This document shows positions 1-64,000 of a stretch of 64,000 bases of DNA, piece by piece. This DNA is from Modestobacter sp. VKM Ac-2977. Its GTDB lineage: Bacteria > Actinomycetota > Actinomycetes > Mycobacteriales > Geodermatophilaceae. Below the pieces are notes generated by a model. It made no database searches, was not told the origin of the DNA, and saw only the letters and a program-made list of their open reading frames with translations. Within the stretch, counting starts at the first letter, position 1; every line of letters starts with the position of its first letter. The translations under genes and the position numbers were made by a program. The stretch spans positions 186,001 to 250,000 of the forward strand of contig NZ_JAPVBQ010000001.1 of NCBI RefSeq assembly GCF_026968045.1, written 5' to 3'.

Positions 1-167
1 ACGTGCGCGGCCAGCGTCGCCTCGCTGCGCCAGCGCTCGACCTCCAGCTGCCACGCGCGGTCGACGGCGGTGACCCGCCCCTGCGCCCAGGCGAGGTCGT
101 CGAGCGACCCGGCCCGCACCGTCGGCACGCCCCACGGGTCCCGGGTCACCCCGGCCGGGGCGGTCAC
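1..167 (-). CDS. Penicillin acylase family protein (N-terminal fragment, cut by window edge)
   Basis: Only the first 55 codons are inside the window. They read DPWGVPTVRAGSLDDLAWAQ and then GRVTAVDRAWQLEVERWR, the N-terminal signature of the penicillin amidase (Ntn-hydrolase) family. The GTG start overlaps the desD stop by four bases, so it is the last visible gene of the desA-desB-desC-desD operon. From memory, Streptomyces desferrioxamine clusters also carry a penicillin amidase gene (desG), proposed to supply aryl acids for acylated desferrioxamines; a similar role here is inference. The catalytic Ser/Thr/Cys lies outside the window. Confidence 0.8.
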   Translation of the reverse strand, partial: MTAPAGVTRDPWGVPTVRAGSLDDLAWAQGRVTAVDRAWQLEVERWRSEATLAAH

Positions 168-2005
168 CGGTGCGGGGCCGGTGCGTGCGGCGCGACCGGG
201 TTGGCCAGCGTGCCGGCGTACTGGAGGGAGGACGCCTGGTCGGCCAGGTCGACCATCTGGAGCGTGTTCCGCAGCTGCAGCCGGTTCAGGCAGGAGTGCT
301 GGAACTCCGGGGTGAAGAGGTCGAAGCGCCGGTGCAGGTCGGGGTGGGCGTCCCGGTGCGCCAGCAGGCAGTCGGCGACGCAGCGCCAGACCTCGTCGGC
401 GGGCAGCAGCCCGTCGGCGTCCAGCACGCCGGCGAGGTAGCGCAGGAACCCGTCGAAGACGTCGGTGAAGACCGACAGCAGGCGCACGTCGTCGTCGTAG
501 GCCACGCGCACCCGCTCGACGCCCGGGGGCAGCGGCCTGTCCCCGAAGACGGCGACCTCCTCCCCGACGTCCTTCATCAGGACCCGGGTCGGGACCGAGT
601 CGCGCAGCACGAGGATGACGTTCTCTCCGTGCGGCATGAAGGCGAGGTCCTGGGCGAGCAGGCAGTGCACGACCGGGCGGAGGTAGGCGTCGAGGTAGCG
701 CCGCAGCCAGGTGCGCGGGTCCAGGCCCGAGTCGGTGACGAGACCGCCCACCAGCGAGCGGCCCTCGGCGTCCCGGTGCAGCAGCGCCGCCATGGTCATC
801 GCCCGCTCGTCCGGTGCCAGCCGCGGCACCGGGCTCTCCCGCCACAGCGCCGCGACCATCCGCTGGTACGGCGAGCGCAGCCCGCGGGCGGCCATCCGGT
901 GGTAGGCGTCGCCGGTGTAGCCGACCGAGGCCAGCTCGCGCAGCACGCCGAACCCGCTGGCCACGAGCTCGGGGTCGTCGGTGACGACCTCGGCGACCCA
1001 GTCGTTGATCGCCGGGGTCGCCCGCATGTAGGCCGGTGAGAGCCCGCGCAGGAAGCCCATGTTCTGGATCGCCAGCGCCGTCTTGACGTAGTGCCGGTCG
1101 GGGCGGTCGAGGTCGAAGAACGTCCGGATCGACTGCTGGGCCTGGTACCGGTCCTCGCTGTGCCCCACCGGCACGAGGTCGCGCCGGCCGACGTCGGCGG
1201 CGAAGGTGACCGCCAGCCGGTGGTCCCACTGCCAGGGGTGCACCGGCAGGTAGATGAAGTCGGCCGGGTCCAACCCCAGCGACCGCAGCCGGCCGGCGAA
1301 GCGCGCGAGCAGTTCCTCGCCGAGCTGCCCGGCGTAGAGCTGCTGCTCGTCGACGCCGTCGCCGCAGGCGAGGTGGGTGTGCTCGCGGCGCGCCGCCAGC
1401 CAGACCAGCCGGACCGGGGCCCCGGACTCGGGGGCGTAGGCGGCGGCGTCGGCCAGCCCGAAGCCGATGCGCCCGTTGTTGGCCACGAACGCCGGGTGCC
1501 CCTCGGTCATCGACCGCTCGACGGTCTGCAGGTCGGCGCGGGCCAGCTCGCGGGCGTCGGTGCGGCGGTGGTGCAGTTTCCACGCCGCCCCGGCGAGGGT
1601 CGCGCTGACCTCCTCCAGGTAGGTGCCCAGCAGCTGGTCGGGGATCCCGAGGTCGTGCTGCAGTTCGTCGACCAGCGCCAGCGCGTCCAGCGGTGCATCG
1701 ACGCCGTCGACGGTGCGGGACACCGACGCCGGGTCCACGTCCCAGTGCTCCAGCGGCAGCACCCGCGCGGCGAACCGGTACCGGACGCCCGCGGCGGTGC
1801 GCAGCGACCACCAGGTCCGCCCCAGGGCATCGGCCGGCCCGCCGTCCGCCTCGGGCGTGACGAGTCGCTCGTGGCCGAACTCCGACAGCGCCTTGGTGAC
1901 CACGTGCCGGTGCGCCCGGGCCATCGCCACCGGCTCGAGGTGGGCGGCGCCCAGGTCGGTCTCGTCCGCCACCGGCCCGGTGCGCTCGGTCGTCGGCGCG
2001 GTCAT
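164..2005 (-). CDS. desD: IucA/IucC-family NIS siderophore synthetase, DesD-like
   Basis: 613-aa protein of the normal length for NRPS-independent siderophore synthetases. Visible landmarks are the HPWQWDH segment, the RTFFDLDRPDRHYVKTALAI block and the C-terminal EFQHSCLNRLQLRNTL segment. The family condenses hydroxamic-acid amines with succinyl arms using ATP; DesD oligomerises and cyclises N-hydroxy-N-succinylcadaverine to desferrioxamine E. The ATG start overlaps the desC stop (ATGA), which decides it against a longer open frame reaching upstream. Position as the fourth gene of desABCD supports desferrioxamine rather than aerobactin. The exact product is inferred. Confidence 0.93.
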   Translation of the reverse strand: MTAPTTERTGPVADETDLGAAHLEPVAMARAHRHVVTKALSEFGHERLVTPEADGGPADALGRTWWSLRTAAGVRYRFAARVLPLEHWDVDPASVSRTVDGVDAPLDALALVDELQHDLGIPDQLLGTYLEEVSATLAGAAWKLHHRRTDARELARADLQTVERSMTEGHPAFVANNGRIGFGLADAAAYAPESGAPVRLVWLAARREHTHLACGDGVDEQQLYAGQLGEELLARFAGRLRSLGLDPADFIYLPVHPWQWDHRLAVTFAADVGRRDLVPVGHSEDRYQAQQSIRTFFDLDRPDRHYVKTALAIQNMGFLRGLSPAYMRATPAINDWVAEVVTDDPELVASGFGVLRELASVGYTGDAYHRMAARGLRSPYQRMVAALWRESPVPRLAPDERAMTMAALLHRDAEGRSLVGGLVTDSGLDPRTWLRRYLDAYLRPVVHCLLAQDLAFMPHGENVILVLRDSVPTRVLMKDVGEEVAVFGDRPLPPGVERVRVAYDDDVRLLSVFTDVFDGFLRYLAGVLDADGLLPADEVWRCVADCLLAHRDAHPDLHRRFDLFTPEFQHSCLNRLQLRNTLQMVDLADQASSLQYAGTLANPVAPHAPAPHR

Positions 2006-2595
2006 GCCAGCACCCGGCCCAGCTCGCTCGCCGCGAAGGACGCCGGGGTGCACGTGCTCAACGCAGCCGTCTTGTGCCCCAGGTCGACCAGGCCGTGCTC
2101 GACGAAGCCCGCCGCCTGGTTCTTCGCCCGGATCGCCGCGTTGCGCGCGTCCGGCTCCACGACCACCCGGCGCGCGCCCGGGCGGTCCAGGGCGAAGCGC
2201 ACGACCGCCGCCATCACCGCCGAGGTCAGCCCGCGGACGGGTGGGGCGCCCTCCGCGGGCGGCGCGACGAGGACGTGCATCCCGACGTCGCCGGGCTCGG
2301 CCGCCCACACGCCGACCAGCTCCCGGTGGCGGGGGTCGTAGGTCTCGGCGAGGAACGCCGGGGCACCGTCGACCCGGCCCAGCCACGCGTCGTGGTGCGG
2401 GTCGGCGGTGATCGCGGCGTAGGCGGTGCGCACCGCTGCCGGCTCGGCGTCCTGCATCAGCCAGTAGACCGAGCGCGGGTGGGTGACCCAGGAGTGCAGC
2501 AGGTCCAGGTCGCGGTCGACGTCCAGCGGTTCCAGCGTCAGCACCCCGACGGTCGTGCGGACCGACCAGGTCGGGGTTGCCGGGGTCGCGCTCAC
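2002..2595 (-). CDS. desC: GNAT-type N-acyltransferase, DesC-like
   Basis: 197-aa protein of the IucB/RhbD-type acyltransferase family. Landmarks are LLHSWVTHPRSVYWLM, a GDVGMHVL core and VVVEPDARNAAIRAKNQAAGF, the acyl-CoA-binding end of a GNAT fold. In desferrioxamine synthesis DesC transfers succinyl or acetyl groups from CoA to N-hydroxycadaverine. The GTG start overlaps the desB stop by four bases and the stop overlaps the desD ATG, so the four des genes are translationally coupled. Substrate choice cannot be read from the sequence. Confidence 0.9.
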   Translation of the reverse strand: MSATPATPTWSVRTTVGVLTLEPLDVDRDLDLLHSWVTHPRSVYWLMQDAEPAAVRTAYAAITADPHHDAWLGRVDGAPAFLAETYDPRHRELVGVWAAEPGDVGMHVLVAPPAEGAPPVRGLTSAVMAAVVRFALDRPGARRVVVEPDARNAAIRAKNQAAGFVEHGLVDLGHKTAALSTCTPASFAASELGRVLA

Positions 2596-3953
2596 CGGGC
2601 GGCCCCCGACGCCGTCAGTCCCGCCTCGTCCGGCAGTGCGTTCGCGGCGCCGGCGTCCTCGAGCTCGACCCCGAACTCCTGGTAGGCGATGTGCTGCTCG
2701 ACCGGGTAGACCTCCCGGCCGCACATCGCGTTGACGATCACCGAGTTCCGGTAGGGGCCCATGCCCAGGTCCGGTGCGGTGAGGCTGTGGGTGTGCTCCT
2801 CGGCGTTCTGCACGAAGACCTCCCGGCCGGTGGTGTCGACCGCGTAGTCCAGCGCCACGTCGTACCGGCCCCGCGCGTCCCATCGGATCCGGTCACGCAC
2901 CGGGTCGAGGAACGCCGGCACCCGGGACCGGTAGCCGGTCGCCAGGACCAGCCCCTGGGTCGGGCGGGTGACCGTGCGCTCCTGCTCGGCGTGGTGCAGC
3001 CGCAGCTCGTAGCGCCGCTGCTCGGCGTCCCAGCGGGCGCCGACCACCTCGACGCCGGTGTGCAGCGACGAGGGCACCGCGCCGCGTCGGCCGGTGCGGT
3101 AGAGGGTGTCGTAGATGGCGTCCACGAGCGTGCCGCTGATGCCCTTGTAGAGGTGGCGCTGCTCGCGGGCGAGGGCGTCGCGGCGCCCCATCGGCAGGGC
3201 GTGGTGGTAGCGGGCGTACTCCGGCGAGGTCATCTCCAGGGTCAGCTTCGTGTACTCCATGGGGAAGAACCGGGGCGAGCGGGTGAGCCAGTCGACGCGG
3301 TACCCGAGCCGGTCGGCGTCGGTGAGCAGGTCCAGGTACACCTCCGCGGCGCTCTGCCCGCTGCCCACGACCGTCACGTGCCCGAGCGTCTGCAGCTCCT
3401 CCTTGTGCTCCAGGTAGGCCGAGCTGTGCCAGGCCGGGCCGGGGAGCTCCCGCACCGGCTCCGGGACCCACGGCGCCGTCCCGACGCCGAGGACCAGCCG
3501 CCGGCCCAGGTGCACCTCCGTCTCCTCGGAGCGGACGTCGCGGGCGTGCACCCGGTAGACGCCCGCGGCGGCGTCGTGCTCGACCCGCTCGACGCGCCGG
3601 CCCCACCGCAGCCCGGGCACCCGCTCGGCGACCCAGCGGCAGTAGGCGTCGTACTCCGCGCGCAGCGGGTGGAAGTCCTCGCGGATGTAGAAGGGGTAGA
3701 GCCGGCCGGTCGCCTTGAGGTGCGCCAGGAACGAGTACGGCGACGTCGGGTCGGCCATGGTCACCAGGTCGGCGAGGAAGGGGACCTGGAGGGTGGTGCC
3801 CTCGATCATCATCCCGGGGTGCCAGGAGAACTCCTCGTGCTCGTCGAGGAAGACGCCGGACAGGTCGGGCACCGGGGCGGTGAGCGCGGCCAGGCCGAGG
3901 TTGAACGGCCCGATGCCGACGGCGACGAAGTCGTGCACGCGGTCGGTGCTCAT
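2592..3953 (-). CDS. desB: Lysine/ornithine-type N-monooxygenase, DesB-like (cadaverine N-hydroxylase)
   Basis: 453-aa flavin-dependent amine monooxygenase of the IucD/PvdA/SidA family. The FAD-binding motif VGIGPFNLGLAAL is at the N-terminus, the NADPH motif VVGSGQSAAEVYLDLL is mid-protein and LATGY is near the C-terminus. It should hydroxylate cadaverine made by the adjacent DesA. The ATG start overlaps the desA stop (ATGA). The longer open frame upstream lies antisense to nothing recognisable and is ignored. Cytoplasmic, FAD- and NADPH-dependent by family. Confidence 0.93.
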   Translation of the reverse strand: MSTDRVHDFVAVGIGPFNLGLAALTAPVPDLSGVFLDEHEEFSWHPGMMIEGTTLQVPFLADLVTMADPTSPYSFLAHLKATGRLYPFYIREDFHPLRAEYDAYCRWVAERVPGLRWGRRVERVEHDAAAGVYRVHARDVRSEETEVHLGRRLVLGVGTAPWVPEPVRELPGPAWHSSAYLEHKEELQTLGHVTVVGSGQSAAEVYLDLLTDADRLGYRVDWLTRSPRFFPMEYTKLTLEMTSPEYARYHHALPMGRRDALAREQRHLYKGISGTLVDAIYDTLYRTGRRGAVPSSLHTGVEVVGARWDAEQRRYELRLHHAEQERTVTRPTQGLVLATGYRSRVPAFLDPVRDRIRWDARGRYDVALDYAVDTTGREVFVQNAEEHTHSLTAPDLGMGPYRNSVIVNAMCGREVYPVEQHIAYQEFGVELEDAGAANALPDEAGLTASGAAR

Positions 3954-5458
3954 GCCGGGGCCTGCCCGCCGGCCAGCACCAGCGCAGGGGCCACCGCGGA
4001 CTCCGCGACCAGGTCCTCGCCGGCCGCCCGGACCAGGTCGACCACCGCGCGGACGTCCGCCCGGGTGGTCGCCGGGTTCAGCAGGGTCAGCTTCAGCCAC
4101 GGTCGGCCGTCGACGACGGTGCGGGCGACGACCGCCTCCCCCTCGTCGAACAGCCGCTCACGGATGCCGGCGACGAGCCGGTCGGCGGCGGCCGGGTCGA
4201 GCGGGCCGTCGGGGCCGATGGGCCGGTGCCGGAACAGGACGGTGCTCAGCGACGGTGCGCTGTGCACCTCGATGTCCGGGGCGGCGCACAGGTCCTCGTG
4301 GACCTGCACGGCCAGGTCCAGGCAGGTGTCGAAGGCCTCGCCGATCTCGTCGGCCCCCATGGCGCGCAGCGTCACCCACAGCTTGAGCGCGTCGAAGCGC
4401 CGGGTGGTCTGCAGGCTCCGGTCGACCTGGTTCGGCGCCCGCCCGCCGCGCGGGTTGAGGTAGGCGGCGTGGTGGGTGACGTGCCGCAGCGTGGCGGCGT
4501 CGCGCACCAGCACCGCCGAGGACGCCACCGGCTGGAAGAAGGTCTTGTGGAAGTCCACGGTCACCGAGTCGGCGCGCTCGATGCCGTCGAGCAGGTGCCG
4601 CCGGCGGCGGGACACCAGCAGCCCACCTCCGTACGCGGCGTCGACGTGCAACCACGCGCCGATCTCCGCGCAGACGTCGGCCACCGCGGGGAGCGGGTCG
4701 ATCCGGCCGAGGTCGGTGGTGCCGGCGGTGACGGACACCGCCATGACGACGTCGCCGGCGTCCCGGACGCGGGCGGCGACCTGACGCAGCGCGGCGGGGT
4801 CCATCCGGTGCCCCTCGTCGGTCGGCACCGTCACCACCGCGTCGGTGCCGAGCCCGAGCAGGCGTGCGGCCTTGCCGACGCTGAAGTGGGCCTGGTCGGT
4901 GGCCAGCACCCGCAGCCGCGCACCCGGGGGCAGCACGCCGCCCGGCAGCGCGGCGAGCGCCTCGTCGCGGGCCAGCAGCAGCGCGTGCAGGTTGGACTGG
5001 GTGCCGCCGCTGGTGAACACGCCGTCCGCGTCGGGGCCCAGGCCCGCGCGGCCGGCGGCCCAGGTGACCAGCCGGCGCTCGATGAGGGTGGCCGTCGTCG
5101 ACTGGTCGTAGGTGTCGACCGAGGTGTTGACCGCGGAGGCGAGCAGGTCGGCCGCCAGGGCCGGGATCGCGACCGGGCAGTTGAGGTGGGCCACGTAGCC
5201 GGGCTCGTGGAACCACACTGCGTGCTCGAGGTAGAGCCGGGAGGTCTCCTTGAGGGCGGAGAACGTGTCCCCGAGAGGGACCTCGAGGTCGACGCCGGCC
5301 ACGAGCTCCTCGAGGTCCTGCTGCGGCACCCCCGACCGGGGGCGGCGGACCACCCGCACGCGGTCGGTGAGCGCGCCGAGCGCGGCGGTGACGACCGCGG
5401 CGTAGTGGTCGACCGTCGACCCCGAGAACAGGTGTGCGGTCGGCGTGTGCTCCGTCAC
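3950..5458 (-). CDS. desA: PLP-dependent lysine decarboxylase, DesA-like
   Basis: 502-aa group II pyridoxal-phosphate decarboxylase. The PLP-lysine motif VTVDFHKTFFQP is clear, with VDAAYGGG and TSGGTQSNLHALLLARD upstream, as in DesA and DDC-family enzymes. It decarboxylates lysine to cadaverine, the first step of desferrioxamine synthesis. The GTG start was chosen because ACGGAGGGG lies about eight bases upstream on the coding strand and an iron box lies just beyond. It is the first gene of the leftward operon, so iron control should cover the whole des set. Confidence 0.93.
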   Translation of the reverse strand: MTEHTPTAHLFSGSTVDHYAAVVTAALGALTDRVRVVRRPRSGVPQQDLEELVAGVDLEVPLGDTFSALKETSRLYLEHAVWFHEPGYVAHLNCPVAIPALAADLLASAVNTSVDTYDQSTTATLIERRLVTWAAGRAGLGPDADGVFTSGGTQSNLHALLLARDEALAALPGGVLPPGARLRVLATDQAHFSVGKAARLLGLGTDAVVTVPTDEGHRMDPAALRQVAARVRDAGDVVMAVSVTAGTTDLGRIDPLPAVADVCAEIGAWLHVDAAYGGGLLVSRRRRHLLDGIERADSVTVDFHKTFFQPVASSAVLVRDAATLRHVTHHAAYLNPRGGRAPNQVDRSLQTTRRFDALKLWVTLRAMGADEIGEAFDTCLDLAVQVHEDLCAAPDIEVHSAPSLSTVLFRHRPIGPDGPLDPAAADRLVAGIRERLFDEGEAVVARTVVDGRPWLKLTLLNPATTRADVRAVVDLVRAAGEDLVAESAVAPALVLAGGQAPA

Positions 5459-5472
5459 GAACGAGCCCCTCC

Positions 5473-5491
5473 GTAGGTTAGCCTCGCCTAA
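5473..5491. promoter_or_regulatory. Iron box (IdeR/DmdR/DtxR-type operator)
   Basis: The 19-mer read on the minus strand is TTAGGCGAGGCTAACCTAC. It matches the DtxR/IdeR consensus TTAGGTTAGGCTAACCTAA at 16 of 19 positions. It sits between the divergent desA and siderophore-interacting-protein genes, 15 bases upstream of the desA GTG start, so one Fe(II)-regulator dimer pair could repress both directions when iron is plentiful. Confidence 0.88.
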
Positions 5492-5566
5492 ACACGGCGG
5501 ACGGTACACGGGGCCAGGACCCGGTGCGCGGGGGTCCTGCCGGGGTGACGGCGAGAGGGACGAGCG

Positions 5567-6298
5567 ATGCAGCACGGCTGGGAGGGCGTGGTCCTCAAGG
5601 CGCTGCGCGGTAAGGACTTCGTCCTCACCGTGCGCGGGAGCGAGCAGGTCGGAGAGCAGTACCAGCGGGTCCGGGTCTCCGACGGCGGGCTGCTCGCCGA
5701 CTGCCCGCCGCACCCGGCGATGTGGGTCCGGCTGTGGTTCGAACACGACGGGCGACCCCACCAGCGGGCCTACACGCTCGTCGACCCCGACCCGGCGTCG
5801 GGCACCTTCGACCTGGAGTTCGCCCTGCACGACGGTCCGGCGGCGCACTGGTCCCAGGCCGTGCAGCCGGGCAGCACCATCGAGGCGACGGTGCAGGGCA
5901 CCCGCGAGGCCCAGCCGCCCCCGGCGACCCGGGTGGTGCACCTCGTCGGTGACCCGGCGTCCCTGCCGGCGGTGAACTCGCTGCTCGACGCCCACCCGAC
6001 GACGCCCGCGCGGGTCTGGCTCGAGGCCGGCCACCCGGCCGACCGCGACCTCCCCGTGCGCGCCCGGGCCGGGCACGAGGTGGTGTGGGTCGACCGCGAC
6101 GGCGCCGCCCCCGGGCAGGCGCTGCAGGCCGCCGTGACGGGGGCCTGGGCCGCGGACGCGGCAGCCGACCCGGCGCGGGACTGGTTCTGGGTGGCCTGTG
6201 AGGCCGCCGCCACCCGGGCGCTGACCCGGCACCTGCGCCGCGAGCTCGGCGTCGGCAAGGACCGCGTGTCCTCCCTCGCCTACTGGCGCACGACGTGA
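5567..6298 (+). CDS. Siderophore-interacting protein (SIP/ViuB-type ferric-siderophore reductase)
   Basis: 243-aa flavoprotein of the SIP family. The flavin-binding RAYTLVD motif is in the N-terminal barrel. The C-terminal WFWVACEAAATRALTRHL segment is the NAD(P)H-binding end typical of ViuB/FpuA proteins. These enzymes reduce Fe(III) in imported siderophores and release Fe(II) in the cytoplasm. The ATG is preceded by a GAGAGGGACGAG purine run. Its stop overlaps the next gene by four bases, coupling it to a transporter, and it shares the iron-box promoter with desA. Confidence 0.9.
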   Translation: MQHGWEGVVLKALRGKDFVLTVRGSEQVGEQYQRVRVSDGGLLADCPPHPAMWVRLWFEHDGRPHQRAYTLVDPDPASGTFDLEFALHDGPAAHWSQAVQPGSTIEATVQGTREAQPPPATRVVHLVGDPASLPAVNSLLDAHPTTPARVWLEAGHPADRDLPVRARAGHEVVWVDRDGAAPGQALQAAVTGAWAADAAADPARDWFWVACEAAATRALTRHLRRELGVGKDRVSSLAYWRTT

Positions 6299-7539
6299 CC
6301 GCCCCGTCCACGCCCACCGTCGCCGAGACGTCGCCGGTGGCGGCGGGCCGGCCGCCGTGGGGGCTGCTCACCACCCTCTGGGTCACCCAGTACGTCGGCA
6401 TCGGCTTCCTCACCGTCGGGCTGGTCGCGATCCTGCGCGCCGACGGCGTCTCCCTCGCCGACCTCTCGCTCGTCTCGCTGCTGGGCCTCGCCTGGCCGCT
6501 CAAGCTGCTCTGGGCGCCGCTGCTGGACCGGTACGGGTCCCGCCGGCTCGGGCACCACCGTTCCTGGCTGCTCGCCCTGCAGAGCGCGATGGTCCTGGCG
6601 CTGCTGGCGTTGCTGCCCTTCGACGACCCGGCCGCCTCGCTCGGCCCGCTCGTCGTCGTCTGCGCCGTGTACGTGCTGCTGTCGGCGACCCAGGACGTGG
6701 CCGCCGACGCCCTCGCCGTCCGGCTGCTGCGCCCGGAGGACCGCGGCCTCGGCAACGGGGTCCAGGTGGGGGCCAGCTACGTCGGCACCGTGCTCGGCGG
6801 TGGTCTCTGCGTCCTGGTGTACGACCGCGCCGGGTGGACCGCGGCCGTGCTGCTGCTCGCCGCCCTCACCCTGGTCGCGCTGGTGGTCGTGCTCCGGTTC
6901 CGTGAGCCCGAGCGCGACCCCCGGGTGCCCGGGAGCGCCGCCTGGGCTGCGTTGATCGGGGTGTTCCGCCGTCCCGGTGTGCCGGTCTGGGCGCTGGGCG
7001 TCGTGCCGCTCGTCTACGGCGGCGCGGCCGGGGTGTACGCCCTGCCCAGCGCGGCGCTCGTGGACGCCGGGTGGTCCCTGACCCGCATCGGCGTGGTCAC
7101 CGGCGTCGTCGTCAGCGTGCCCGCGGCGCTGGCCGGCCCGCTCGCGGGGTGGCTGGTCCGCCGCTGGGGCCGGGCCGCGGTGCTCGTGGGCGGCGGCGTC
7201 GCCCTGGCGTTGTCGACGGCCGGGCTGGTCCCGCTGCTCCTCGGGTCGGCGCCGCTCACCGGCACGGTGGTCGCGCTCAGCGGCTTCCTCGTCGCCTACA
7301 CCGCGCTGAACGTGGTGGTCTACACGGTGAGCATGGACCTCTCCCGCCCGGCCACGGCGGGCACCGACTTCACCACGCTCACCACGGTCCCGCTGCTCGC
7401 CTCCTTCCTCACCGCCTCCGCCGCGCTCGCCACGGCGGCGCTCGTCGGGTACGTCGTCTCGGCGGCCCTGTGGTGCGGCGTCACCCTGGTCGGGGTGGTG
7501 CTCGGCGTGCGGTGGTTGCGAGCCGCGCCGCTCCGGTGA
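6295..7539 (+). CDS. MFS transporter of the AmpG/PAT group, RhtX/FptX-like siderophore importer candidate
   Basis: 414-aa protein with about 12 hydrophobic segments. KLLWAPLLDR near residue 65 and ATQDVAADALAVRLL near 130 are the hallmarks of the AmpG/PAT branch of MFS. Within that branch, RhtX and FptX import rhizobactin and pyochelin. Co-transcription with a siderophore reductase behind an iron box suggests ferric-siderophore uptake; the substrate is inference. The GTG start overlaps the preceding stop by four bases and its own stop overlaps the next gene. No binding-protein ABC importer is seen nearby. Confidence 0.75.
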   Translation: MTAPSTPTVAETSPVAAGRPPWGLLTTLWVTQYVGIGFLTVGLVAILRADGVSLADLSLVSLLGLAWPLKLLWAPLLDRYGSRRLGHHRSWLLALQSAMVLALLALLPFDDPAASLGPLVVVCAVYVLLSATQDVAADALAVRLLRPEDRGLGNGVQVGASYVGTVLGGGLCVLVYDRAGWTAAVLLLAALTLVALVVVLRFREPERDPRVPGSAAWAALIGVFRRPGVPVWALGVVPLVYGGAAGVYALPSAALVDAGWSLTRIGVVTGVVVSVPAALAGPLAGWLVRRWGRAAVLVGGGVALALSTAGLVPLLLGSAPLTGTVVALSGFLVAYTALNVVVYTVSMDLSRPATAGTDFTTLTTVPLLASFLTASAALATAALVGYVVSAALWCGVTLVGVVLGVRWLRAAPLR

Positions 7540-8876
7540 CCACGGTCCCGGCCGGCCGGACGGCGGTGGACCCGCCCCGGCGGCTGCCGCTGCTCGCGGT
7601 CGAGGCGGCGACCCTGCTCTCCGGCACGGCCAACGGGGTCACCTCCGTCGTCCTGCCGTGGCTCGTCCTCGAGCGGGGCGGCGGCGCGGCCGGCGCCGGC
7701 CTCGTCGCCGCGGGGACGGCGCTGCCGCTGGTGCTCACCGCGGTGCTCGCCGGCGTCGTCGTCGACCGGGTCGGCCGGCGGCGGGTGTCGGTCGTCTCCG
7801 ATGTCGTCTCCGCGGCCGCGGTCGCCGCGATCCCGCTGCTGGAGCTCGCCACGGGTGGGCTGGGGCTGGGTGCGGTGGTCGCGCTGGCCGCCCTCGGGGC
7901 CCTGCTGGACCCGGCCGGCGTGACCGCGCGCGAGGCGATGCTCCCCGAGGCCGCTGCGGCCGCCCGGCTCCCGCTCTCCCGGGTCAACGGCGTCCACGAG
8001 GCGGTGTGGGGGTCGGCGTTCTTCATCGGGCCGGCGGTCGGTGCCGTGCTGATCGGGCTGGTCGGCGCGGTCCCGGCGCTGTGGGCGACGGCGGCCGCCT
8101 TCGCGCTGTCGGTCGTCGTCATGGCCCTCGTCCGGGTCCCCGGCGGCGGGCGGCCGGAGCCCCGCCCGGAGTCCTCCGGCCGCGCGGTCCGGCGCGTCCT
8201 CACCGACACCGCCGAGGGGATCGCCGTGCTCCGCCACGACCGCCTCGTGCGGTGCGCCGCCCTGGTCGCCGTCCTCGTCTCGGCGACGTACCTGCCGATC
8301 TCGGCGGTGCTGCTGCCGGTGCTGTTCGAGGAGCAGGGCGCCCCCGGCCGGCTCGGCCTGCTGCTCCTGGTGATGAGCGGCGGCTGGGTGCTCGGGAGCC
8401 TGCTGCAGGGTGCGCTGGGCCACCGGCTGCCCCGCAGCCTCGTGCTCCGGGTCGCCACCGTGGGGGCGTCGGTCGCGCTGGTCCCGTTCGTGGCCCTGCC
8501 GCCCTACCCCGTCCTGCTCGGCTGCGGTGCGCTCGCCGGCCTGCTGTTCGGCCCGATCAACCCGCTGGTCAACCTGGCCTTCCAGCAGCGGGTGCCCACG
8601 CACCTGCGCGGGCGGGTGCTCGGGATCGTCGCCTCCGGCGCGTACGCCGCGGGGCCGGCCGGCTACCTGGCGGCCGGCGTGCTCGTCGACACCACCGGGC
8701 TGCGCGCGGCCTTCGCCGTGTTCGTCGGCGCCGTCGTCCTCGCCGGCCTCTCCGTGCTGGTGATGCGCCCGCTCCGGGAGCTCGACGACCTGCCGGACGG
8801 GGAGGGGGCTCCGCCGGGTCCGCCGGCCGCGGCCGGGCCGGTGCTGCCCGAGCCCCGGGCATCGGCAGCCCGGTAG
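7536..8876 (+). CDS. MFS transporter, EntS-like (siderophore exporter candidate)
   Basis: 446-aa, 12-helix MFS protein with VVDRVGRRRV after the second helix and NPLVNLAFQQRVPTHLRGRVLG in the C-terminal half, the pattern of EntS/DHA3-type exporters. The GTG start overlaps the upstream stop, making a SIP-importer-exporter operon. A role in desferrioxamine export fits the setting but general drug efflux is possible. The C-terminal 35 residues are Pro/Ala/Gly-rich and probably disordered. Confidence 0.75.
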   Translation: MTTVPAGRTAVDPPRRLPLLAVEAATLLSGTANGVTSVVLPWLVLERGGGAAGAGLVAAGTALPLVLTAVLAGVVVDRVGRRRVSVVSDVVSAAAVAAIPLLELATGGLGLGAVVALAALGALLDPAGVTAREAMLPEAAAAARLPLSRVNGVHEAVWGSAFFIGPAVGAVLIGLVGAVPALWATAAAFALSVVVMALVRVPGGGRPEPRPESSGRAVRRVLTDTAEGIAVLRHDRLVRCAALVAVLVSATYLPISAVLLPVLFEEQGAPGRLGLLLLVMSGGWVLGSLLQGALGHRLPRSLVLRVATVGASVALVPFVALPPYPVLLGCGALAGLLFGPINPLVNLAFQQRVPTHLRGRVLGIVASGAYAAGPAGYLAAGVLVDTTGLRAAFAVFVGAVVLAGLSVLVMRPLRELDDLPDGEGAPPGPPAAAGPVLPEPRASAAR

Positions 8877-8884
8877 CGTCTCCG

Positions 8885-9002
8885 GCACATCACGGCAGTG
8901 CGCGAGGAAGCCGGTGCGAAGCCGGCGCGGTCCCGCCACTGTGAGCCCCGGCGTCGTCCAGATGCGGGGGCGAGCCAGACACTCCGGCTGCCGTGCTCGA
9001 CG
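8885..9002 (+). ncRNA. Cobalamin (AdoCbl) riboswitch
   Basis: The leader contains GAGGAAGCCGGTGCGAAGCC, then GCGCGGTCCCGCCACTGTGA, which is the conserved core of the Cobalamin class, and 3' GCCAGACACTCCGGCTGCC as the B12-box region. It directly precedes cobN. A hairpin at 9006-9021 (CGGGG, six-base loop, CCCCG) runs into the GAGGGAGG ribosome-binding site at 9021-9028, suggesting translational control. No poly-U terminator is visible. The 5' boundary is approximate. Confidence 0.92.
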
Positions 9003-9035
9003 ACCCGGGGCGCGGACCCCGAGGGAGGCACCGAC

Positions 9036-12000
9036 GTGAGCTCACGCACCTTCACCCTGCTCTCCACCTCCGACACCGACCTGCTGTCGGCCCGAGCCAG
9101 CGACTCGTCGTGGCGGCTGGGCAACCCCTACCGCGCCGGCGACCTCGCCGAGTTCGCCGCCGGTACCGATCTCGTCGTGGTCCGCATCCTGGGGTCCCGC
9201 CGGAAGTACGAGGACATGGTCGCGCCCCTGTTGGGCCTGGGCGTCCCGGTGGTCGTGCTGGGTGGTGAGCAGCTGCCCGACGCCGAGCTGATGGAGCTCT
9301 CGACCGTCCCGATGGGCGTGGCCACCGAGGCGCACGCCTACCTGGCGCAGGGCGGTCCGGACAACATGGTGCAGCTGCACCGCTTCCTGGCCGACACGGT
9401 GCTGCTGGACGGCGAGGGCTTCGACGCCCCGGCCGTGGCGCCCGACTGGGGTCTGCTGGACCACAAGACCACTGCGACCGGTCCGCGGGTCGCCGTCCTC
9501 TACTACCGGGCGCACCACCTGGCCGGGAACACCGCGTTCGTGCACACGCTCTGCGAGGCGATCGAGACCGCCGGCGGGGTGCCGGTGCCGATCTACACCG
9601 CGTCGCTGCGGTCGGTGGAGCCGGAGATGCTCGACGTGCTGCACACCGTCGACGCCATGGTCGTGACCGTCCTGGCGGCCGGCGGCTCCAAGCCGGCCAC
9701 CGCCTCCGCCGGTGGGGACGACGGCGCGTGGGACGTCGGTGAGCTTGCCCGGCTCGACGTGCCGGTGATCCAGGGTCTGGTGCTCGGCACCCCGCGGGCG
9801 ACCTGGGCGGCCAACGACGACGGGCTCTCCCCGCTGGACGTGGGCAACCAGGTCGCCATCCCCGAGTTCGACGGCCGGATCATCAGCGTGCCGTTCTCCT
9901 TCAAGGAGGTCGACGAGGAGGGCCTGACCTCCTACGTGCCCGACCCGGAGCGGGCCGCCCGGGTGGCCGGCACCGCCGTCGCGCACGCCCGGTTGCGGCA
10001 CACCGCACCGGCCGACCGCAAGATCGTGGTGATGCTGTCGGCGTACCCGACCAAGCACGCCCGGATCGGCAACGCGGTCGGCCTGGACACCCCCGCCTCG
10101 GTGGTCCGGCTGCTGGCCGCGATGGCCGGGCAGGGCTACGACATCGGCCCGTTCGACGGCGAGGGTTCGTTGCCCGGCGTCGCGGACCTGGACGGCGACC
10201 GGCTGGTGCACGCCCTGATCGAGGCCGGCGGCCAGGACCCGGACTGGCTGACCGCCGAGCAGCTGTCCGGCAACCCGGTGCGCATCCCGGCCGCGGAGTA
10301 CCGCCGGTTCTTCGACACGCTCCCCGCCGAGCTGACGGACCGGATGGTCGAGCACTGGGGGCCGCCGCCCGGTGAGCTGTTCGTGGACCCGACCGACGAC
10401 TGCATCGTGTTCGCCGCGCTGCGCGCCGGCAACGTCGTGGTGATGGTCCAGCCGCCGCGCGGCTTCGGGGAGAACCCGATCGCGATCTACCACGACCCCG
10501 ACCTGCCGCCGTCGCACCACTACCTGGCCGCCTACCACTGGCTGCGCTCGTCCTTCGGTGCGCACGCGGTCGTGCACGTGGGCAAGCACGGCAACCTGGA
10601 GTGGATGCCCGGCAAGACCGTCGGGCTGTCGGCGTCCTGCGCCCCGGACGCCGCGCTGGGCGACCTGCCGATGGTCTACCCGTTCCTGGTCAACGACCCG
10701 GGTGAGGGCTCGCAGGCCAAGCGCCGCGCGCACGCGGTGCTGGTCGACCACATGGTGCCGCCGATGGCCCGCGCCGACACCTACGGCGACATCGCCCGGC
10801 TGGAGCAGCTGCTCGACGAGCACGCCAACATCGCGGCGATGGACCCGCCCAAGCTGCCCGCCGTCCGGCAGCAGATCTGGACGCTGATCCAGGCCGCCAA
10901 GCTCGACCACGACCTCGGCCTGGACGACCGGCCGCACGACGCCGAGTTCGACGAGATGATCCTGCACGTCGACGGCTGGCTGTGTGCCATCAAGGACAGC
11001 CAGATCCGGGACGGGCTGCACGTCTTCGGCTCCCCGCCGGAGGGCGACGCCCGGGTGGGGCTGGTGCTGGCGATCCTGCGGGCCCGGCAGATCTGGGGCG
11101 GCTCGGTCGCCATGCCCGGCCTGCGCGAGGCGCTCGGCCTGGTCGAGGACGGCTCGGCCGGGCTGCACGAGACCGACGAGGTCGAGGCCCGGGCGCTGGC
11201 CCTGGTCACCGCCATGGAGGCGGCCGGCTGGACCGCCGACGCCGTCGAGCCGACCGTCGCCGAGGTGCTGGGCGGGCCGCACGCCGACGTCAGCCGGGTG
11301 CTCGAGTTCGCGGTCGCCGAGGTCGTGCCGCGGCTGGCGAAGACGACGGACGAGATCGACATGGCCCTGCACGCCCTGGACGGCGGCTACGTGCCCGCCG
11401 GCCCGTCCGGATCGCCGCTGCGCGGGCTGGTCAACGTGCTGCCGACCGGGCGCAACTTCTACTCCGTCGACCCGCGCGCGGTGCCCTCCCGGCTGGCCTG
11501 GGAGACCGGGCAGGGCCTGGCCGAGTCGCTGGTCGAGCGGTACGTCGCCGAGACCGGGGAGCACCCGCGCTCGGTGGGGCTCTCGGTGTGGGGCACCTCG
11601 GCGATGCGCACCTCCGGGGACGACGTCGCCCAGGTGCTGGCGCTGCTCGGCGTCCGGCCGGTCTGGGACGAGGCGTCCCGCCGGGTGACGACGCTGGAGC
11701 CGATCCCGCTCGGTGAGCTGGGCCGGCCGCGGATCGATGTCACGGTGCGCATCTCCGGGTTCTTCCGGGACGCCTTCCCGCACGTGGTGACCATGCTCGA
11801 CGACGCCGTCACCCTGGCCGCGGGGCTGGACGAGACGCCGGAGCAGAACTACGTGAAGGCGCACGTGGACGCCGACGTCGCCGAGCACGGCGACCGCCGG
11901 CGGGCCACCACCCGGGTGTTCGGCTCCAAGCCCGGTGCCTACGGGGCCGGGCTGCTGTCGCTGATCGACAGCCGGGACTGGCGCACCGACGCCGACCTGG

Positions 12001-12653
12001 CCGAGGTCTACGCGGTGTGGGGCGGCTACGCCTACGGCCGGGACCTCGACGGGGTGCAGGCCCGCCCGGACATGGAGACCGCCTACCGGCGGATCGCGGT
12101 GGCGGCGAAGAACATCGACACCCGCGAGCACGACATCGCCGACTCCGACGACTACTTCCAGTACCACGGCGGGATGGTCGCCACGGTGCGCGCGCTGACC
12201 GGCAGCTCACCGAAGGCCTACATCGGCGACTCGACCCGCCCCGAGCACGTGCGCACCCGCTCGCTGGTCGAGGAGACCTCCCGGGTGTTCCGGGCCCGGG
12301 TGGTCAACCCCAAGTGGCTGGCCGCGATGCGCCGGCACGGCTACAAGGGCGCGTTCGAGATGGCGGCCACGGTCGACTACCTGTTCGGCTACGACGCCAC
12401 CACCGGCGTCGTCGCCGACTGGATGTACGAGAAGCTCGCGCAGAGCTACGTGCTCGACCCGGAGAACCGGGCGTTCATGGAGCAGTCGAACCCCTGGGCG
12501 CTGCACGGCATCGCCGAGCGGCTGCTGGAGGCGGTCGACCGCAAGATGTGGGCCGAGCCCGACCCGGCGCTGCTGGCCGAGCTCCAGCAGGCCTACCTGG
12601 ACACCGAGGGCGACCTCGAGGGCGGCGAGACCCCGGCCCAGCAGCCGGTCTGA
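9036..12653 (+). CDS. cobN: Cobaltochelatase large subunit CobN
   Basis: 1205-aa protein of the CobN/BchH family (usual length about 1200-1300). Landmarks are HVGKHGNLEWMPGKTVGLS near the middle and GSKPGAYGAGL and DYLFGYDATTGVVADWMY toward the C-terminus. It inserts Co(II) into hydrogenobyrinic acid a,c-diamide in aerobic B12 synthesis, an ATP-driven reaction that needs two AAA partner subunits not present in this window. The GTG start follows GAGGGAGG by about seven bases and lies just after the riboswitch, ruling out the longer open frame that would start inside the RNA element. Confidence 0.95.
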   Translation: MSSRTFTLLSTSDTDLLSARASDSSWRLGNPYRAGDLAEFAAGTDLVVVRILGSRRKYEDMVAPLLGLGVPVVVLGGEQLPDAELMELSTVPMGVATEAHAYLAQGGPDNMVQLHRFLADTVLLDGEGFDAPAVAPDWGLLDHKTTATGPRVAVLYYRAHHLAGNTAFVHTLCEAIETAGGVPVPIYTASLRSVEPEMLDVLHTVDAMVVTVLAAGGSKPATASAGGDDGAWDVGELARLDVPVIQGLVLGTPRATWAANDDGLSPLDVGNQVAIPEFDGRIISVPFSFKEVDEEGLTSYVPDPERAARVAGTAVAHARLRHTAPADRKIVVMLSAYPTKHARIGNAVGLDTPASVVRLLAAMAGQGYDIGPFDGEGSLPGVADLDGDRLVHALIEAGGQDPDWLTAEQLSGNPVRIPAAEYRRFFDTLPAELTDRMVEHWGPPPGELFVDPTDDCIVFAALRAGNVVVMVQPPRGFGENPIAIYHDPDLPPSHHYLAAYHWLRSSFGAHAVVHVGKHGNLEWMPGKTVGLSASCAPDAALGDLPMVYPFLVNDPGEGSQAKRRAHAVLVDHMVPPMARADTYGDIARLEQLLDEHANIAAMDPPKLPAVRQQIWTLIQAAKLDHDLGLDDRPHDAEFDEMILHVDGWLCAIKDSQIRDGLHVFGSPPEGDARVGLVLAILRARQIWGGSVAMPGLREALGLVEDGSAGLHETDEVEARALALVTAMEAAGWTADAVEPTVAEVLGGPHADVSRVLEFAVAEVVPRLAKTTDEIDMALHALDGGYVPAGPSGSPLRGLVNVLPTGRNFYSVDPRAVPSRLAWETGQGLAESLVERYVAETGEHPRSVGLSVWGTSAMRTSGDDVAQVLALLGVRPVWDEASRRVTTLEPIPLGELGRPRIDVTVRISGFFRDAFPHVVTMLDDAVTLAAGLDETPEQNYVKAHVDADVAEHGDRRRATTRVFGSKPGAYGAGLLSLIDSRDWRTDADLAEVYAVWGGYAYGRDLDGVQARPDMETAYRRIAVAAKNIDTREHDIADSDDYFQYHGGMVATVRALTGSSPKAYIGDSTRPEHVRTRSLVEETSRVFRARVVNPKWLAAMRRHGYKGAFEMAATVDYLFGYDATTGVVADWMYEKLAQSYVLDPENRAFMEQSNPWALHGIAERLLEAVDRKMWAEPDPALLAELQQAYLDTEGDLEGGETPAQQPV

Positions 12654-12658
12654 GCCCG

Positions 12659-12690
12659 GGTGGGGCCAAAGTCGCGACTTTGGCCCCACC
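12659..12690. repeat. Perfect 32-bp palindrome, probable terminator/intergenic repeat
   Basis: The left arm GGTGGGGCCAAAGTCG is followed directly by its exact reverse complement. It begins six bases after the cobN stop and has no T-tract. It could fold as a long hairpin to end transcription on either strand, or belong to a family of short genomic palindromes. A second, different perfect palindrome is at 63857-63880. Confidence 0.7.
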
Positions 12691-12732
12691 GGGGAGCGAT
12701 GAGTCCGTCGGTGTCCGGCGGTCTACTGGTGC

Positions 12733-13812
12733 ATGGCGACGACTCTGCTGGCGATCGGCACGCGCAAGGGGCTCTGGCTCGCGACGAGTGAGGACCGGCG
12801 CAGCTGGTCGCTCTCCGCACCGCACTTCCTGATGACCGAGGTGCCGAGCATCGGCATCGACACCCGCGACGGGCGCACCCGGCTGATGGTCGGGGTGCGG
12901 TCGGAGCACTTCGGCCCGACGGTCCTCCACTCCGACGACCTGGGCGCGACCTGGGACGAACCGGCCGGCGGCGCGATCCGCTTCCCGGCCGACACCGGGG
13001 CCGCCGTCGAGCGGATCTGGCAGCTGCGCCCGGACTCCGCCGACCGGCCGGGGGTGGTCTGGGCCGGCTGCGAGCCGATCTCGGTCTGGCGCTCGGACGA
13101 CGGCGGTGAGCACTTCGAGCTGTGCCGCGGGCTGTGGGACCACCCGCACCGCAGCGAGTGGGGCGCGGGCTACGGCGGGGCGGCGGCGCACTCCGTCGTC
13201 CCGGGGCCCGACGGCACGGTGCACGTGGCGATGAGCACCGGCGGCGTCTACCGGACGCGGGACGGCGGGGCCTCCTGGCAGCCGCGCAACTCCGGCATCT
13301 CGGCGTACTTCATGCCCGGTCCGGCGCCGGAGTTCGGGCAGTGCGTGCACAAGATCGCCCGGGACGCGGCCGACCCACGGAGGCTGTACGCGCAGAACCA
13401 CCACGGCGTGTACCGATCGGACGACGACGGCGACTCGTGGACGTCGATCGCCGACGGACTGCCCGCCGACTTCGGCTTCGTGATGCTCGCCGACCCGCGC
13501 CGCGGCGGGCGGATCTGGGTGGTCCCGCTGGTCGCTGACGGCGAGCGGATCCCGCCGGACGGCGAGCTGGCCGTGCACCGCAGCGACGACGCCGGCTCCA
13601 GCTGGCGCCGCCTCGACGCCGGGCTGCCCACGCACGAGTACAACGCGGTGCTGCGCGACGCCGCCTGCGTGGACGCCGGCGACCCGGTGGGCGTCTACGT
13701 CGGCACCCGCGGGGGCGAGGTGTACGCCAGCGCCGACGAGGGGGAGTCGTTCAGCACGGTCACCTCCCACCTGCCCGACGTGCTGTGCGTGCGGGCGGCG
13801 GTGCTGCCGTGA
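12733..13812 (+). CDS. BNR/Asp-box repeat protein (sialidase-like beta-propeller), exo-sialidase annotated family
   Basis: 359-aa protein with at least five Asp-box motifs: SDDLGATW, SDDGGEHF, TRDGGASW, SDDDGDSW and SDDAGSSW. This predicts a beta-propeller like VPS10/sialidase-type repeat proteins. There is no signal peptide, so it appears cytoplasmic, and no sialidase catalytic set is evident. It is coupled by a four-base overlap to a MoaD/ThiS-like gene. Function unknown. Confidence 0.8.
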   Translation: MATTLLAIGTRKGLWLATSEDRRSWSLSAPHFLMTEVPSIGIDTRDGRTRLMVGVRSEHFGPTVLHSDDLGATWDEPAGGAIRFPADTGAAVERIWQLRPDSADRPGVVWAGCEPISVWRSDDGGEHFELCRGLWDHPHRSEWGAGYGGAAAHSVVPGPDGTVHVAMSTGGVYRTRDGGASWQPRNSGISAYFMPGPAPEFGQCVHKIARDAADPRRLYAQNHHGVYRSDDDGDSWTSIADGLPADFGFVMLADPRRGGRIWVVPLVADGERIPPDGELAVHRSDDAGSSWRRLDAGLPTHEYNAVLRDAACVDAGDPVGVYVGTRGGEVYASADEGESFSTVTSHLPDVLCVRAAVLP

Positions 13813-14093
13813 CCGTCCGGGTGCTGCTGCCGCGGTTGCTGGCCGACACCACCGGCGGCCGGACGTCGATGTCGCTGGACCTGCCCGAGCCCGCCACCGT
13901 CCGTGCCCTGCTCGACGTGCTGGCCACCGAGCACCCGGTGTTCGACCGGCGGGTGCGGGACGAGACCGGGGCGCTGCGCCGGCACGTCAACGTCTACGTC
14001 GACGGCGAGGAGGTCCGCCGGCTCTCCGGTCTGGTCACCCCGGTGCCGGCCGGCGCGGAGGTGATGGTCGTCCAGTCCGTGGCAGGTGGCTGA
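13809..14093 (+). CDS. MoaD/ThiS-family ubiquitin-like protein
   Basis: 94-aa beta-grasp protein ending in Gly-Gly (VMVVQSVAGG), the feature that becomes adenylated and thiocarboxylated in MoaD and ThiS. HVNVYVDGEEVR near residue 65 is typical of MoaD-like proteins. The GTG start overlaps the stop of the BNR-repeat gene. No moaE, thiG or E1-like activating gene is adjacent, so it may serve a separate sulfur-carrier or conjugation role rather than molybdopterin or thiamine synthesis. Confidence 0.8.
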   Translation: MTVRVLLPRLLADTTGGRTSMSLDLPEPATVRALLDVLATEHPVFDRRVRDETGALRRHVNVYVDGEEVRRLSGLVTPVPAGAEVMVVQSVAGG

Positions 14094-14162
14094 CCGCGAC
14101 GACGCGCCGCGATCCGGCTGGCCAGCAGGTTACGAGTTGATGACGGCGGTCACACCTCCTCC

Positions 14163-14366
14163 ATGAGCATCCTCGGCAGGTTGATGGGCACGGCAGGGAA
14201 CACCGCGGCACGGAGCGCGCGTGGCGGGCGCTCGGCCACCCGGGGCACCGCCGGTCGGCGCCGGACCGGGACCGCCGGAGGTGGGATGCGGCGCGGCCGG
14301 GCCGCCTCGCCCGCTGCCTCCGGCGGCCTGAGCCGGGTCCTCGGCTCGCTCACCCGTCGACGGTGA
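14163..14366 (+). CDS. Small very basic protein, doubtful
   Basis: A possible 67-aa product beginning MSILGRLMGTAGNTAARSAR and ending SRVLGSLTRRR, strongly Arg/Gly/Ala-rich. No Shine-Dalgarno sequence precedes it and the opposite strand is also open, so coding is uncertain. It lies alone between the MoaD-like gene and the convergent cobS. If real it could be a nucleic-acid-binding peptide. Confidence 0.3.
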   Translation: MSILGRLMGTAGNTAARSARGGRSATRGTAGRRRTGTAGGGMRRGRAASPAASGGLSRVLGSLTRRR

Positions 14367-14372
14367 CCGCGC

Positions 14373-15167
14373 TCAGCTGAGCAGGACGGCGGCGGTGAGC
14401 AGGGTGACCGCCGCCGTCACCTCGCCCATGGCGCCCATGACGTCGCCGTTCACGCCACCCAGCCGGGCCCGGGCCCGGGAGAACAGGGCCTCCGACGACC
14501 CCAGCCCGGCGGCGACGGCGGCGACCAGCCCGAGGGCGGCGACCAGGCCGTCCTGAGCGACGAGCAGCGCACCTGCGGCGGCGACCGCGGCGGTGACCAG
14601 CGCCGCACCGGCCAGCCAGCCCCGGGACACCGTGCCGGCCACCGCCTGGCCCAGCGACGAGCCCTGCGCGATCGGCACCCCGGGCAGGCCGGTGCGGGCC
14701 ATCGCCACCCGGGCGGTGACCGTGGCTGCCGGCAGCGCGAGCCAGCCGCCGTCCACGGTGAGCAGCTGAGCCAGGCAGGCGACCTGCAGCAGCAGGGTGA
14801 GCACCAGGGTGACGACGCCGAAGGGGCCGACGTCGCCGGCGCGCATCACCGCCAGCGCCTTCTCCCGGCCGCGCAGCGGGCCCAGTCCGTCGGCGGTGTC
14901 CGCCAGCCCGTCCAGGTGCAGCCCGCGGGTGAGCGCGGCCAGCGAGGCGACAGCGAGCACCGCACCGACCAGCGGGCTGACCGTGCGGTCGGCGGCCCAG
15001 GCGACCGCGGCCGCCGCGCCCCCCAGCACCAGCCCGACCAGCGGCGCCCAGGGCAGCACCCCGCGGGCCGAGGCGGCGGCCGGCACCCGCAGGCTGGTCA
15101 GAAGCGCGAACGACTCCGCCGGCCCGGTCCAGGGGCGGCGGGTCGCCGGCTGGTCCGGGGAGCTCAT
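14373..15167 (-). CDS. cobS: Adenosylcobinamide-GDP ribazoletransferase
   Basis: 264-aa membrane protein with several hydrophobic segments. The motif TRGLHLDGLADTADGLG near residue 75 carries the Asp-rich site of the CobS/CobV family, and GVNGDVMGAMGE near the C-terminus matches the family GDxLG-type motif. It joins alpha-ribazole to adenosylcobinamide-GDP, the last step of nucleotide-loop assembly. The ATG start overlaps the cobU stop (ATGA), in operon with cobU and a CobC-like phosphatase. Confidence 0.92.
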   Translation of the reverse strand: MSSPDQPATRRPWTGPAESFALLTSLRVPAAASARGVLPWAPLVGLVLGGAAAAVAWAADRTVSPLVGAVLAVASLAALTRGLHLDGLADTADGLGPLRGREKALAVMRAGDVGPFGVVTLVLTLLLQVACLAQLLTVDGGWLALPAATVTARVAMARTGLPGVPIAQGSSLGQAVAGTVSRGWLAGAALVTAAVAAAGALLVAQDGLVAALGLVAAVAAGLGSSEALFSRARARLGGVNGDVMGAMGEVTAAVTLLTAAVLLS

Positions 15168-15727
15168 CGCAACCGCTGGGGCAGCCCGGCGACCACGAAC
15201 CACACCTCGTCGGCGGTCGAGGCCAGCCGCTGGTTGACCGTGCCCAGCGTGTCCCGGAAGAGCCGACCGGCGCGGGTCTCGGGCACCACGCCCAGCCCCA
15301 CCTCGTCGCTGACCGCGACCACGTGCGCCGGCGTCATCACCCAGTTGTCGACCAGTGCATCGCAGCGCTGGTCCAGCCGGTCGCGGGCCGCGGCGGCGTC
15401 CGCGGGGGAGCCCGCGGCGTGCGCCCCGGTCGTGTCGACGGCGTCCCAGATGCCGGTCTCGTCCATCAGCGCGGCCACCCAGGTGGTGACGCTGTCGACC
15501 AGCACCGCCCCCCGGCGCAGCAGCTCCGACGGCGCCGTCGTCTCCACCGTCGTCCACCCGGCCGGGCGGCGGGCGCGGTGGGCGGCGACCCGGGCCGACC
15601 ACTCGGCGTCGGCCTCGTCGACGACGGAGGTGGCGAGGTAGGTGACCTCGTCCCAGCCGGCCAGCAGCTGCTCGGCGTGCGCGGACTTGCCCGACCGGGA
15701 GCCGCCGAGCACGAGCACCCTGGTCAC
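15164..15727 (-). CDS. cobU: Adenosylcobinamide kinase / guanylyltransferase
   Basis: 187-aa P-loop enzyme. The Walker A motif LGGSRSGKS is at the N-terminus, and AVSDEVGLGVVPETRAGRLF is the conserved CobU/CobP C-terminal block. It phosphorylates adenosylcobinamide and adds GMP. The GTG start overlaps the upstream phosphatase stop (GTGA). A much longer same-frame open region extends upstream but is an artefact of high GC. Confidence 0.93.
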   Translation of the reverse strand: MTRVLVLGGSRSGKSAHAEQLLAGWDEVTYLATSVVDEADAEWSARVAAHRARRPAGWTTVETTAPSELLRRGAVLVDSVTTWVAALMDETGIWDAVDTTGAHAAGSPADAAAARDRLDQRCDALVDNWVMTPAHVVAVSDEVGLGVVPETRAGRLFRDTLGTVNQRLASTADEVWFVVAGLPQRLR

Positions 15728-16287
15728 GTCAGCACCAGCTTCGTGACCGTGCCGTTGTGCGGGGTGACCCCCGGCAGCTGGTCCGGCCCGAGACCGGCCA
15801 CCACTGCCTGGGCGGCCCGGATGGTGTCGCCGTGGGTGACCAGGGCGACGACTGAGGCCGGCGGGTCGGCGCGCAGCCGGTCGAGGTAGCCGGCGACCCG
15901 GGAGTGCAGCTGGGCGAGGCTCTCCCCGCCCTCGGCCGCCCAGTGCGGGTCGGTCCAGTCGACGACGTCCCAGAGGTCGCGGGAGGGCCGCCCCTCGAGC
16001 ACGCCGTAGCCCTGTTCGCGCAGTGCCGGGGTGGTGGTGAGCGGCAGCCCGGTGGCCGCGGCGCAGTGCTCGGCGGTCTGCACGGCGCGGTGCAGGTCGC
16101 TGGAGACGAGCGCGCCGGGGCCACCGCCGTCCCTGGTGAGCGCGGCGAGCTCGGCCGCGGCCTGCGCCGCCTGCTGGTGGCCGAGCTCGGTCAGCGGCAC
16201 ATGGGCGGTCTGCCCCTGCATCAGTCCGGCGGCGTTCCACTCGCTCTGACCGTGCCGGACGAGGAGCAGGGTCAGGGGAGCGGCCAT
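15724..16287 (-). CDS. Histidine phosphatase family protein, CobC-like (alpha-ribazole phosphatase candidate)
   Basis: 187-aa phosphoglycerate-mutase-fold enzyme with the catalytic LLVRHGQSEWN motif at the N-terminus, SSDLHRAVQTAE, and VTHGDT near residue 150. Its position at the head of the cobU-cobS operon suggests removal of phosphate from alpha-ribazole phosphate. The family is broad, so other phosphate esters are possible. The ATG start is near the divergent gene at 16364, leaving a short shared promoter region. Confidence 0.8.
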   Translation of the reverse strand: MAAPLTLLLVRHGQSEWNAAGLMQGQTAHVPLTELGHQQAAQAAAELAALTRDGGGPGALVSSDLHRAVQTAEHCAAATGLPLTTTPALREQGYGVLEGRPSRDLWDVVDWTDPHWAAEGGESLAQLHSRVAGYLDRLRADPPASVVALVTHGDTIRAAQAVVAGLGPDQLPGVTPHNGTVTKLVLT

Positions 16288-16363
16288 GGTGGTTGGGAGC
16301 GTAGGCGCCGGGTCGCGGAGGGCGGCGGGAGACCTGCCGCCCCGGACTCGTACCGTCGCAGCC

Positions 16364-17161
16364 GTGACGATCCCGCTGCGCCCCGGCGCCGGCCGGGCCC
16401 CCCGGCCCGCCGCGCGACCGACCGGCCCCGACCCGCTCGCCCCGCTGCTGGAGCTGCCCGGCGTCGCCGCGGCGGCCGAGGACGCACGCGCCGCGGTGGA
16501 CCGGCTGCTCGGCCACAAGGTGCTCCGCCGCGAGTCCGCCGGGGTCAGCGCGGAGTCGGCGCTGCGCGGTGCCCGGGCGTCGGCCGCGCTGGAGGGCGTG
16601 GACCGGCCGCTGGCGGACCTGCGGGCGGGTGAGGTCACCGACCCGGTCGTCCAGGGTGCGCTGCGGGTCTCGGTGGGCCTCGGCTCGATGGTGGAGACCT
16701 GGGAGCGGGCACCCGGTCAGGTGCTCGCCCGGCTGCACGTCCTCGCCGCCACCGACCTCGCCGAGCCGGCCGACCTGGGCCGGCCCAACGGCGCGGCCGG
16801 TCCGCGGTTGGGTGGGCTCTTCTCCCTGATCACCGGTGCGACCACCGTCCCGGCCGTGGTGGTGGCCGGGGTCGTGCACGGCGAGCTGGCCGCGCTCGCC
16901 CCCTTCGGGGTGCAGGACGGGGTGGTCGCCCGCGCCGCTGCCCGGCTGGTCATCATCAGCCGGGGCCTGGACCGCAAGGCGGTCTCCGTGCCCGAGGTCG
17001 GGTTCGCCGAGCTCGGCCGGGACGCCTACGCGGCCGCGCTGGCGGGCTACCGGACCGGCGGCCCGGCGGGGGTGGCCGGCTGGCTCGTGCACTGCTGCCG
17101 CGCCACCGAGCACGGCGCCACCGAGGGCCTGGCGATCTGCGAGAGCCTGCTCCGCGGCTGA
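16364..17161 (+). CDS. Conserved actinobacterial protein with degenerate Fic-like motif (Rv3662c-type)
   Basis: 265-aa protein. VHGELAALAPFGVQDGVVAR followed by AAARLVIISRGLD aligns by eye with the Fic core HxxFxxIHPFxDGNGRxxR, but the catalytic His is replaced by Ala and the GNG part is altered. Homologues are often annotated only as oxidoreductase or hypothetical. From memory it corresponds to Rv3662c, which sits next to the same HAD and Ssd genes in Mycobacterium. GTG start chosen because a TACCGT -10-like box lies just upstream and the preceding in-frame region overlaps the divergent phosphatase. Confidence 0.7.
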   Translation: MTIPLRPGAGRAPRPAARPTGPDPLAPLLELPGVAAAAEDARAAVDRLLGHKVLRRESAGVSAESALRGARASAALEGVDRPLADLRAGEVTDPVVQGALRVSVGLGSMVETWERAPGQVLARLHVLAATDLAEPADLGRPNGAAGPRLGGLFSLITGATTVPAVVVAGVVHGELAALAPFGVQDGVVARAAARLVIISRGLDRKAVSVPEVGFAELGRDAYAAALAGYRTGGPAGVAGWLVHCCRATEHGATEGLAICESLLRG

Positions 17162-17212
17162 GCGCGACAGCGCCGTCCTGCGGCTCCGCTGCAGCGCGAC
17201 CAGACTGGGCGG

Positions 17213-18202
17213 ATGCGCTTCCTCGAGGTCGACGGTCTGGGACAGGTCAGCCGGGTCGGACTGGGCACCTGGCAGTTCGGCTCCAAGGAATGGGGCTACG
17301 GCGACGACTACGCCGTCGGTGCGGCCCGGGACATCGTCCGGCGGGCCCGCGAGCTGGGCGTCACGCTGTTCGACACCGCCGAGGTGTACGGCTTCGGCCG
17401 CAGCGAGAAGATCCTGGCCGAGGCGCTCGGCGCCGACCGGGCCGAGGTGGTCGTCGCCAGCAAGGTCTTCCCGGTGGCGCCGTTCCCGGCGGTCGTCCGC
17501 AACCGCGCGACCGCGAGCGCCCGTCGGCTGCAGCTCGACCGGATCCCGCTCTACCAGGTGCACCAGGCCAACCCGCTGGTGCCGGACTCGGTGATCATGC
17601 CGGGCATGCGCGCCCTCCTCGACGACGGCGTGATCGGCGCCGTCGGGGTCTCCAACTACTCGCTGGAGCGCTGGCAGGCGGCCGACCGCGCGCTGGGCAG
17701 CCCGGTGGTGAGCAACCAGGTCCAGTTCTCCCTGGCGCACGCCGGGCCGCTGGCCGACCTGGTGCCCTTCGCCGAGCGCGAGAACCGGGTGGTCATCGCC
17801 TACAGCCCGCTCGCCCAGGGCCTGCTCGGCGGCCGGTACTCCGCCGACCACCGCCCCGGGGGCGTCCGGGCGATGAACCCGCTGTTCGGCACCGAGAACC
17901 TGCGCCGGGCCGAGCCGCTCCTCCAGCTGCTCCGGGACGTGGCCGCTGCGCACCAGGCGAAGCCGGCCCAGGTGGCCCTGGCCTGGCTGCTCGGCCTGCC
18001 ACAGGTGGTCGTGATCCCGGGGGCGTCCAGCGTCGAGCAGCTGGAGTCCAACGTGGCGGCCGCCGAGCTGGAGCTGACGCCGGCGGAGCAGCAGGCGCTG
18101 ACCACCGCCGCGCAGGACTTCCAGCCGGTCTCCACCGCCCGCACGGTCTCGGACCAGGTGCGGGAGAAGGTGGCGGAGCTCCGCGGCCGCATCGGCGGCT
18201 GA
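17213..18202 (+). CDS. Aldo/keto reductase
   Basis: 329-aa TIM-barrel oxidoreductase. FDTAEVYGFGRSE carries the catalytic Asp and Tyr, VVVASKVFP the Lys, and YQVHQANP the His equivalent. IPGASSVEQLESNV near residue 265 binds NADPH phosphate. It resembles the AKR11-13-type general reductases of actinobacteria; the substrate is unknown. It interrupts the usual Rv3662c-Rv3661 neighbourhood and ends 20 bases from the convergent HAD gene. Confidence 0.9.
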   Translation: MRFLEVDGLGQVSRVGLGTWQFGSKEWGYGDDYAVGAARDIVRRARELGVTLFDTAEVYGFGRSEKILAEALGADRAEVVVASKVFPVAPFPAVVRNRATASARRLQLDRIPLYQVHQANPLVPDSVIMPGMRALLDDGVIGAVGVSNYSLERWQAADRALGSPVVSNQVQFSLAHAGPLADLVPFAERENRVVIAYSPLAQGLLGGRYSADHRPGGVRAMNPLFGTENLRRAEPLLQLLRDVAAAHQAKPAQVALAWLLGLPQVVVIPGASSVEQLESNVAAAELELTPAEQQALTTAAQDFQPVSTARTVSDQVREKVAELRGRIGG

Positions 18203-18222
18203 GACCGGGCCGGTCGGTCCGG

Positions 18223-19080
18223 TCAGGCGCCGCGGCGCCGACGGCGACCGGTCGGGGGCACCACGACGGGGGCGGCGAGCGCGACGGCCGGGAGCGCCCG
18301 CAGCGTGCGCCGCCGGGCGAACCAGGCCAGTCCGGCCACGGCGGCCCCGACGCCGACCGCGGCACTGGTGACCACCGGCGTCCGGGCGCCGGAGAACCGG
18401 GAGCGCAGGGTGACCGGGCGGGTGAACTCGAGCACCGGCCAGCCCCGTTCCACGGCGGCCTTGCGCAGCCCCCGGTCGGGGTTGACGGCGGTGGGGTGGC
18501 CGACCGCCTCGAGCATCGGCAGGTCGGTGATCGAGTCGCTGTAGGCCCAGCAGTCGGCCAGGTCCCAGCCCTTCTCGGCGGCCACCTCGCGCATCGCGGC
18601 GGCCTTGTTCTCGCCGTAGGCGTAGTAGTCGATCTCGCCGGTGTACTTCCCGTCGACGGTGACCATCCGGGTGGCGACGACACGGTCGACCCCGAGCATC
18701 TCGCCGATCGGCTCCACCATCTCCGCACCGCTGCTGGAGACGATGACGATCTCCCGGCCGGCCGCCTGGTGTTCCTCGATGAGGTCGGCGGCCTCCGCGT
18801 AGACGAGCGGGTCGACGATGCCGTGCAGCGTCTCCCGCACGATCTCGTGCACGACGGCGACGTCCCAGCCCGTGGTCATCGCGGTGATCTGTCGCCGCAT
18901 CCGCTCCATCTGGTCGGCGTCGGCGCCGGCCAGGGAGAAGACGAACTGCGCGTAGGCGCCCTTGAGGACGGCTCGCCGGTTGATCAGCCCACCCTGGAAG
19001 AACGGTCGTCCGAAGGCCAACGTGCTGGACTTCGCGATGACCGTCTTGTCCAGGTCGAAGAACGCCGCAGCGCGGGTCAC
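18223..19080 (-). CDS. HAD-IB family phosphatase with C-terminal membrane segment (Rv3661-type)
   Basis: 285-aa HAD hydrolase. Motif I is FFDLDKT, motif II lies in IVIVSSSGAEM, and motif III/IV is GENKAAAMRE with SDSITDLPMLEAVG, as in SerB-like HAD-IB enzymes. Residues about 240-262 form a hydrophobic segment followed by a basic C-terminus ending GRRRRRGA, suggesting membrane attachment. GTG start chosen because TACCGT lies seven bases upstream on the coding strand, consistent with a leaderless transcript; starts nine or 57 bases further out are possible. Homologues neighbour ssd throughout actinobacteria. Confidence 0.85.
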   Translation of the reverse strand: MTRAAAFFDLDKTVIAKSSTLAFGRPFFQGGLINRRAVLKGAYAQFVFSLAGADADQMERMRRQITAMTTGWDVAVVHEIVRETLHGIVDPLVYAEAADLIEEHQAAGREIVIVSSSGAEMVEPIGEMLGVDRVVATRMVTVDGKYTGEIDYYAYGENKAAAMREVAAEKGWDLADCWAYSDSITDLPMLEAVGHPTAVNPDRGLRKAAVERGWPVLEFTRPVTLRSRFSGARTPVVTSAAVGVGAAVAGLAWFARRRTLRALPAVALAAPVVVPPTGRRRRRGA

Positions 19081-19127
19081 ATCGCACACGGTAAGGGGAT
19101 CGGCAGTCCAGGGGGTCGGGCACACCG

Positions 19128-19155
19128 TCGTCCACACCCGGATGGGTTGTCCACA
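19128..19155 (+). promoter_or_regulatory. Paired TCCACA motif upstream of the Tad/ssd operon
   Basis: TCGTCCACA and TTGTCCACA are arranged as TCCACA-N13-TCCACA. The pair is 51 bases upstream of the ssd GTG and also in front of the divergent HAD gene. The same spacing occurs at 23008-23032 and, inverted, at 29124-29148. TTGTCCACA also equals the actinobacterial DnaA-box consensus. Role unknown. Confidence 0.45.
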
Positions 19156-19205
19156 GATGTCGTCCAGGGCTGGGCCGGCGCCGACCGGCCCGCTGCGCTG
19201 GGCGG

Positions 19206-20300
19206 GTGTCCGCTGCCTCGCGAGCCCCCGGCTCCGCGCCCGTCGCCCCCGCCCACCCGCTGGTCCTGAGCACCGACTCCGGCCTGCTCGACGACCTGCT
19301 CCGGCTGCTCGCCGCCGCCGGTGCCACCGCTGAGCTGACCACGGGAGGGGGTGCGCTCCGCCGCGCCCACCGGGACGCGCCGCTGGTGCTCCTCGGTGCC
19401 GAGGTGCTGGGCAGTGCGCCGGTGCGGGCGCTGCCGCGGCGCCCCGGGGTGCTGGTGGTCGCCGCCGGTGAACCCGCGGCCGAGGTGTGGCCGGCGGCCG
19501 TCGAGCTCGGCGCCGAACGGGTGGTGGTGCTGCCCCGGGACGAGGCGTGGCTGGTGGAGCGGGTGGCCGCGGCGGTGCAGGCCCCTGCCCGGCCGGGCTG
19601 GCTGACCGTGGTCGGCGGCGCCTGCGGCGGCGCCGGCGCGAGCACCCTGGCGACGGCGCTCGCGGTGGCCGCGGGCAGCGCGGCCGACGGCGGCGTGCTG
19701 CTGGTGGACGGCGACGGCTGGGCCGCCGGCCTGGACCTGCTGCTCGGGGCGGAACGAGAGCCCGGGCTGCGCTGGCCGGAGCTGGCCGGGGTGAGCGGAC
19801 GGGTGGCCGGCCCGGCGCTCGCCGCCGCCCTGCCCGAGGTCGCCGGGGTCGCGGTGCTCTCCGCCTCCCGGGAACACCCCCAGGAGCTGCCGGCCGAGGC
19901 CCTGCTCGCCGTCTGCGCGGGCGCCCGGGCCAGCGGGTGCGGCGTCGTGCTCGACCTGCCCGTCCGCAGCCCCGCCGCCGAGGCGCTCCTCGCCGAGGCC
20001 GACCTCAGCGTCCTGCTCGTCCCGGCCCGGCTGCGGGCCGGAGCCGCCGCCCGCGCCCTGCTGGAGGGTGACCCGCGGCCCTGGTCGGCGGCGCTCGTGG
20101 TGAGCCGGCCGGTCCCCGGGGGGCTGAGCCGCGCCGAGGTGGCCGACGTGGTCGGCCGGCCGGTCTTCGCCGAGCTCGCCGCCGACCGGTCGGCGGCACC
20201 CCGCAGCGAACGGGGCGAACCACCGTCCGTCGCCGCCCGGTCCCCGCTCGGCGGGCTCAGCCGGCTGCTCCTCGCCGAGCTGGCCGGGCGCGCGGCGTGA
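19206..20300 (+). CDS. ssd: CpaE/TadZ-like septum-site-determining protein (Ssd family)
   Basis: 364-aa protein of the helicase/secretion-neighbourhood CpaE-like family. VVGGACGGAGASTLATALA is a deviant Walker A of the MinD/ParA type near residue 140, with LLVDGDGWAAGLDLLLG after it. An N-terminal receiver-like region precedes the ATPase part. Family members localise Tad pilus machinery, and the mycobacterial Ssd (Rv3660c) affects septum placement. The stop overlaps the tadA start by four bases, so it leads the Tad operon. Confidence 0.88.
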   Translation: MSAASRAPGSAPVAPAHPLVLSTDSGLLDDLLRLLAAAGATAELTTGGGALRRAHRDAPLVLLGAEVLGSAPVRALPRRPGVLVVAAGEPAAEVWPAAVELGAERVVVLPRDEAWLVERVAAAVQAPARPGWLTVVGGACGGAGASTLATALAVAAGSAADGGVLLVDGDGWAAGLDLLLGAEREPGLRWPELAGVSGRVAGPALAAALPEVAGVAVLSASREHPQELPAEALLAVCAGARASGCGVVLDLPVRSPAAEALLAEADLSVLLVPARLRAGAAARALLEGDPRPWSAALVVSRPVPGGLSRAEVADVVGRPVFAELAADRSAAPRSERGEPPSVAARSPLGGLSRLLLAELAGRAA

Positions 20301-21451
20301 CCGGGGAGTCGGCGCCACCGCTGGTGGAGCGGGTGCGCGCCCGGCTCGCCACCGGTGTGGGCGCCCCCAGCCCGGCGGCCGTGGCGGCCCTGGTCCGGGA
20401 GGAGTCCGGCGGCCTGCTGGGCGACCGCGGGATGCTCGACGCCGTCCGGGCCGCCACCGACGAGCTCGCCGGGGCCGGTGTGCTGGAGCCGCTGCTGCGC
20501 ACGCCCGGCGTCACCGACGTGCTGGTCAACGGGCCCGACGAGGTCTGGATCGACCGCGGCGAGGGCCTGGAGCCGGTCGACGTCCGGTTCCCCGACGAGG
20601 CCGCCGTCCGCCGCCTGGCGGTGCGGCTGGCCGGCGCTGCCGGCCGCCGGCTCGACGACGCGGCGCCCTGGGTCGACGCCGGCCTGCCCGACGGCACCCG
20701 GCTGCACGCGGTCCTGCCGCCGGTGTCCGGGGCGGGCACCTGCCTGTCCCTGCGGGTGCTGCGCCGGGCGGCGCTCTCCTTCGCCGACCTCTCCGACCGG
20801 GGTGCCCTGCCCGGCGCCAGCGCCGAACTGCTGGCGGCCGCCGTCCGGGCGCGGCTGGCGTTCCTGGTCACCGGCGGCACGGGCACCGGGAAGACGACGG
20901 TCCTCTCCGCGCTGCTCGGGCTGGTGGATCCCGGGGAACGGCTGGTGCTCTGCGAGGACGCACCCGAGCTGACCCCACGGCACCCGCACGTCGTCCGGCT
21001 GCTCACCCGGCCGGCCAACGTCGAGGCCGCCGGCGCGGTCACGCTGCGGGACCTGGTGCGGCAGGCCCTGCGGATGCGCCCGGATCGGCTGGTGGTCGGT
21101 GAGGTCCGCGGCGCCGAGGTGGTCGACCTGCTCGCCGCGCTGAACACCGGGCACGACGGCGGCTGCGGCACGGTGCACGTCAACCGGGCCGCGGACCTGC
21201 CGGCCCGCCTCGAGGCCCTCGGCGGTGCGGCCGGCCTGGGCCGGGCCGCGGTGCACAGCCAGGCGGCAGCCGCGCTCGCGGTCGTCGTGCACCTGCGGCG
21301 GAGCCCGGCGGGGCGGGGCGTGGCCGAGCTGGGGGTGGTCCGCCGACAGGGGGAGCTGATCGAGGTCGCCGCGGGCTGGCGGGCCGACGGCGGCCCCACC
21401 CCGGCGCGCGGGGAGCTCGCCGACCTGCTCGGTGTCCGGGTGCCCGGATGA
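20297..21451 (+). CDS. tadA: Tad/Flp pilus secretion ATPase TadA (CpaF family)
   Basis: 384-aa type II/IV secretion ATPase. Walker A is GGTGTGKTT near residue 195, the Asp box includes LCEDAPEL, and Walker B lies in LVVGEVRGAEV. The N-terminal TDVLVNGPDEVWIDRGEGLE is the classic CpaF signature. It powers assembly of Flp-type pili or a related secretion device at the inner membrane. GTG start overlaps the ssd stop (GTGA) and the stop overlaps tadB (ATGA). Confidence 0.93.
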   Translation: MTGESAPPLVERVRARLATGVGAPSPAAVAALVREESGGLLGDRGMLDAVRAATDELAGAGVLEPLLRTPGVTDVLVNGPDEVWIDRGEGLEPVDVRFPDEAAVRRLAVRLAGAAGRRLDDAAPWVDAGLPDGTRLHAVLPPVSGAGTCLSLRVLRRAALSFADLSDRGALPGASAELLAAAVRARLAFLVTGGTGTGKTTVLSALLGLVDPGERLVLCEDAPELTPRHPHVVRLLTRPANVEAAGAVTLRDLVRQALRMRPDRLVVGEVRGAEVVDLLAALNTGHDGGCGTVHVNRAADLPARLEALGGAAGLGRAAVHSQAAAALAVVVHLRRSPAGRGVAELGVVRRQGELIEVAAGWRADGGPTPARGELADLLGVRVPG

Positions 21452-22245
21452 GCCCGGCGCTGCTGGTCCTCGGGGTCGCGCTGCTGGCCTGGTCCTCGGG
21501 CGCCGCCGGCCGGCCGCGACGGCTCACCGAGCCGGGGTGGCGCGGGGCGCGTCCGGACCTCCGCGCCCTGGCCGGTGGCCCGGCTGGACCGTGGGTGTTC
21601 GCGCTGGCGAGCGGGGGAGCCGGGGCGTTGCTGTCCACCCCGGTCGTGGCCGGGCTGGCGGCCGCTTGCGGTGTCGTCGCCGGCCGGGCCCTGGAGGCGC
21701 GTGGCCGGGCCGCCGCCGGGGAGCGGCGCACCCGGGCCCTGGTGGAGGCACTCGGCGTGCTGGCCGCGGAGGTGCGGGCCGGGCGACCACTCCCGGAGGT
21801 GGCGTCCACCGCGGTCGACGGCTGCCCGGACGCCGGCATGGCGCGGGCGCTCGAGCCGGTCCTGCGACTGGGCGACCCGCCAGCGGGGCCGGCGACGGAC
21901 GAGTCGGCCCGGGCGCTCGTGCGGATCGCGGCCGCGGTGCGGTTGAGCACCCGCACCGGCTGCTCGCTGGCCGGGGTGGTCACCGCCGTCGAGGACGACC
22001 TGCGAGCCCGGCTGCGGGCCGGGGAGGAACTGCGCTCTGCGGTCGCCGGGCCGCGGGCCAGCGCCACCGTGCTCGCCGGACTCCCGCTGCTGGGCCTGCT
22101 GATGGGCAGCGGGGTGGGCGCCGACCCGTGGCGGGTGCTCACCACCACCGGCGCGGGGACGGCGCTGCTGGTGCTCGGCGTGGCCCTGGAGCTGGCCGGG
22201 CTGACCTGGTCGGCGCGGCTGGTCCGGCGGGCGATGGCGCAGTGA
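21448..22245 (+). CDS. tadB: Tad/Flp pilus assembly membrane protein TadB-like
   Basis: 265-aa type II secretion F-domain protein. A cytoplasmic domain with LGVLAAEVRAGRPLPEV and SARALVRIAAAVRLSTRTGC lies between N-terminal and C-terminal hydrophobic helices, the T2SF layout. It forms the inner-membrane platform with TadC. Start and stop overlap tadA and tadC by four bases each. Confidence 0.88.
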   Translation: MSPALLVLGVALLAWSSGAAGRPRRLTEPGWRGARPDLRALAGGPAGPWVFALASGGAGALLSTPVVAGLAAACGVVAGRALEARGRAAAGERRTRALVEALGVLAAEVRAGRPLPEVASTAVDGCPDAGMARALEPVLRLGDPPAGPATDESARALVRIAAAVRLSTRTGCSLAGVVTAVEDDLRARLRAGEELRSAVAGPRASATVLAGLPLLGLLMGSGVGADPWRVLTTTGAGTALLVLGVALELAGLTWSARLVRRAMAQ

Positions 22246-22976
22246 ACGGTGCCTGGGCCGTCCTGGTCCTGGCCGGCGCGGTGCTGCTGTGGGTGCCCCC
22301 CGGGGCCGGCCGCCGGGACCGGGTGCGGTTCCTGCTCGCCGTCCCCGGAGACGGCGGTCGGCCCTGGCGGTCGACGAGCGGCCCACCCGGGGCGGCCCGG
22401 CGCCGGGTGGAGGCGGGCCTGGGCGGGCTGGCGGCCTTCCTGGTGCTCGGTGCCGGCCTGCCGGCCGCGCTGGTCGGGCTCGGCCTGGCCGCGGGGCTGG
22501 ATCGGCTGCTCCGGCGATCCGGTGCGCCACCGGCCGTCGCCGGAGCCCTCGCCCGGGACCTGCCGGTGGCCTGCGACCTGCTCGCCGTCTGCCTGGCGGC
22601 CGGCACCCCGGTCGGGTCGGCCGTCGCGGCGGTCGGGGAGGCGGTGCCCGGTCCGCTCGGCGACCGGCTGGTCGAGGCGGGGGCGCTGTACCGGCTGGGC
22701 GCCGCCCCGCGCCGGGCCTGGGCGGGTGCGCCACCGCCGGTCGACGCGCTCGCCCGCACGGTGGTGCGGGCCGGGGAGTCGGGCTCGGCGGTCGTCCCGG
22801 CCCTGCAGCGGCTCGCCGCCGACCTGCGCAGCGCCGGCCGCAGTCAGACCGAGGCCGCGGTGCAGCGGGCAGGGGTGTGGGTGCTGGCGCCACTGGGGCT
22901 GTGCTTCCTCCCCGCCTTCCTGTGCCTGGGCGTCGTCCCGATGGTGCTGGGCATCGGCAGCGACGTCTTCGGCTGA
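22242..22976 (+). CDS. tadC: Tad/Flp pilus assembly membrane protein TadC-like
   Basis: 244-aa T2SF-domain protein. LPVACDLLAVCLAAGTPVGSAV and ARTVVRAGESGSAVVPALQRL are the conserved cytoplasmic segment, and two C-terminal helices end LGVVPMVLGIGSDVFG. The GTG start overlaps the tadB stop. It is the second half of the TadBC platform; a 141-base gap follows before the pilin-like gene. Confidence 0.88.
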   Translation: MNGAWAVLVLAGAVLLWVPPGAGRRDRVRFLLAVPGDGGRPWRSTSGPPGAARRRVEAGLGGLAAFLVLGAGLPAALVGLGLAAGLDRLLRRSGAPPAVAGALARDLPVACDLLAVCLAAGTPVGSAVAAVGEAVPGPLGDRLVEAGALYRLGAAPRRAWAGAPPPVDALARTVVRAGESGSAVVPALQRLAADLRSAGRSQTEAAVQRAGVWVLAPLGLCFLPAFLCLGVVPMVLGIGSDVFG

Positions 22977-23007
22977 GTCACGGTCACCGCCGTCGTGCCG
23001 GTCGGCG

Positions 23008-23032
23008 TCCACAACCGCGAGCGTCCTCCACA
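23008..23032 (+). promoter_or_regulatory. Paired TCCACA motif upstream of the pilin-like gene
   Basis: GCGTCCACA and CCTCCACAA give TCCACA-N13-TCCACA, identical in spacing to 19128-19155, and lie 85 bases before the pilin-like ATG. This is the only sizeable gap inside the Tad operon, so it may mark an internal promoter. Confidence 0.4.
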
Positions 23033-23117
23033 ACCCGGCCGCAGCGACCTGGGCGCGCCCTCGCCGGCGCCAGGCTCGGGTCGACGGACCGGCAGGCGGT
23101 CCGGCGGAGGAGGACAG

Positions 23118-23354
23118 ATGGAGATCCAGCCGGAGAACGAGGAACGGTCCACCGGACGCCGGCGCGCGGCGCTGGCCCAGCGGTGGTCGGAGGTCCGCGT
23201 AGCGGGAGAGGAGGGCATGAGCACCGCCGAGTACGCCGTCGGCACGGTGGCCGCCTGCGCCTTCGCCGCCGTGCTCTACCAGGTGGTCACCGGCGGATCG
23301 GTCGTCGCGGCGCTGGGCGAGCTCGTGCAGACCGCACTCGCCACGCTCGCCTGA
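23118..23354 (+). CDS. Flp pilin-like small protein (DUF4244 family)
   Basis: 78-aa protein. A charged N-terminal stretch of 33 residues ends GEEGM, followed by STAEYAVGTVAACAFAAVLY, one hydrophobic helix. This matches class IV/Flp prepilin architecture with cleavage near Gly33 and Glu at +5 or so of the mature form. GGAGGAGGACAG immediately upstream is a strong ribosome-binding site. It is likely the major structural subunit of the Tad device. No dedicated prepilin peptidase gene is in the window. Confidence 0.82.
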   Translation: MEIQPENEERSTGRRRAALAQRWSEVRVAGEEGMSTAEYAVGTVAACAFAAVLYQVVTGGSVVAALGELVQTALATLA

Positions 23355-23360
23355 GTCGAC

Positions 23361-23747
23361 GTGTCGACACCCGACCGCACCGGCCGGCCCGGCAGCCCCC
23401 GGGAGGCCGGGATGGTGACCGCGGAGACCGCCGTCGTGCTGCCCGTGCTCCTGCTGGTGCTGGCCGGGGCGGTGGCGGCGGTCGTCGTGGTCGGTGCCCA
23501 GCTGCGCTGCGTGGACGCCGCCCGGGAGGGGGCCCGGGCGGCGGCGCGCGGCGAGCCGGCGGCCGTGGTGCACGAGCTGGCGGCGCAGGCCGCACCCGAC
23601 GGGGCGACCACGGACCTGGGCGTGGGGGAGACGGTGCGGGTCACCGTCGCGGCCAGGGTCGCCCCGCTGGGGCCGCTGCCCTGGCGGGTGGAGGTCACGG
23701 CGACGGCGACGGGCCTCCGCGAACCGGCAGCAGGCGGCCCGCCGTGA
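23361..23747 (+). CDS. TadE-family minor pilin-like protein
   Basis: 128-aa protein with GMVTAETAVVLPVLLLVLAG as the TadE signature, an N-terminal membrane helix preceded by Gly-Met, followed by CVDAAREGARAAARGE and a small extracytoplasmic domain. The GTG start lies six bases after the pilin-like stop. The stop overlaps the next gene by four bases. It probably acts as a minor pseudopilin. Confidence 0.85.
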   Translation: MSTPDRTGRPGSPREAGMVTAETAVVLPVLLLVLAGAVAAVVVVGAQLRCVDAAREGARAAARGEPAAVVHELAAQAAPDGATTDLGVGETVRVTVAARVAPLGPLPWRVEVTATATGLREPAAGGPP

Positions 23748-24142
23748 CCGGGCGCGTGCCGGCCGACGACGGGGAGCGCGGCTCGGCCACCGTGTGGATG
23801 GTCGCGCTGGCAGGGTTGCTCGCCCTGGTCGGCGTCGCCACGGTGCTCGTCGGCGCCGCGGTCGTGGCCCGGCACCGCGCCACCTCGGCGGCCGACCTCG
23901 CAGCCCTGGCCGCCGCCGGCAGGGCCGTGCTGGGCGACCCGGCCGCCTGCGCGGTCGCCGAGGAGATCGCCGCGGCGAACGAGGCCGTCGTGGACTCGTG
24001 TGTCGTCACCGCCGGCGCGGTCGTCGAGGTGCGGGTGCACGTCCCTGTCCGGCTGGGGCCACTCGGCGTCGTCGACGCCCCGGCCCGGGCGCGCGCCGGC
24101 CCGGCCCCGCCAGAGACCCGGTCAGCAGAATCAGGGACCCGG
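23744..24142 (+). CDS. Second TadE-like protein (Rv3655c-type); no stop codon where the gene should end
   Basis: The recognisable part is GERGSATVWMVALAGLLALV with SAADLAALAAAGRA and VVEVRVHVPVRLGPLG, about 120 residues, as in the helicase/secretion-neighbourhood TadE-like family. The GTG start overlaps the previous stop. Homology ends near 24100, but the frame has no stop there: it stays open through the antisense of the helicase gene to 29071. The other two frames also lack stops until beyond 24500. The end given is only where the convergent helicase stop begins. Either the stop was lost, there is a frameshift, or the assembly has an error. Confidence 0.55.
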
Positions 24143-24146
24143 TCAG
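24111..24146. repeat. Imperfect 21-bp direct repeat at the helicase stop codon
   Basis: CAGAGACCCGGTCAG (24111-24125) and CAGGGACCCGGTCAG (24132-24146) differ at one base and are offset by 21. The second copy holds the helicase TGA (24143-24145, minus strand). The first copy would give another in-frame TGA. It lies where the TadE-like gene should have ended. Confidence 0.6.
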
Positions 24147-26656
24147 AAGACGAGGTCGTCGGGGTCGGGGCCGGCCGCACCGGTGTCGGCGGCGGGGTCG
24201 GTCACGGCCGGGGTGCTGGTGCCGAACAGGCCCGACGACGGCGTCGGCCGACGGGTCACCTCCGCCTCCTCGGCCGTCAGCTCCGGCGCACCGGCCAGCT
24301 CGTCGAGCACGACGTCGAGCACCCGCACCGCGCCGGCCTTGTCCAGCGGGTCGTTGCCGTTGCCGCACTTGGGCGACTGCACGCACGAGGGGCAGCCGGA
24401 CTCGCACTCGCAGCTGGCCACCGTGGCCCGGGTCGCCTGCAGCCAGTCCCGCAGCACCGCGTACCCGCGTTCGGCGAAACCGGCACCGCCCGGGTGGCCG
24501 TCGTAGACCACGATGGTGGCTGCGCCGGTGTCCGGGTGCAGGGCGGTGGAGACGCCGCCCAGGTCCCAGCGGTCGCAGGTCGCCAGCAGCGGCAGCAGCC
24601 CGATCGCGGCGTGCTCGGCCGCGTGCAGCGAGCCGGGCAGTGCCGCGTCGTCGACGTCGGCCCGGGCGATGGCCCGCTCGTCCAGCGTCAGCCACACCGC
24701 CCGGGTGCGCAGCTGGCGAGGCGGCAGGTCCAGCGGGAACTCGGCGAGCACCTCTCCGGTGCCCAGCCGTCGCCGCTGGTAGGCGACGACCTGGTTGGTC
24801 ACGTCCACGACGCCGGTGTGCGCGGTGACGGTGCCCAGCCGTCTGGTGCGGTCGGTGGCGACGATCGACAGGTCGACGGTGTCGCGGGCCACCGTGGTCC
24901 ACTCCGGGCTCTCCGGGTGCACCACCGCGCAGGCGTCCTCCACGTCGAGTTCGTCGACCACGTAGGTCTCGCCGCGGTGCACGTAGAGCGCGCCGGTGTG
25001 CACGGTCGCGTGCGAGGCGTCGCCGTCGACCGTGCCCAGCAGCCGGCCGGTCGCGCCCTCGATGATCGACACCGGCGCGGCACCGCTGCCGCGGATGTCC
25101 ACGTCGGGCCGGCCTCGCCCGGCCCAGTACCAGCCGGTGGGCCGGGTGCGCAGCAGCCCCTCGGCGACCAGCTCCGCCACCTGCGCCTCGGCCACCTCGC
25201 CGCCGAAGTCCGCCAGGTCGGCGTGGGTGAGCGGCAGTTCTGCGGCGGCACAGCACAGCTGCGGGCCCAGCACGTAGGGGTTGGCCGGGTCGGTGACGGT
25301 CGCCTCGACGGGCCGGCCGAACACCGCCCGCGGGTGGTGGGCCAGGTAGTGGTCCAGCGGGTCGTCCCGGGCGACGAACACGACGAGCGACTCGCGCTGG
25401 GCCCGCCCGGCGCGCCCGGCCTGCTGCCACATCGAGGCCAGCGTGCCCGGGTAGCCGGCGAGCACGACGGCGTCGAGCCCGGCGATGTCGATCCCCAGTT
25501 CCAGGGCGTTCGTGGTCGCCACCCCCAGCAGCACCCCGGTCGACAGCGCCCGCTCCAGCTCCCGCCGCTCCTCGGGCAGGTAGCCGCCGCGGTAGGAGTC
25601 GACCCGGGAGACCAGGTCCGACCGGCCGCGGGAACGCAGGATCGCGCGCGCCTGCTCGGCGACGGACTCCGCGCCGCGGCGGGACCGCACGAACGCCAGC
25701 GTGCGGGCGTTCTGCTCGACCAGGTCGGACAGCAGCCCGGCCGCGTCAGCGGCCGCCGACCGGCGCAGCGGCGCACCGTGCTCGCCGGTCCGCTCCGTCA
25801 GCGGCGGCTCCCACAGCGCGAAGGTCGCCCCCGGACGCGGCGAGCCGTCCTCGGTGACCGCGGTGACCGGGGCACCGACCAGCCGGCCGGCGGCCAGCGC
25901 GGGGTCGGCCACGGTCGCCGACGCCAGGACGAACACCGGGTCGGCGCCGTAGCGGCGGCAGATCCGCCGCAGCCGGCGCAGCACGTGCCCCACGTGCGAG
26001 CCGAACACGCCCCGGTAGGCGTGGCACTCGTCCACGACCACGTAGGCGACCCGGCGCAGCGTGCTCGACCACTTCTGGTGGGCCGGGAGCACGCCCCGGT
26101 GCAGCATGTCGGGGTTGGTCACGATCCAGCGCGAGTGCCGCCGCACCCACTCGCGCTCCTCCATCGGGGTGTCGCCGTCGTAGGCCGCCGGCCGCACCGA
26201 GGAGTCGGCCAGCTCGGCGACGGAGGCCAGCTGGTCCCGGGCCAGGGCCTTGGTGGGGGCGAGGTAGAGCACGCAGGCGCGCGGGTCGTCGGCGAGCGCG
26301 GTCAGCGCGGGCAGCTGGTAGGCCAGGGACTTGCCCGACGCCGTGCCGGTGGCGACGACGACGTGGCTGCCGGCTCGCGCCAGCTCGGCCGCCTCGACCT
26401 GGTGGCTGAAGGGCGCCGGCACGCCGCGCTCGGCCAGCCGGTCCCGCAGCGGCGTCCCGACCCACTCCGGCCACTCCGCCAGCCGGCTGGGGCGGGCCGG
26501 GAGCCGGTGGACGTGGGTCACGGGGTCGTCGTCTGCGTCGGTGCCGGACATCAGGGCCTCGAGCAGCTCGGTGCCCGGCAGTGCGCCACCGGCCGGGTCG
26601 GGCACCGACTCCGGCGACGCGTCCGCGGATGGCCGGACGGAGCGCAGGGACGTCAC
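24143..26656 (-). CDS. DEAD/DEAH-box helicase with C-terminal Zn-binding DUF1998-like region (Rv3649-type)
   Basis: 837-aa superfamily 2 helicase of the helicase/secretion-neighbourhood group. Motif I is VVATGTASGKSLAYQ, motif II VVVDECHAYRG, motif III LASATV, motif VI QQAGRAGRAQ. Near the C-terminus CECESGCPSCVQSPKCGN is a four-cysteine cluster as in DUF1998/MrfA-type helicases, which act in DNA repair. GTG start chosen so as to keep the conserved GTELLEAL element; an ATG at 26551 is an alternative. It converges on the Tad operon and overlaps the open TadE-like frame. Confidence 0.88.
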   Translation of the reverse strand: MTSLRSVRPSADASPESVPDPAGGALPGTELLEALMSGTDADDDPVTHVHRLPARPSRLAEWPEWVGTPLRDRLAERGVPAPFSHQVEAAELARAGSHVVVATGTASGKSLAYQLPALTALADDPRACVLYLAPTKALARDQLASVAELADSSVRPAAYDGDTPMEEREWVRRHSRWIVTNPDMLHRGVLPAHQKWSSTLRRVAYVVVDECHAYRGVFGSHVGHVLRRLRRICRRYGADPVFVLASATVADPALAAGRLVGAPVTAVTEDGSPRPGATFALWEPPLTERTGEHGAPLRRSAAADAAGLLSDLVEQNARTLAFVRSRRGAESVAEQARAILRSRGRSDLVSRVDSYRGGYLPEERRELERALSTGVLLGVATTNALELGIDIAGLDAVVLAGYPGTLASMWQQAGRAGRAQRESLVVFVARDDPLDHYLAHHPRAVFGRPVEATVTDPANPYVLGPQLCCAAAELPLTHADLADFGGEVAEAQVAELVAEGLLRTRPTGWYWAGRGRPDVDIRGSGAAPVSIIEGATGRLLGTVDGDASHATVHTGALYVHRGETYVVDELDVEDACAVVHPESPEWTTVARDTVDLSIVATDRTRRLGTVTAHTGVVDVTNQVVAYQRRRLGTGEVLAEFPLDLPPRQLRTRAVWLTLDERAIARADVDDAALPGSLHAAEHAAIGLLPLLATCDRWDLGGVSTALHPDTGAATIVVYDGHPGGAGFAERGYAVLRDWLQATRATVASCECESGCPSCVQSPKCGNGNDPLDKAGAVRVLDVVLDELAGAPELTAEEAEVTRRPTPSSGLFGTSTPAVTDPAADTGAAGPDPDDLVF

Positions 26657-26716
26657 CACCCCACTGTCACACCGGTGCGCAAGCCACTGCCCGGGCCACC
26701 TGGTCCGATGACGTCC

Positions 26717-26736
26717 GGTGTGAACGGGATCACACC
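26717..26736. promoter_or_regulatory. CRP/GlxR-like palindromic operator
   Basis: GGTGTGAACGGGATCACACC has arms TGTGA and TCACA separated by six bases, the exact half-sites of CRP-type regulators, extended to seven-base arms. It lies 116 bases upstream of hppA and 60 bases upstream of the divergent helicase start, so it could act on either gene. Confidence 0.6.
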
Positions 26737-26852
26737 AGGGTCTGGCGGCGGGCCTGCCTCCTGCGGCACAGTGCGTCCCACGCCGGGCCCTCCCGAGCGA
26801 GAGCCCGGGGGCGGCTGGCCGGTGCGCGCCCCGCCTCGCCTCGGAGGAAGCC

Positions 26853-29114
26853 ATGCCCGACGCCGACCTGTCCGGAGGAGACCTCGCCCTGGTGGCGATC
26901 GCGCTCCTCATCTCCCTCGCTGCCCTCGGCTTCGCCGCCTGGCTTGTCCGCGCGGTCCTGGCCGCCGACCAGGGCACGGCGTCGATGCAGGAGATCGCGA
27001 AGGCCATCCAGGAGGGCGCCGGGGCCTACCTGAGACGGCAGTACCGCACGCTCGCCGTCTTCGCCGCCATCGTCTTCGGGTTGCTGCTCCTGCTCCCGGT
27101 GGCCGACGGCGGCCTGGGCACCCGGCTGGGCCGCGCGGCCTTCTTCCTCGTCGGGGCGGCGTTCTCCGCCGCGGTCGGCTTCATCGGGATGACCCTGGCC
27201 ACCCGCGGCAACGTCCGGGTGGCGGCCGCGGCGGCCGCCGGGGGGCACCGGCCGGCCTTCCGCATCGCGTTCCGCACCGGCGGCGTCTGCGGGATGATCA
27301 CCGTGGGTCTGGGGCTGTTCGGGGCCTCGCTGGTGCTGTTGCTCTTCCGGGAGACCGCACCGATCGTGCTGGAGGGCTTCGCCTTCGGCGGTGCGCTGCT
27401 GGCGATGTTCATGCGCGTCGGTGGCGGCATCTTCACCAAGGCCGCCGACGTCGGCGCGGACCTGGTCGGCAAGGTCGAGGCCGGCATCCCGGAGGACGAC
27501 CCGCGCAACGCCGCGACGATCGCGGACAACGTCGGGGACAACGTCGGCGACTGCGCGGGCATGGCCGCCGACCTCTTCGAGTCCTATGCGGTGACGCTGG
27601 TGGCCGCGCTGATCCTCGGCCAGGTGTTCTTCGGGCCGGTGGGCATGGTCTTCCCGCTGGTGGTCGCCGCGATCGGGGTGGTCGCCTCGGTGGTCGGCAT
27701 CCTGGCCAGCAACCCGGGCAGCAACGACCGGAACTGGATGTCCCCGATCAACCGCGGCTTCTTCGTCTCCGCCGCCGTCTCCCTGGTGCTGGTCGCAGCC
27801 GCGTCCTTCACCGTCCTGCCCACGATCTCCGACGGCCTGGACATCGCGGTCAGCCCACAGGTGCTCGGCTTCCTGTCCGTCCTGATCGGCATCGTGCTGG
27901 CCGCCGCGATCCAGCAGCTCACCGGCTACTTCACCGAGACCTCCCGCCGGCCCGTCCGCGACGTCGGCCGCAGCTCGCTCACCGGCCCGGCCACGGTGAT
28001 CCTCTCCGGCATCTCGCTGGGGCTGGAGTCGGCCGTCTACGCCGCGCTGCTCATCGGCACCGCCGTCTACGGCGCCTTCCTCATCGGCGGCGCCGCGGCG
28101 CTGTACGCGGTCGCCCTGGCCGGCTGCGGGCTGCTCACCACCGCCGGGGTCATCGTCTCGATGGACACCTTCGGCCCGGTGAGCGACAACGCGCAGGGCA
28201 TCGCGGAGATGTCCGGCGACATCGACGAGGAGGGCGCCCAGGTCCTCACCGACCTCGACGCGGTCGGCAACACCACCAAGGCGATCACCAAGGGCATCGC
28301 GATCGCCACCGCCGTGCTGGCGGCCACCGCGCTGTTCGGCTCCTACAACGCCAGCCTCATCGTGGCTCTGGACGAGGCCGGGTCTGGCCTCGGCGACGCC
28401 CTCACCCTCGTCTCACCGAACAACGTCGTCGGCGCCGTCGTCGGCGCGGCGGTGGTGTTCCTCTTCTCCGGGTTGGCGATCAGCGCGGTGTCGCGCGCCG
28501 CCGGCCGGGTGGTGTTCGAGGTGCGCGAGCAGTTCCGCACCCACCCCGGGATCATGGACTACAGCGAGCGCCCCGACTACAGCCGTGTGGTCGACATCTG
28601 CACCCGCGACTCGCTGCGGGAACTGGCCACGCCCGGCCTGCTGGCCGTCCTCGCGCCGGTGGCGGTCGGCTTCGGTCTCGGCTTCGGCCCGCTGGCGGCC
28701 TACCTGGTCGGCGCGATCGCGACCGGCACGCTCATGGCGGTGTTCCTGTCCAACTCCGGCGGCGCCTGGGACAACGCCAAGAAGATGGTCGAGGACGGCG
28801 CCCACGGCGGGAAGGGCAGCAAGGCCCACGAGGCGACCATCATCGGCGACACCGTCGGCGACCCGTTCAAGGACACCGCCGGTCCGGCCATCAACCCGCT
28901 GATCAAGGTGATGAACCTGGTCGCGCTGCTGATCGCCCCGGCCGTCGTCGGGCTGTCCGTCGGCGAGGACGCCAACACCGTGCTGCGGCTGGCGATCGCC
29001 ATCGGCGCGACCCTGGTGATCGTGGTGGCCGTCGTGGTCAGCAAGCGGCGGTCCAGCGTCGTGGGCGGTGAGGCCGACACCCCGGCCGAGACGCTCACCG
29101 AGAAGGCGTACTGA
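26853..29114 (+). CDS. hppA: Membrane-bound proton-translocating pyrophosphatase
   Basis: 753-aa protein with about 15-16 hydrophobic segments. DVGADLVGKVEAGIPEDDPR and NVGDNVGDCAGMAADLFE are the pyrophosphate/Mg-binding loops, and GDTVGDPFKDTAGPAINP is the C-terminal one. Lys476 in GNTTKAITKG is the residue that marks K+-independent enzymes (Ala in K+-dependent ones). It couples pyrophosphate hydrolysis to proton pumping across the plasma membrane. CGGAGGAAGCC lies directly before the ATG. A CRP-like site lies upstream. Confidence 0.96.
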   Translation: MPDADLSGGDLALVAIALLISLAALGFAAWLVRAVLAADQGTASMQEIAKAIQEGAGAYLRRQYRTLAVFAAIVFGLLLLLPVADGGLGTRLGRAAFFLVGAAFSAAVGFIGMTLATRGNVRVAAAAAAGGHRPAFRIAFRTGGVCGMITVGLGLFGASLVLLLFRETAPIVLEGFAFGGALLAMFMRVGGGIFTKAADVGADLVGKVEAGIPEDDPRNAATIADNVGDNVGDCAGMAADLFESYAVTLVAALILGQVFFGPVGMVFPLVVAAIGVVASVVGILASNPGSNDRNWMSPINRGFFVSAAVSLVLVAAASFTVLPTISDGLDIAVSPQVLGFLSVLIGIVLAAAIQQLTGYFTETSRRPVRDVGRSSLTGPATVILSGISLGLESAVYAALLIGTAVYGAFLIGGAAALYAVALAGCGLLTTAGVIVSMDTFGPVSDNAQGIAEMSGDIDEEGAQVLTDLDAVGNTTKAITKGIAIATAVLAATALFGSYNASLIVALDEAGSGLGDALTLVSPNNVVGAVVGAAVVFLFSGLAISAVSRAAGRVVFEVREQFRTHPGIMDYSERPDYSRVVDICTRDSLRELATPGLLAVLAPVAVGFGLGFGPLAAYLVGAIATGTLMAVFLSNSGGAWDNAKKMVEDGAHGGKGSKAHEATIIGDTVGDPFKDTAGPAINPLIKVMNLVALLIAPAVVGLSVGEDANTVLRLAIAIGATLVIVVAVVVSKRRSSVVGGEADTPAETLTEKAY

Positions 29115-29123
29115 CCGGCGGGT

Positions 29124-29148
29124 TGTGGAGAGCGGTGCCGGGTGTGGA
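29124..29148 (-). promoter_or_regulatory. Paired TCCACA motif (inverted orientation)
   Basis: On the minus strand CGTCCACAC and TCTCCACAA form TCCACA-N13-TCCACA, ten bases after the hppA stop and 88 bases before the next gene. Third copy of the motif described at 19128 and 23008; the 16 bases CGTCGTCCACACCCGG are shared with the first. Confidence 0.4.
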
Positions 29149-29235
29149 CGACGGGCCCCGGAGGGAGCGCGGGGCTCCCTAGCGTCCCTTGCGCCGGTCC
29201 CGCCCGGGGCCGTGGTCCGCCGCCGGGAGGCACGT

Positions 29236-29550
29236 GTGTCCGATCTGATCGACGTCCAGCTCGACGCGCTCGGGGAGCTGCTGGGGGAGCTCGCCGCGCT
29301 CGGCGCCGAGCTGGGGGAGGAGGAGCGGCTGTGCGCCTCCGCGGGACGGGCGCTGGGCACCGCGCTGGAGGGGCCGGTGGGGGAGTCGGCGGCGGCGACC
29401 GGTGCGGCGTGGACCGACCTGGTCACCACGCTCGCGGCGCGCACCCTGGCCGTCGCCGCCACCCTGGCGGCGGCGCTGGAGTCCTACCGGGCCGTCGACG
29501 GCAGCATCGCCGGACAGCTCGGCGGTGGTCGGGTCCCGGTGCCGCAGTGA
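29236..29550 (+). CDS. Small helical protein, WXG100/ESAT-6-like candidate
   Basis: 104-aa acidic, Ala/Leu-rich protein predicted to be mostly alpha-helical. AAATGAAWTDLVTTLAART sits near residue 60, reminiscent of a WXG turn but with only the Trp. It is translationally coupled (GTGA) to a large protein with a similar helical N-terminus and a DUF1023 hydrolase domain. The GTG start has CGGGAGG seven bases upstream. Assignment to the WXG100 group is inference from size, composition and neighbour; no secretion genes are near. Confidence 0.6.
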   Translation: MSDLIDVQLDALGELLGELAALGAELGEEERLCASAGRALGTALEGPVGESAAATGAAWTDLVTTLAARTLAVAATLAAALESYRAVDGSIAGQLGGGRVPVPQ

Positions 29551-31076
29551 CGACGACGGTCGACCTCGCCGGCTGGGACGTCCCGCAGCTGCGGGGAGCG
29601 GTGGTCACCCTCGGCGTCCTGGTCGACCGGTTGGTGCCCTGGCGGGGGCGGCTGGACCAGCTGGGCCGTGAGCTGGGGGCCGCGGAGTCCTGGTCCGGGC
29701 CGGCGGGGAGCGCGGCCGCCGCCGCCCTCGTCGAGCTGTCCACGGTCGCCTCGGGGGTCGGTGGGGCGCTGGCGGCCTCGCTGGCCGACCTGACCGGGCT
29801 GAAGGCCGCCGCGGACGAGGCGCAGGAGCTCGCCGCTGAGGCCCTGGCGGCCGCGGCCGCCGGTGGGGTCGGCCTGGACGGTGCCGGCCGGGCGGTCGGG
29901 GTGCCCGCGCCACCCGCCCCGACGATGGCACCGGACCAGCTGGCCGACGTCGAAGCAGCCCGAAGCGCCGCCGTGCTCGCCGAGGCCCGGGCCGAGGAGG
30001 CCGGGATCGCCGCGGCCCGGGCGGCGGCGTGTGCCCGGGCCGCCCTGGAACCCCTGACGCAGCTCGGTGCGGTCGCCGTCCCGGTGCCGGACCGCTTCGC
30101 CGACCTGGTGGGCCGGTTGCTGCCGGTGTGGACGCCGCAGGTGCCGGCCACGGCCGGCCCCCAGGACGCGGCGGCCTGGTGGGCGGGCCTGACGGCGGCC
30201 GGGCAGCTGCTGGCGATCGACGCGCAGCCGGGGGCCGTCGGCGCCCTGGACGGGCTGCCGGCCTGGGCGCGGGACCAGGCGAACCGGGCCAACCTGGCGG
30301 CGGCCCTGCAGCACCTCCCGCCGGGCTCGGTCGGTCACGACACCGCCCGCGCCGTGCAGCACACCCTGACGGAGCTGGTGGCCGCCGGCGCCGTGGCCCA
30401 GCTGCTGCAGTTCGACCCGGCGGCCGGCCTGGTGGCCCTGACCGTCGGCGACCTGGACACGGCCGCCGCAGTGGGGGTGCTGGTCCCCGGGGTCGAGACC
30501 ACGGTCGTCGACGACCTGGCCGAGGTGGTCGGCGACGCCCGGGACGTCGCGGCGGCCGCTGCGCTGGCTGCCCCGGGTCTGGCCGTGGCGACGGTCGCCT
30601 GGCTGGGCTACCGGACACCCCGGTGGTTCACCTCGGTCTCCGAGCACGCCTCCCAGCGCGGGGGGCGCGATCTGGACCGTGCGCTCGACGGGCTGGCCGG
30701 CAGTCGTGGTGCCCGGGGCGCCGGGCCGGCGCCGCGGACGACCGTGCTGGCGCACAGCTACGGGACCGTCGTCACCGGCGAGGCCGCGCGCGCACCGGGC
30801 CGGCTGGCCGCCGACGCCGTCGTCCTGCTGGGCAGCCCCGGTACCGGCACGGGCAGGGCGGAGGGGCTGGAGGCGGCGGAGGTCTACGGGGCCTGGTCGC
30901 CGGCCGACCCGATCGCCTGGTCCGGCTGGTACGGAGCCGGTCCGTACGACTCCGGGTTCGGCGACGTCCCCCTGCCCACCGAGCCGACCCAGGGACACAC
31001 CGAGTACTACGACCGCGACCGCCCGACGCTGGCCGCGATCGGCGAGGTCGTCGCCGGCACCCGGGAGCCGCGATGA
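29547..31076 (+). CDS. DUF1023 alpha/beta-hydrolase with long helical N-terminal region
   Basis: 509-aa protein. Residues about 1-200 are Ala-rich helices (LGRELGAAESWSGPAGSAA is WXG-like). The C-terminal part has VAWLGYRTPRWF, VLAHSYGTVVTGEAA with the nucleophile Ser, and GHTEYYDRD carrying the likely catalytic His, as in the DUF1023 family. Such proteins are common beside WXG-type genes in actinobacteria. Target and export are unknown. No signal peptide is seen. Confidence 0.8.
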   Translation: MTTTVDLAGWDVPQLRGAVVTLGVLVDRLVPWRGRLDQLGRELGAAESWSGPAGSAAAAALVELSTVASGVGGALAASLADLTGLKAAADEAQELAAEALAAAAAGGVGLDGAGRAVGVPAPPAPTMAPDQLADVEAARSAAVLAEARAEEAGIAAARAAACARAALEPLTQLGAVAVPVPDRFADLVGRLLPVWTPQVPATAGPQDAAAWWAGLTAAGQLLAIDAQPGAVGALDGLPAWARDQANRANLAAALQHLPPGSVGHDTARAVQHTLTELVAAGAVAQLLQFDPAAGLVALTVGDLDTAAAVGVLVPGVETTVVDDLAEVVGDARDVAAAAALAAPGLAVATVAWLGYRTPRWFTSVSEHASQRGGRDLDRALDGLAGSRGARGAGPAPRTTVLAHSYGTVVTGEAARAPGRLAADAVVLLGSPGTGTGRAEGLEAAEVYGAWSPADPIAWSGWYGAGPYDSGFGDVPLPTEPTQGHTEYYDRDRPTLAAIGEVVAGTREPR

Positions 31077-31272
31077 CCTGCCGATCGGCGCCGGGAACAG
31101 TGACTGCCGTCATCCGTTGGAGGTGGGACGGCGGGCGCGTTCCGGTTCACCGATCGGCCTCCTGGTCGAGCGGTGGCCTACCGTGGCGTCGCCGAGCGGG
31201 TACAGCCCGTTCTGCCCCGTGCGCGACCGGGTCCTCCCCGGCGCCTGCACCAGCACCCCCGACAGGAGTACC

Positions 31273-34137
31273 GTGCCGCCCACCAAGACCACGAAGTCAG
31301 CCCCCAGCACCGGCGACCGCGCGCCGCGCAAGCGTGCCGCCGCGGCCGGAGGCAAGCCGCTGGTCATCGTGGAGTCGCCGACCAAGGCGAACAAGATCGC
31401 GGGCTATCTCGGCAGCGACTACGTCGTCGAGGCCAGCGTCGGGCACATCCGCGACCTGCCGCGCAACGCCGCCGACGTGCCGGCTGCGCACAAGGGCGAG
31501 TCCTGGGCCCGGCTGGGCGTCGACGTCGACAACGGCTTCGCCCCGCTCTACGTGGTCAGCCCCGACCGCAGGCAGCAGGTGACCCGGCTGAAGCAGCTGG
31601 TCAAGGAAGCGAGCGAGATCTACCTCGCCACCGATGAGGACCGCGAGGGCGAGGCCATCGCCTGGCACCTGATCGACACGCTCAAGCCCACCGTGCCCGT
31701 CCGCCGGATGGTGTTCCACGAGATCACCCGCGAGGCGATCGCCCGCGCCGTGGCGAACCCGCGCGAGCTGGACACCGCGCTGGTCGACGCCCAGGAGACC
31801 CGCCGCATCCTCGACCGGCTCTACGGCTACGAGGTCTCCCCGGTGCTGTGGAAGAAGGTGCTGCCGAAGCTGTCGGCCGGCCGCGTGCAGTCGGTCGCCA
31901 CGCGGATCGTGGTGGAGCGTGAGCGGGCCCGGATGCGGTTCACCGCGGCGGACTACTGGAGCCTCGACGGCCTGTTCGAGGTCACCCAGCAGCGCGCCGG
32001 CGCCGACGCCGGTGAGCCGACGACCCTGCGGGCACGGCTGGTGACCGTGGACGACAGCCGGGTGGCCACCGGCAAGGACTTCGACGCCGACACCGGCTCG
32101 GTCACCAGCAACGTCGTCCACCTCGACGAGGCCGGCGCCCGCGGCCTGGCAGCCCGGCTCGAGGGTCGCGCGGTCACGGTCAGCCGGGTCGACGAGCGGG
32201 ACTACACCCGCAAGCCCTACGCCCCCTTCATCACCTCCAGCCTGCAGATGGAGGCCGGCCGCAAGTTCGGCTGGTCGTCGGCCCAGGTGATGCGGGTGGC
32301 CCAGCGGCTGTACGAGAACGGCCACATCACCTACATGCGGACCGACTCGACCAACCTGTCCAGCGAGGCGATCAGCGCCGCCCGCCGGCAGGCTGCCGAG
32401 CTGTACGGCGACGCCTACGTGCCGGCCGAGCCGCGCCGCTACGCGACGAAGGACAAGGGCGCCCAGGAGGCGCACGAGGCCATCCGTCCCGCCGGTGACT
32501 CCTTCCGCACGCCCGGCCAGTTGGCCGGGCAGCTGGCCCGCGACGAGTTCCGGCTCTACGAGCTCATCTGGCAGCGCACCGTCGCCTCCCAGATGGCCAA
32601 CGCCGTGGGCAAGACGCTGAGCATCCGGCTCGCCGGCAGCTCCAGCACCGGTGAGGCCGTCGAGTTCACCGCGTCAGGCCGCACGATCACCTTCCCGGGG
32701 TTCCTGCGGGCCTACGTCGAGGGCAAGGACGAGGGGTCCGGCAACGACGACGAGGCCGACGACAGCGAGCGCCGGCTGCCCCGGGTGGAGCGCGGTCAGC
32801 AGCTGGACACCCGCGAGCTGGACCCCAAGGGGCACACCACCAGCCCGCCGGCGCGCTACACCGAGCCCAGCCTCACCGCCCGCCTGCAGGAGCTGCGGAT
32901 CGGCCGGCCGTCGACCTACGCGTCGATCATGCAGACCATCCAGGACCGCGGCTACGTCTGGAAGAAGGGCTCGGCGTTGGTGCCGACCTTCATCGCCTTC
33001 GCCGTGGTCAACCTGCTCGAGCAGCACTTCGGTCAGCTCGTCGACTACGACTTCACCGCCCTGCTGGAGGAGGAGCTCGACGAGATCGCCGCCGGCCAGC
33101 TCGGCCGGGTCGACTGGCTCACCGAGTTCTACTTCGGGGGCGAGGGCCAGCACGCCGGCGGCATCGGCGCCTCCGGTGGGCTGAAGTCCGTCATCGGCCA
33201 GCGGCTGGAGGAGATCGACGCCCGCGGCGTCAACTCCATCCCGCTGCGGGCGCTGGCGCCCAACGGCGACCCGGTCGTCGTGCGGGTCGGCCGGTACGGC
33301 CCCTACCTGCAGGCCGGCGGCGAGGACGGCGCCCGGGTGAGCATCCCCGAGGACATCGCGCCCGACGAGCTGACGACCGAGCGGGTCGAGGAGCTGCTGA
33401 ACGCACCCAGCTCGGACCGGGAGCTGGGCACCGACCCGGAGTCCGGGTTCCCGGTGGCGGTGAAGGCCGGCCGCTACGGCCCCTACGTCACCACGCTGGT
33501 GCCCGAGGGCAGCAAGGAGACCCCGCGGACGGCCAGCCTGTTCAAGACCATGACGCCGGAGACGATCACCCTCGAGCAGGCGCTGGAGCTGCTCACCCTG
33601 CCGCGCACGATCGGCGCGGACGCCGAGGGTGCGGAGATCCAGGCGCTCAACGGCCGGTACGGGCCCTACATCAAGAAGGGCACCGACTCCCGCTCGCTGG
33701 AGAGCGAGGACGCGCTCTTCACCATCACCCTCGACGAGGCGCTGGCGATCTTCGCCCAGCCCAAGCAGCGGGGCCGGGCCGCGGCCAAGGCGCCGCTCAA
33801 GGAGCTGGGCGCGGACCCGGTCAGCCAGGGCCAGGTCACGGTGCGCGAGGGCCGCTTCGGCCCCTATGTCACCGACGGCGAGCACAACGCCAGCCTGCGC
33901 AAGGGCGACGAGGTCGAGACGATCACCCTGGAGCGGGCGGCCGAGCTGCTCGCCGACCGCCGTGAGCGGGCGCCGGTGAAGAAGAAGGCGGCCAAGAAGA
34001 CCGCCGCCAAGAAGGCGCCGGCGAAGAAGGCGGCCGCCAAGAAGGCCACGGCGAAGAAGACGACGGCGAAGACGACGGCGGCGAAGACGGCACCGACTGC
34101 GGCCGAGGTCGAGGACAAGGTCCCGGCCGGCAGCTGA
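31273..34137 (+). CDS. topA: DNA topoisomerase I (type IA)
   Basis: 954-aa enzyme. The TOPRIM domain starts VIVESPTKANKIAGYLG and has TDEDREGEA for Mg binding. The active-site Tyr354 lies in YMRTDSTNLS. The C-terminal half holds four GRYGPY/GRFGPY repeats and a tail of KKKAAKKTAAKKAPAKK type from about residue 905, the actinobacterial replacement for zinc fingers. It relaxes negative supercoils. The GTG start follows ACAGGAGTA; a longer upstream frame is noise. Its neighbours tmk and holB follow in the usual actinobacterial order. Confidence 0.96.
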   Translation: MPPTKTTKSAPSTGDRAPRKRAAAAGGKPLVIVESPTKANKIAGYLGSDYVVEASVGHIRDLPRNAADVPAAHKGESWARLGVDVDNGFAPLYVVSPDRRQQVTRLKQLVKEASEIYLATDEDREGEAIAWHLIDTLKPTVPVRRMVFHEITREAIARAVANPRELDTALVDAQETRRILDRLYGYEVSPVLWKKVLPKLSAGRVQSVATRIVVERERARMRFTAADYWSLDGLFEVTQQRAGADAGEPTTLRARLVTVDDSRVATGKDFDADTGSVTSNVVHLDEAGARGLAARLEGRAVTVSRVDERDYTRKPYAPFITSSLQMEAGRKFGWSSAQVMRVAQRLYENGHITYMRTDSTNLSSEAISAARRQAAELYGDAYVPAEPRRYATKDKGAQEAHEAIRPAGDSFRTPGQLAGQLARDEFRLYELIWQRTVASQMANAVGKTLSIRLAGSSSTGEAVEFTASGRTITFPGFLRAYVEGKDEGSGNDDEADDSERRLPRVERGQQLDTRELDPKGHTTSPPARYTEPSLTARLQELRIGRPSTYASIMQTIQDRGYVWKKGSALVPTFIAFAVVNLLEQHFGQLVDYDFTALLEEELDEIAAGQLGRVDWLTEFYFGGEGQHAGGIGASGGLKSVIGQRLEEIDARGVNSIPLRALAPNGDPVVVRVGRYGPYLQAGGEDGARVSIPEDIAPDELTTERVEELLNAPSSDRELGTDPESGFPVAVKAGRYGPYVTTLVPEGSKETPRTASLFKTMTPETITLEQALELLTLPRTIGADAEGAEIQALNGRYGPYIKKGTDSRSLESEDALFTITLDEALAIFAQPKQRGRAAAKAPLKELGADPVSQGQVTVREGRFGPYVTDGEHNASLRKGDEVETITLERAAELLADRRERAPVKKKAAKKTAAKKAPAKKAAAKKATAKKTTAKTTAAKTAPTAAEVEDKVPAGS

Positions 34138-34163
34138 GGGCCGAGGTCGGACGGAGGGCGCGG

Positions 34164-34907
34164 GTGGACGGCTGGGAGCAGCGGCGGACGTCGTTCGGCG
34201 CGGTCGCGGCCGACTACGCCGCCCTCCGGCCGACCTACCCGGCCGACGTGATCGGGTTCCTGCTCGGCGACGCCCCGCGCCGGGTGCTCGACCTCGGTGC
34301 GGGCACCGGCCTGCTCACCGACCGCCTGGTGGCCGCCGGGCACGAGGTGGTCGCCGTCGACCTGTCCGGGGAGATGCTGGCCCACCTGCGGGAGCGACTG
34401 CCCCAGGTGCGTGCGGCCACCGGGGGAGCGGAGTCGATCCCACTGCCCGACTCCGACGTGGACGCCGTCGTCGCCGGGCAGGCCGCGCACTGGTTCGACG
34501 TCGTCCCCGCGGCTGCCGAGCTGCGCCGGGTGCTCCGGCCGGGCGGGGTGGTCGGCCTGGTCTGGAACACCCGGGACGAGCGGGTCCCGTGGGTACGCGA
34601 CCTCGGTGAGCTGCTCGCCGACGAGGCCCGGGACCACGAGGCCGACCAGACGGTGGTGGACCGGTTCGCTGCCGAGCTGCCCGCCGAGGTGGCGGTGGTC
34701 GACTCCGCCGTCGCGCAGCGGGTGACCCCCGAGCAGGTCGTCGCCGGCATCGGCACCCGCAGCTACGTGGCGATGATGGACGGCGCCCGGCGGGCGGAGT
34801 TCCTCGGCCAGGTGTGGGAGCTGCTGGCCACCCACCCCGACACCCGGGGAGCCGCGCAGCTCGAGCTGCCGTACACGACCCGGGCGTACCGGCTCACCCC
34901 CCGCTGA
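34164..34907 (+). CDS. Class I SAM-dependent methyltransferase
   Basis: 247-aa protein. Motif I is VLDLGAGTGLLTDRL, followed by VVAVDLSGEML, and IPLPDSDVDAVVAGQAAHWF is the post-motif II region typical of methyltransferase family 11/25 proteins. GTG start preceded by CGGAGGG. The substrate is unknown; small-molecule methylation of the Rv2258/SCO type is likely. It stands between topA and the tmk fusion. Confidence 0.88.
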   Translation: MDGWEQRRTSFGAVAADYAALRPTYPADVIGFLLGDAPRRVLDLGAGTGLLTDRLVAAGHEVVAVDLSGEMLAHLRERLPQVRAATGGAESIPLPDSDVDAVVAGQAAHWFDVVPAAAELRRVLRPGGVVGLVWNTRDERVPWVRDLGELLADEARDHEADQTVVDRFAAELPAEVAVVDSAVAQRVTPEQVVAGIGTRSYVAMMDGARRAEFLGQVWELLATHPDTRGAAQLELPYTTRAYRLTPR

Positions 34908-34985
34908 GCCCGGTCGCCTGCCCCGGTCGGGCGCCTGGCCCGGACGAGTGGGAATCGCCCGGACTCGTCGGTCCCGACCGGTACG

Positions 34986-37424
34986 GTGACCGGGCCGAGG
35001 CCACGACACGGCCACGTCCCGCGGCGCTCCGGTGCCGCCACACCCCGGGGGTCTTCGATCAGCTCCGACCCGACGGGCCGCCCGTCCCCGGGCGGCTCGT
35101 CCGATGCGACACCGGCGGCCGACGGGAGCCCCACGCCGTCCGGCGTCGTGCCCGGCTCGGACGGTGTCGACGACGGCGGTCCCGGAAGGGCACCGGCTGC
35201 AGTGCCCCCGGACGGGCTCCCGGCGGCCGGCGCACCCACCCCGGACAGCGTCGGAGTGCCGCTGCTCGAGCCGCAGGACGATGCGCCGGGTGTCGACCGG
35301 TCCGGTGCGGACGAGGAGGAGCACCCCGGCGCCGGAGCGGTCGGTCAGGTCGCGAAGATCCGCGCGGTGCTGCGGGTGCGCGACTTCCGCAAGCTGTGGC
35401 TGTCCATGTCGCTGTCCAGCTTCGGCGACTGGCTCGGGCTGCTGGCGATCACCGCGACCGCCACCACGCTGGTCGACGGCTACATGGCCAGCAACCTGGC
35501 CCTCAGCGGCGTCCTGCTCTTCCGGCTGCTGCCGGCGCTCGTGCTCGGGCCGCTGGCCGGGGTCTTCGCCGACCGGTTCGACCGACGCAAGACGATGGTG
35601 CTCACCGACCTCTTCCGGTTCGGTCTCTTCGCCTCCATCCCGCTGGTCGACAACCTGATCTGGCTGTTCATCGCGCAGTTCCTCATCGAGGTGATCAGCC
35701 TCTTCTGGACCCCGGCCAAGGACGCCGCCGTCCCGAACATGCTCCGCAAGGACCAGTTGGAGCCGGCCAACCAGCTGTCCCTGATCACCACCTACGGGAT
35801 CACCCCGGTGCTCGCCGGTGGCGTCTACGCGGTGCTCAACACCTCCGGGGGCCGGCTGAGCCAGCTGCTGCCCGGCATGGACCAGATCGCCCTCGCGCTC
35901 TACCTGAACGCGCTGACCTTCCTGGTCGCGGCCGTCGTGATCTGGAACCTGCCCTCGATCAGCGGTCGCCGGGCCGCCCGGCCCGAGGCGCCGCAGGAGA
36001 GCTTCCTCGGCTCGCTGAAGGCGGGCTTCTCCTTCGCCGGGCACACCCGCCTGGTCCGCGGGCTGATCCTCGGGATCACCGGGGCCTTCGCCGCTGCCGG
36101 CGCGATCATCGCGACCGGGCAGTTCTACGTGAACGACCTCGGTGGGGGGCAGGCGGCCTACGGGCTGCTGTTCGGGGCGGTCTTCGTCGGCCTCGGCCTG
36201 GGCATCGGCCTGGGCCCCAGCATCGCCCACGACCTCGCCCGGGAGCGGATCTTCGGGGTGGCCATCGTCGGCGCCGGGATCGCCGTGCTGTTCATGTCGT
36301 GGATCGCCACGTTGTGGGTGGCGCTGCTGCTGGTCGTGCTGATGGGCTTCTTCGCCGGCATCGCCTACCTGGCCGGCTTCACCCTGCTCGGGACGGAGGT
36401 CGACGACGCGATCCGCGGCCGCACGTTCGCCATCGTCCAGTCCCTCGTCCGCGCCTCGCTGATCCTCTCCCTCGCGACGGTGCCGATCGGTGTGGGCGTG
36501 ATCGGCCAGAACCAGGTCGACGTCGGCGTCCTGACCCTGGCGGTCACCGGGGAGCGGGTCATGCTGTTCGTCGCCGGCCTGCTGGCCGTCGGCGTCGGCG
36601 TGGTCGCCTACCGGCAGATGGACGACGGCCGGCCGGTGCCGCTGCTGGCCGACGTCGTCACCGCCCTGCGCCGGGACACCACCGCGCGGCGCCGACTGGC
36701 CGGCGGCGGGGTGTTCATCGCCTTCGAGGGCGGCGAGGGGGCGGGCAAGTCGACGCAGGTGCGCCGCCTGCAGGAGTGGCTGACCGGGGAGGGCCTGGTC
36801 GCCCGGACCACCCGCGAACCGGGCGGGACGGCGCTGGGCGGGAAGGTCCGGGCGCTCCTGCTGGACCCGGCCAGTGCCGGGCTGTCGCCGCGGGCGGAGG
36901 CCCTGATGTACGCCGCCGACCGCGCGCAGCACGTGCACGACGTCCTCCGCCCGGCACTGGACGCCGGCGAGGTGGTGATCACCGACCGGTTCGTGGACAG
37001 CTCGCTGGCCTACCAGGGCGCCGGGCGCACGATCCCGATGGACGACGTCCGCTCGATCTCCCGCTGGGCCACCCAGGGGTTGCGGCCGGAGCTCACCCTG
37101 CTCCTGGACCTGCCGCCCGAGGTCGGCCTGGCCCGGGCCCGCGGGCGGGCCGCGGCAGACCGGCTGGAGTCGGAGTCGCTGGACTTCCACCAGCGGGTCC
37201 GCCGCACGTTCCTCGCCCTGGCCGAGGCCGAGCCCGACCGCTACCTGGTGCTCGACGCCCGCCGGCCGCCGGAGGAGATCGCCGCCGCCATCCGCACCCG
37301 GGTGAGCGTGCTGCTGGAGGGCCTGCCGCTGCAGCAGCTCACGGCCGACGTCCCGGTGCCGCACAGCCGCCGCGGCGGCGACCACGTCGTCCAGACCGGG
37401 TCGACGCCGGACCTGCACCCCTGA
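34986..37424 (+). CDS. tmk: MFS transporter - thymidylate kinase fusion
   Basis: 812-aa two-domain protein. Residues 1-115 are Pro/Ser/Asp-rich and disordered. About 120-550 form a 12-helix MFS domain (VFADRFDRRKTM after helix 2). About 575-785 form a dTMP kinase with P-loop FIAFEGGEGAGKST, DRFVDSSLAYQG and TREPGGTALG. The kinase makes dTDP from dTMP. This fusion is known in several actinobacteria from memory; why it is fused to a transporter is unclear. No separate tmk is in the window. GTG start; a start at about codon 115 would lose only the disordered leader. Confidence 0.9.
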   Translation: MTGPRPRHGHVPRRSGAATPRGSSISSDPTGRPSPGGSSDATPAADGSPTPSGVVPGSDGVDDGGPGRAPAAVPPDGLPAAGAPTPDSVGVPLLEPQDDAPGVDRSGADEEEHPGAGAVGQVAKIRAVLRVRDFRKLWLSMSLSSFGDWLGLLAITATATTLVDGYMASNLALSGVLLFRLLPALVLGPLAGVFADRFDRRKTMVLTDLFRFGLFASIPLVDNLIWLFIAQFLIEVISLFWTPAKDAAVPNMLRKDQLEPANQLSLITTYGITPVLAGGVYAVLNTSGGRLSQLLPGMDQIALALYLNALTFLVAAVVIWNLPSISGRRAARPEAPQESFLGSLKAGFSFAGHTRLVRGLILGITGAFAAAGAIIATGQFYVNDLGGGQAAYGLLFGAVFVGLGLGIGLGPSIAHDLARERIFGVAIVGAGIAVLFMSWIATLWVALLLVVLMGFFAGIAYLAGFTLLGTEVDDAIRGRTFAIVQSLVRASLILSLATVPIGVGVIGQNQVDVGVLTLAVTGERVMLFVAGLLAVGVGVVAYRQMDDGRPVPLLADVVTALRRDTTARRRLAGGGVFIAFEGGEGAGKSTQVRRLQEWLTGEGLVARTTREPGGTALGGKVRALLLDPASAGLSPRAEALMYAADRAQHVHDVLRPALDAGEVVITDRFVDSSLAYQGAGRTIPMDDVRSISRWATQGLRPELTLLLDLPPEVGLARARGRAAADRLESESLDFHQRVRRTFLALAEAEPDRYLVLDARRPPEEIAAAIRTRVSVLLEGLPLQQLTADVPVPHSRRGGDHVVQTGSTPDLHP

Positions 37425-37479
37425 AGGACCCGTCCGACGCACGGGGCGGGGCCGGGAGCGAGTGAGGGAGGATGACCAG

Positions 37480-38658
37480 GTGACGGTCGCTGGGGTGTGG
37501 GCCGACGTGGTGGGCCAGCCGACGGTGGTGGCCGAGCTGCAGGCCGCGGTGGCCCAGCCGGGGGCGATGACCCACGCCTGGCTCTTCACCGGACCGCCGG
37601 GATCCGGGCGCTCGGTCGCCGCCCGTGCCTTCGCCGCTGCCCTGCAGTGCCCGGCCGGCGGCGACGGCACCTGCCACGCCTGCCGGACCGTGCTGGCCGG
37701 CAGCCATGCCGACGTGCACCGCGTCGTCCCCGAGGGGCTGTCCATCGGGGTCGCCGAGGTGCGGCAGATCGTCCGGACCGCAGGCCGGGCGCCGTCCCAG
37801 GGCCGCTGGCAGATCGTGGTGGTCGAGGACGCCGACCGGATGACCGAGCAGGCCTCCAACACCGTGCTGAAGATGCTGGAGGAGCCGCCGCCGCGGACGG
37901 TCTTCCTGCTCTGCGCGCCTTCGCTGCACCCCGACGACGTGCCGGTCACCATCCGCTCCCGCTGCCGGGTGGTGGCGCTGCGCACCCCGCGGATCGACGC
38001 GGTCACCGAGGTGCTGGTCCGCCGGGACGGCATCGACCCGGCCCTCGCCGCCTGGTCAGCGGCGGCCGCCGGCGGGCACGTCGGGCGGGCCAGGCACCTG
38101 GCGCAGGACGAGTCGGCCCGGCTGGCGCGCAAGGCGGTGCTGGACATCCCGCTGTCGCTGGTCTCGCTCGCGGCCTGCCTGCACGCCGCCGACGACCTGG
38201 TCGGGACGGCCAAGGACGAGTCGGACAAGACCGTCGCCGAGGTCGACGCGGTCGAGACCGACGCCGTCAAGGCCAGCCTGGGTGTGGGCGCGCGCGGGCC
38301 GGGGGTCGCTGCCGCCAGTCGCGGGGCCGGTCAGCTCAAGGAGCTGGAGACACGGCAGAAGCGGCGGGCCACCCGGATCGGCCGGGACTCCCTGGACCGG
38401 GCGCTGGTCGACCTGGCGGCGCTCTACCGGGACGCGCTGGTGATCAGCTCGACGAGCGGCGCGGCCGGGGAGCTGACGTTGCCGCTGGCCCACCCGGACC
38501 GCCGGGCCGACGCGGTGGAGCTGGCCCGCCGGATCGGCGCCGAGGGGGCGCTGCGCCGGATCGACGCGGTGCTGGCCGCGCGCACCGCCCTGGAGCAGAA
38601 CGTGAAGCCGCAGATCGCCGTCGAGGCGCTGACCGTCGCCCTCCGCCTGCCCGCCTGA
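37480..38658 (+). CDS. holB: DNA polymerase III delta' subunit
   Basis: 392-aa AAA+ clamp-loader subunit. FTGPPGSGRSVAARAFA is the nucleotide-binding loop, with Arg replacing the usual Lys as expected for non-hydrolysing delta'. CPAGGDGTCHACRT supplies zinc cysteines and TIRSRCRVVAL is the SRC motif. GTG at 37480 was chosen because GGGAGGA lies seven bases upstream; a GTG 18 bases earlier contains that site. It belongs to the replicative clamp loader. Confidence 0.92.
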   Translation: MTVAGVWADVVGQPTVVAELQAAVAQPGAMTHAWLFTGPPGSGRSVAARAFAAALQCPAGGDGTCHACRTVLAGSHADVHRVVPEGLSIGVAEVRQIVRTAGRAPSQGRWQIVVVEDADRMTEQASNTVLKMLEEPPPRTVFLLCAPSLHPDDVPVTIRSRCRVVALRTPRIDAVTEVLVRRDGIDPALAAWSAAAAGGHVGRARHLAQDESARLARKAVLDIPLSLVSLAACLHAADDLVGTAKDESDKTVAEVDAVETDAVKASLGVGARGPGVAAASRGAGQLKELETRQKRRATRIGRDSLDRALVDLAALYRDALVISSTSGAAGELTLPLAHPDRRADAVELARRIGAEGALRRIDAVLAARTALEQNVKPQIAVEALTVALRLPA

Positions 38659-38729
38659 GCCGCCCCGCCACCCTGGCGGGGGTGTCGCAGGAGGGGGGTG
38701 GCGGTGCCGTAAGCTCACTCGCGCAGTCC

Positions 38730-38802
38730 GCCGCCTTAGCTCAGTCGGTAGAGCGTCTCACTCGTAATGAGAAGGTCGTCGGTTCGATTCCGACAGGCGG
38801 CT
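38730..38802 (+). tRNA. tRNA-Thr (anticodon CGT)
   Basis: Acceptor GCCGCCT pairs with AGGCGGC, the D arm is GCTC/GAGC, the anticodon stem is TCTCA/TGAGA around loop CTCGTAA, and the T arm is GTCGG/CCGAC with TTCGATT. Anticodon CGT at 38763-38765 reads ACG threonine. CCA is not encoded. The 3' half from 38761 is duplicated at 43761, showing it as the attachment site of an integrated element; the intact copy is the left one. Confidence 0.96.
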
Positions 38803-38803
38803 C
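38761..38803 (+). repeat. attL: left 43-bp direct repeat (inside tRNA-Thr)
   Basis: Begins CTCGTAATGAGAAGGTCGTC in the anticodon loop and ends one base past the tRNA. Identical to 43761-43803; the flanking bases differ on both sides. Confidence 0.93.
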
Positions 38804-39176
38804 GCATCTGACCAGCGTATTCGCCGTCTGTCAGCTCGAGCAAGGGCCCGTTCTGGGCCGACTGGGCACGGAATGGGCACGGGACCGTTCGGGGTCACCG
38901 TCCGAGCTGGACTGTGGCCACGCGCAGTCGGCCTTGCGCGAGAGCCCTCGGGAACCGTCGGAGCGAGCGGTGACACCGCCAGGGGTCCGTTCGGTCGTCG
39001 GTCACGGCAGCCCGCTCGCCCGCTCGGTCTCAGTGGTGGGCTGACGTCGGCGCCCGTCGCGACTCTTGAGCCACTGGGCAAATCCGGCGCTATGCGTCTA
39101 CCTCCAGTCGGAGCGTCGCTGGCCCTCGTCGCGCCGTGTATCCACGGGCGCCCGACCTGGGTAATATTGAGTACGT
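38804..39176. other. Gene-free left end of the element, with a -10-like box
   Basis: No convincing gene is visible in these 373 bases. GTAATATTGAG at 39161-39171 holds a TAATAT -10 box nine bases before the GTG of the next gene, consistent with a leaderless transcript for the cargo operon. A matching -35 is not clear. Confidence 0.5.
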
Positions 39177-39959
39177 GTGGTCTACAGGCAGGCGGAACGC
39201 TCAGTGACTGCCCCCGGGCAGAGTCATAGGTACGCCAACCCACCCATCGAGGAGGGGTTGTGTCAGATCACGTTCGCTCAGCCGCTTCCTTGGTCTGTAG
39301 CGACGCCTGGCCGCCTGCATGAAGCACTCAAGGGTGCGTATCCAGCGGAGCCTGAGGCGCAGGATCAAGTAGCGGCCTCACTGCAATTGCCTCCGAACGA
39401 GACTGGTCCGACGTTCGCGTTCAATCGAGGCCCGCAGCGCTTCGTTTTCAAGGACGAGTCCGGAACGCGACTCCTGATAGCTAGTTCGCATACCTTGAGC
39501 GTTAACAGTCTCCGTCCCTATGAGGGATGGGACCGCTTGCGCGTTCGACTCCGAGAAGCTCTGGAGACGGTTACTCGGGTCACTGGTGTACAACCGGTGG
39601 GGGAAGTGAGTCTTCGCTATATCAATCGAATAGTTGTCCGCGAGCCGCGCTTTGACTCCGACACCTATTTCCGCCTTCGAGTCCGCACTGCAGAGGACGG
39701 CAAAGCTAGCTTTGTGGGCTTCTTGCACCGCGTCGAGTCTGTGTTGACCGACGGAGTGACTAACGTGACCTCCACATTTGCGACGATCGACGCCCCTCCA
39801 GAAGAGAACGCGTTTCTCCTGGATCTTGATTTCCGGCGACCCATCCTGGGACTGGCCGATGCTGCGTCGATTCTTGAGATCGCGGATGAACTCAAAGTGA
39901 GAGAAAATGCAGAGTTCGAGAGCTCGATTACGGACGCGACAAGGGAGTTGTTCCGATGA
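39177..39959 (+). CDS. TIGR04255-family protein, first gene of island cargo operon
   Basis: 260-aa soluble protein. YANPPIEEGLCQITF near residue 20 followed by LPW and TPGRLHEALKGAYP is the start signature of the sporadically distributed TIGR04255 family, and VGEVSLRYINRIVV mid-protein is also typical. Function is unknown for the family. The GTG start is nine bases after a TAATAT box; a GTG 27 bases later is an alternative. Codon use is less GC-biased than flanking genes, indicating transfer. Its stop overlaps the next ATG. Confidence 0.78.
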   Translation: MVYRQAERSVTAPGQSHRYANPPIEEGLCQITFAQPLPWSVATPGRLHEALKGAYPAEPEAQDQVAASLQLPPNETGPTFAFNRGPQRFVFKDESGTRLLIASSHTLSVNSLRPYEGWDRLRVRLREALETVTRVTGVQPVGEVSLRYINRIVVREPRFDSDTYFRLRVRTAEDGKASFVGFLHRVESVLTDGVTNVTSTFATIDAPPEENAFLLDLDFRRPILGLADAASILEIADELKVRENAEFESSITDATRELFR

Positions 39960-40312
39960 GTCAGGTGACGCAACGTCAAGGGTCGGTGAGCGACTACATT
40001 CTGGCGTCGGTAGGTTTCGTACCGCGGCTCCTTGGTATGCCGAGCGCGCTGGGGTCGGGTGAACGGCACCATGGGGAGACCCTTGTTTATAGACGAGATC
40101 TGTTGCGCCGCGTTGAGTGCCACCTCGCTGACATCAACTATGTAATTGATGGCCTTGTCGAGTCGTCGGTACTCGCAGACATAATATTTGTTGAGGGCCC
40201 TGACCACGAGCCCTACGCCGACGCGTATACGTGGGAACCAGTCGAGCTAGAGCTGTCTGAGACGACTGTGGGCGACGCCGTTGCTGACGAGGCCCCAGAA
40301 ATCTGGCGCTGA
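39956..40312 (+). CDS. Hypothetical 118-aa protein, second gene of island cargo operon
   Basis: No family recognised. The N-terminus is MSQVTQRQGSVSDYILASVG, the middle has YRRDLLRRVECHLADINYVI, and the C-terminal 30 residues are acidic (ELELSETTVGDAVADEAPEI). No signal peptide or membrane helix is seen. The ATG overlaps the TIGR04255 stop (ATGA), implying coupled expression and perhaps a complex. It could be a small bridging or regulatory subunit; this is inference. Confidence 0.75.
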   Translation: MSQVTQRQGSVSDYILASVGFVPRLLGMPSALGSGERHHGETLVYRRDLLRRVECHLADINYVIDGLVESSVLADIIFVEGPDHEPYADAYTWEPVELELSETTVGDAVADEAPEIWR

Positions 40313-40320
40313 GGCTGCAA

Positions 40321-40872
40321 GTGAGCGATACGGGGGACTCTCCTCCGCCAGGGGCGGATTGGTACATAGATTGCGACAGCTCTCTCGAGCAGGGAGATGT
40401 CCTCTTCGGCTTTCGGGTAGTGGAACCGGTCTGGCAAAGTGGTGCCGACTACACCTTTCGGGCCAAGAATGCTAACGTTGTGGTTCTGACGCAGACGTGC
40501 GATATTCCAAAACGAGCGCAGAACTCTGTTCTAGTTGCTGAGGTCCATGACTACGACGCCCTAGTAGCCGCGGGGCAGCAACACCTCAAGAAGCGTGAAA
40601 TTAAGGAGGCTTTGGCGCGCGGAACGACTATCGCAGAGTTTCTGCTACCGCCGACGATCGACGGGCGTCTGTCGTGGTCGGTTGTCAGTTTTCGCGACAT
40701 CTTCGTCCTGCCGAAGTTGGCGGTCATCTCGGCAGTCGAGGCCGGGTCTCCTCTGCGCTTGACGAGCCCGTACAAGGAGTATCTTTCGCAGGCCTTTGGT
40801 CGATTCGTGATGCGCGTTGGATTGCCGGCAACACTGTCTCAGTTTGAGAAATACACGCCGGGGTCAACCTGA
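40321..40872 (+). CDS. Hypothetical 183-aa protein with TQTCDI motif, third gene of island cargo operon
   Basis: The protein has EQGDVLFGFRVVEP near residue 25, NVVVLTQTCDIPKRA near residue 55 and LTSPYKEYLSQAFGRFVMRV near the C-terminus. The VxLTQTCDI segment with a lone Cys-Asp is a pattern I have seen in uncharacterised proteins of many bacteria, sometimes beside TIGR04255 genes, but I know no function. GTG start eight bases after the preceding stop. Base composition is AT-rich like the two genes before it. Confidence 0.75.
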   Translation: MSDTGDSPPPGADWYIDCDSSLEQGDVLFGFRVVEPVWQSGADYTFRAKNANVVVLTQTCDIPKRAQNSVLVAEVHDYDALVAAGQQHLKKREIKEALARGTTIAEFLLPPTIDGRLSWSVVSFRDIFVLPKLAVISAVEAGSPLRLTSPYKEYLSQAFGRFVMRVGLPATLSQFEKYTPGST

Positions 40873-41009
40873 CCGGCATTGCGTGGCGTCCGCAGGCATC
40901 TATTGCTTGAGGGATACCCCTGCGCTCGTTCCCGCGCTGAAGAGCGACTCTTGCGCCACTCAGGCTGACAGAAAATCGCAGGGCAAATCGTCGAAGTAGC
41001 CCCCGCCTC

Positions 41010-41510
41010 TCACATCGCGGCGAGAAGTTCGATCCCGTGTAACCTGGCGATCCGTTGAGCGATGTCGGCCGTGGGCACCTCGAGGCGCTCGGCGGCTGCC
41101 CGGGCATAGATGACGACGGCGTAGAGCGCGTACGTCCACAGCGGGAACTGCCACCAGCCGGTGTCGCTGAGCAGGTCCGGCTGCAGCCCTCCGCGCATGC
41201 AGGCGGCCGCGTAGAGCGCGTACTGGCTGTTGCGCTGGTCGGTGAGGCCGCGGAAGGTCACCTCTGGCAGGTGCTGCTCGCGCAGCCCCGCATAAGCCAG
41301 TGGTGGGGCGCCAGCGGGGCAGGCAAGCTCCAGTGCGGTCACCGCCAGGTCGAGCATCGCTACGTCCGGCGTGAACGAACCGGGCACGTGGAACACCGCC
41401 ACGGCGTCGACGAGGTCCGGTGGAGCGTCGCCGGCCATGAGACCTCGTAGCAGAGACACCTGCGCTTGACGGTGCAGGTCGTCTGGGTCGACTCCCGCCC
41501 GGTTCGCCAT
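41010..41510 (-). CDS. Hypothetical 166-aa protein
   Basis: Open frame with host-like GC. It starts MANRAGVDPDDLHRQAQVSL, is Ala/Leu-rich, and ends ADIAQRIARLHGIELLAAM. It includes WWQFPLWTYALYAVVIYARA, which could be a buried or membrane helix. No family recognised. It is transcribed against the cargo operon and could be a separate accessory gene of the element. A possible start with weak upstream signals makes the exact 5' end uncertain. Confidence 0.6.
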   Translation of the reverse strand: MANRAGVDPDDLHRQAQVSLLRGLMAGDAPPDLVDAVAVFHVPGSFTPDVAMLDLAVTALELACPAGAPPLAYAGLREQHLPEVTFRGLTDQRNSQYALYAAACMRGGLQPDLLSDTGWWQFPLWTYALYAVVIYARAAAERLEVPTADIAQRIARLHGIELLAAM

Positions 41511-41891
41511 GTCCGCAGTCTTCCCCGTGGCAGCCTGGTCAGTTGCCGACCTGCCCCGCCGATCGCGGCACGACGGACCGCGACTCCTGCGGCGTCAGTG
41601 TCCATCGCGGGCTCCATCCCGTGGCGTGCGATGCAGACGGTGCCGGGCGCAGGTCACGGCCGAAGAACAAGCAAGGCGCCGCCGAACACACCTCTTGCAC
41701 CTCGGCCGACGCGATTCGTTGTGACGAGTTCCGCGGTCCCACGCCGCGCGGTGTCCCCCCGACTGCAGCGCCGGGGAACGGGTGCGACTGAGTCGACCAA
41801 TGCATCGCCGCCGTCAGCTACGGGCCGTCCACGGCGCCTTCTTGGGCAGGCCTGCCCCGCTCCAGGCGGCCCGGCAGCAGGGAGGACGTGC
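41511..41891. other. Gene-free stretch inside the element
   Basis: I see no supported gene, RNA or repeat in these 381 bases. Open frames on both strands have no family features. It separates the divergent hypothetical and excisionase-like genes and should hold their promoters. Confidence 0.4.
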
Positions 41892-42278
41892 GTGATCGAC
41901 GAGCAGCTGACCATCCCGGGGGGCCCGTCGGACGGCGGGCGACGCGGCACCTGCAGTCCTCGACCGCCTCGTCCGAGGCTGGTGCCCCCTCAGGACTCGA
42001 AGGACGTCACCGTGGACGTCTCCAGTCGGGGCTGCGACAGCCACTCCGCGCGGCCGCGTGCGGTGGCAGTCCACGACGTCGACGACCTCGGGGTCCGCAC
42101 CGACTTAGTGACCGCCTGCCGCATCGCGCTTGGCATCGGGTCAACGACGGCCTACGCGCTGGCCGGCCGGGACGAGCTCCCGTTCCCCGCCTACCGAGTC
42201 GGCCGGCAGTGGGTGGTGCCAACCGCCGGTCTCCGTGCATTCCTCGGGCTGCCGCAGCAACGGTCAGCTCAGGGGTGA
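41892..42278 (+). CDS. Excisionase-like helix-turn-helix protein
   Basis: 128-aa protein. The C-terminal 55 residues, VTACRIALGIGSTTAYALAG then ELPFPAYRVGRQWVVPTAGL, are the winged-helix fold of AlpA/MerR-type excisionases. The N-terminal 70 residues are Pro/Arg/Ser-rich and look disordered. The GTG start has GGAGG six bases upstream. It ends 18 bases from the convergent integrase stop. It likely directs excision or represses element genes. Confidence 0.8.
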   Translation: MIDEQLTIPGGPSDGGRRGTCSPRPPRPRLVPPQDSKDVTVDVSSRGCDSHSARPRAVAVHDVDDLGVRTDLVTACRIALGIGSTTAYALAGRDELPFPAYRVGRQWVVPTAGLRAFLGLPQQRSAQG

Positions 42279-42296
42279 CAGAGGTTCGACGCGACG

Positions 42297-43514
42297 TCAC
42301 CTCGACTGGTGCCCTCCCGATCCGCGCGGGACGAGGGCGGCGGCGGCCTCGGCGGCTTGTCGGCCCACGCCCTCCAGCAGATGTGTGTAGGTGTCGGACG
42401 TGATCCGGATGCCGGAGTGGCCGAGACGTTTCGAGACGACGGTCATTTCGACGCCGGCCGCGAGCATGATCGACGCCTGCCCGTGCCGGAGGTCGTGAAG
42501 CCGCACCCGTCGCAGCCCGGCATCAGCGACGAGAGCCTGAAAGGTCTTGGAGACGACCTCGGGCTTGAGGTAGGAGCCGTCCTCGCGGGCGAAGACCAGG
42601 TCGTGGTCCTCGTACGCCGCGCCGAACGCGACCTTCTCCACGTCCTGCTGCAGCCGATGCGCGATCAACGAACCCACCGTGGCGGCGTCGAGATCCACCC
42701 GCCGGTCCTCGCCGCTGGCGGTCTTCGGTTGCCCGACCACGCTCTCGTATCCGACTTGCACGACGGACTGGCGCACCCACAGCACCCGCTTGTCCAGGTC
42801 GACGTCACCCCAACGGAGGCCGACGACCTCACCGCGACGGAGCCCTGTCATCGCCAGCACCTCGAACAACACCCCCAGCCGGTGTCCGGCGGCTAAGTCG
42901 AGGAAGGCGCCGAGTTCTTCGGGTTCCCACGGCCGGACCTTGGGCCGGCGCATGGGTTCCAGCTCGGCCAGTGCCGCGGGGTTGTAGGGGAGGACGCGGC
43001 GACTCACGGCGTCGTTGAGAGCCGAGCGCAGGGTGGCGTGGATCCGGCGTACCGAGGACGGCGACAGCGGCTTGGATCGCGTGCCCTGCCGGCGCAACGA
43101 AGTCAGCGCCCGGTCGACGTCGTCCACGGTCAGGTCCGTGAGCCGGTAGTGGCCGAGCAACGGGATCCAGTAGTCCTGCAGGTGCTGCTGGGTGTGCAAC
43201 GCGGTCGACGGGCGGAACCGGCCGGCGTCTTTCTTCCGCTTCAGCCAGCCCTCGAGGTAACCGGCCACTGTGACGCGGCGCTGGTCCTGCACCCGCACGC
43301 CCTGTCCCGTCGCCGTTAACGACGCCTGAAGCGCGGCCCGGGCGTCGGCGGCGGTCTCGTAACCGCCTCGCCGGACCTGCCGCCGCTTTCCGGTCGGCTC
43401 GCGGACGTCGTGCACGAAGAACCATGACCCGTGCCGCTTGGCGCAGTTCTTCCGCCGGCCGGCCGCATCGGGCACCGGTGGGCACGGGCACCGCTTGAAC
43501 ACCGTCCCGGTCAC
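42297..43514 (-). CDS. int: Tyrosine-type site-specific integrase
   Basis: 405-aa recombinase. A Cys-rich N-terminal segment (KRCPCPPVPDAAGRRKNCAK) precedes an AP2-like and SAM-like DNA-binding region (VAGYLEGWLKRKKDAGRFRP). The catalytic domain has Arg in MTGLRRGEVVGL, HDLRHGQAS, KRLGHSG and the nucleophile Tyr in SDTYTHLLEG near residue 375. GTG at 43514 was chosen for GGAGGGAG a few bases upstream. It faces away from attR, 246 bases off, and should act on the 43-bp tRNA-Thr core. Confidence 0.95.
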   Translation of the reverse strand: MTGTVFKRCPCPPVPDAAGRRKNCAKRHGSWFFVHDVREPTGKRRQVRRGGYETAADARAALQASLTATGQGVRVQDQRRVTVAGYLEGWLKRKKDAGRFRPSTALHTQQHLQDYWIPLLGHYRLTDLTVDDVDRALTSLRRQGTRSKPLSPSSVRRIHATLRSALNDAVSRRVLPYNPAALAELEPMRRPKVRPWEPEELGAFLDLAAGHRLGVLFEVLAMTGLRRGEVVGLRWGDVDLDKRVLWVRQSVVQVGYESVVGQPKTASGEDRRVDLDAATVGSLIAHRLQQDVEKVAFGAAYEDHDLVFAREDGSYLKPEVVSKTFQALVADAGLRRVRLHDLRHGQASIMLAAGVEMTVVSKRLGHSGIRITSDTYTHLLEGVGRQAAEAAAALVPRGSGGHQSR

Positions 43515-43760
43515 TGGCCGCTCCCTCCGCTCCGGCCGGCAGCCCACCGCCTCGAGCCGTCACCTGCAGTGGCAGGCGTCAGCAAGGCAGGGGCCGCTGA
43601 CACCGGCGCAGCAGGACCCGGACTGGGCACCAGATGGTCACGCCGCATCCGGCGGTAGGTGGTCTTGGCCGGTGGAAGGCGGTCCTTGATACCGTCGCTG
43701 AGCTGGACAAACGGTCTGGCACGGCGGCACCCGGTCATGCCTAGTGGAGCCCCGGTGGCG

Positions 43761-43803
43761 CTCGTAATGAGAAGGTCGTCGGTTCGATTCCGACAGGCGG
43801 CTC
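43761..43803 (+). repeat. attR: right 43-bp direct repeat
   Basis: Exact copy of 38761-38803 without the 5' half of the tRNA. It marks the right boundary of the element. Host sequence leading to ppa follows. Confidence 0.93.
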
Positions 43804-43891
43804 CCCTTACCCCTCCGTCTCCCACCCAGGCGGGCGCGCCTCGTCGGTGCGCTGCAGGAGAGCGGCATCGACAGCGGTCCCCGGATGCGGA

Positions 43892-43923
43892 ACGGCGGCG
43901 CACCCGGGTGGGTGCGCCGCCGT
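43892..43923. terminator. Strong hairpin downstream of ppa
   Basis: A perfect 14-bp stem, ACGGCGGCGCACCC pairing with GGGTGCGCCGCCGT around a GGGT loop, lies 38 bases past the ppa stop. No U-tract, as usual for actinobacterial terminators. It also insulates ppa from the inserted element. Confidence 0.8.
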
Positions 43924-43961
43924 CTGGTCGGTGCGGTGTCCGGCGAGGTCCGCCGCTGGGG

Positions 43962-44453
43962 TCAGTGCTGGGGCGTGTCGATGGCGCGCTGCCGGGAGGC
44001 CTCGATCTCGGCCTCGGCCTCGGCGCGCCCGACCCACTCGGCGCCCTCGACCGACTTGCCCGGCTCGAGGTCCTTGTAGGTCTCGAAGAAGTGCTGGATC
44101 TCCAGCCGGTCGAACTCCGACACGTCGTTGATGTCCTGCAGGTGGGCCATCCGGGGGTCGGTCGCCGGGACGGTGAGGACCTTGTCGTCCCCGCCGGCCT
44201 CGTCGGTCATCCGGAACATCCCGATGGCCCGGCAGGTGATGAGGCACCCGGGGAACGTCGGTTCCTCCAGGAGCACGAGGGCATCGAGTGGGTCACCGTC
44301 CATTCCGAGCGTCTCCTCGATGTACCCGTAGTCGGCGGGGTACCGGGTCGAGGTGAACAGCATCCGGTCCAGGCGGATGCGTCCGGTGGCGTGGTCCAGC
44401 TCGTACTTGTTCCGCTGGCCCTTGGGGATCTCTACCGTCACGTCGAACTGCAC
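43962..44453 (-). CDS. ppa: Inorganic pyrophosphatase (soluble, family I)
   Basis: 163-aa enzyme. Landmarks are [36 protein letters not shown] and the metal-binding [13 protein letters not shown]. It hydrolyses pyrophosphate from biosynthesis in the cytoplasm, complementing the membrane enzyme hppA in this window. GTG start; a CACTAT -10-like box eight bases upstream suggests a leaderless transcript divergent from the carboxypeptidase gene, as for Rv3628/Rv3627c. Confidence 0.96.
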
Positions 44454-44507
44454 GCCGATAGTGTGTCGTACGACTGTCCGCCCCGTCGGCGGAGGTCACT
44501 CCAGGGG

Positions 44508-47042
44508 GTGGGAGAGATCTCGTCGAGTCCGCGTGCAGAGCAGTCGGGGGAGCCGGCGGACGGCCCGGCGGTGCCGTCCTCGGCGGCTGCTGACGGCGAC
44601 GCGGCGACGTCCGATCCGTCGGTCCCGGCCGCCACGGAGCCCACCACGAGCACCGCGGACGACGTCGAGGGTCCGGCTGCACCTGCCGGTGCGGAGCCGG
44701 ACGAGGCGACGGCTGAGCCGGAGCCCGTCCAGCCGGCGCACCCGGAGACCACGGCTCCGGCCACGCCGGAGCGGGCAGTCGAGCCGTCGGTGTCCGAGCA
44801 GCCGGCGCCCGAGCAGTCCGCGGAGCAGCCGGCCCCACAGGTGACCGACGAGGCTGCCGAGGCGCGCCGCGCCGCCGCGGAGCAGGCGGCCGCCGACCTG
44901 GCCGCGGTGAAGCGGTGGGCAGCCGAGCGGGCCGCCGCCGAACGCGTGGCGGCCGAGGACGCCGAGCGTGCTGCCGCCGCCCAGGCCGAGCTCGACGAGG
45001 CCGACGTGGAACGTGCCCGGGCCGAGCAGGCCGCCGCCGACCTCGCGGCCGTCCGGGAGTGGGCGGCCCAGCAGGCCGCCGCGGCCCGCGCCGCCGAGGA
45101 GCAGGCCGCTGCCGAGCGAGCCGCGGTCGAGGAGGCCGAGTCGGCGCGCGTCGCTGCCGAGCGGGCGGCCGTCGAGCAGGCGGAGGCCGAGCGTGCGGCG
45201 GCCGAACGGGCAGCGGCCGACCGGGTGGCGGCGGAGCGGGCGGCCGAGGAGGAGGCCGCGGGGCAGCGGGCCGCCGCGGCCGCGGCGATGGCCGCCGAGC
45301 GCGCCGCCATCGAGCAGGAGACCGCCGAGCGAGCCGCGGCCGACCGCGCCGCGGCAGCCGACCGCGCGGCGGCCGAGCGCCGGGCGGCCGCCGACCGCGC
45401 CGCGGCGGAGCGCAGGGCCGAGGCCGACCGTGCTGAGGCCGACCGTGCCGAGGCTGACCGTGCCGAGGCTGACCGTGCCGAGGCCGACCGTGCTGAGGCC
45501 GACCGTGCCGCCGGGGAGCGGGCCGAGCGCGAGGACCGGGAACGGGCGCAGGCCGGGCGCGCGGCAGGTCGCCGCGGCGTCCCCGAGCGCGCTGCCGCTG
45601 GTCCCGGAGCGGTGGGCGCCACCGCTGCCGCCTCGGGTCGGCGGCGGGCGGAGTCCGGCCGCGGGGGCGGCCGGCTGGTGAAGGTCCTGGCCGCCGCCGT
45701 CCTCGCCGTCGTGCTGGTGGCGGCCGGCGTGGTGCTGGCCCTCGACCTGACCGGAGGCGGCGACTCCACCGTGGCCGAGGACGCCGAGCAGGTGCCGGAC
45801 GCCGTCCTGCCCGAGCTCACCGACCCGAGCCCGGTGCTCGCCCCGCTGTCCGCGGAGGCCCCGGTGCCCGACCCGACAGCGCTCGCGGCCGTGCTGACCC
45901 CGCTGCTCGCGGACCCGGTGTTCGGCACCGACCTCTCCGCCCAGGTGGTCGACGTGGCCACCGGCCAGGTGCTCTTCGACCGCGACGCGACCGACCCGAG
46001 CACCCCGGCCTCCACCGCCAAGCTGCTCACCGCCCTCGCTGCAGTCACCACCCTGGAGCCCACCGACACCCTGTCGACGACCGTGGTGGCCGGCAGCGCC
46101 CCCGGCGAGGTCGTCCTGGTCGGCGGCGGCGACCCGACCCTGTCGACGACCGCCCCGTCGGTGGACTACCCGGGCGCGGCGACCGTCGCCGACCTGGCCG
46201 CCCAGGTCCAGCAGGCGCTCGGCGGCCAGCCGGTCACCAGCGTCGTCGTCGACAACTCGTTGTTCAGCGGCCCGCTCACCGCCCAGGGCTGGGGTGCGGA
46301 CGACGCGCCGTCGACCTACGCCGCCCCGGTGACCGCCACCGCCGTCGACGGCGCCCGGCAGGTCCCCGGCAACACCCCCCGCAGCGGGTCGCCGGGAGCC
46401 GACGCCGGAGCGGCCCTGGCCGCGGCGCTGGGCGCCCCGGACGCCGCGGTCCGCCTCGGTGCGGCACCGGCTGGTGCCCGCACGCTGGGCAGCGTCGAGT
46501 CCGCGCCCGTCGCCCGGCTGGTCGAGCAGGCGCTCACCACGTCGGACAACCTGCTGACCGAGTCGCTGGCCCGGCACGTCGCCATCGCCCGGGGGCTGCC
46601 GGCCACCTTCGACGGCGCCGGGCAGGCGATCGCCGCAGCGCTGGCCGAGGCCGGGCTGGACACCACCGGGCTCGCCCTCTCCGATGCCAGCGGCCTCTCC
46701 CGCGACGACCGGGTGCCCGCCGGGCTGCTGGTCGACGTCGTCCAGGCCGCCGCCGACGGCAGCATCCCCGACGCCGACCTGCTGCTCTCCGGGCTGCCGG
46801 TCGCCGGGTACGACGGCACCCTGACCGACCGCACTGCGGGCGGCCCGGGCAGCCCGGGGACGGTGCGGGCCAAGACCGGCACGCTGCTGGGCGTCAACGA
46901 CCTGGCCGGCACGGTGCAGACCGCCGACGGTCGGCTGCTCGCGTTCGCGGTGCTCGCCGACGGGGCCACCGGGAGCATCGCGGCCACCGAGACCGCACTG
47001 GACGTCGTGGCGGCCGCGCTGGCCGGCTGCGGCTGCCGCTGA
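44508..47042 (+). CDS. dacB: D-alanyl-D-alanine carboxypeptidase/endopeptidase (PBP4, peptidase S13) with long repetitive cytoplasmic region
   Basis: 844-aa protein. Residues 1-115 are Pro/Glu/Ala-rich. About 118-385 are an Ala/Glu/Arg coiled-coil of AERAAAERAAADR type. 391-413 form a membrane helix (KVLAAAVLAVVLVAAGVVLA). The rest is an extracellular S13 domain with Ser502 in STAKLL, SDN at 679 and KTG at 789. It trims or cleaves peptidoglycan cross-links. Mycobacterial Rv3627c lacks such a long N-terminus. GTG at 44508 was chosen with GGAGG 13 bases upstream; GTG at 44463 is possible. Confidence 0.9.
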   Translation: MGEISSSPRAEQSGEPADGPAVPSSAAADGDAATSDPSVPAATEPTTSTADDVEGPAAPAGAEPDEATAEPEPVQPAHPETTAPATPERAVEPSVSEQPAPEQSAEQPAPQVTDEAAEARRAAAEQAAADLAAVKRWAAERAAAERVAAEDAERAAAAQAELDEADVERARAEQAAADLAAVREWAAQQAAAARAAEEQAAAERAAVEEAESARVAAERAAVEQAEAERAAAERAAADRVAAERAAEEEAAGQRAAAAAAMAAERAAIEQETAERAAADRAAAADRAAAERRAAADRAAAERRAEADRAEADRAEADRAEADRAEADRAEADRAAGERAEREDRERAQAGRAAGRRGVPERAAAGPGAVGATAAASGRRRAESGRGGGRLVKVLAAAVLAVVLVAAGVVLALDLTGGGDSTVAEDAEQVPDAVLPELTDPSPVLAPLSAEAPVPDPTALAAVLTPLLADPVFGTDLSAQVVDVATGQVLFDRDATDPSTPASTAKLLTALAAVTTLEPTDTLSTTVVAGSAPGEVVLVGGGDPTLSTTAPSVDYPGAATVADLAAQVQQALGGQPVTSVVVDNSLFSGPLTAQGWGADDAPSTYAAPVTATAVDGARQVPGNTPRSGSPGADAGAALAAALGAPDAAVRLGAAPAGARTLGSVESAPVARLVEQALTTSDNLLTESLARHVAIARGLPATFDGAGQAIAAALAEAGLDTTGLALSDASGLSRDDRVPAGLLVDVVQAAADGSIPDADLLLSGLPVAGYDGTLTDRTAGGPGSPGTVRAKTGTLLGVNDLAGTVQTADGRLLAFAVLADGATGSIAATETALDVVAAALAGCGCR
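45420..45509 (+). repeat. Six 15-bp tandem repeats within dacB
   Basis: Six units of GAGGCCGACCGTGCT type with only synonymous changes encode EADRA repeated over residues 305-334 of the coiled-coil. In-frame length variation between strains is likely. Confidence 0.92.
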
Positions 47043-47081
47043 CGGCGGCCGGCCCGAGGTGCCCCCGCGTACGGTGAGGCG

Positions 47082-48176
47082 ATGAGCCGCTCGTCGTCAC
47101 TGGTCGACTGGGACCTCGCCGGCCGCACCGCCCGTCGCCTGACCGGCGCCGGCCCGGAGACCACCCGGGAGGAGGCGGCGGCCGTCGTCGCGGAGCTGCA
47201 CAGCGCGGCCGCGATCGCCGTCGCGCACGTCGAGGAGCTGACCGGCCTGCGCCCCGTCCCCGGCGGCCCGGCGCCCACCGTGGCGGTCGTCGACCGGCCG
47301 GGCTGGATCGATTCGAACACCGCGGGCATGGCGGCCCTGCTGGACCCGCTGGCCGACGGGCTGCAGGCGGCGCAGGGCACGACGCCGGGGCCGCTGGCCA
47401 CCGCGATCGGCTCCCGGGCGACCGGCGTGCAGGCCGGTGGCGTGCTGGCCTTCCTGTGCACCCGCGTGCTGGGCCAGTACGAGGTCTTCGGCAGCGGGGG
47501 TCGCCTGCTGCTGGTGGCGCCGAACATCGTCGAGACCGAGCGCAAGCTCGGCGTCGACCCCAGCGACTTCCGGCTGTGGGTCTGCCTGCACGAGGTCACC
47601 CACCAGCTGCAGTTCACCGCCGTCCCCTGGCTGCGCGGTTACCTCGAGGAGCAGATCGCCGCCTTCGCCGAGGCGACCGACCTCACCCCCGACGTGCTGC
47701 GCGAGCGGCTCAGCGACGTGCTGCGCAGCCTCACCGACGTCGTCCGCGGCACCGGTGCCGACGACGACGCCCCGCAGGGGTTGATGGCGCTGATCCGGGA
47801 TCCCGAGCAGCGCGCCGTGCTCGACCGGGTCACCGCGGTGATGAGCCTGGTCGAGGGGCACGCCGAGTTCGTGATGGACGGCGTCGGCCCCGACGTCGTC
47901 CCGTCCGTGCGCACGCTGCGCAAGCGCTTCGCCCAGCGCCGCAAGGGACGCGGCCCCATCGACCGGGTGCTGCGTCGGCTGCTCGGCCTGGAGCAGAAGA
48001 TGCAGCAGTACGCCGACGGCCGGGTCTTCGTCGCCGGGGTGGTCGAGCTGGCCGGCATGGACGGCTTCAACCAGGTGTGGGCCGGGCCGGAGAACCTGCC
48101 GTACAAGGAGGAGCTGACCGAGCCCGCCCGCTGGGTGCAGCGGGTGCTGGAGACGCGGCCGGCCTTCCCGGCCTGA
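47082..48176 (+). CDS. Zinc-dependent metalloprotease, DUF2342 family (Rv3626c-type)
   Basis: 364-aa protein. LHEVTHQLQFTAVPWL gives the HExxH metal site near residue 170, and LVEGHAEFVMDGVG the downstream Glu. The family is also labelled coenzyme-F420-biosynthesis associated. Substrate unknown. No signal peptide. It lies between dacB and tilS as in Mycobacterium. Confidence 0.9.
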   Translation: MSRSSSLVDWDLAGRTARRLTGAGPETTREEAAAVVAELHSAAAIAVAHVEELTGLRPVPGGPAPTVAVVDRPGWIDSNTAGMAALLDPLADGLQAAQGTTPGPLATAIGSRATGVQAGGVLAFLCTRVLGQYEVFGSGGRLLLVAPNIVETERKLGVDPSDFRLWVCLHEVTHQLQFTAVPWLRGYLEEQIAAFAEATDLTPDVLRERLSDVLRSLTDVVRGTGADDDAPQGLMALIRDPEQRAVLDRVTAVMSLVEGHAEFVMDGVGPDVVPSVRTLRKRFAQRRKGRGPIDRVLRRLLGLEQKMQQYADGRVFVAGVVELAGMDGFNQVWAGPENLPYKEELTEPARWVQRVLETRPAFPA

Positions 48177-48190
48177 TCCGGGTCGCCCAG

Positions 48191-49216
48191 ATGGCCGGAC
48201 CCGACCCCGCCGTCGCGGCGCTGCGCACCGCGGTGCGCCCGGGCCTCGCCGCAGGCACGGGACCGGTGCTGGCCGCCTGCAGTGGGGGAGCGGACTCCGT
48301 GGCCCTGGCCGCCGCGCTGGCCTTCGAGGCGCCGCGGGCGGGCCGGCCGGTCGGCGCGGTCACCGTCGACCACGGACTGCAGCCCGGCTCGGCCGAGCAG
48401 GCCGAGCGCACCGCCGGCCTGCTCCGGTCCCTCGGGCTCTGCCCGGTGCTGGTGCTCACGGTCGACGTCGGCGACACGGGCGGGCCGGAGGGTGCGGCCC
48501 GGGCGGCCCGTGCGGCGGCGCTGGCCGGGGCGGCGGCGGAGCACGGGGCGACGATCGCCCTGGGACACACCCTGGACGACCAGGCCGAGACCGTCCTGCT
48601 GGGGCTGGCCCGCGGTTCCGGCCCCCGCTCGGTCGCCGGCATGGTCGAGCACCGCCCGCCGTTCTGGCGCCCGTTGCTCGGCGTCCGGCGGGAGACCACC
48701 CGGGCCGCCTGCGCGGCGCAGCAGCTGCCGGTGTGGGACGACCCGTGGAACAGCGACCCCGCCTACACCCGCGTCCGGCTGCGCACCGAGGTGCTGCCGC
48801 TGCTGGAGGAGGTGCTCGGCGGTGGGGTGGCGGCGGCCCTCGGCCGGACCGCGGCGATGACCCGGGAGGACCTGGACACCCTGGACGCACTGGCCGACAC
48901 CGAGCTGGCGGCGCTGACCAGGCCGGACGGCGACCTGCCCGCTGCCCCGCTGGCCGAGCTGCCTCCGGCGCTGCGGCGCCGGGTGCTGCGCGGCTGGCTC
49001 CGCCGGGCCGGGGTGCCCGACCTGCAGGGCGTGCACCTGTCGGCGGTGGACGCCCTCCTCACCCGGTGGAGGGGACAGGGACGGGCCGACCTCCCCGGCG
49101 GTGCGGGAGTGCGGCGTGCGTCTGGCAGGCTGACCGTGCAGCTCGGCGGTTCTCCCGGTCGCGGGACCGGTCCGCGCCCCGCTGCACCTGATGCCGTCCC
49201 CCCAGAGGAGCCCTGA
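48191..49216 (+). CDS. tilS: tRNA(Ile)-lysidine synthase
   Basis: 341-aa N-type ATP pyrophosphatase. The PP-loop [14 protein letters not shown] is near residue 30, with [10 protein letters not shown] and [20 protein letters not shown] following. It modifies C34 of tRNA-Ile(CAU) to lysidine. The ATG was chosen as the first start after the preceding stop, 14 bases on. The C-terminal domain is short and Pro-rich. Confidence 0.93.
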
Positions 49217-49221
49217 CAGTC

Positions 49222-49812
49222 GTGAGCGAGCCCGCCATCCCCGCAGCCGGCCCGTTGGGCCCGGACCACGGCTACGGCCCGGACATCGACCACGTGCTGC
49301 TCTCCGAGGAGCAGATCCAGGGGAAGATCGCGGAACTCGCCGCGCAGATCGCCCACGACTACGCCGGCCGCGAGGTGCTGCTGGTCGGCGTCCTCAAGGG
49401 CGCGGTGCTGTTCATGTCCGACTTCGCCCGGGCGCTGCAGCTGCCGACCCAGATGGAGTTCATGGCGGTCTCCTCCTACGGCAGCGCCACCAGCTCCTCG
49501 GGCGTGGTGCGGATCCTGAAGGACCTGGACCGCGACATCGCCGACAAGCACGTGCTGGTGCTCGAGGACATCATCGACTCCGGGCTCACGCTCTCCTGGC
49601 TGCTGAAGAACCTGGGCAGCCGGCGGCCGGCGTCCCTGGAGGTGTGCACGCTGCTGCGCAAGCCGGACGCGGTGAAGGTCGACGTCCCGGTGCGCTACAT
49701 CGGCTTCGACATCCCCAACGAGTTCGTCGTCGGTTATGGGCTCGACTACGCCGAGCGGTACCGCGACCTGCCCTACATCGCCACGCTCAAGCCCGAGGTC
49801 TACTCCTCCTGA
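49222..49812 (+). CDS. hpt: Hypoxanthine phosphoribosyltransferase
   Basis: 196-aa enzyme. [18 protein letters not shown] is the PRPP-binding motif near residue 115, with [16 protein letters not shown] and the C-terminal [16 protein letters not shown]. It salvages hypoxanthine or guanine. GTG start five bases after tilS; the AGAGGAG site lies inside the tilS end. The tilS-hpt-ftsH order is conserved across bacteria. Confidence 0.95.
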
Positions 49813-49992
49813 CGGGGGACAACCGCGAGGCCAGCCCCTCCTTCCCCAGCAGGGACACAGGTCCTGCGGTGTACCTTCGGCACCAACGACGTCGCCCCGC
49901 GCGGGGCGTCCCCAGGGTCGCGAGCGGCGTCCAGCGACGATCAGGAGGGTCGACGGGCAGGCCGGGCTCACCCCGGCGCCCGGCCACGGTGT

Positions 49993-51989
<1,997 letters not shown>

Positions 51990-51993
<4 letters not shown>

Positions 51994-52703
51994 GCAACGC
52001 ACTCGGGGGAGCGGGACTCGGGGGAGCGGCACTCGGGGGAGGCGCGGACGGTCAGGGCGGCACCCGTCGGGGGCCGGTCGACGGGGTCGGTCAGGACCCC
52101 CGGACCGGCGACCCGGTGGCTGACCTGGCCGAGGGCCGGGTCGACGCGGCCCGGATCGAGGCCGCGGTCCGGGAGATCCTGCTGGCGATCGGGGAGGACC
52201 CCGAGCGGCCCGGCCTGGTCGACACCCCGGCGCGGGTCGCCCGGGCCTACGGGGAGACCTTCGCCGGCCTGAGCCAGGACCCGTACGACGTCCTGGCGAC
52301 GACGTTCGACGAGGACCACGACGAGCTGGTCCTGGTCAAGGACATCCCGATGTACTCGACGTGTGAGCACCACCTGGTGCCCTTCCACGGCCGGGCGCAC
52401 ATCGGCTACATCCCCGGCGCCGACGGACGGGTCACCGGGCTGTCCAAGCTGGCCCGCCTGGTGGAGGTCTACGCCCGGCGGCCGCAGGTGCAGGAGCGGA
52501 TGACCCGGCAGATCGCCGACTCGCTGTTCGAGGTGCTCAAGCCGCAGGGCGTCATCGTCGTGGTCGAGGCCGAGCACCTGTGCATGGCGATGCGAGGCGT
52601 CCGCAAGCCCGGCGCCACCACGATCACCTCGGCGGTGCGTGGGATCTTCCGGGAGAGCCCGGCCACCCGCAGCGAGGCGATGAGCCTCATCCTGGGCAGG
52701 TGA
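51990..52703 (+). CDS. folE: GTP cyclohydrolase I
   Basis: 237-aa enzyme. [19 protein letters not shown] supplies zinc and active-site residues, and [14 protein letters not shown] the second zinc cysteine. It makes 7,8-dihydroneopterin triphosphate for folate. The GTG start overlaps the ftsH stop. Codons 5-19 are three near-identical 15-bp repeats giving [10 protein letters not shown], an extra Gly-rich leader. It opens the folE-folP-folB-folK operon. Confidence 0.95.
52001..52045 (+). repeat. Three 15-bp tandem repeats at the folE start
   Basis: ACTCGGGGGAGCGGG, ACTCGGGGGAGCGGC and ACTCGGGGGAGGCGC follow four codons after the folE GTG. Confidence 0.85.
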
Positions 52704-53557
52704 GCAGCTCCCTGCCGCGGCCGGGGCGGTGCCTGGTGATGGGCGTCCTCAACGTCACGCCGGACTCCTTCTCCGACGGCGGCTGCTACGCCGATGCGGG
52801 TGCCGCGATCACCCACGGGCTCGAGATGCACGCCGCCGGTGCGGACTACGTCGACGTCGGTGGTGAGTCGACCCGGCCGGGCGCCGACCGGGTCGACACG
52901 GCCGAGGAGTGCCGACGGGTGGTGCCGGTGGTCCGGGAGCTGGCCGACGCCGGCGTGCGGGTCAGCGTGGACACCACTCGCGCGGAGGTCGCCGCCGCCG
53001 CCCTGGAGGCCGGGGCGGTGCTGGTCAACGACGTCAGCGGCGGTCTGGCCGACGAGGGCATGGCCCGGCTGGTGGCCGACACCGGGGTGCCCTGGGTGCT
53101 GATGCACTGGCGCGGGCACAGCCGGGAGATGTACGCGGCAGCGCGCTACGGCGACGTCGTCACCGAGGTCGGCGCGGAGCTCACCGCCCGGGTCGAGGAC
53201 GTCGTGGCCGCCGGCGTCGACCCCGCCCAGCTGGTGCTGGACCCGGGCCTGGGCTTCGCCAAGAACGCCGAGCACAACTGGACGCTGCTGGCCGGGCTGG
53301 ACCGGCTGGTCGCCCTCGGGCTCCCGGTGCTGGTCGGCGCCTCCCGCAAGACGTTCCTCGGCCGGCTGCTGGCCGGGCCGGACGGCGAGGTCCGCCCGGT
53401 CGAGGGCCGGGAGGCGGCGACCCTGGCGATCTCGGTGCTGGCCGCGCAAGCCGGTGCCTGGGGGGTGCGGGTGCACGACCCGGTGCAGTCGCTGGACGCG
53501 ATCGCCACCCTGGCCGCCGTGCGTGCCGCCGCCGGCGCAGGAGTGGCACGTGGCTGA
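52700..53557 (+). CDS. folP: Dihydropteroate synthase
   Basis: 285-aa TIM-barrel enzyme. [15 protein letters not shown] at residue 14, [24 protein letters not shown] and [13 protein letters not shown] are the pterin and pABA site motifs. It is the sulfonamide target. GTG start overlaps the folE stop by four bases. Confidence 0.95.
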
Positions 53558-53912
53558 CCGGATCACCGTGCACGGCCTCACCGGGCACGGCTTCCACGGC
53601 GTCTACCCTCCCGAGCGCGAGCACGGGCAGACCTTCCGGGTCGACGCGGTGCTCGAGCTGGACACCGCCCCGGCCGCCGCGGACGACGACCTGACCAAGA
53701 CCGTCCACTACGGCGAGCTGGCCCAGCAGCTGCACGCCGTGCTCGTCGGCGAGCCGGTCGACCTGCTGGAGACGCTGGCCCAGCGGCTGGCCGACCTGTG
53801 CCTGGCCTACCCGGTGGTCGACGCGGTGGAGATCACCGTGCACAAGCCGGAGGTCGACCTCGGCGTGCCGGCCGACGACGTGACCGTGGCGATCCGCAGG
53901 ACCCGCCGGTGA
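53550..53912 (+). CDS. folB: Dihydroneopterin aldolase
   Basis: 120-aa enzyme with LTGHGFHGVYPPEREHGQTF at the N-terminus and LLETLAQRLADLCL in the middle. It converts dihydroneopterin to hydroxymethyl-dihydropterin. The GTG start overlaps folP by eight bases and the stop overlaps folK by four. Confidence 0.94.
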   Translation: MADRITVHGLTGHGFHGVYPPEREHGQTFRVDAVLELDTAPAAADDDLTKTVHYGELAQQLHAVLVGEPVDLLETLAQRLADLCLAYPVVDAVEITVHKPEVDLGVPADDVTVAIRRTRR

Positions 53913-54412
53913 GCCGGGCGGTCCTCTCCCTCGGTGGGAACCTCGGCGACCGGGCCGGCACGCTGCGACGGGCGCTGGTGGCGCTGCAGGAGCACGGCCT
54001 GGTGGCCCGGTCGACGCTGTACGAGACGCCGCCGTGGGGGCCGGTCGAGCAGCCGCCGTACCTCAACGCGGTCGCCGTCGTCCGGGGTGAGCGGGACGCC
54101 GCCGGCTGGCTCGCCCTGGCCCACGAGCTCGAGCAGGCCGCCGGGCGCACCCGGGAGGTCCGCTGGGGCGCCCGGACACTGGACGTCGACGTCGTCACGG
54201 TCACCGCCGCCGACGGGACACCGGTGGTCTCGGCCGACCCGGTGCTGACCCTGCCGCACCCGCGGGCCGCGGAGCGGGCCTTCGTGCTCGTCCCGTGGCT
54301 GGCGCTGGACCCCACGGCGACCCTGCCGGGGCACGGCCGGGTCGCCGACCTGGTGGCGGCGCTGCCGGCCGACGAGGTGGCCGCGGTCGTCCGCTGGGAG
54401 AAGCTGGCATGA
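53909..54412 (+). CDS. folK: 2-amino-4-hydroxy-6-hydroxymethyl-dihydropteridine pyrophosphokinase
   Basis: 167-aa HPPK. LSLGGNLGDRAGTLRRAL is the N-terminal motif, RTLDVDVV the Mg-binding DxD, and HPRAAERAFVLVPW the C-terminal motif. GTG start overlaps folB; stop overlaps the DUF3180 gene (ATGA). Confidence 0.95.
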   Translation: MSRAVLSLGGNLGDRAGTLRRALVALQEHGLVARSTLYETPPWGPVEQPPYLNAVAVVRGERDAAGWLALAHELEQAAGRTREVRWGARTLDVDVVTVTAADGTPVVSADPVLTLPHPRAAERAFVLVPWLALDPTATLPGHGRVADLVAALPADEVAAVVRWEKLA

Positions 54413-54912
54413 CCTCGGTCCGCCGACGGGACCTGCTGGCCCTCGCGGTCGGGCTGGCGCTGGCCAGCTGGCTGCTGGTCCGGGCCGGCTACGGCTCGCT
54501 GCCGCAGCTGCAGTGGTGGCTGCCGGTGCCGCTCGGCGTGCTGGCCGTCGCCGAGCTGCTCGGCGCCCGGGCGCTGGCGGCCCGGATGTCCGCGCAGCGC
54601 GACCGCCGTCCGTCGCCGGGCCGGACCCCGGGCGCCACCCGGCCGGTCGAGCCGATGCTGGTGGCCCGGGTGGCGGTGCTCGCCCAGGCCAGCGCCTACG
54701 TCGGCGCGGTGCTCACCGGCTGCTGGGCGGGGCTGCTGCTGCACACGGTGCCGCAGCTGGGCCGGCTGTCCGCGGCCACCGCCGACACCGTCACCGGCGT
54801 CCTCGGCGTCGTGTTCGCCGCCGGGCTCACCGCCGCCGCGCTGTGGCTGGAGCACGTCTGCAAGATCCCGCCCGGCGAGGACGACGACGCGGCACCGACC
54901 GCCCGGGCCTGA
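54409..54912 (+). CDS. DUF3180 membrane protein (Rv3605c-type)
   Basis: 167-aa protein with four hydrophobic segments (LLALAVGLALASWLL, WWLPVPLGVLAVAELL, ASAYVGAVLTGCWAGLL, VLGVVFAAGLTAAALW). It always follows folK in actinobacteria and is of unknown function. Ends the fol operon. Confidence 0.9.
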   Translation: MTSVRRRDLLALAVGLALASWLLVRAGYGSLPQLQWWLPVPLGVLAVAELLGARALAARMSAQRDRRPSPGRTPGATRPVEPMLVARVAVLAQASAYVGAVLTGCWAGLLLHTVPQLGRLSAATADTVTGVLGVVFAAGLTAAALWLEHVCKIPPGEDDDAAPTARA

Positions 54913-54954
54913 GGCGGTCCGGCCGGGCGGGAGAACCCGACCGCCCGGACCGCC
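54913..54954. terminator. Bidirectional hairpin between fol and osm operons
   Basis: GGCGGTCC..GGGCGG pairs with CCGCCCGGACCGCC (four unpaired bases in the left arm) around GAGAACCCGA. It lies between two convergent stops. Confidence 0.75.
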
Positions 54955-54959
54955 GGGGG

Positions 54960-55919
54960 TCAGGGCTGCTCGGCCAGGTCGGCGATCGAGGTGAGGCCGT
55001 ACTCCTCCGCGGTCTCCCTGGTCACCACGATGGCGTCCTTGTCCTGGGCCTCCGACTGCTCGAGCACGGTCAGGTTCTCCGGCAGGGCCTCGGGGAGCGC
55101 GGCGTAGACCTCCTCGGAGCTGACCGCGGTCGCCTCCTCGTCGAAGTGCTCCAGCAGCACACCGGTGTACTCCGGGATCAGGTCGATCGACCCGTCCTGC
55201 AGGGCGGGCATGTAGACCTCCCGGCTGCCGATGTTGAGCTGCGTCTCCACCGTCGCGCCCTGGGCCTGCAGTGCCTGCGCGTAGATGTTGGCCAGGGTGA
55301 TGTTCTCCGGGAAGTTGGCCGAACCGATGGTGAGGTCCGTCCCGGCGGCCTGGGTGCCGGTCGCGTCCAGCCCGCGCTCCGCCAGCCACTGCCCGGCGAC
55401 CGCGGCCGGGTCCTGCCGGTCGATGATCACCTGCTCGTTGAGTGCGATCAGGTCCTCGGTGGTGAGCTCCGCGGACACCGCGTTCAACACGGCGGCAACG
55501 CCGTCGGTGGCCTCCTCGGTGCTGATCAGCGGGACCACGTTCTGCGCGGCGAACAGGTTCTCCGGGTCCTCGAGGACCACCCAGTCGTTGGCCGCAATGT
55601 TCGGGTCGGTGGTGAAGATGTCGGCTGCGTCGATCTGGCCGTTGGCCAGCGCGTTGACGGTCAGCGGGCCGCCGGCGTCGAGGCTGCGGAACTCGCCGAA
55701 GGTGATGCCGTAGACCTCCTCCAGGCCGGGGACGCCGTCGGGCCGGGTCTGGAACTCCGGCGGCCCGCCGAGGACCAGGTCGGCGGCGATGGTGTCGCCG
55801 CCCCCGGCGGGGGTGCTCTCGCCCCCTCCCGCGCTGCTGCTGCCCGACTCCCCGCACGCGGTCAGTGCCGTGAGCAGGACGGTCCCGCCGGTCAGCGCCG
55901 TGGCGATCCTGCGGTTCAT
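54960..55919 (-). CDS. Osmoprotectant-type ABC substrate-binding lipoprotein, lobes circularly permuted
   Basis: 319-aa protein. Lipobox LTAC gives Cys22, then a Gly/Ser linker. Residues 46-187 (ADLVLGGPPEFQTRPDG to AAVAGQWLAERGLD) correspond to the usual second half of ProX/OpuCC proteins. Residues 194-319 (TDLTIGSANFPENITLA to YGLTSIADLAEQP) correspond to the usual first half. The order is reversed from canonical ProX such as Rv3759c. It should bind betaine, choline or similar in the cell envelope. It ends the leftward ABC operon. Confidence 0.9.
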   Translation of the reverse strand: MNRRIATALTGGTVLLTALTACGESGSSSAGGGESTPAGGGDTIAADLVLGGPPEFQTRPDGVPGLEEVYGITFGEFRSLDAGGPLTVNALANGQIDAADIFTTDPNIAANDWVVLEDPENLFAAQNVVPLISTEEATDGVAAVLNAVSAELTTEDLIALNEQVIIDRQDPAAVAGQWLAERGLDATGTQAAGTDLTIGSANFPENITLANIYAQALQAQGATVETQLNIGSREVYMPALQDGSIDLIPEYTGVLLEHFDEEATAVSSEEVYAALPEALPENLTVLEQSEAQDKDAIVVTRETAEEYGLTSIADLAEQP

Positions 55920-55970
55920 GTGGTCTCTCCTGAGGTCAGCCGCGGCGCGGTGCGCCGGGTCGTTGGGTGC

Positions 55971-55990
55971 CGGGTGGCGGGTGCCACCCG
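55971..55990. other. Intra-operon hairpin before the binding-protein gene
   Basis: CGGGTGGC-GGGT-GCCACCCG, eight-bp stem and four-base loop, in the 86-base gap between the permease stop and the binding-protein ATG. It may stabilise or process the mRNA so that the binding protein is made in excess. Confidence 0.45.
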
Positions 55991-56005
55991 TGGAAGGGGA
56001 CCGGG

Positions 56006-56848
56006 TCACCCCGAGGGGCGATCGCCGGAGGGGGTCAGGGCAGCCGCCGGTGTGGTCGGCTGCCCGGCGCGCCGGCCACCGTCGGGCCCGCCGCGCGGTG
56101 GTTCGGGCCGCACCACGGTCACCGCTGCGGCGCGGCTGTCCCGGGTCGACCGGCGGGAGAACCGGCCGGAGACGCCGCGTGAGACGGTCGCGCGCTGCGC
56201 CAGCGAGAGGGCCAGGTCGACCAGCAGGGCCAGTGCGGCGACCAGGACCGCACCGCCGGCCATCTGGCCGAAGTCCCGGCTGGCCAGCCCGTCGTAGACG
56301 TAGCGCCCCAGGCCCCCGAGACCGACGTAGGCCGCGATCGTCGCGGTGGCGATGACCTGCAGCGCGGCGCTCCGCAGGCCGGAGAACACCAACGGGAGGG
56401 CGTTGGGCAGCTCCACGCGGAACAGCACCTGCCGGCCGGTCATCCCCATGCCGCGGGCGGCGTCGCGGACGGCCGGTGGCACGTTCCGCACCCCGGCGTA
56501 GGTGTTGGCCAGGATCGCCGGCAGGGCGAGCAGGACCAGGGCGATCTCCGTGGGCACCAGGTAGACGGCGTCCCCGCGGCCGCGGATCAACGGCGACACC
56601 ATGACGTAGAGGAGGATCAGCAGACCGACCGTCGGCAGCGCGCGGAGTCCGTTCGCCACTGACACCAGCCACGACGCCCGGCCGGTGTGGCCGAGGACGA
56701 GCCCCAGCGGGAAGGCGATCACGCCAGCGATCGACAGGGCGATCGCGGTGTACGCCAGGTGGGCGGCGGCCTGCTCGACGATGCCGGGCGTGACCCGGGT
56801 GCCGGTCCAGTTCTGCGGGTCGTTGAGCCACAGGAGCATCTCGTTCAT
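56006..56848 (-). CDS. Osmoprotectant ABC transporter permease (second)
   Basis: 280-aa integral membrane protein. AARGMGMTGRQVLFRVELPN is the EAA loop contacting the ATPase. Helices include LAYTAIALSIAGVIAFPLGL. The C-terminal 45 residues after VSRGVSGRFSRR are Pro/Arg-rich and cytoplasmic. ATG overlaps the preceding permease stop. Confidence 0.88.
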   Translation of the reverse strand: MNEMLLWLNDPQNWTGTRVTPGIVEQAAAHLAYTAIALSIAGVIAFPLGLVLGHTGRASWLVSVANGLRALPTVGLLILLYVMVSPLIRGRGDAVYLVPTEIALVLLALPAILANTYAGVRNVPPAVRDAARGMGMTGRQVLFRVELPNALPLVFSGLRSAALQVIATATIAAYVGLGGLGRYVYDGLASRDFGQMAGGAVLVAALALLVDLALSLAQRATVSRGVSGRFSRRSTRDSRAAAVTVVRPEPPRGGPDGGRRAGQPTTPAAALTPSGDRPSG

Positions 56849-57537
56849 CGGGCCGCCGACACCCGCTGCCACGGGGTGACCAGGCGGGCACCGAGGACGA
56901 TCAACCGGTCGAGCAGCAGCGCCAGCGCGACGCAGAGCACGATGCCCAGCACGATCGGCGGGTAGTAGGGGCCGGTCACCGACAACTGGAACCCCGTGAT
57001 GAACAGCTGGCCGAGCTGGGGGATCCCGATGGTCGCCGCGATGGCGACCAGGCTGACGTTGGCGACCATGGCCACCCGCAGGCCCGCGGCGATGACCGGG
57101 ACGGCCAGCGGGAGCTCCACGGTCCGCAGCCGCTGGAGGCGGGTGAAGCCCATCGCGGTGGCCGCCTGCACGGCGTCGTCGGGGACGGCGGCCAGGCCGT
57201 CGGCGACCACCCGCACCAGCAGTGCGACGGTGTAGAGCGTCAACGCGGCGACCACGTTGAGCGGGTCGAGGATCTGCGTGCCCAGCACGGTCGGCATGAC
57301 GACGAACAACGCCAGCGACGGGATCGTGTAGAGCAGACCGGACACCGAGACGACCGGCGGGTAGGCCCACCGGTACCGGCGGGCCAGCCAGCCGATCGGG
57401 AAGGCCACGAGCAGCCCGATCACGACGGGCAGGACCGAGAGCCAGGTGTGCGCCCACAGCAGGTCCAGCACCTCGGCCCGGTGGTCGGCGAAGTAGCCGA
57501 ACAGGTCCCAGGGTGCCGAGCCGTCGGCCGAGTTCAT
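56845..57537 (-). CDS. Osmoprotectant ABC transporter permease (first)
   Basis: 230-aa membrane protein with about six helices. ATAMGFTRLQRLRTVELPLA is the EAA loop and VSGLLYTIPSLALFVVMP is typical of OpuCB/ProW-type permeases. Start and stop overlap neighbours by four bases. Confidence 0.88.
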   Translation of the reverse strand: MNSADGSAPWDLFGYFADHRAEVLDLLWAHTWLSVLPVVIGLLVAFPIGWLARRYRWAYPPVVSVSGLLYTIPSLALFVVMPTVLGTQILDPLNVVAALTLYTVALLVRVVADGLAAVPDDAVQAATAMGFTRLQRLRTVELPLAVPVIAAGLRVAMVANVSLVAIAATIGIPQLGQLFITGFQLSVTGPYYPPIVLGIVLCVALALLLDRLIVLGARLVTPWQRVSAAR

Positions 57538-58670
57538 GGCCGGACCCGGGCGGAGGGGTCCGCGGTCGCGGCGTGCAGGTGTTCCAGGACGGTGCCGGCC
57601 CGGACCGAGCCGATGAGCCGCCCGTCCTCGTCCACCACCACACCGCGACCGCTGGGCGAGGAGAGCGCGGCGTCCAGTGCCTCGCGCAGGGTGCCGCCGA
57701 GCGGGGACAGGGTGCCGCCCAGGTTGAGCAGGTCGGGGGTGACGGGGTCGCCCGGCGCGGGCCCGGGCCCGCCGTCGGGATGGGCGCGGAGGTGCAGCCA
57801 GCCCTGGGGGAGCTCCCCGTCGTCGACCACGAGCACCCAGTCGTCGACCGCGACGTCGTGCGCCCGGGCCACCGGCGAACCGAGGACCACGGTCGGCTCG
57901 GCTGCCACGGCCACCTCGGCGGAGACGAAGCCCAGCGCCCGGTAGCCGCGGTCACGACCGACGAAGCCGGCCACGAAGGGGTCCGCGGGGGTGGCCAGCA
58001 GGTCGGCAGGGGTGGCCAGCTGGGCCAGCCTCCCGCCCACGGCCAGGACGGCCACCCGGTCGCCGAGCCGGATCGCCTCGTCGATGTCGTGGGTGACGAA
58101 GAGGATGGTCTTGCCCAGCTCGCCCTGCAGCCGCAGGAACTCCTGCTGCAACTGGTCACGGACCACCGGGTCGACGGCGCTGAACGGCTCGTCCATCAGC
58201 ATGACCGGCGGGTCGGCGGCCAACGCCCGGGCCACGCCCACCCGCTGCTGCTGACCACCGGAGAGCTGGGCCGGATAGCGGTCGGCGAAGGAGGCCGGCA
58301 GCCCGACCAGCTCCATCAGCTCGATCGCCCGGCTGCGCGCCTGCCGACGGCCGCTCCCGGTGAGCAGCGGGACGGTCGCCACGTTGTCGACGACGGTGCG
58401 GTGCGGGAAGAGCCCGGCGTGCTGGATGACGTACCCGATGCCCCGGCGCAGGTCGGTGGCGGACACGGAGGTGACGTCGCGATCGTCGATGGTGATCGTG
58501 CCGGAGGTGGGCTCGACCATCCGGTTGACCATCCGCAGGCTGGTGGTCTTGCCACAGCCGGACGGCCCGACCAGCACGGTGATCTGGCCCGAGGGTGCGG
58601 TCAGACTCAGTTCGTCGACCGCGACCGTCCCGTCGGGGTACGCCTTGGACACCGCGTCGAACCGGATCAT
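57534..58670 (-). CDS. Osmoprotectant ABC transporter ATP-binding protein with CBS domain
   Basis: 378-aa OpuCA/ProV-type ATPase. Walker A GPSGCGKTT, signature QLSGGQQQRVGVARAL, Walker B VMLMDEPFSAVD, His loop FVTHDIDEA. The C-terminal 120 residues contain a CBS-like part ending DEDGRLIGSVRAGTVLEHL, an ionic-strength sensor in homologues. ATG preceded by GGGAGGAGC. First gene of the operon. Confidence 0.92.
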   Translation of the reverse strand: MIRFDAVSKAYPDGTVAVDELSLTAPSGQITVLVGPSGCGKTTSLRMVNRMVEPTSGTITIDDRDVTSVSATDLRRGIGYVIQHAGLFPHRTVVDNVATVPLLTGSGRRQARSRAIELMELVGLPASFADRYPAQLSGGQQQRVGVARALAADPPVMLMDEPFSAVDPVVRDQLQQEFLRLQGELGKTILFVTHDIDEAIRLGDRVAVLAVGGRLAQLATPADLLATPADPFVAGFVGRDRGYRALGFVSAEVAVAAEPTVVLGSPVARAHDVAVDDWVLVVDDGELPQGWLHLRAHPDGGPGPAPGDPVTPDLLNLGGTLSPLGGTLREALDAALSSPSGRGVVVDEDGRLIGSVRAGTVLEHLHAATADPSARVRP

Positions 58671-58971
58671 CGGGCTCCTCCCTGGGGTGTCCCGCGGCCG
58701 GCCGCGGGGGAGCGGCCCGACCGTCCGGCCGCCGCGAGGACGACCGGGGCGGCGGAGAGAGGTTCAGTCACCGACCCTCCTCGACCAGCTGGCTGTCCCA
58801 GACGCACCCGGCCGGTGGCGTCCGTGCTGGTCGACGACCCGTGTCCCACAATCGAATCACATGCCGCCGACACGGCGAGGCGTCCGGCGGCCCACATGGT
58901 CCCCCGTGGGACGGCGGCGCGCACGACCGCAGGTGAGACCGGTCGATGGTCCTCGCCTCTACCCTGCAGGC
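58671..58971. other. Divergent promoter region with an 18-bp palindrome
   Basis: No gene seen. CCCGCGGCCGGCCGCGGG at 58691-58708 is a perfect palindrome 20 bases upstream of the ABC operon start, a possible operator. CTACCCT close to 58960 resembles a -10 box just before the DUF6779 ATG. Confidence 0.4.
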
Positions 58972-60543
58972 ATGACCGGTCGTCAGGGCGACATCACCCG
59001 CGGTCACCTCACCGCCGTCGCGCCCGCTCCGAGGCCCACGCCGCGGGTCTGGTCGGCGATCGCGCTCGTGCTGGCCGTGCCGGCCACGGCCGCGGTCTTC
59101 CTCACCGAGAACCCACTGCACCTGCGCGTGGCGCTGCTCGCCGTCTGCTGGGCCTTCGTGATCGCCGCCTTCCTCGCCGGCAGCCGGCGCGCCGACCAGG
59201 TGGCCGCAGCCGCCCGGGAGGCCGAGCTCCGGCACGCCTACGACGTGGAGCTGGCGCGGGAGGTCGCCGCCCGGCACGAGCACGAGGCCCAGCTGGAGAA
59301 CCGGCTCCGGCGCGAGGCCGAGCAGGCCATGCGTGCCGAGCTGGGCCAGCTGCGCACCGAGCTCACCGCCCTGACCGAGCTGCGCGGTGAGCTCACCGCC
59401 CTGCCCGAACTGCGCCGCTCGGTCGCCGCGCTGAGCGGGCTGCGCGCCGAGCTGGCCGGGCTGGGCGAGCTGCGCAGCGACCTCGGCCGGATGCGCAGCG
59501 AGCTGACCGAGCAGCTGTCCGGTGAACTGCTGATCGAGCGCATGGTGATGCGGGCACAGTCCGTCCGCGGTCCGGGGCAGCCCGCCGACGCCGGTCGCGC
59601 GGTGGAAGGCGCACCGCCGGCCTGGGAGTCCTCCGGGTGGGTGTCGTCCCCGGCCGGGTGGGACCCCCGCAGCGACGTCGGCCGGGCCCTCCCGACGGCC
59701 GCCGCCGAACCCCGCGACGAGCCCCCGTCGGCGCCCAGCTCGGCGCGCCAGTCGGTCGCCGTGGCTGCTCCGTCCGCGCCGGCCGAGGAGCCGCCCTCCC
59801 GGGACCGGACGCCCTCGCCGCTGGAGTGGCTGGTCGAGGAGGCCGTGCTGGAGAGGGCCGTGCTCGAGGAGGCGGTGCTGGAGAGGGCGGTGCTCGAGGA
59901 GGCGGTGCTGGACGAGGCGGTGCCCGAGCCGTGGGTCGAGCCGAGCCCGAGGTCGCCGCTGGCGTGGCTGGAGGACGAGGCGCGGCTCGGCGCAGTCGGC
60001 CGGCCTCCCGCTGAGCTGCCCGTGGTGCCGATGCCCTCCCGGCCGCCGCTGCCCGAGCCGGCGCTCCGCGTGTCCGACGTCGTGGCCGCGATGTCGGAGC
60101 CGGTGGAGCCGCCGCGGCGTCGCCACCGCCGGGCCGCGGAGCCCGACGAGGAGGGTGTCGCCCCCGACGACGGCCGCCGGCGCAGCCACGCCGCGCCGGA
60201 GGAGCGCCTGGTCACGAGCGCCGGCTGGTCGGACGGGGCAACCGCGGCCGTCGGCCCCGTCCCGGGCACGCCGGTCGCGGACCTCCCGCCGTGGGCGTCC
60301 TGGGAGCCGCCGGCCGAGCCGGCCGCGACGGACGACGCGGCGCTCAGGAGCTGGTCGGACGTCCCGACCGCGGACCCCACGCCCCGGGCGGCACCCCCGG
60401 CGCAGGGACACGCCCGGCTGGAGCAGATCCTGGCCGAGAGCGGGGTCTCCGCGCCCCGTGGCGGCCGGTCCCGGCGGCGCCGCTACCGCGACGAGGGCGA
60501 CGACGCCGGCGACGACGTCCTCGCCCGGGTGCTCGGCCGCTAG
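58972..60543 (+). CDS. DUF6779-type membrane/coiled-coil protein (Rv3604c-type)
   Basis: 523-aa protein. Two hydrophobic helices lie near residues 25-65 (VWSAIALVLAVPATAAVFL, ALLAVCWAFVIAAFLAG). A coiled-coil with LRTELTALTELRGELTALPEL follows, then a long Pro/Glu/Ala-rich tail. It includes a LEEAVLERAV repeat and ends with a conserved ARLEQILAESGV element. From memory the mycobacterial counterpart is Rv3604c, beside the same DUF2520 and pan genes. Function unknown. Confidence 0.75.
   Translation: MTGRQGDITRGHLTAVAPAPRPTPRVWSAIALVLAVPATAAVFLTENPLHLRVALLAVCWAFVIAAFLAGSRRADQVAAAAREAELRHAYDVELAREVAARHEHEAQLENRLRREAEQAMRAELGQLRTELTALTELRGELTALPELRRSVAALSGLRAELAGLGELRSDLGRMRSELTEQLSGELLIERMVMRAQSVRGPGQPADAGRAVEGAPPAWESSGWVSSPAGWDPRSDVGRALPTAAAEPRDEPPSAPSSARQSVAVAAPSAPAEEPPSRDRTPSPLEWLVEEAVLERAVLEEAVLERAVLEEAVLDEAVPEPWVEPSPRSPLAWLEDEARLGAVGRPPAELPVVPMPSRPPLPEPALRVSDVVAAMSEPVEPPRRRHRRAAEPDEEGVAPDDGRRRSHAAPEERLVTSAGWSDGATAAVGPVPGTPVADLPPWASWEPPAEPAATDDAALRSWSDVPTADPTPRAAPPAQGHARLEQILAESGVSAPRGGRSRRRRYRDEGDDAGDDVLARVLGR
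59836..59925 (+). repeat. Six 15-bp tandem repeats in the DUF6779 gene
   Basis: Alternating units GAGGAGGCCGTGCTG and GAGAGGGCCGTGCTC encode EEAVL/ERAVL; the last unit is diverged. Confidence 0.9.
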
Positions 60544-61292
60544 ATCGGGCCGCGGGACAGTGCGCCGCCGTCGAGCACCAGGGTCTGCCCGGTGACCCAG
60601 CCGGCCTGGTCGCTGAGCAGGTAGGCGGCCGCCTCACCGATGTCCTCGGGCACACCGAGCCGGCCGACCGGGTACTGACCGCCCAGCTCGTCCTCGCGGC
60701 CGGTGAACAGCGCCTCGGCGAACCGGGTCTTCACCACGGCCGGGGCGACGGCGTTGACCCGCACCTTGGGTCCCATCTCCACGGCCAGCTGCGTGGTCAG
60801 GTTGATCAGCGCGGCCTTGCTGACGCCGTAGGCGGCGATCCCCTCGCTGGACTTCAGCCCGGCGACCGACGCCACGATCAGCACCGAGCCGCCGTGCTCG
60901 GACATCCACGCCTTCCAGGCCTCCTGGACCAGGCCGAGGCTGGCGACGACGTTGGTGTCCAGGATCTTGCGGAAGGCGTCCAGCGGGGCGTCCATCAGCG
61001 GGCCGAACACCGGGTTGATGCCGACGTTGCCGACCAGCACGTCCAGGCTGCCGAAGGTGTCGATCGCGGTGCGGACGGCCTCGGCGCGGTGCTCGGGGTC
61101 GCCGACGTTCCCCGCCACGGCGACCGCCTTCTCCGGGCCGCCGAGCGCCTCCACCGCCTCGGCGAGCGCGTCGGGCTTGCGCGCGGTGACCACCACCCGG
61201 GCGCCTCGCTCCACCAGGCTCTGCGCGATCGCCAGGCCGATGCCCCGGCTCGCGCCCGTCACCAGTGCAGTGCGTCCTTCGAAGCTGCTCAC
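60540..61292 (-). CDS. SDR family oxidoreductase
   Basis: 250-aa short-chain dehydrogenase. TGASRGIGLAIA binds the cofactor, NVGIN is the NAG-like motif, and the catalytic set is Ser in VASVAGLKSS, then YGVSK. The glucose-1-dehydrogenase/FabG-like C-terminus is GQTLVLDGGAL. Substrate unknown. GTG start preceded by GGAGGAGC. Its TAG stop shares bases with the convergent DUF6779 stop (CTAG at 60540-60543). Confidence 0.92.
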   Translation of the reverse strand: MSSFEGRTALVTGASRGIGLAIAQSLVERGARVVVTARKPDALAEAVEALGGPEKAVAVAGNVGDPEHRAEAVRTAIDTFGSLDVLVGNVGINPVFGPLMDAPLDAFRKILDTNVVASLGLVQEAWKAWMSEHGGSVLIVASVAGLKSSEGIAAYGVSKAALINLTTQLAVEMGPKVRVNAVAPAVVKTRFAEALFTGREDELGGQYPVGRLGVPEDIGEAAAYLLSDQAGWVTGQTLVLDGGALSRGPI

Positions 61293-61617
61293 CGTGCTCC
61301 TCCTGCTCACCAGTGCCGGCTCCGCTGCCGGCCGACCCACCCAATCACGGGCAGACTCGGCCCCGGAGGTCGCCCGGGTGAGTCAGGACACACCTCGCCG
61401 GCGTTGCCCGGGATGCTGTGGATGACAGACTCGTTCCTGGCGGTACACCTGCGTGACACGTCCTCCGGGGTGGTTGCAGCAGACGGCCCGCCACGATCCA
61501 CCGCTCCGTGCACCACCGCTCCATGCACCACAGCACCACCACACGGCCCACGACGACGTGGGACGACGCGACCTGAGTCCGGTACCCGCGAGGGACTGGA
61601 ACGAGAGGTGCACCGGG
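61293..61617. other. Divergent intergenic region with a 15-bp repeat
   Basis: No gene supported in these 325 bases. CCGCTCCGTGCACCA (61501-61515) is repeated as CCGCTCCATGCACCA (61516-61530). The region should hold promoters of the SDR gene and of the DUF2520-pan operon. Confidence 0.4.
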
Positions 61618-62574
61618 ATGTCCGTCCGTCCCCGCGCGAACTCCGCGCGCCCTGCTGTCCTGCCTGCGGGTCTGCCCGCCGCGACCGAGGCACCGGCCCG
61701 CCTGCGGGTCGGGATCGTCGGCGCCGGCCGGGTCGGTGCCGTGCTCGGCGCCGCGCTCTCCGCCGCCGGCCACGAGGTGGTCGCCGCCTCCGGGGTGTCC
61801 GCCGCCTCCGCCGAACGCGCGGCCCGCCTGCTGCCCGGCGTGCCGCTGCTGCCCGCCGACGAGGTCGTCGCCGCCAGTGACCTGGTGGTGCTCGCCGTGC
61901 CGGACGACACCCTCGCCGGCCTGGTCGCCGGCCTGGCCGAGACCGGCGCCTGGCGGCGCGGCCAACTGCTCTTCCACACCTCCGGTGCGCACGGCCTGGG
62001 CGTCCTGCTGCCGGCCGAGCGCAGCGGCGTCCTGACGCTGGCCCTGCACCCGGCGATGACCTTCTCCGGCGCACCCGAGGACGCCGCCCGGCTGGTGGCC
62101 GCCCCGTTCGGGGTCACCAGCCGCCCCGAGCACCGCCCGGTCGCCGAGACCCTGGTGCTGGAGATGGGCGGCGAGCCCTGCTGGATCGCCGAGGCCGACC
62201 GCGGGCTCTACCACGCAGCCCTGGTCACCGGTGCGAACCACCTGGTCACGCTGGTCGCCGAGGCCGCCGACCTGCTCCGGGCCGCCGGCGTCGACCAGCC
62301 GGCCCGGCTGCTCACCCCGCTGCTGACCGCCGCGCTGGACAACGGGCTGCGCCACGGTGACCGCGGGCTCACCGGCCCGGTCAGCCGCGGCGACGTCGGC
62401 ACCGTGGCCGGGCACCTGGAGACGCTGACCGAGCGGGCGCCCGCGGCCGTCGACGCCTACGTGGCCCTGTCCCGCCGCACCACCGAGCGCGCGCTGGCCG
62501 CCGGCCGGCTCAAGCGGCACGAGGGTGCGTCGCTGCTGGAGCTGCTCGACTCGGCCGAGGAGAGGGCGCGATGA
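61618..62574 (+). CDS. Rossmann-like and DUF2520 domain protein (Rv3603c-type)
   Basis: 318-aa protein. [17 protein letters not shown] is the NAD(P)-binding motif, LHPAMTFSG and [14 protein letters not shown] belong to the DUF2520 half, like a ketopantoate- or pyrroline-5-carboxylate-reductase fold. It may supply pantoate upstream of panC; this is inference. ATG chosen with GAGAGGTG upstream. The stop overlaps panC. Confidence 0.9.
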
Positions 62575-63425
62575 GCCTGTCCGTCCGGTCGCCGGTGGTC
62601 GCGGAGACGACCGCCGACCTGCGCCGGCTGCGGGCCGGGCTGCCCGGGCCGGTCGTGCTGGTGCCCACGATGGGCGCCCTGCACGAGGGGCACCGCGCGC
62701 TGGTCCGCGCCGCCCGGGAGCTCGGCGGCAGCGTCGTCGTCTCGGTGTTCGTCAACCCGACCCAGTTCGGCCCCGGCGAGGACTTCGACCGCTACCCCCG
62801 CACCTGGGACGCCGACCTGGCCGCGCTCGCCGAGGAGGGCGCCGACCTGGTGTTCCACCCGCCGGCCGACGAGGTGTACCCGTCCGGCGCACTCGGGGTC
62901 ACCGTGCAGCCCGGGCCGCTGGGGGAGGTGCTGGAGGGCGCCGTCCGCCCCGGGCACTTCGCCGGCGTGCTCACCGTGGTGGCGAAGCTGTTCGGCCTGG
63001 TCCGCCCGGACGTCGCCGTCTTCGGCGAGAAGGACTACCAGCAGCTGACGCTGATCCGGGCGATGGCCCGCGAGCTGGCGTTGGGGGTGCAGGTGGTCGG
63101 CGTCCCGACGGTCCGCGAGGACGACGGCATGGCGCTGTCCTCCCGCAACCGCTACCTGTCCCCGGAACAGCGCCAGGCGGCGGCGGCGTTGTCCGCAGCA
63201 CTGCGTGCGGGTGCCCAGGCGGGGCCGCAGGGCGCCGACGCGGTCCTGGCCGCGGCCCGCGCGGTCCTCGCCGAGGCGCCCGACCTGCTCCAGGACTACC
63301 TGGAACTGACCGATCCAGATCTCGGACCGGCACCCGCCGCCGGACCCGCCCGGCTGCTGGTCGCCGCCCGCGCCGGCAGCACCCGACTCATCGACAACAC
63401 CGCTGTGGAACTGGGGAACCGCTGA
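62571..63425 (+). CDS. panC: Pantoate--beta-alanine ligase
   Basis: 284-aa enzyme. [42 protein letters not shown] and SSRNRYLS are the ATP and pantoate motifs. It makes pantothenate. ATGA overlap with the preceding gene; its stop overlaps panD. Confidence 0.96.
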
Positions 63426-63850
63426 TGATGCGCACCATGCTCAAGAGCAAGATCCACCGGGCCACGGTGACTCAGGCCGACCTGCACTACGTCGGGTCGG
63501 TCACCGTCGACGAGGACCTGATGGACGCCGCCGACCTGCTGGCCGGCGAGCAGGTGGCGATCGTCGACGTCACCAACGGCGCCCGGCTGGAGACCTACGT
63601 CATCCCCGGCGAGCGCGGCACCGGCGTGCTGGGCATCAACGGTGCCGCGGCGCACCTGGTGCACCCCGGCGACCTGGTGATCCTGATCAGCTACGGCCTG
63701 ATGGACGAGTCCGAGGCCAAGTCCTATCTGCCGGCGGTCGTGCACGTCGACGCCGACAACCGCGTCGTCGAGCTGGGCGCCGACCCCTCGGCCCCGGTAC
63801 CGGGCGCGACGGACCAGCAGCGCAGCGACCTCGGCGTCCCGGTCCGGTGA
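63425..63850 (+). CDS. panD: Aspartate 1-decarboxylase
   Basis: 141-aa proenzyme. Gly24-Ser25 in [12 protein letters not shown] is the self-cleavage site forming the pyruvoyl group. It makes beta-alanine for PanC. ATG overlaps the panC stop by one base; a second ATG follows directly. Confidence 0.96.
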
Positions 63851-64000
63851 CCCGAGCCGCAGAAATGGCCATTTCTGCGGACGCGGTGCCGGGGCTGCCG
63901 CTGCGGCTGCGGGCTCCCGCCCCAGGGTGGGAGCTGACCGCCGACGTCTGCGTGGTGGGCTCCGGGGTCGCCGGGCTCTGCGTGGCGCTGCACGCCCGTG
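63847..64000 (+). CDS. nadB: L-aspartate oxidase, N-terminal fragment (cut by window edge)
   Basis: The visible part ends [20 protein letters not shown], the FAD-binding start of NadB. GTG at 63847 overlaps the panD stop by four bases; ATG at 63865 lies inside a palindrome and is an alternative. Identification rests on the Rossmann motif and the pan-nad neighbourhood known in actinobacteria. Confidence 0.7.
63857..63880. repeat. Perfect 24-bp palindrome over the nadB start
   Basis: CCGCAGAAATGG is followed directly by its exact reverse complement. It begins seven bases after the panD stop and contains a possible nadB ATG. Confidence 0.75.

What the first reader, a model, noticed from the sequence alone, without database searches (positions are those of the whole stretch)
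39177..40872. Uncharacterised three-gene operon (TIGR04255 + 118-aa protein + TQTCDI protein) as island cargo
Three tightly spaced genes (ATGA overlap, then eight bases), AT-richer than the host, with their own TAATAT promoter, are the main cargo of a 5 kb tRNA element. None has a known function. Minimal tRNA islands often carry anti-phage or toxin-type modules, so a new defence or conflict system is a reasonable hypothesis. The TIGR04255 identification is from family motifs; the defence role is inference.
Basis: partly seen in the sequence, partly recalled or inferred. Interest (0 to 1): 0.8.

Follow-up and report, generated by a model that had tools for sequence, protein, structure and literature searches.

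The report
Tripartite toxin-antitoxin module with MazF-fold toxin
Three small genes carried by a 5-kilobase mobile element look like an uncharacterised kind of toxin-antitoxin module in which a third protein of unknown function (the TIGR04255 family) accompanies an antitoxin and a toxin, and relatives of the module occur in bacteria and archaea with different toxins swapped in.

Summary
Three tightly spaced genes (TIGR04255 protein, 118-aa protein, 183-aa "TQTCDI" protein) are cargo of an exactly 5,000-bp tRNA-Thr element; the site is empty in the two nearest congeners. They are one conserved unit: TIGR04255 lies just upstream of the TQTCDI gene in 50 of 86 relative loci from bacteria and archaea, usually with a small gene between. 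The TQTCDI protein is predicted to have the MazF/CcdB toxin fold, without detectable sequence relation to MazF. Starting from TIGR04255 instead, 64 of 92 loci have a toxin-like gene downstream: TQTCDI or remote relatives (42), HEPN-like (10), an unnamed small family (10), canonical MazF (2). In one archaeal locus a genuine MazF stands in place of TQTCDI; the middle protein keeps its N-terminal part but has another C-terminal tail. I read the operon as a tripartite toxin-antitoxin module: TIGR04255 partner, antitoxin, MazF-fold toxin. It resembles toxin-antitoxin-chaperone systems in layout but shows no SecB relation. Whether TIGR04255 is chaperone, sensor or co-repressor, and whether the module defends against phage, is unproven. 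No paper in the library searched mentions TIGR04255.

The parts
38730..38803 (+). tRNA-Thr (CGT), integration target; its last 43 bp are attL
   Evidence: ARAGORN; repeat
38761..38803 (+). attL copy of the 43-bp direct repeat
   Evidence: 100% identical to 43761-43803, spacing 5000
39204..39959 (+). TIGR04255 family protein, 251 aa (ORF open from 39177): third component; predicted tandem helix-grip / TBP-like fold (tentative)
   Evidence: NCBIfam E 2.4e-31; AF2 pLDDT 91.5
39956..40312 (+). 118-aa middle protein, predicted antitoxin; C-terminus DEAPEIWR
   Evidence: position and modular alignment of relatives; no family match
40321..40872 (+). 183-aa 'TQTCDI' protein, predicted MazF-fold toxin
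   Evidence: AF2 pLDDT 89.9; Foldseek and VIA matches to MazF/Kid/CcdB
41010..41510 (-). 166-aa backbone protein of the element, function unknown; similar ORF in a sibling element of a congener
41466..42278 (+). ORF with weak helix-turn-helix (about 42129-42245), possible excisionase or regulator; true start unknown
   Evidence: HTH_17 E 6.7e-4, below cut-off
42297..43547 (-). tyrosine integrase, 416 aa
   Evidence: PF00589 E 6.7e-26
43761..43803 (+). attR copy of the 43-bp repeat

Best explanation
The operon is a tripartite toxin-antitoxin module. The 183-aa protein is the toxin, a MazF/CcdB-fold protein that presumably cuts or blocks a nucleic acid or a component of translation or replication (fold predicted; activity inferred). 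The 118-aa protein is the antitoxin: its C-terminal acidic, tryptophan-bearing tail is expected to plug the toxin, and its N-terminal part is expected to be held by the TIGR04255 protein. TIGR04255 is the third component, most likely a stabiliser or sensor of the antitoxin, so that antitoxin lifetime, and therefore toxin release, depends on it. The role of TIGR04255 is inference by analogy with toxin-antitoxin-chaperone systems.
Against: No toxicity or neutralisation data. No sequence relation of TQTCDI to MazF (hhalign probability 0.1% and 0.7%; 10.9% for the remote relatives); by eye the MazF catalytic positions (recalled) are not conserved. No SecB relation of TIGR04255 by sequence, and SecB is not among the 50 rows shown by either fold search. 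27 of 92 TIGR04255 loci have no recognised toxin within about 1.5 kb. Of six HEPN-like proteins scanned only one is over the Pfam cut-off. The hydrophobic-segment tests for a chaperone-client region are mixed (p 0.07; p 0.0015, but 4 of 21 TIGR04255-less proteins also beat shuffles). The AbrB/MazE protein with the similar tail has no toxin annotated beside it.
Confidence: 0.68

Rival explanations
1. TIGR04255 is the operon's DNA-binding or co-repressor subunit rather than a chaperone or sensor: its TBP-like double domain would bind the promoter together with the antitoxin and replace the DNA-binding domain that the middle protein lacks.
Confidence: 0.3
2. The module is an abortive-infection anti-phage system in which TIGR04255 senses a phage product and releases the toxin, as CmdC does in CmdTAC.
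For: Cargo of a small mobile element whose siblings at the same tRNA carry other cargo, including a PIN-like ORF (by eye); sporadic: 2 of 112 family genomes; on viral contigs L120 (all three genes) and L119 (TIGR04255 and TQTCDI, middle gene call unsure), not L121; restriction-modification genes near some relatives. Precedent CmdTAC, PMC11618068 (abstract and discussion read).
Against: No PADLOC match. Flanking genes of 17 chosen loci are mixed and there is no control set. A mobile TA module can persist without defence.
Confidence: 0.35
3. It is a plain addiction module that stabilises the 5-kb element (or the viral genomes that carry relatives) and has no other role.
For: Carried on an integrating element and on viral contigs; TA modules are known to stabilise islands (general knowledge).
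Against: Does not explain the recurring third component; an integrase family matches only 2 of 116 flanking ORFs of 17 relative loci, so most of those are not visibly on integrating elements within about 6 kb.
Confidence: 0.25
4. Not a toxin-antitoxin module: three linked genes of a metabolic or regulatory unit, the MazF-like fold being a coincidence of small beta-barrels.
For: No sequence relation to MazF; own invariant residues (Q58, C60, D61, F124, P150, E153, R165, V166).
Against: MazF and HEPN-like genes at the same operon position, the tail exchange, small sizes, sporadic distribution.
Confidence: 0.08

Closest known systems
Toxin-antitoxin-chaperone (TAC) systems, e.g. HigBA-SecB of Mycobacterium tuberculosis; CmdTAC
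   Same: Three genes; one partner family combined with several toxin-antitoxin families (HigA, MqsA, HicB in TAC: passages of PMC5105189); antitoxin with a separate partner-specific region.
   Different: Third component is TIGR04255, with no SecB relation by sequence; it is encoded first (TIGR04255-antitoxin-toxin); the presumed partner region is the antitoxin's N-terminal part, not a C-terminal ChAD; toxins here are MazF-fold, HEPN-like and others.
MazEF / PemIK / CcdAB type II toxin-antitoxin
   Same: Predicted fold of the 183-aa protein; small gene immediately upstream; acidic/aromatic C-terminal tail (likeness to MazE recalled); canonical MazF can take the same operon position.
   Different: No detectable sequence relation; own invariant residues; third gene.
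HEPN-MNT type II toxin-antitoxin
   Same: HEPN-like proteins in 10 of 92 TIGR04255 loci by my profile, one of six scanned over the Pfam cut-off.
   Different: The gene before HEPN gave no Pfam match where scanned singly (L177), and TIGR04255 precedes it.
NCBIfam TIGR04255 ('sporadTIGR04255')
   Same: The first gene is a member.
   Different: The model's description gives no function; this report links the family to swappable toxins.

Membership tests
NCBIfam TIGR04255 | whole-protein score over the curated cut-off (30 bits) | tested here: met
   109.5 bits, E 2.4e-31
PemK/MazF (PF02452) | sequence match over gathering score | tested here: not met
   no Pfam match at E<=1; profile comparison probability under 1%
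PemK/MazF (PF02452) | MazF/CcdB fold | tested here: met
PemK/MazF (PF02452) | catalytic Arg/Thr of MazF | not tested
   no residue-level structural alignment available; by eye not conserved, positions recalled
Type II toxin-antitoxin module | small adjacent co-directional genes, sporadic and mobile | tested here: met
Type II toxin-antitoxin module | toxin arrests growth and antitoxin neutralises it | not testable with these tools
   needs expression experiments
Toxin-antitoxin-chaperone (TAC) | SecB-like chaperone gene | tested here: not met
   by sequence profile: probability at most 1.7% against 12 SecB sequences; by fold inconclusive (SecB not among the rows shown)
Toxin-antitoxin-chaperone (TAC) | chaperone-addiction region on the antitoxin | tested here: inconclusive
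   hydrophobic/uncharged N-terminal stretch tests mixed
Known anti-phage defence systems (PADLOC 2023) | model match | tested here: not met
   0 families at E<=1 for four island proteins: the three operon proteins and the 166-aa protein

The most novel reading that the evidence does not exclude
TIGR04255 is a second, SecB-unrelated class of toxin-antitoxin partner: a TBP-like double-domain protein that holds the N-terminal part of antitoxins and has been combined with at least four toxin types (TQTCDI-type MazF-fold, canonical MazF, HEPN, and an unnamed small family) across bacteria and archaea, Asgard lineages included, probably as a sensor that frees the toxin when it is titrated by a phage or stress product.
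Probability: 0.35. Interest if true: 0.87.

Novelty: new variant of a known kind. Interest (0 to 1): 0.72.

Why it matters
It gives a testable function to a curated family without one (TIGR04255), adds a branch of MazF-fold proteins with no detectable sequence relation to MazF, and suggests that a third control protein was added to toxin-antitoxin pairs outside the SecB lineage. The natural toxin swaps say where to cut the antitoxin in binding tests. Surveys restricted to two-gene systems would miss it; the NetFlax paper states that limit for itself (PMC10440598, passages).

Tried and rejected
TIGR04255 as a simple replacement for the antitoxin's DNA-binding domain: suggested, contradicted by helix-turn-helix middle proteins in other TIGR04255 modules. 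SecB homology: none by profile comparison. Internal sequence duplication of TIGR04255: none found although the predicted fold looks duplicated. MazF sequence homology of the TQTCDI protein: none. A signal-like hydrophobic stretch as universal chaperone-client region: by Kyte-Doolittle not significant (p 0.07); by longest uncharged run higher with TIGR04255 (median 13 against 9, p 0.0015; 12 of 82 TIGR04255-paired proteins beat 95% of shuffles) but 4 of 21 without TIGR04255 do so too, and relatedness is not corrected. Defence-island enrichment: 116 of 118 flanking ORFs of 17 chosen loci (two middle genes dropped) gave Methylase_S in 3 and N6_Mtase in 1 (restriction models also in PADLOC), while many of the 25 of 100 Pfam families shown are housekeeping; no control was run. 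My guess from gene sizes that modules L022 and L075 sit between hsdS and hsdR was wrong. Plasmid search for the TQTCDI protein: no match. Relatives of the 118-aa protein in viral contigs by sequence: none. Solved-structure sequence searches with A1, A2, A5, the L202 middle protein and the L179 toxin: nothing usable. Promoter scan and palindromes: nothing in the window; AT-rich palindromes upstream of some archaeal loci were seen without a control. Ten paper searches: TIGR04255 in none; of the rest I saw listings, and passages or sections of four papers; no bioRxiv preprints are held.

Full report
What is there. The window carries a tRNA-Thr (38730-38803) whose last 43 bp are repeated perfectly at 43761-43803, exactly 5,000 bp on. 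Between them lie an integrase (PF00589 E 6.7e-26), a weak helix-turn-helix ORF and a 166-aa ORF, and the three-gene operon. GC is 57-60% over the operon against 70-82% in windows clear of it. In the two congeners nearest by this flank, G1173 and G1165 (left flank 99% and 97% identical), the left flank ends at the att site and the right flank starts at the next base: an empty site. Congeners G398 and G403 carry related elements (matching parts 79-84% identical in nucleotides) at the same tRNA with other cargo: a 181-aa ORF and an acetyltransferase-like ORF in one, a PIN-like ORF, an IS3-like transposase and others in the other (names by eye). The operon is thus exchangeable cargo.

Genes. The first gene is TIGR04255 (109.5 bits, cut-off 30). 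Its five nearest relatives are 251 or 252 aa, which points to GTG 39204. The 118-aa and 183-aa proteins match no Pfam or NCBIfam family at E<=1 and no PADLOC family. Three hits whose longest contig is 2,430 bp match the three proteins (P0026 94%, P0002 81%, P0003 90% identity; that it is one contig is inferred from the shared length), so the middle gene has changed most there.

Conserved unit. A profile of 24 TQTCDI proteins (A1) matched 7 of 396 genomes of the phylum; in the species collection 309 of 326 candidate stretches encoded relatives and the best 80 were kept. Of 86 loci (L003-L088; L001 and L002, the window's own, dropped), 50 have TIGR04255 just upstream on the same strand, 31 have none, 2 are weak and 3 have too little upstream sequence. 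In 43 of the 50 my simple gene caller puts a small gene between (L068 and L073 were dropped before that count; lengths 89-202 aa). In the family 2 of 112 genomes have the TQTCDI gene, and no other genome of the genus. Record titles of the 80 loci name Actinomycetota, Planctomycetota, Bacillota, Treponema, Heimdallarchaeota, Lokiarchaeota and Methanothrix among others (metagenome bins may be mislabelled).

Toxin swapping. Scans with TIGR04255 as the query: 31 of 396 (window's phylum), 12 of 151 (phylum of L059's genome), 23 of 148 (archaeal phylum of L074's genome), 20 of 249 (phylum of L043's genome) and 3 of 199 genomes (phylum of L067's genome). They gave 95 loci for 101 matches; in 3 my profile did not find the gene, leaving 92 classified: 19 TQTCDI, 20 plus 3 of remote QGD...C-type relatives (profile relation to TQTCDI: probability 97.6%, E 4e-12), 2 MazF, 10 HEPN-like, 10 of an unnamed 'SVD' family, 27 with none recognised, 1 truncated. 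So 64 of 92. Caveats: the remote, HEPN and SVD profiles were built from some of these same loci, so the counts are descriptive; L109 (the window) and L152-L154 (genomes reached through TQTCDI loci) are not independent of the TQTCDI gene, and without these four it is 60 of 88; L192 and L196 are two pieces of one locus. Pfam over the cut-off: L179 MazF E 1.5e-9, L177 HEPN E 3.7e-5. Of the five other HEPN-like proteins scanned, three match HEPN below the cut-off and two do not match it; one HicA match (L106) is below cut-off. On a tree of 102 TIGR04255 proteins (58 of them TQTCDI loci, many chosen through that gene) the five toxin labels need 11 changes (least possible 4; shuffled mean 40.8), and the two MazF loci fall in two different sub-clades of TQTCDI loci (quick tree, 48 of 99 inner branches weakly supported). 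Toxin type is thus clustered but has been exchanged.

Modular antitoxin. In the archaeal locus L179 a canonical MazF stands where relatives have TQTCDI. Its middle protein aligns with the relatives' (39% identity over 121 columns with L181), most clearly in the N-terminal part, and differs at the C-terminal tail. The new tail resembles that of an annotated AbrB/MazE protein (75% over 20 aa, E 0.4, only suggestive; no toxin is annotated beside it). Conversely, two loci of Asgard bins without TIGR04255 (L029, L055) have a different N-terminus but a similar C-terminal tail. The simplest reading is N-terminus for TIGR04255 or DNA, C-terminus for toxin. With TIGR04255, 0 of 44 middle proteins (41 of 43 relatives plus window, L179, L202) match a DNA-binding family at E<=0.01; without it, among 21 of 24, MerR/HTH_17 match 4 (two identical) and DUF7557 1. 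Other TIGR04255 modules break this rule. Tails with an acidic residue shortly before W: 11 of 43 and 9 of 24, also in the window (DEAPEIWR); the likeness to the MazE tail is recalled, and most tails lack it.

Mechanism. Shown: linkage, predicted fold, swaps, tail difference. Inferred: toxicity, neutralisation, and that TIGR04255 stabilises or senses. The closest working model is TAC, where SecB-like chaperones serve HigA, MqsA and, less often, HicB antitoxins (PMC5105189, passages) and where in CmdTAC phage capsid dislodges the chaperone and frees the toxin (PMC11618068, abstract and discussion). Membership in TAC fails on the SecB criterion by sequence. Viral contig L120 carries all three genes, L119 TIGR04255 and TQTCDI with an unsure middle gene, L121 no TIGR04255; this fits mobility, but defence is untested.

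Novelty. TIGR04255 occurs in no paper of the open-licence library. The listings of the other eight searches showed no title or abstract start describing this arrangement; I read passages or sections of four papers only, and subscription papers and preprints are not covered. PMC2701414 (passages) raises a three-component possibility for HEPN-MNT. I class it as a new variant of a known kind.

Noticed in passing
window 34986-37424: Long ORF that reads, by eye, like a membrane transporter (MFS-type) fused to a thymidylate-kinase-like end (FEGGEGAGKST).
   Followed up: no
window 38860-38881 and 43621-43642: 22-bp imperfect repeat (82%) just inside both ends of the element, possibly integrase arm sites.
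   Followed up: no
L243, L245: Sibling elements at the same tRNA-Thr in congeners with a related backbone and different cargo; a small element family with exchangeable cargo.
   Followed up: partly
L090, L116-L118, L163, L164, L167, L170, L207, L217: Unnamed small protein family ('SVD', roughly 116-197 aa as called) downstream of TIGR04255 and a middle gene; candidate unknown toxin family.
   Followed up: partly
L014, L017, L019, L024, L045: TQTCDI loci of planctomycete-type bins without TIGR04255 have large genes (about 470-730 aa) on one or both sides; not identified.
   Followed up: no
L092-L094: TIGR04255 genes in same-order genomes next to what reads like a tRNA on the coding strand, with no toxin partner recognised (tRNA by eye).
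   Followed up: no
L025, L027, L034, L105, L120, L201, L204: Middle proteins with signal-peptide-like hydrophobic stretches near the N-terminus, by eye.
   Followed up: partly
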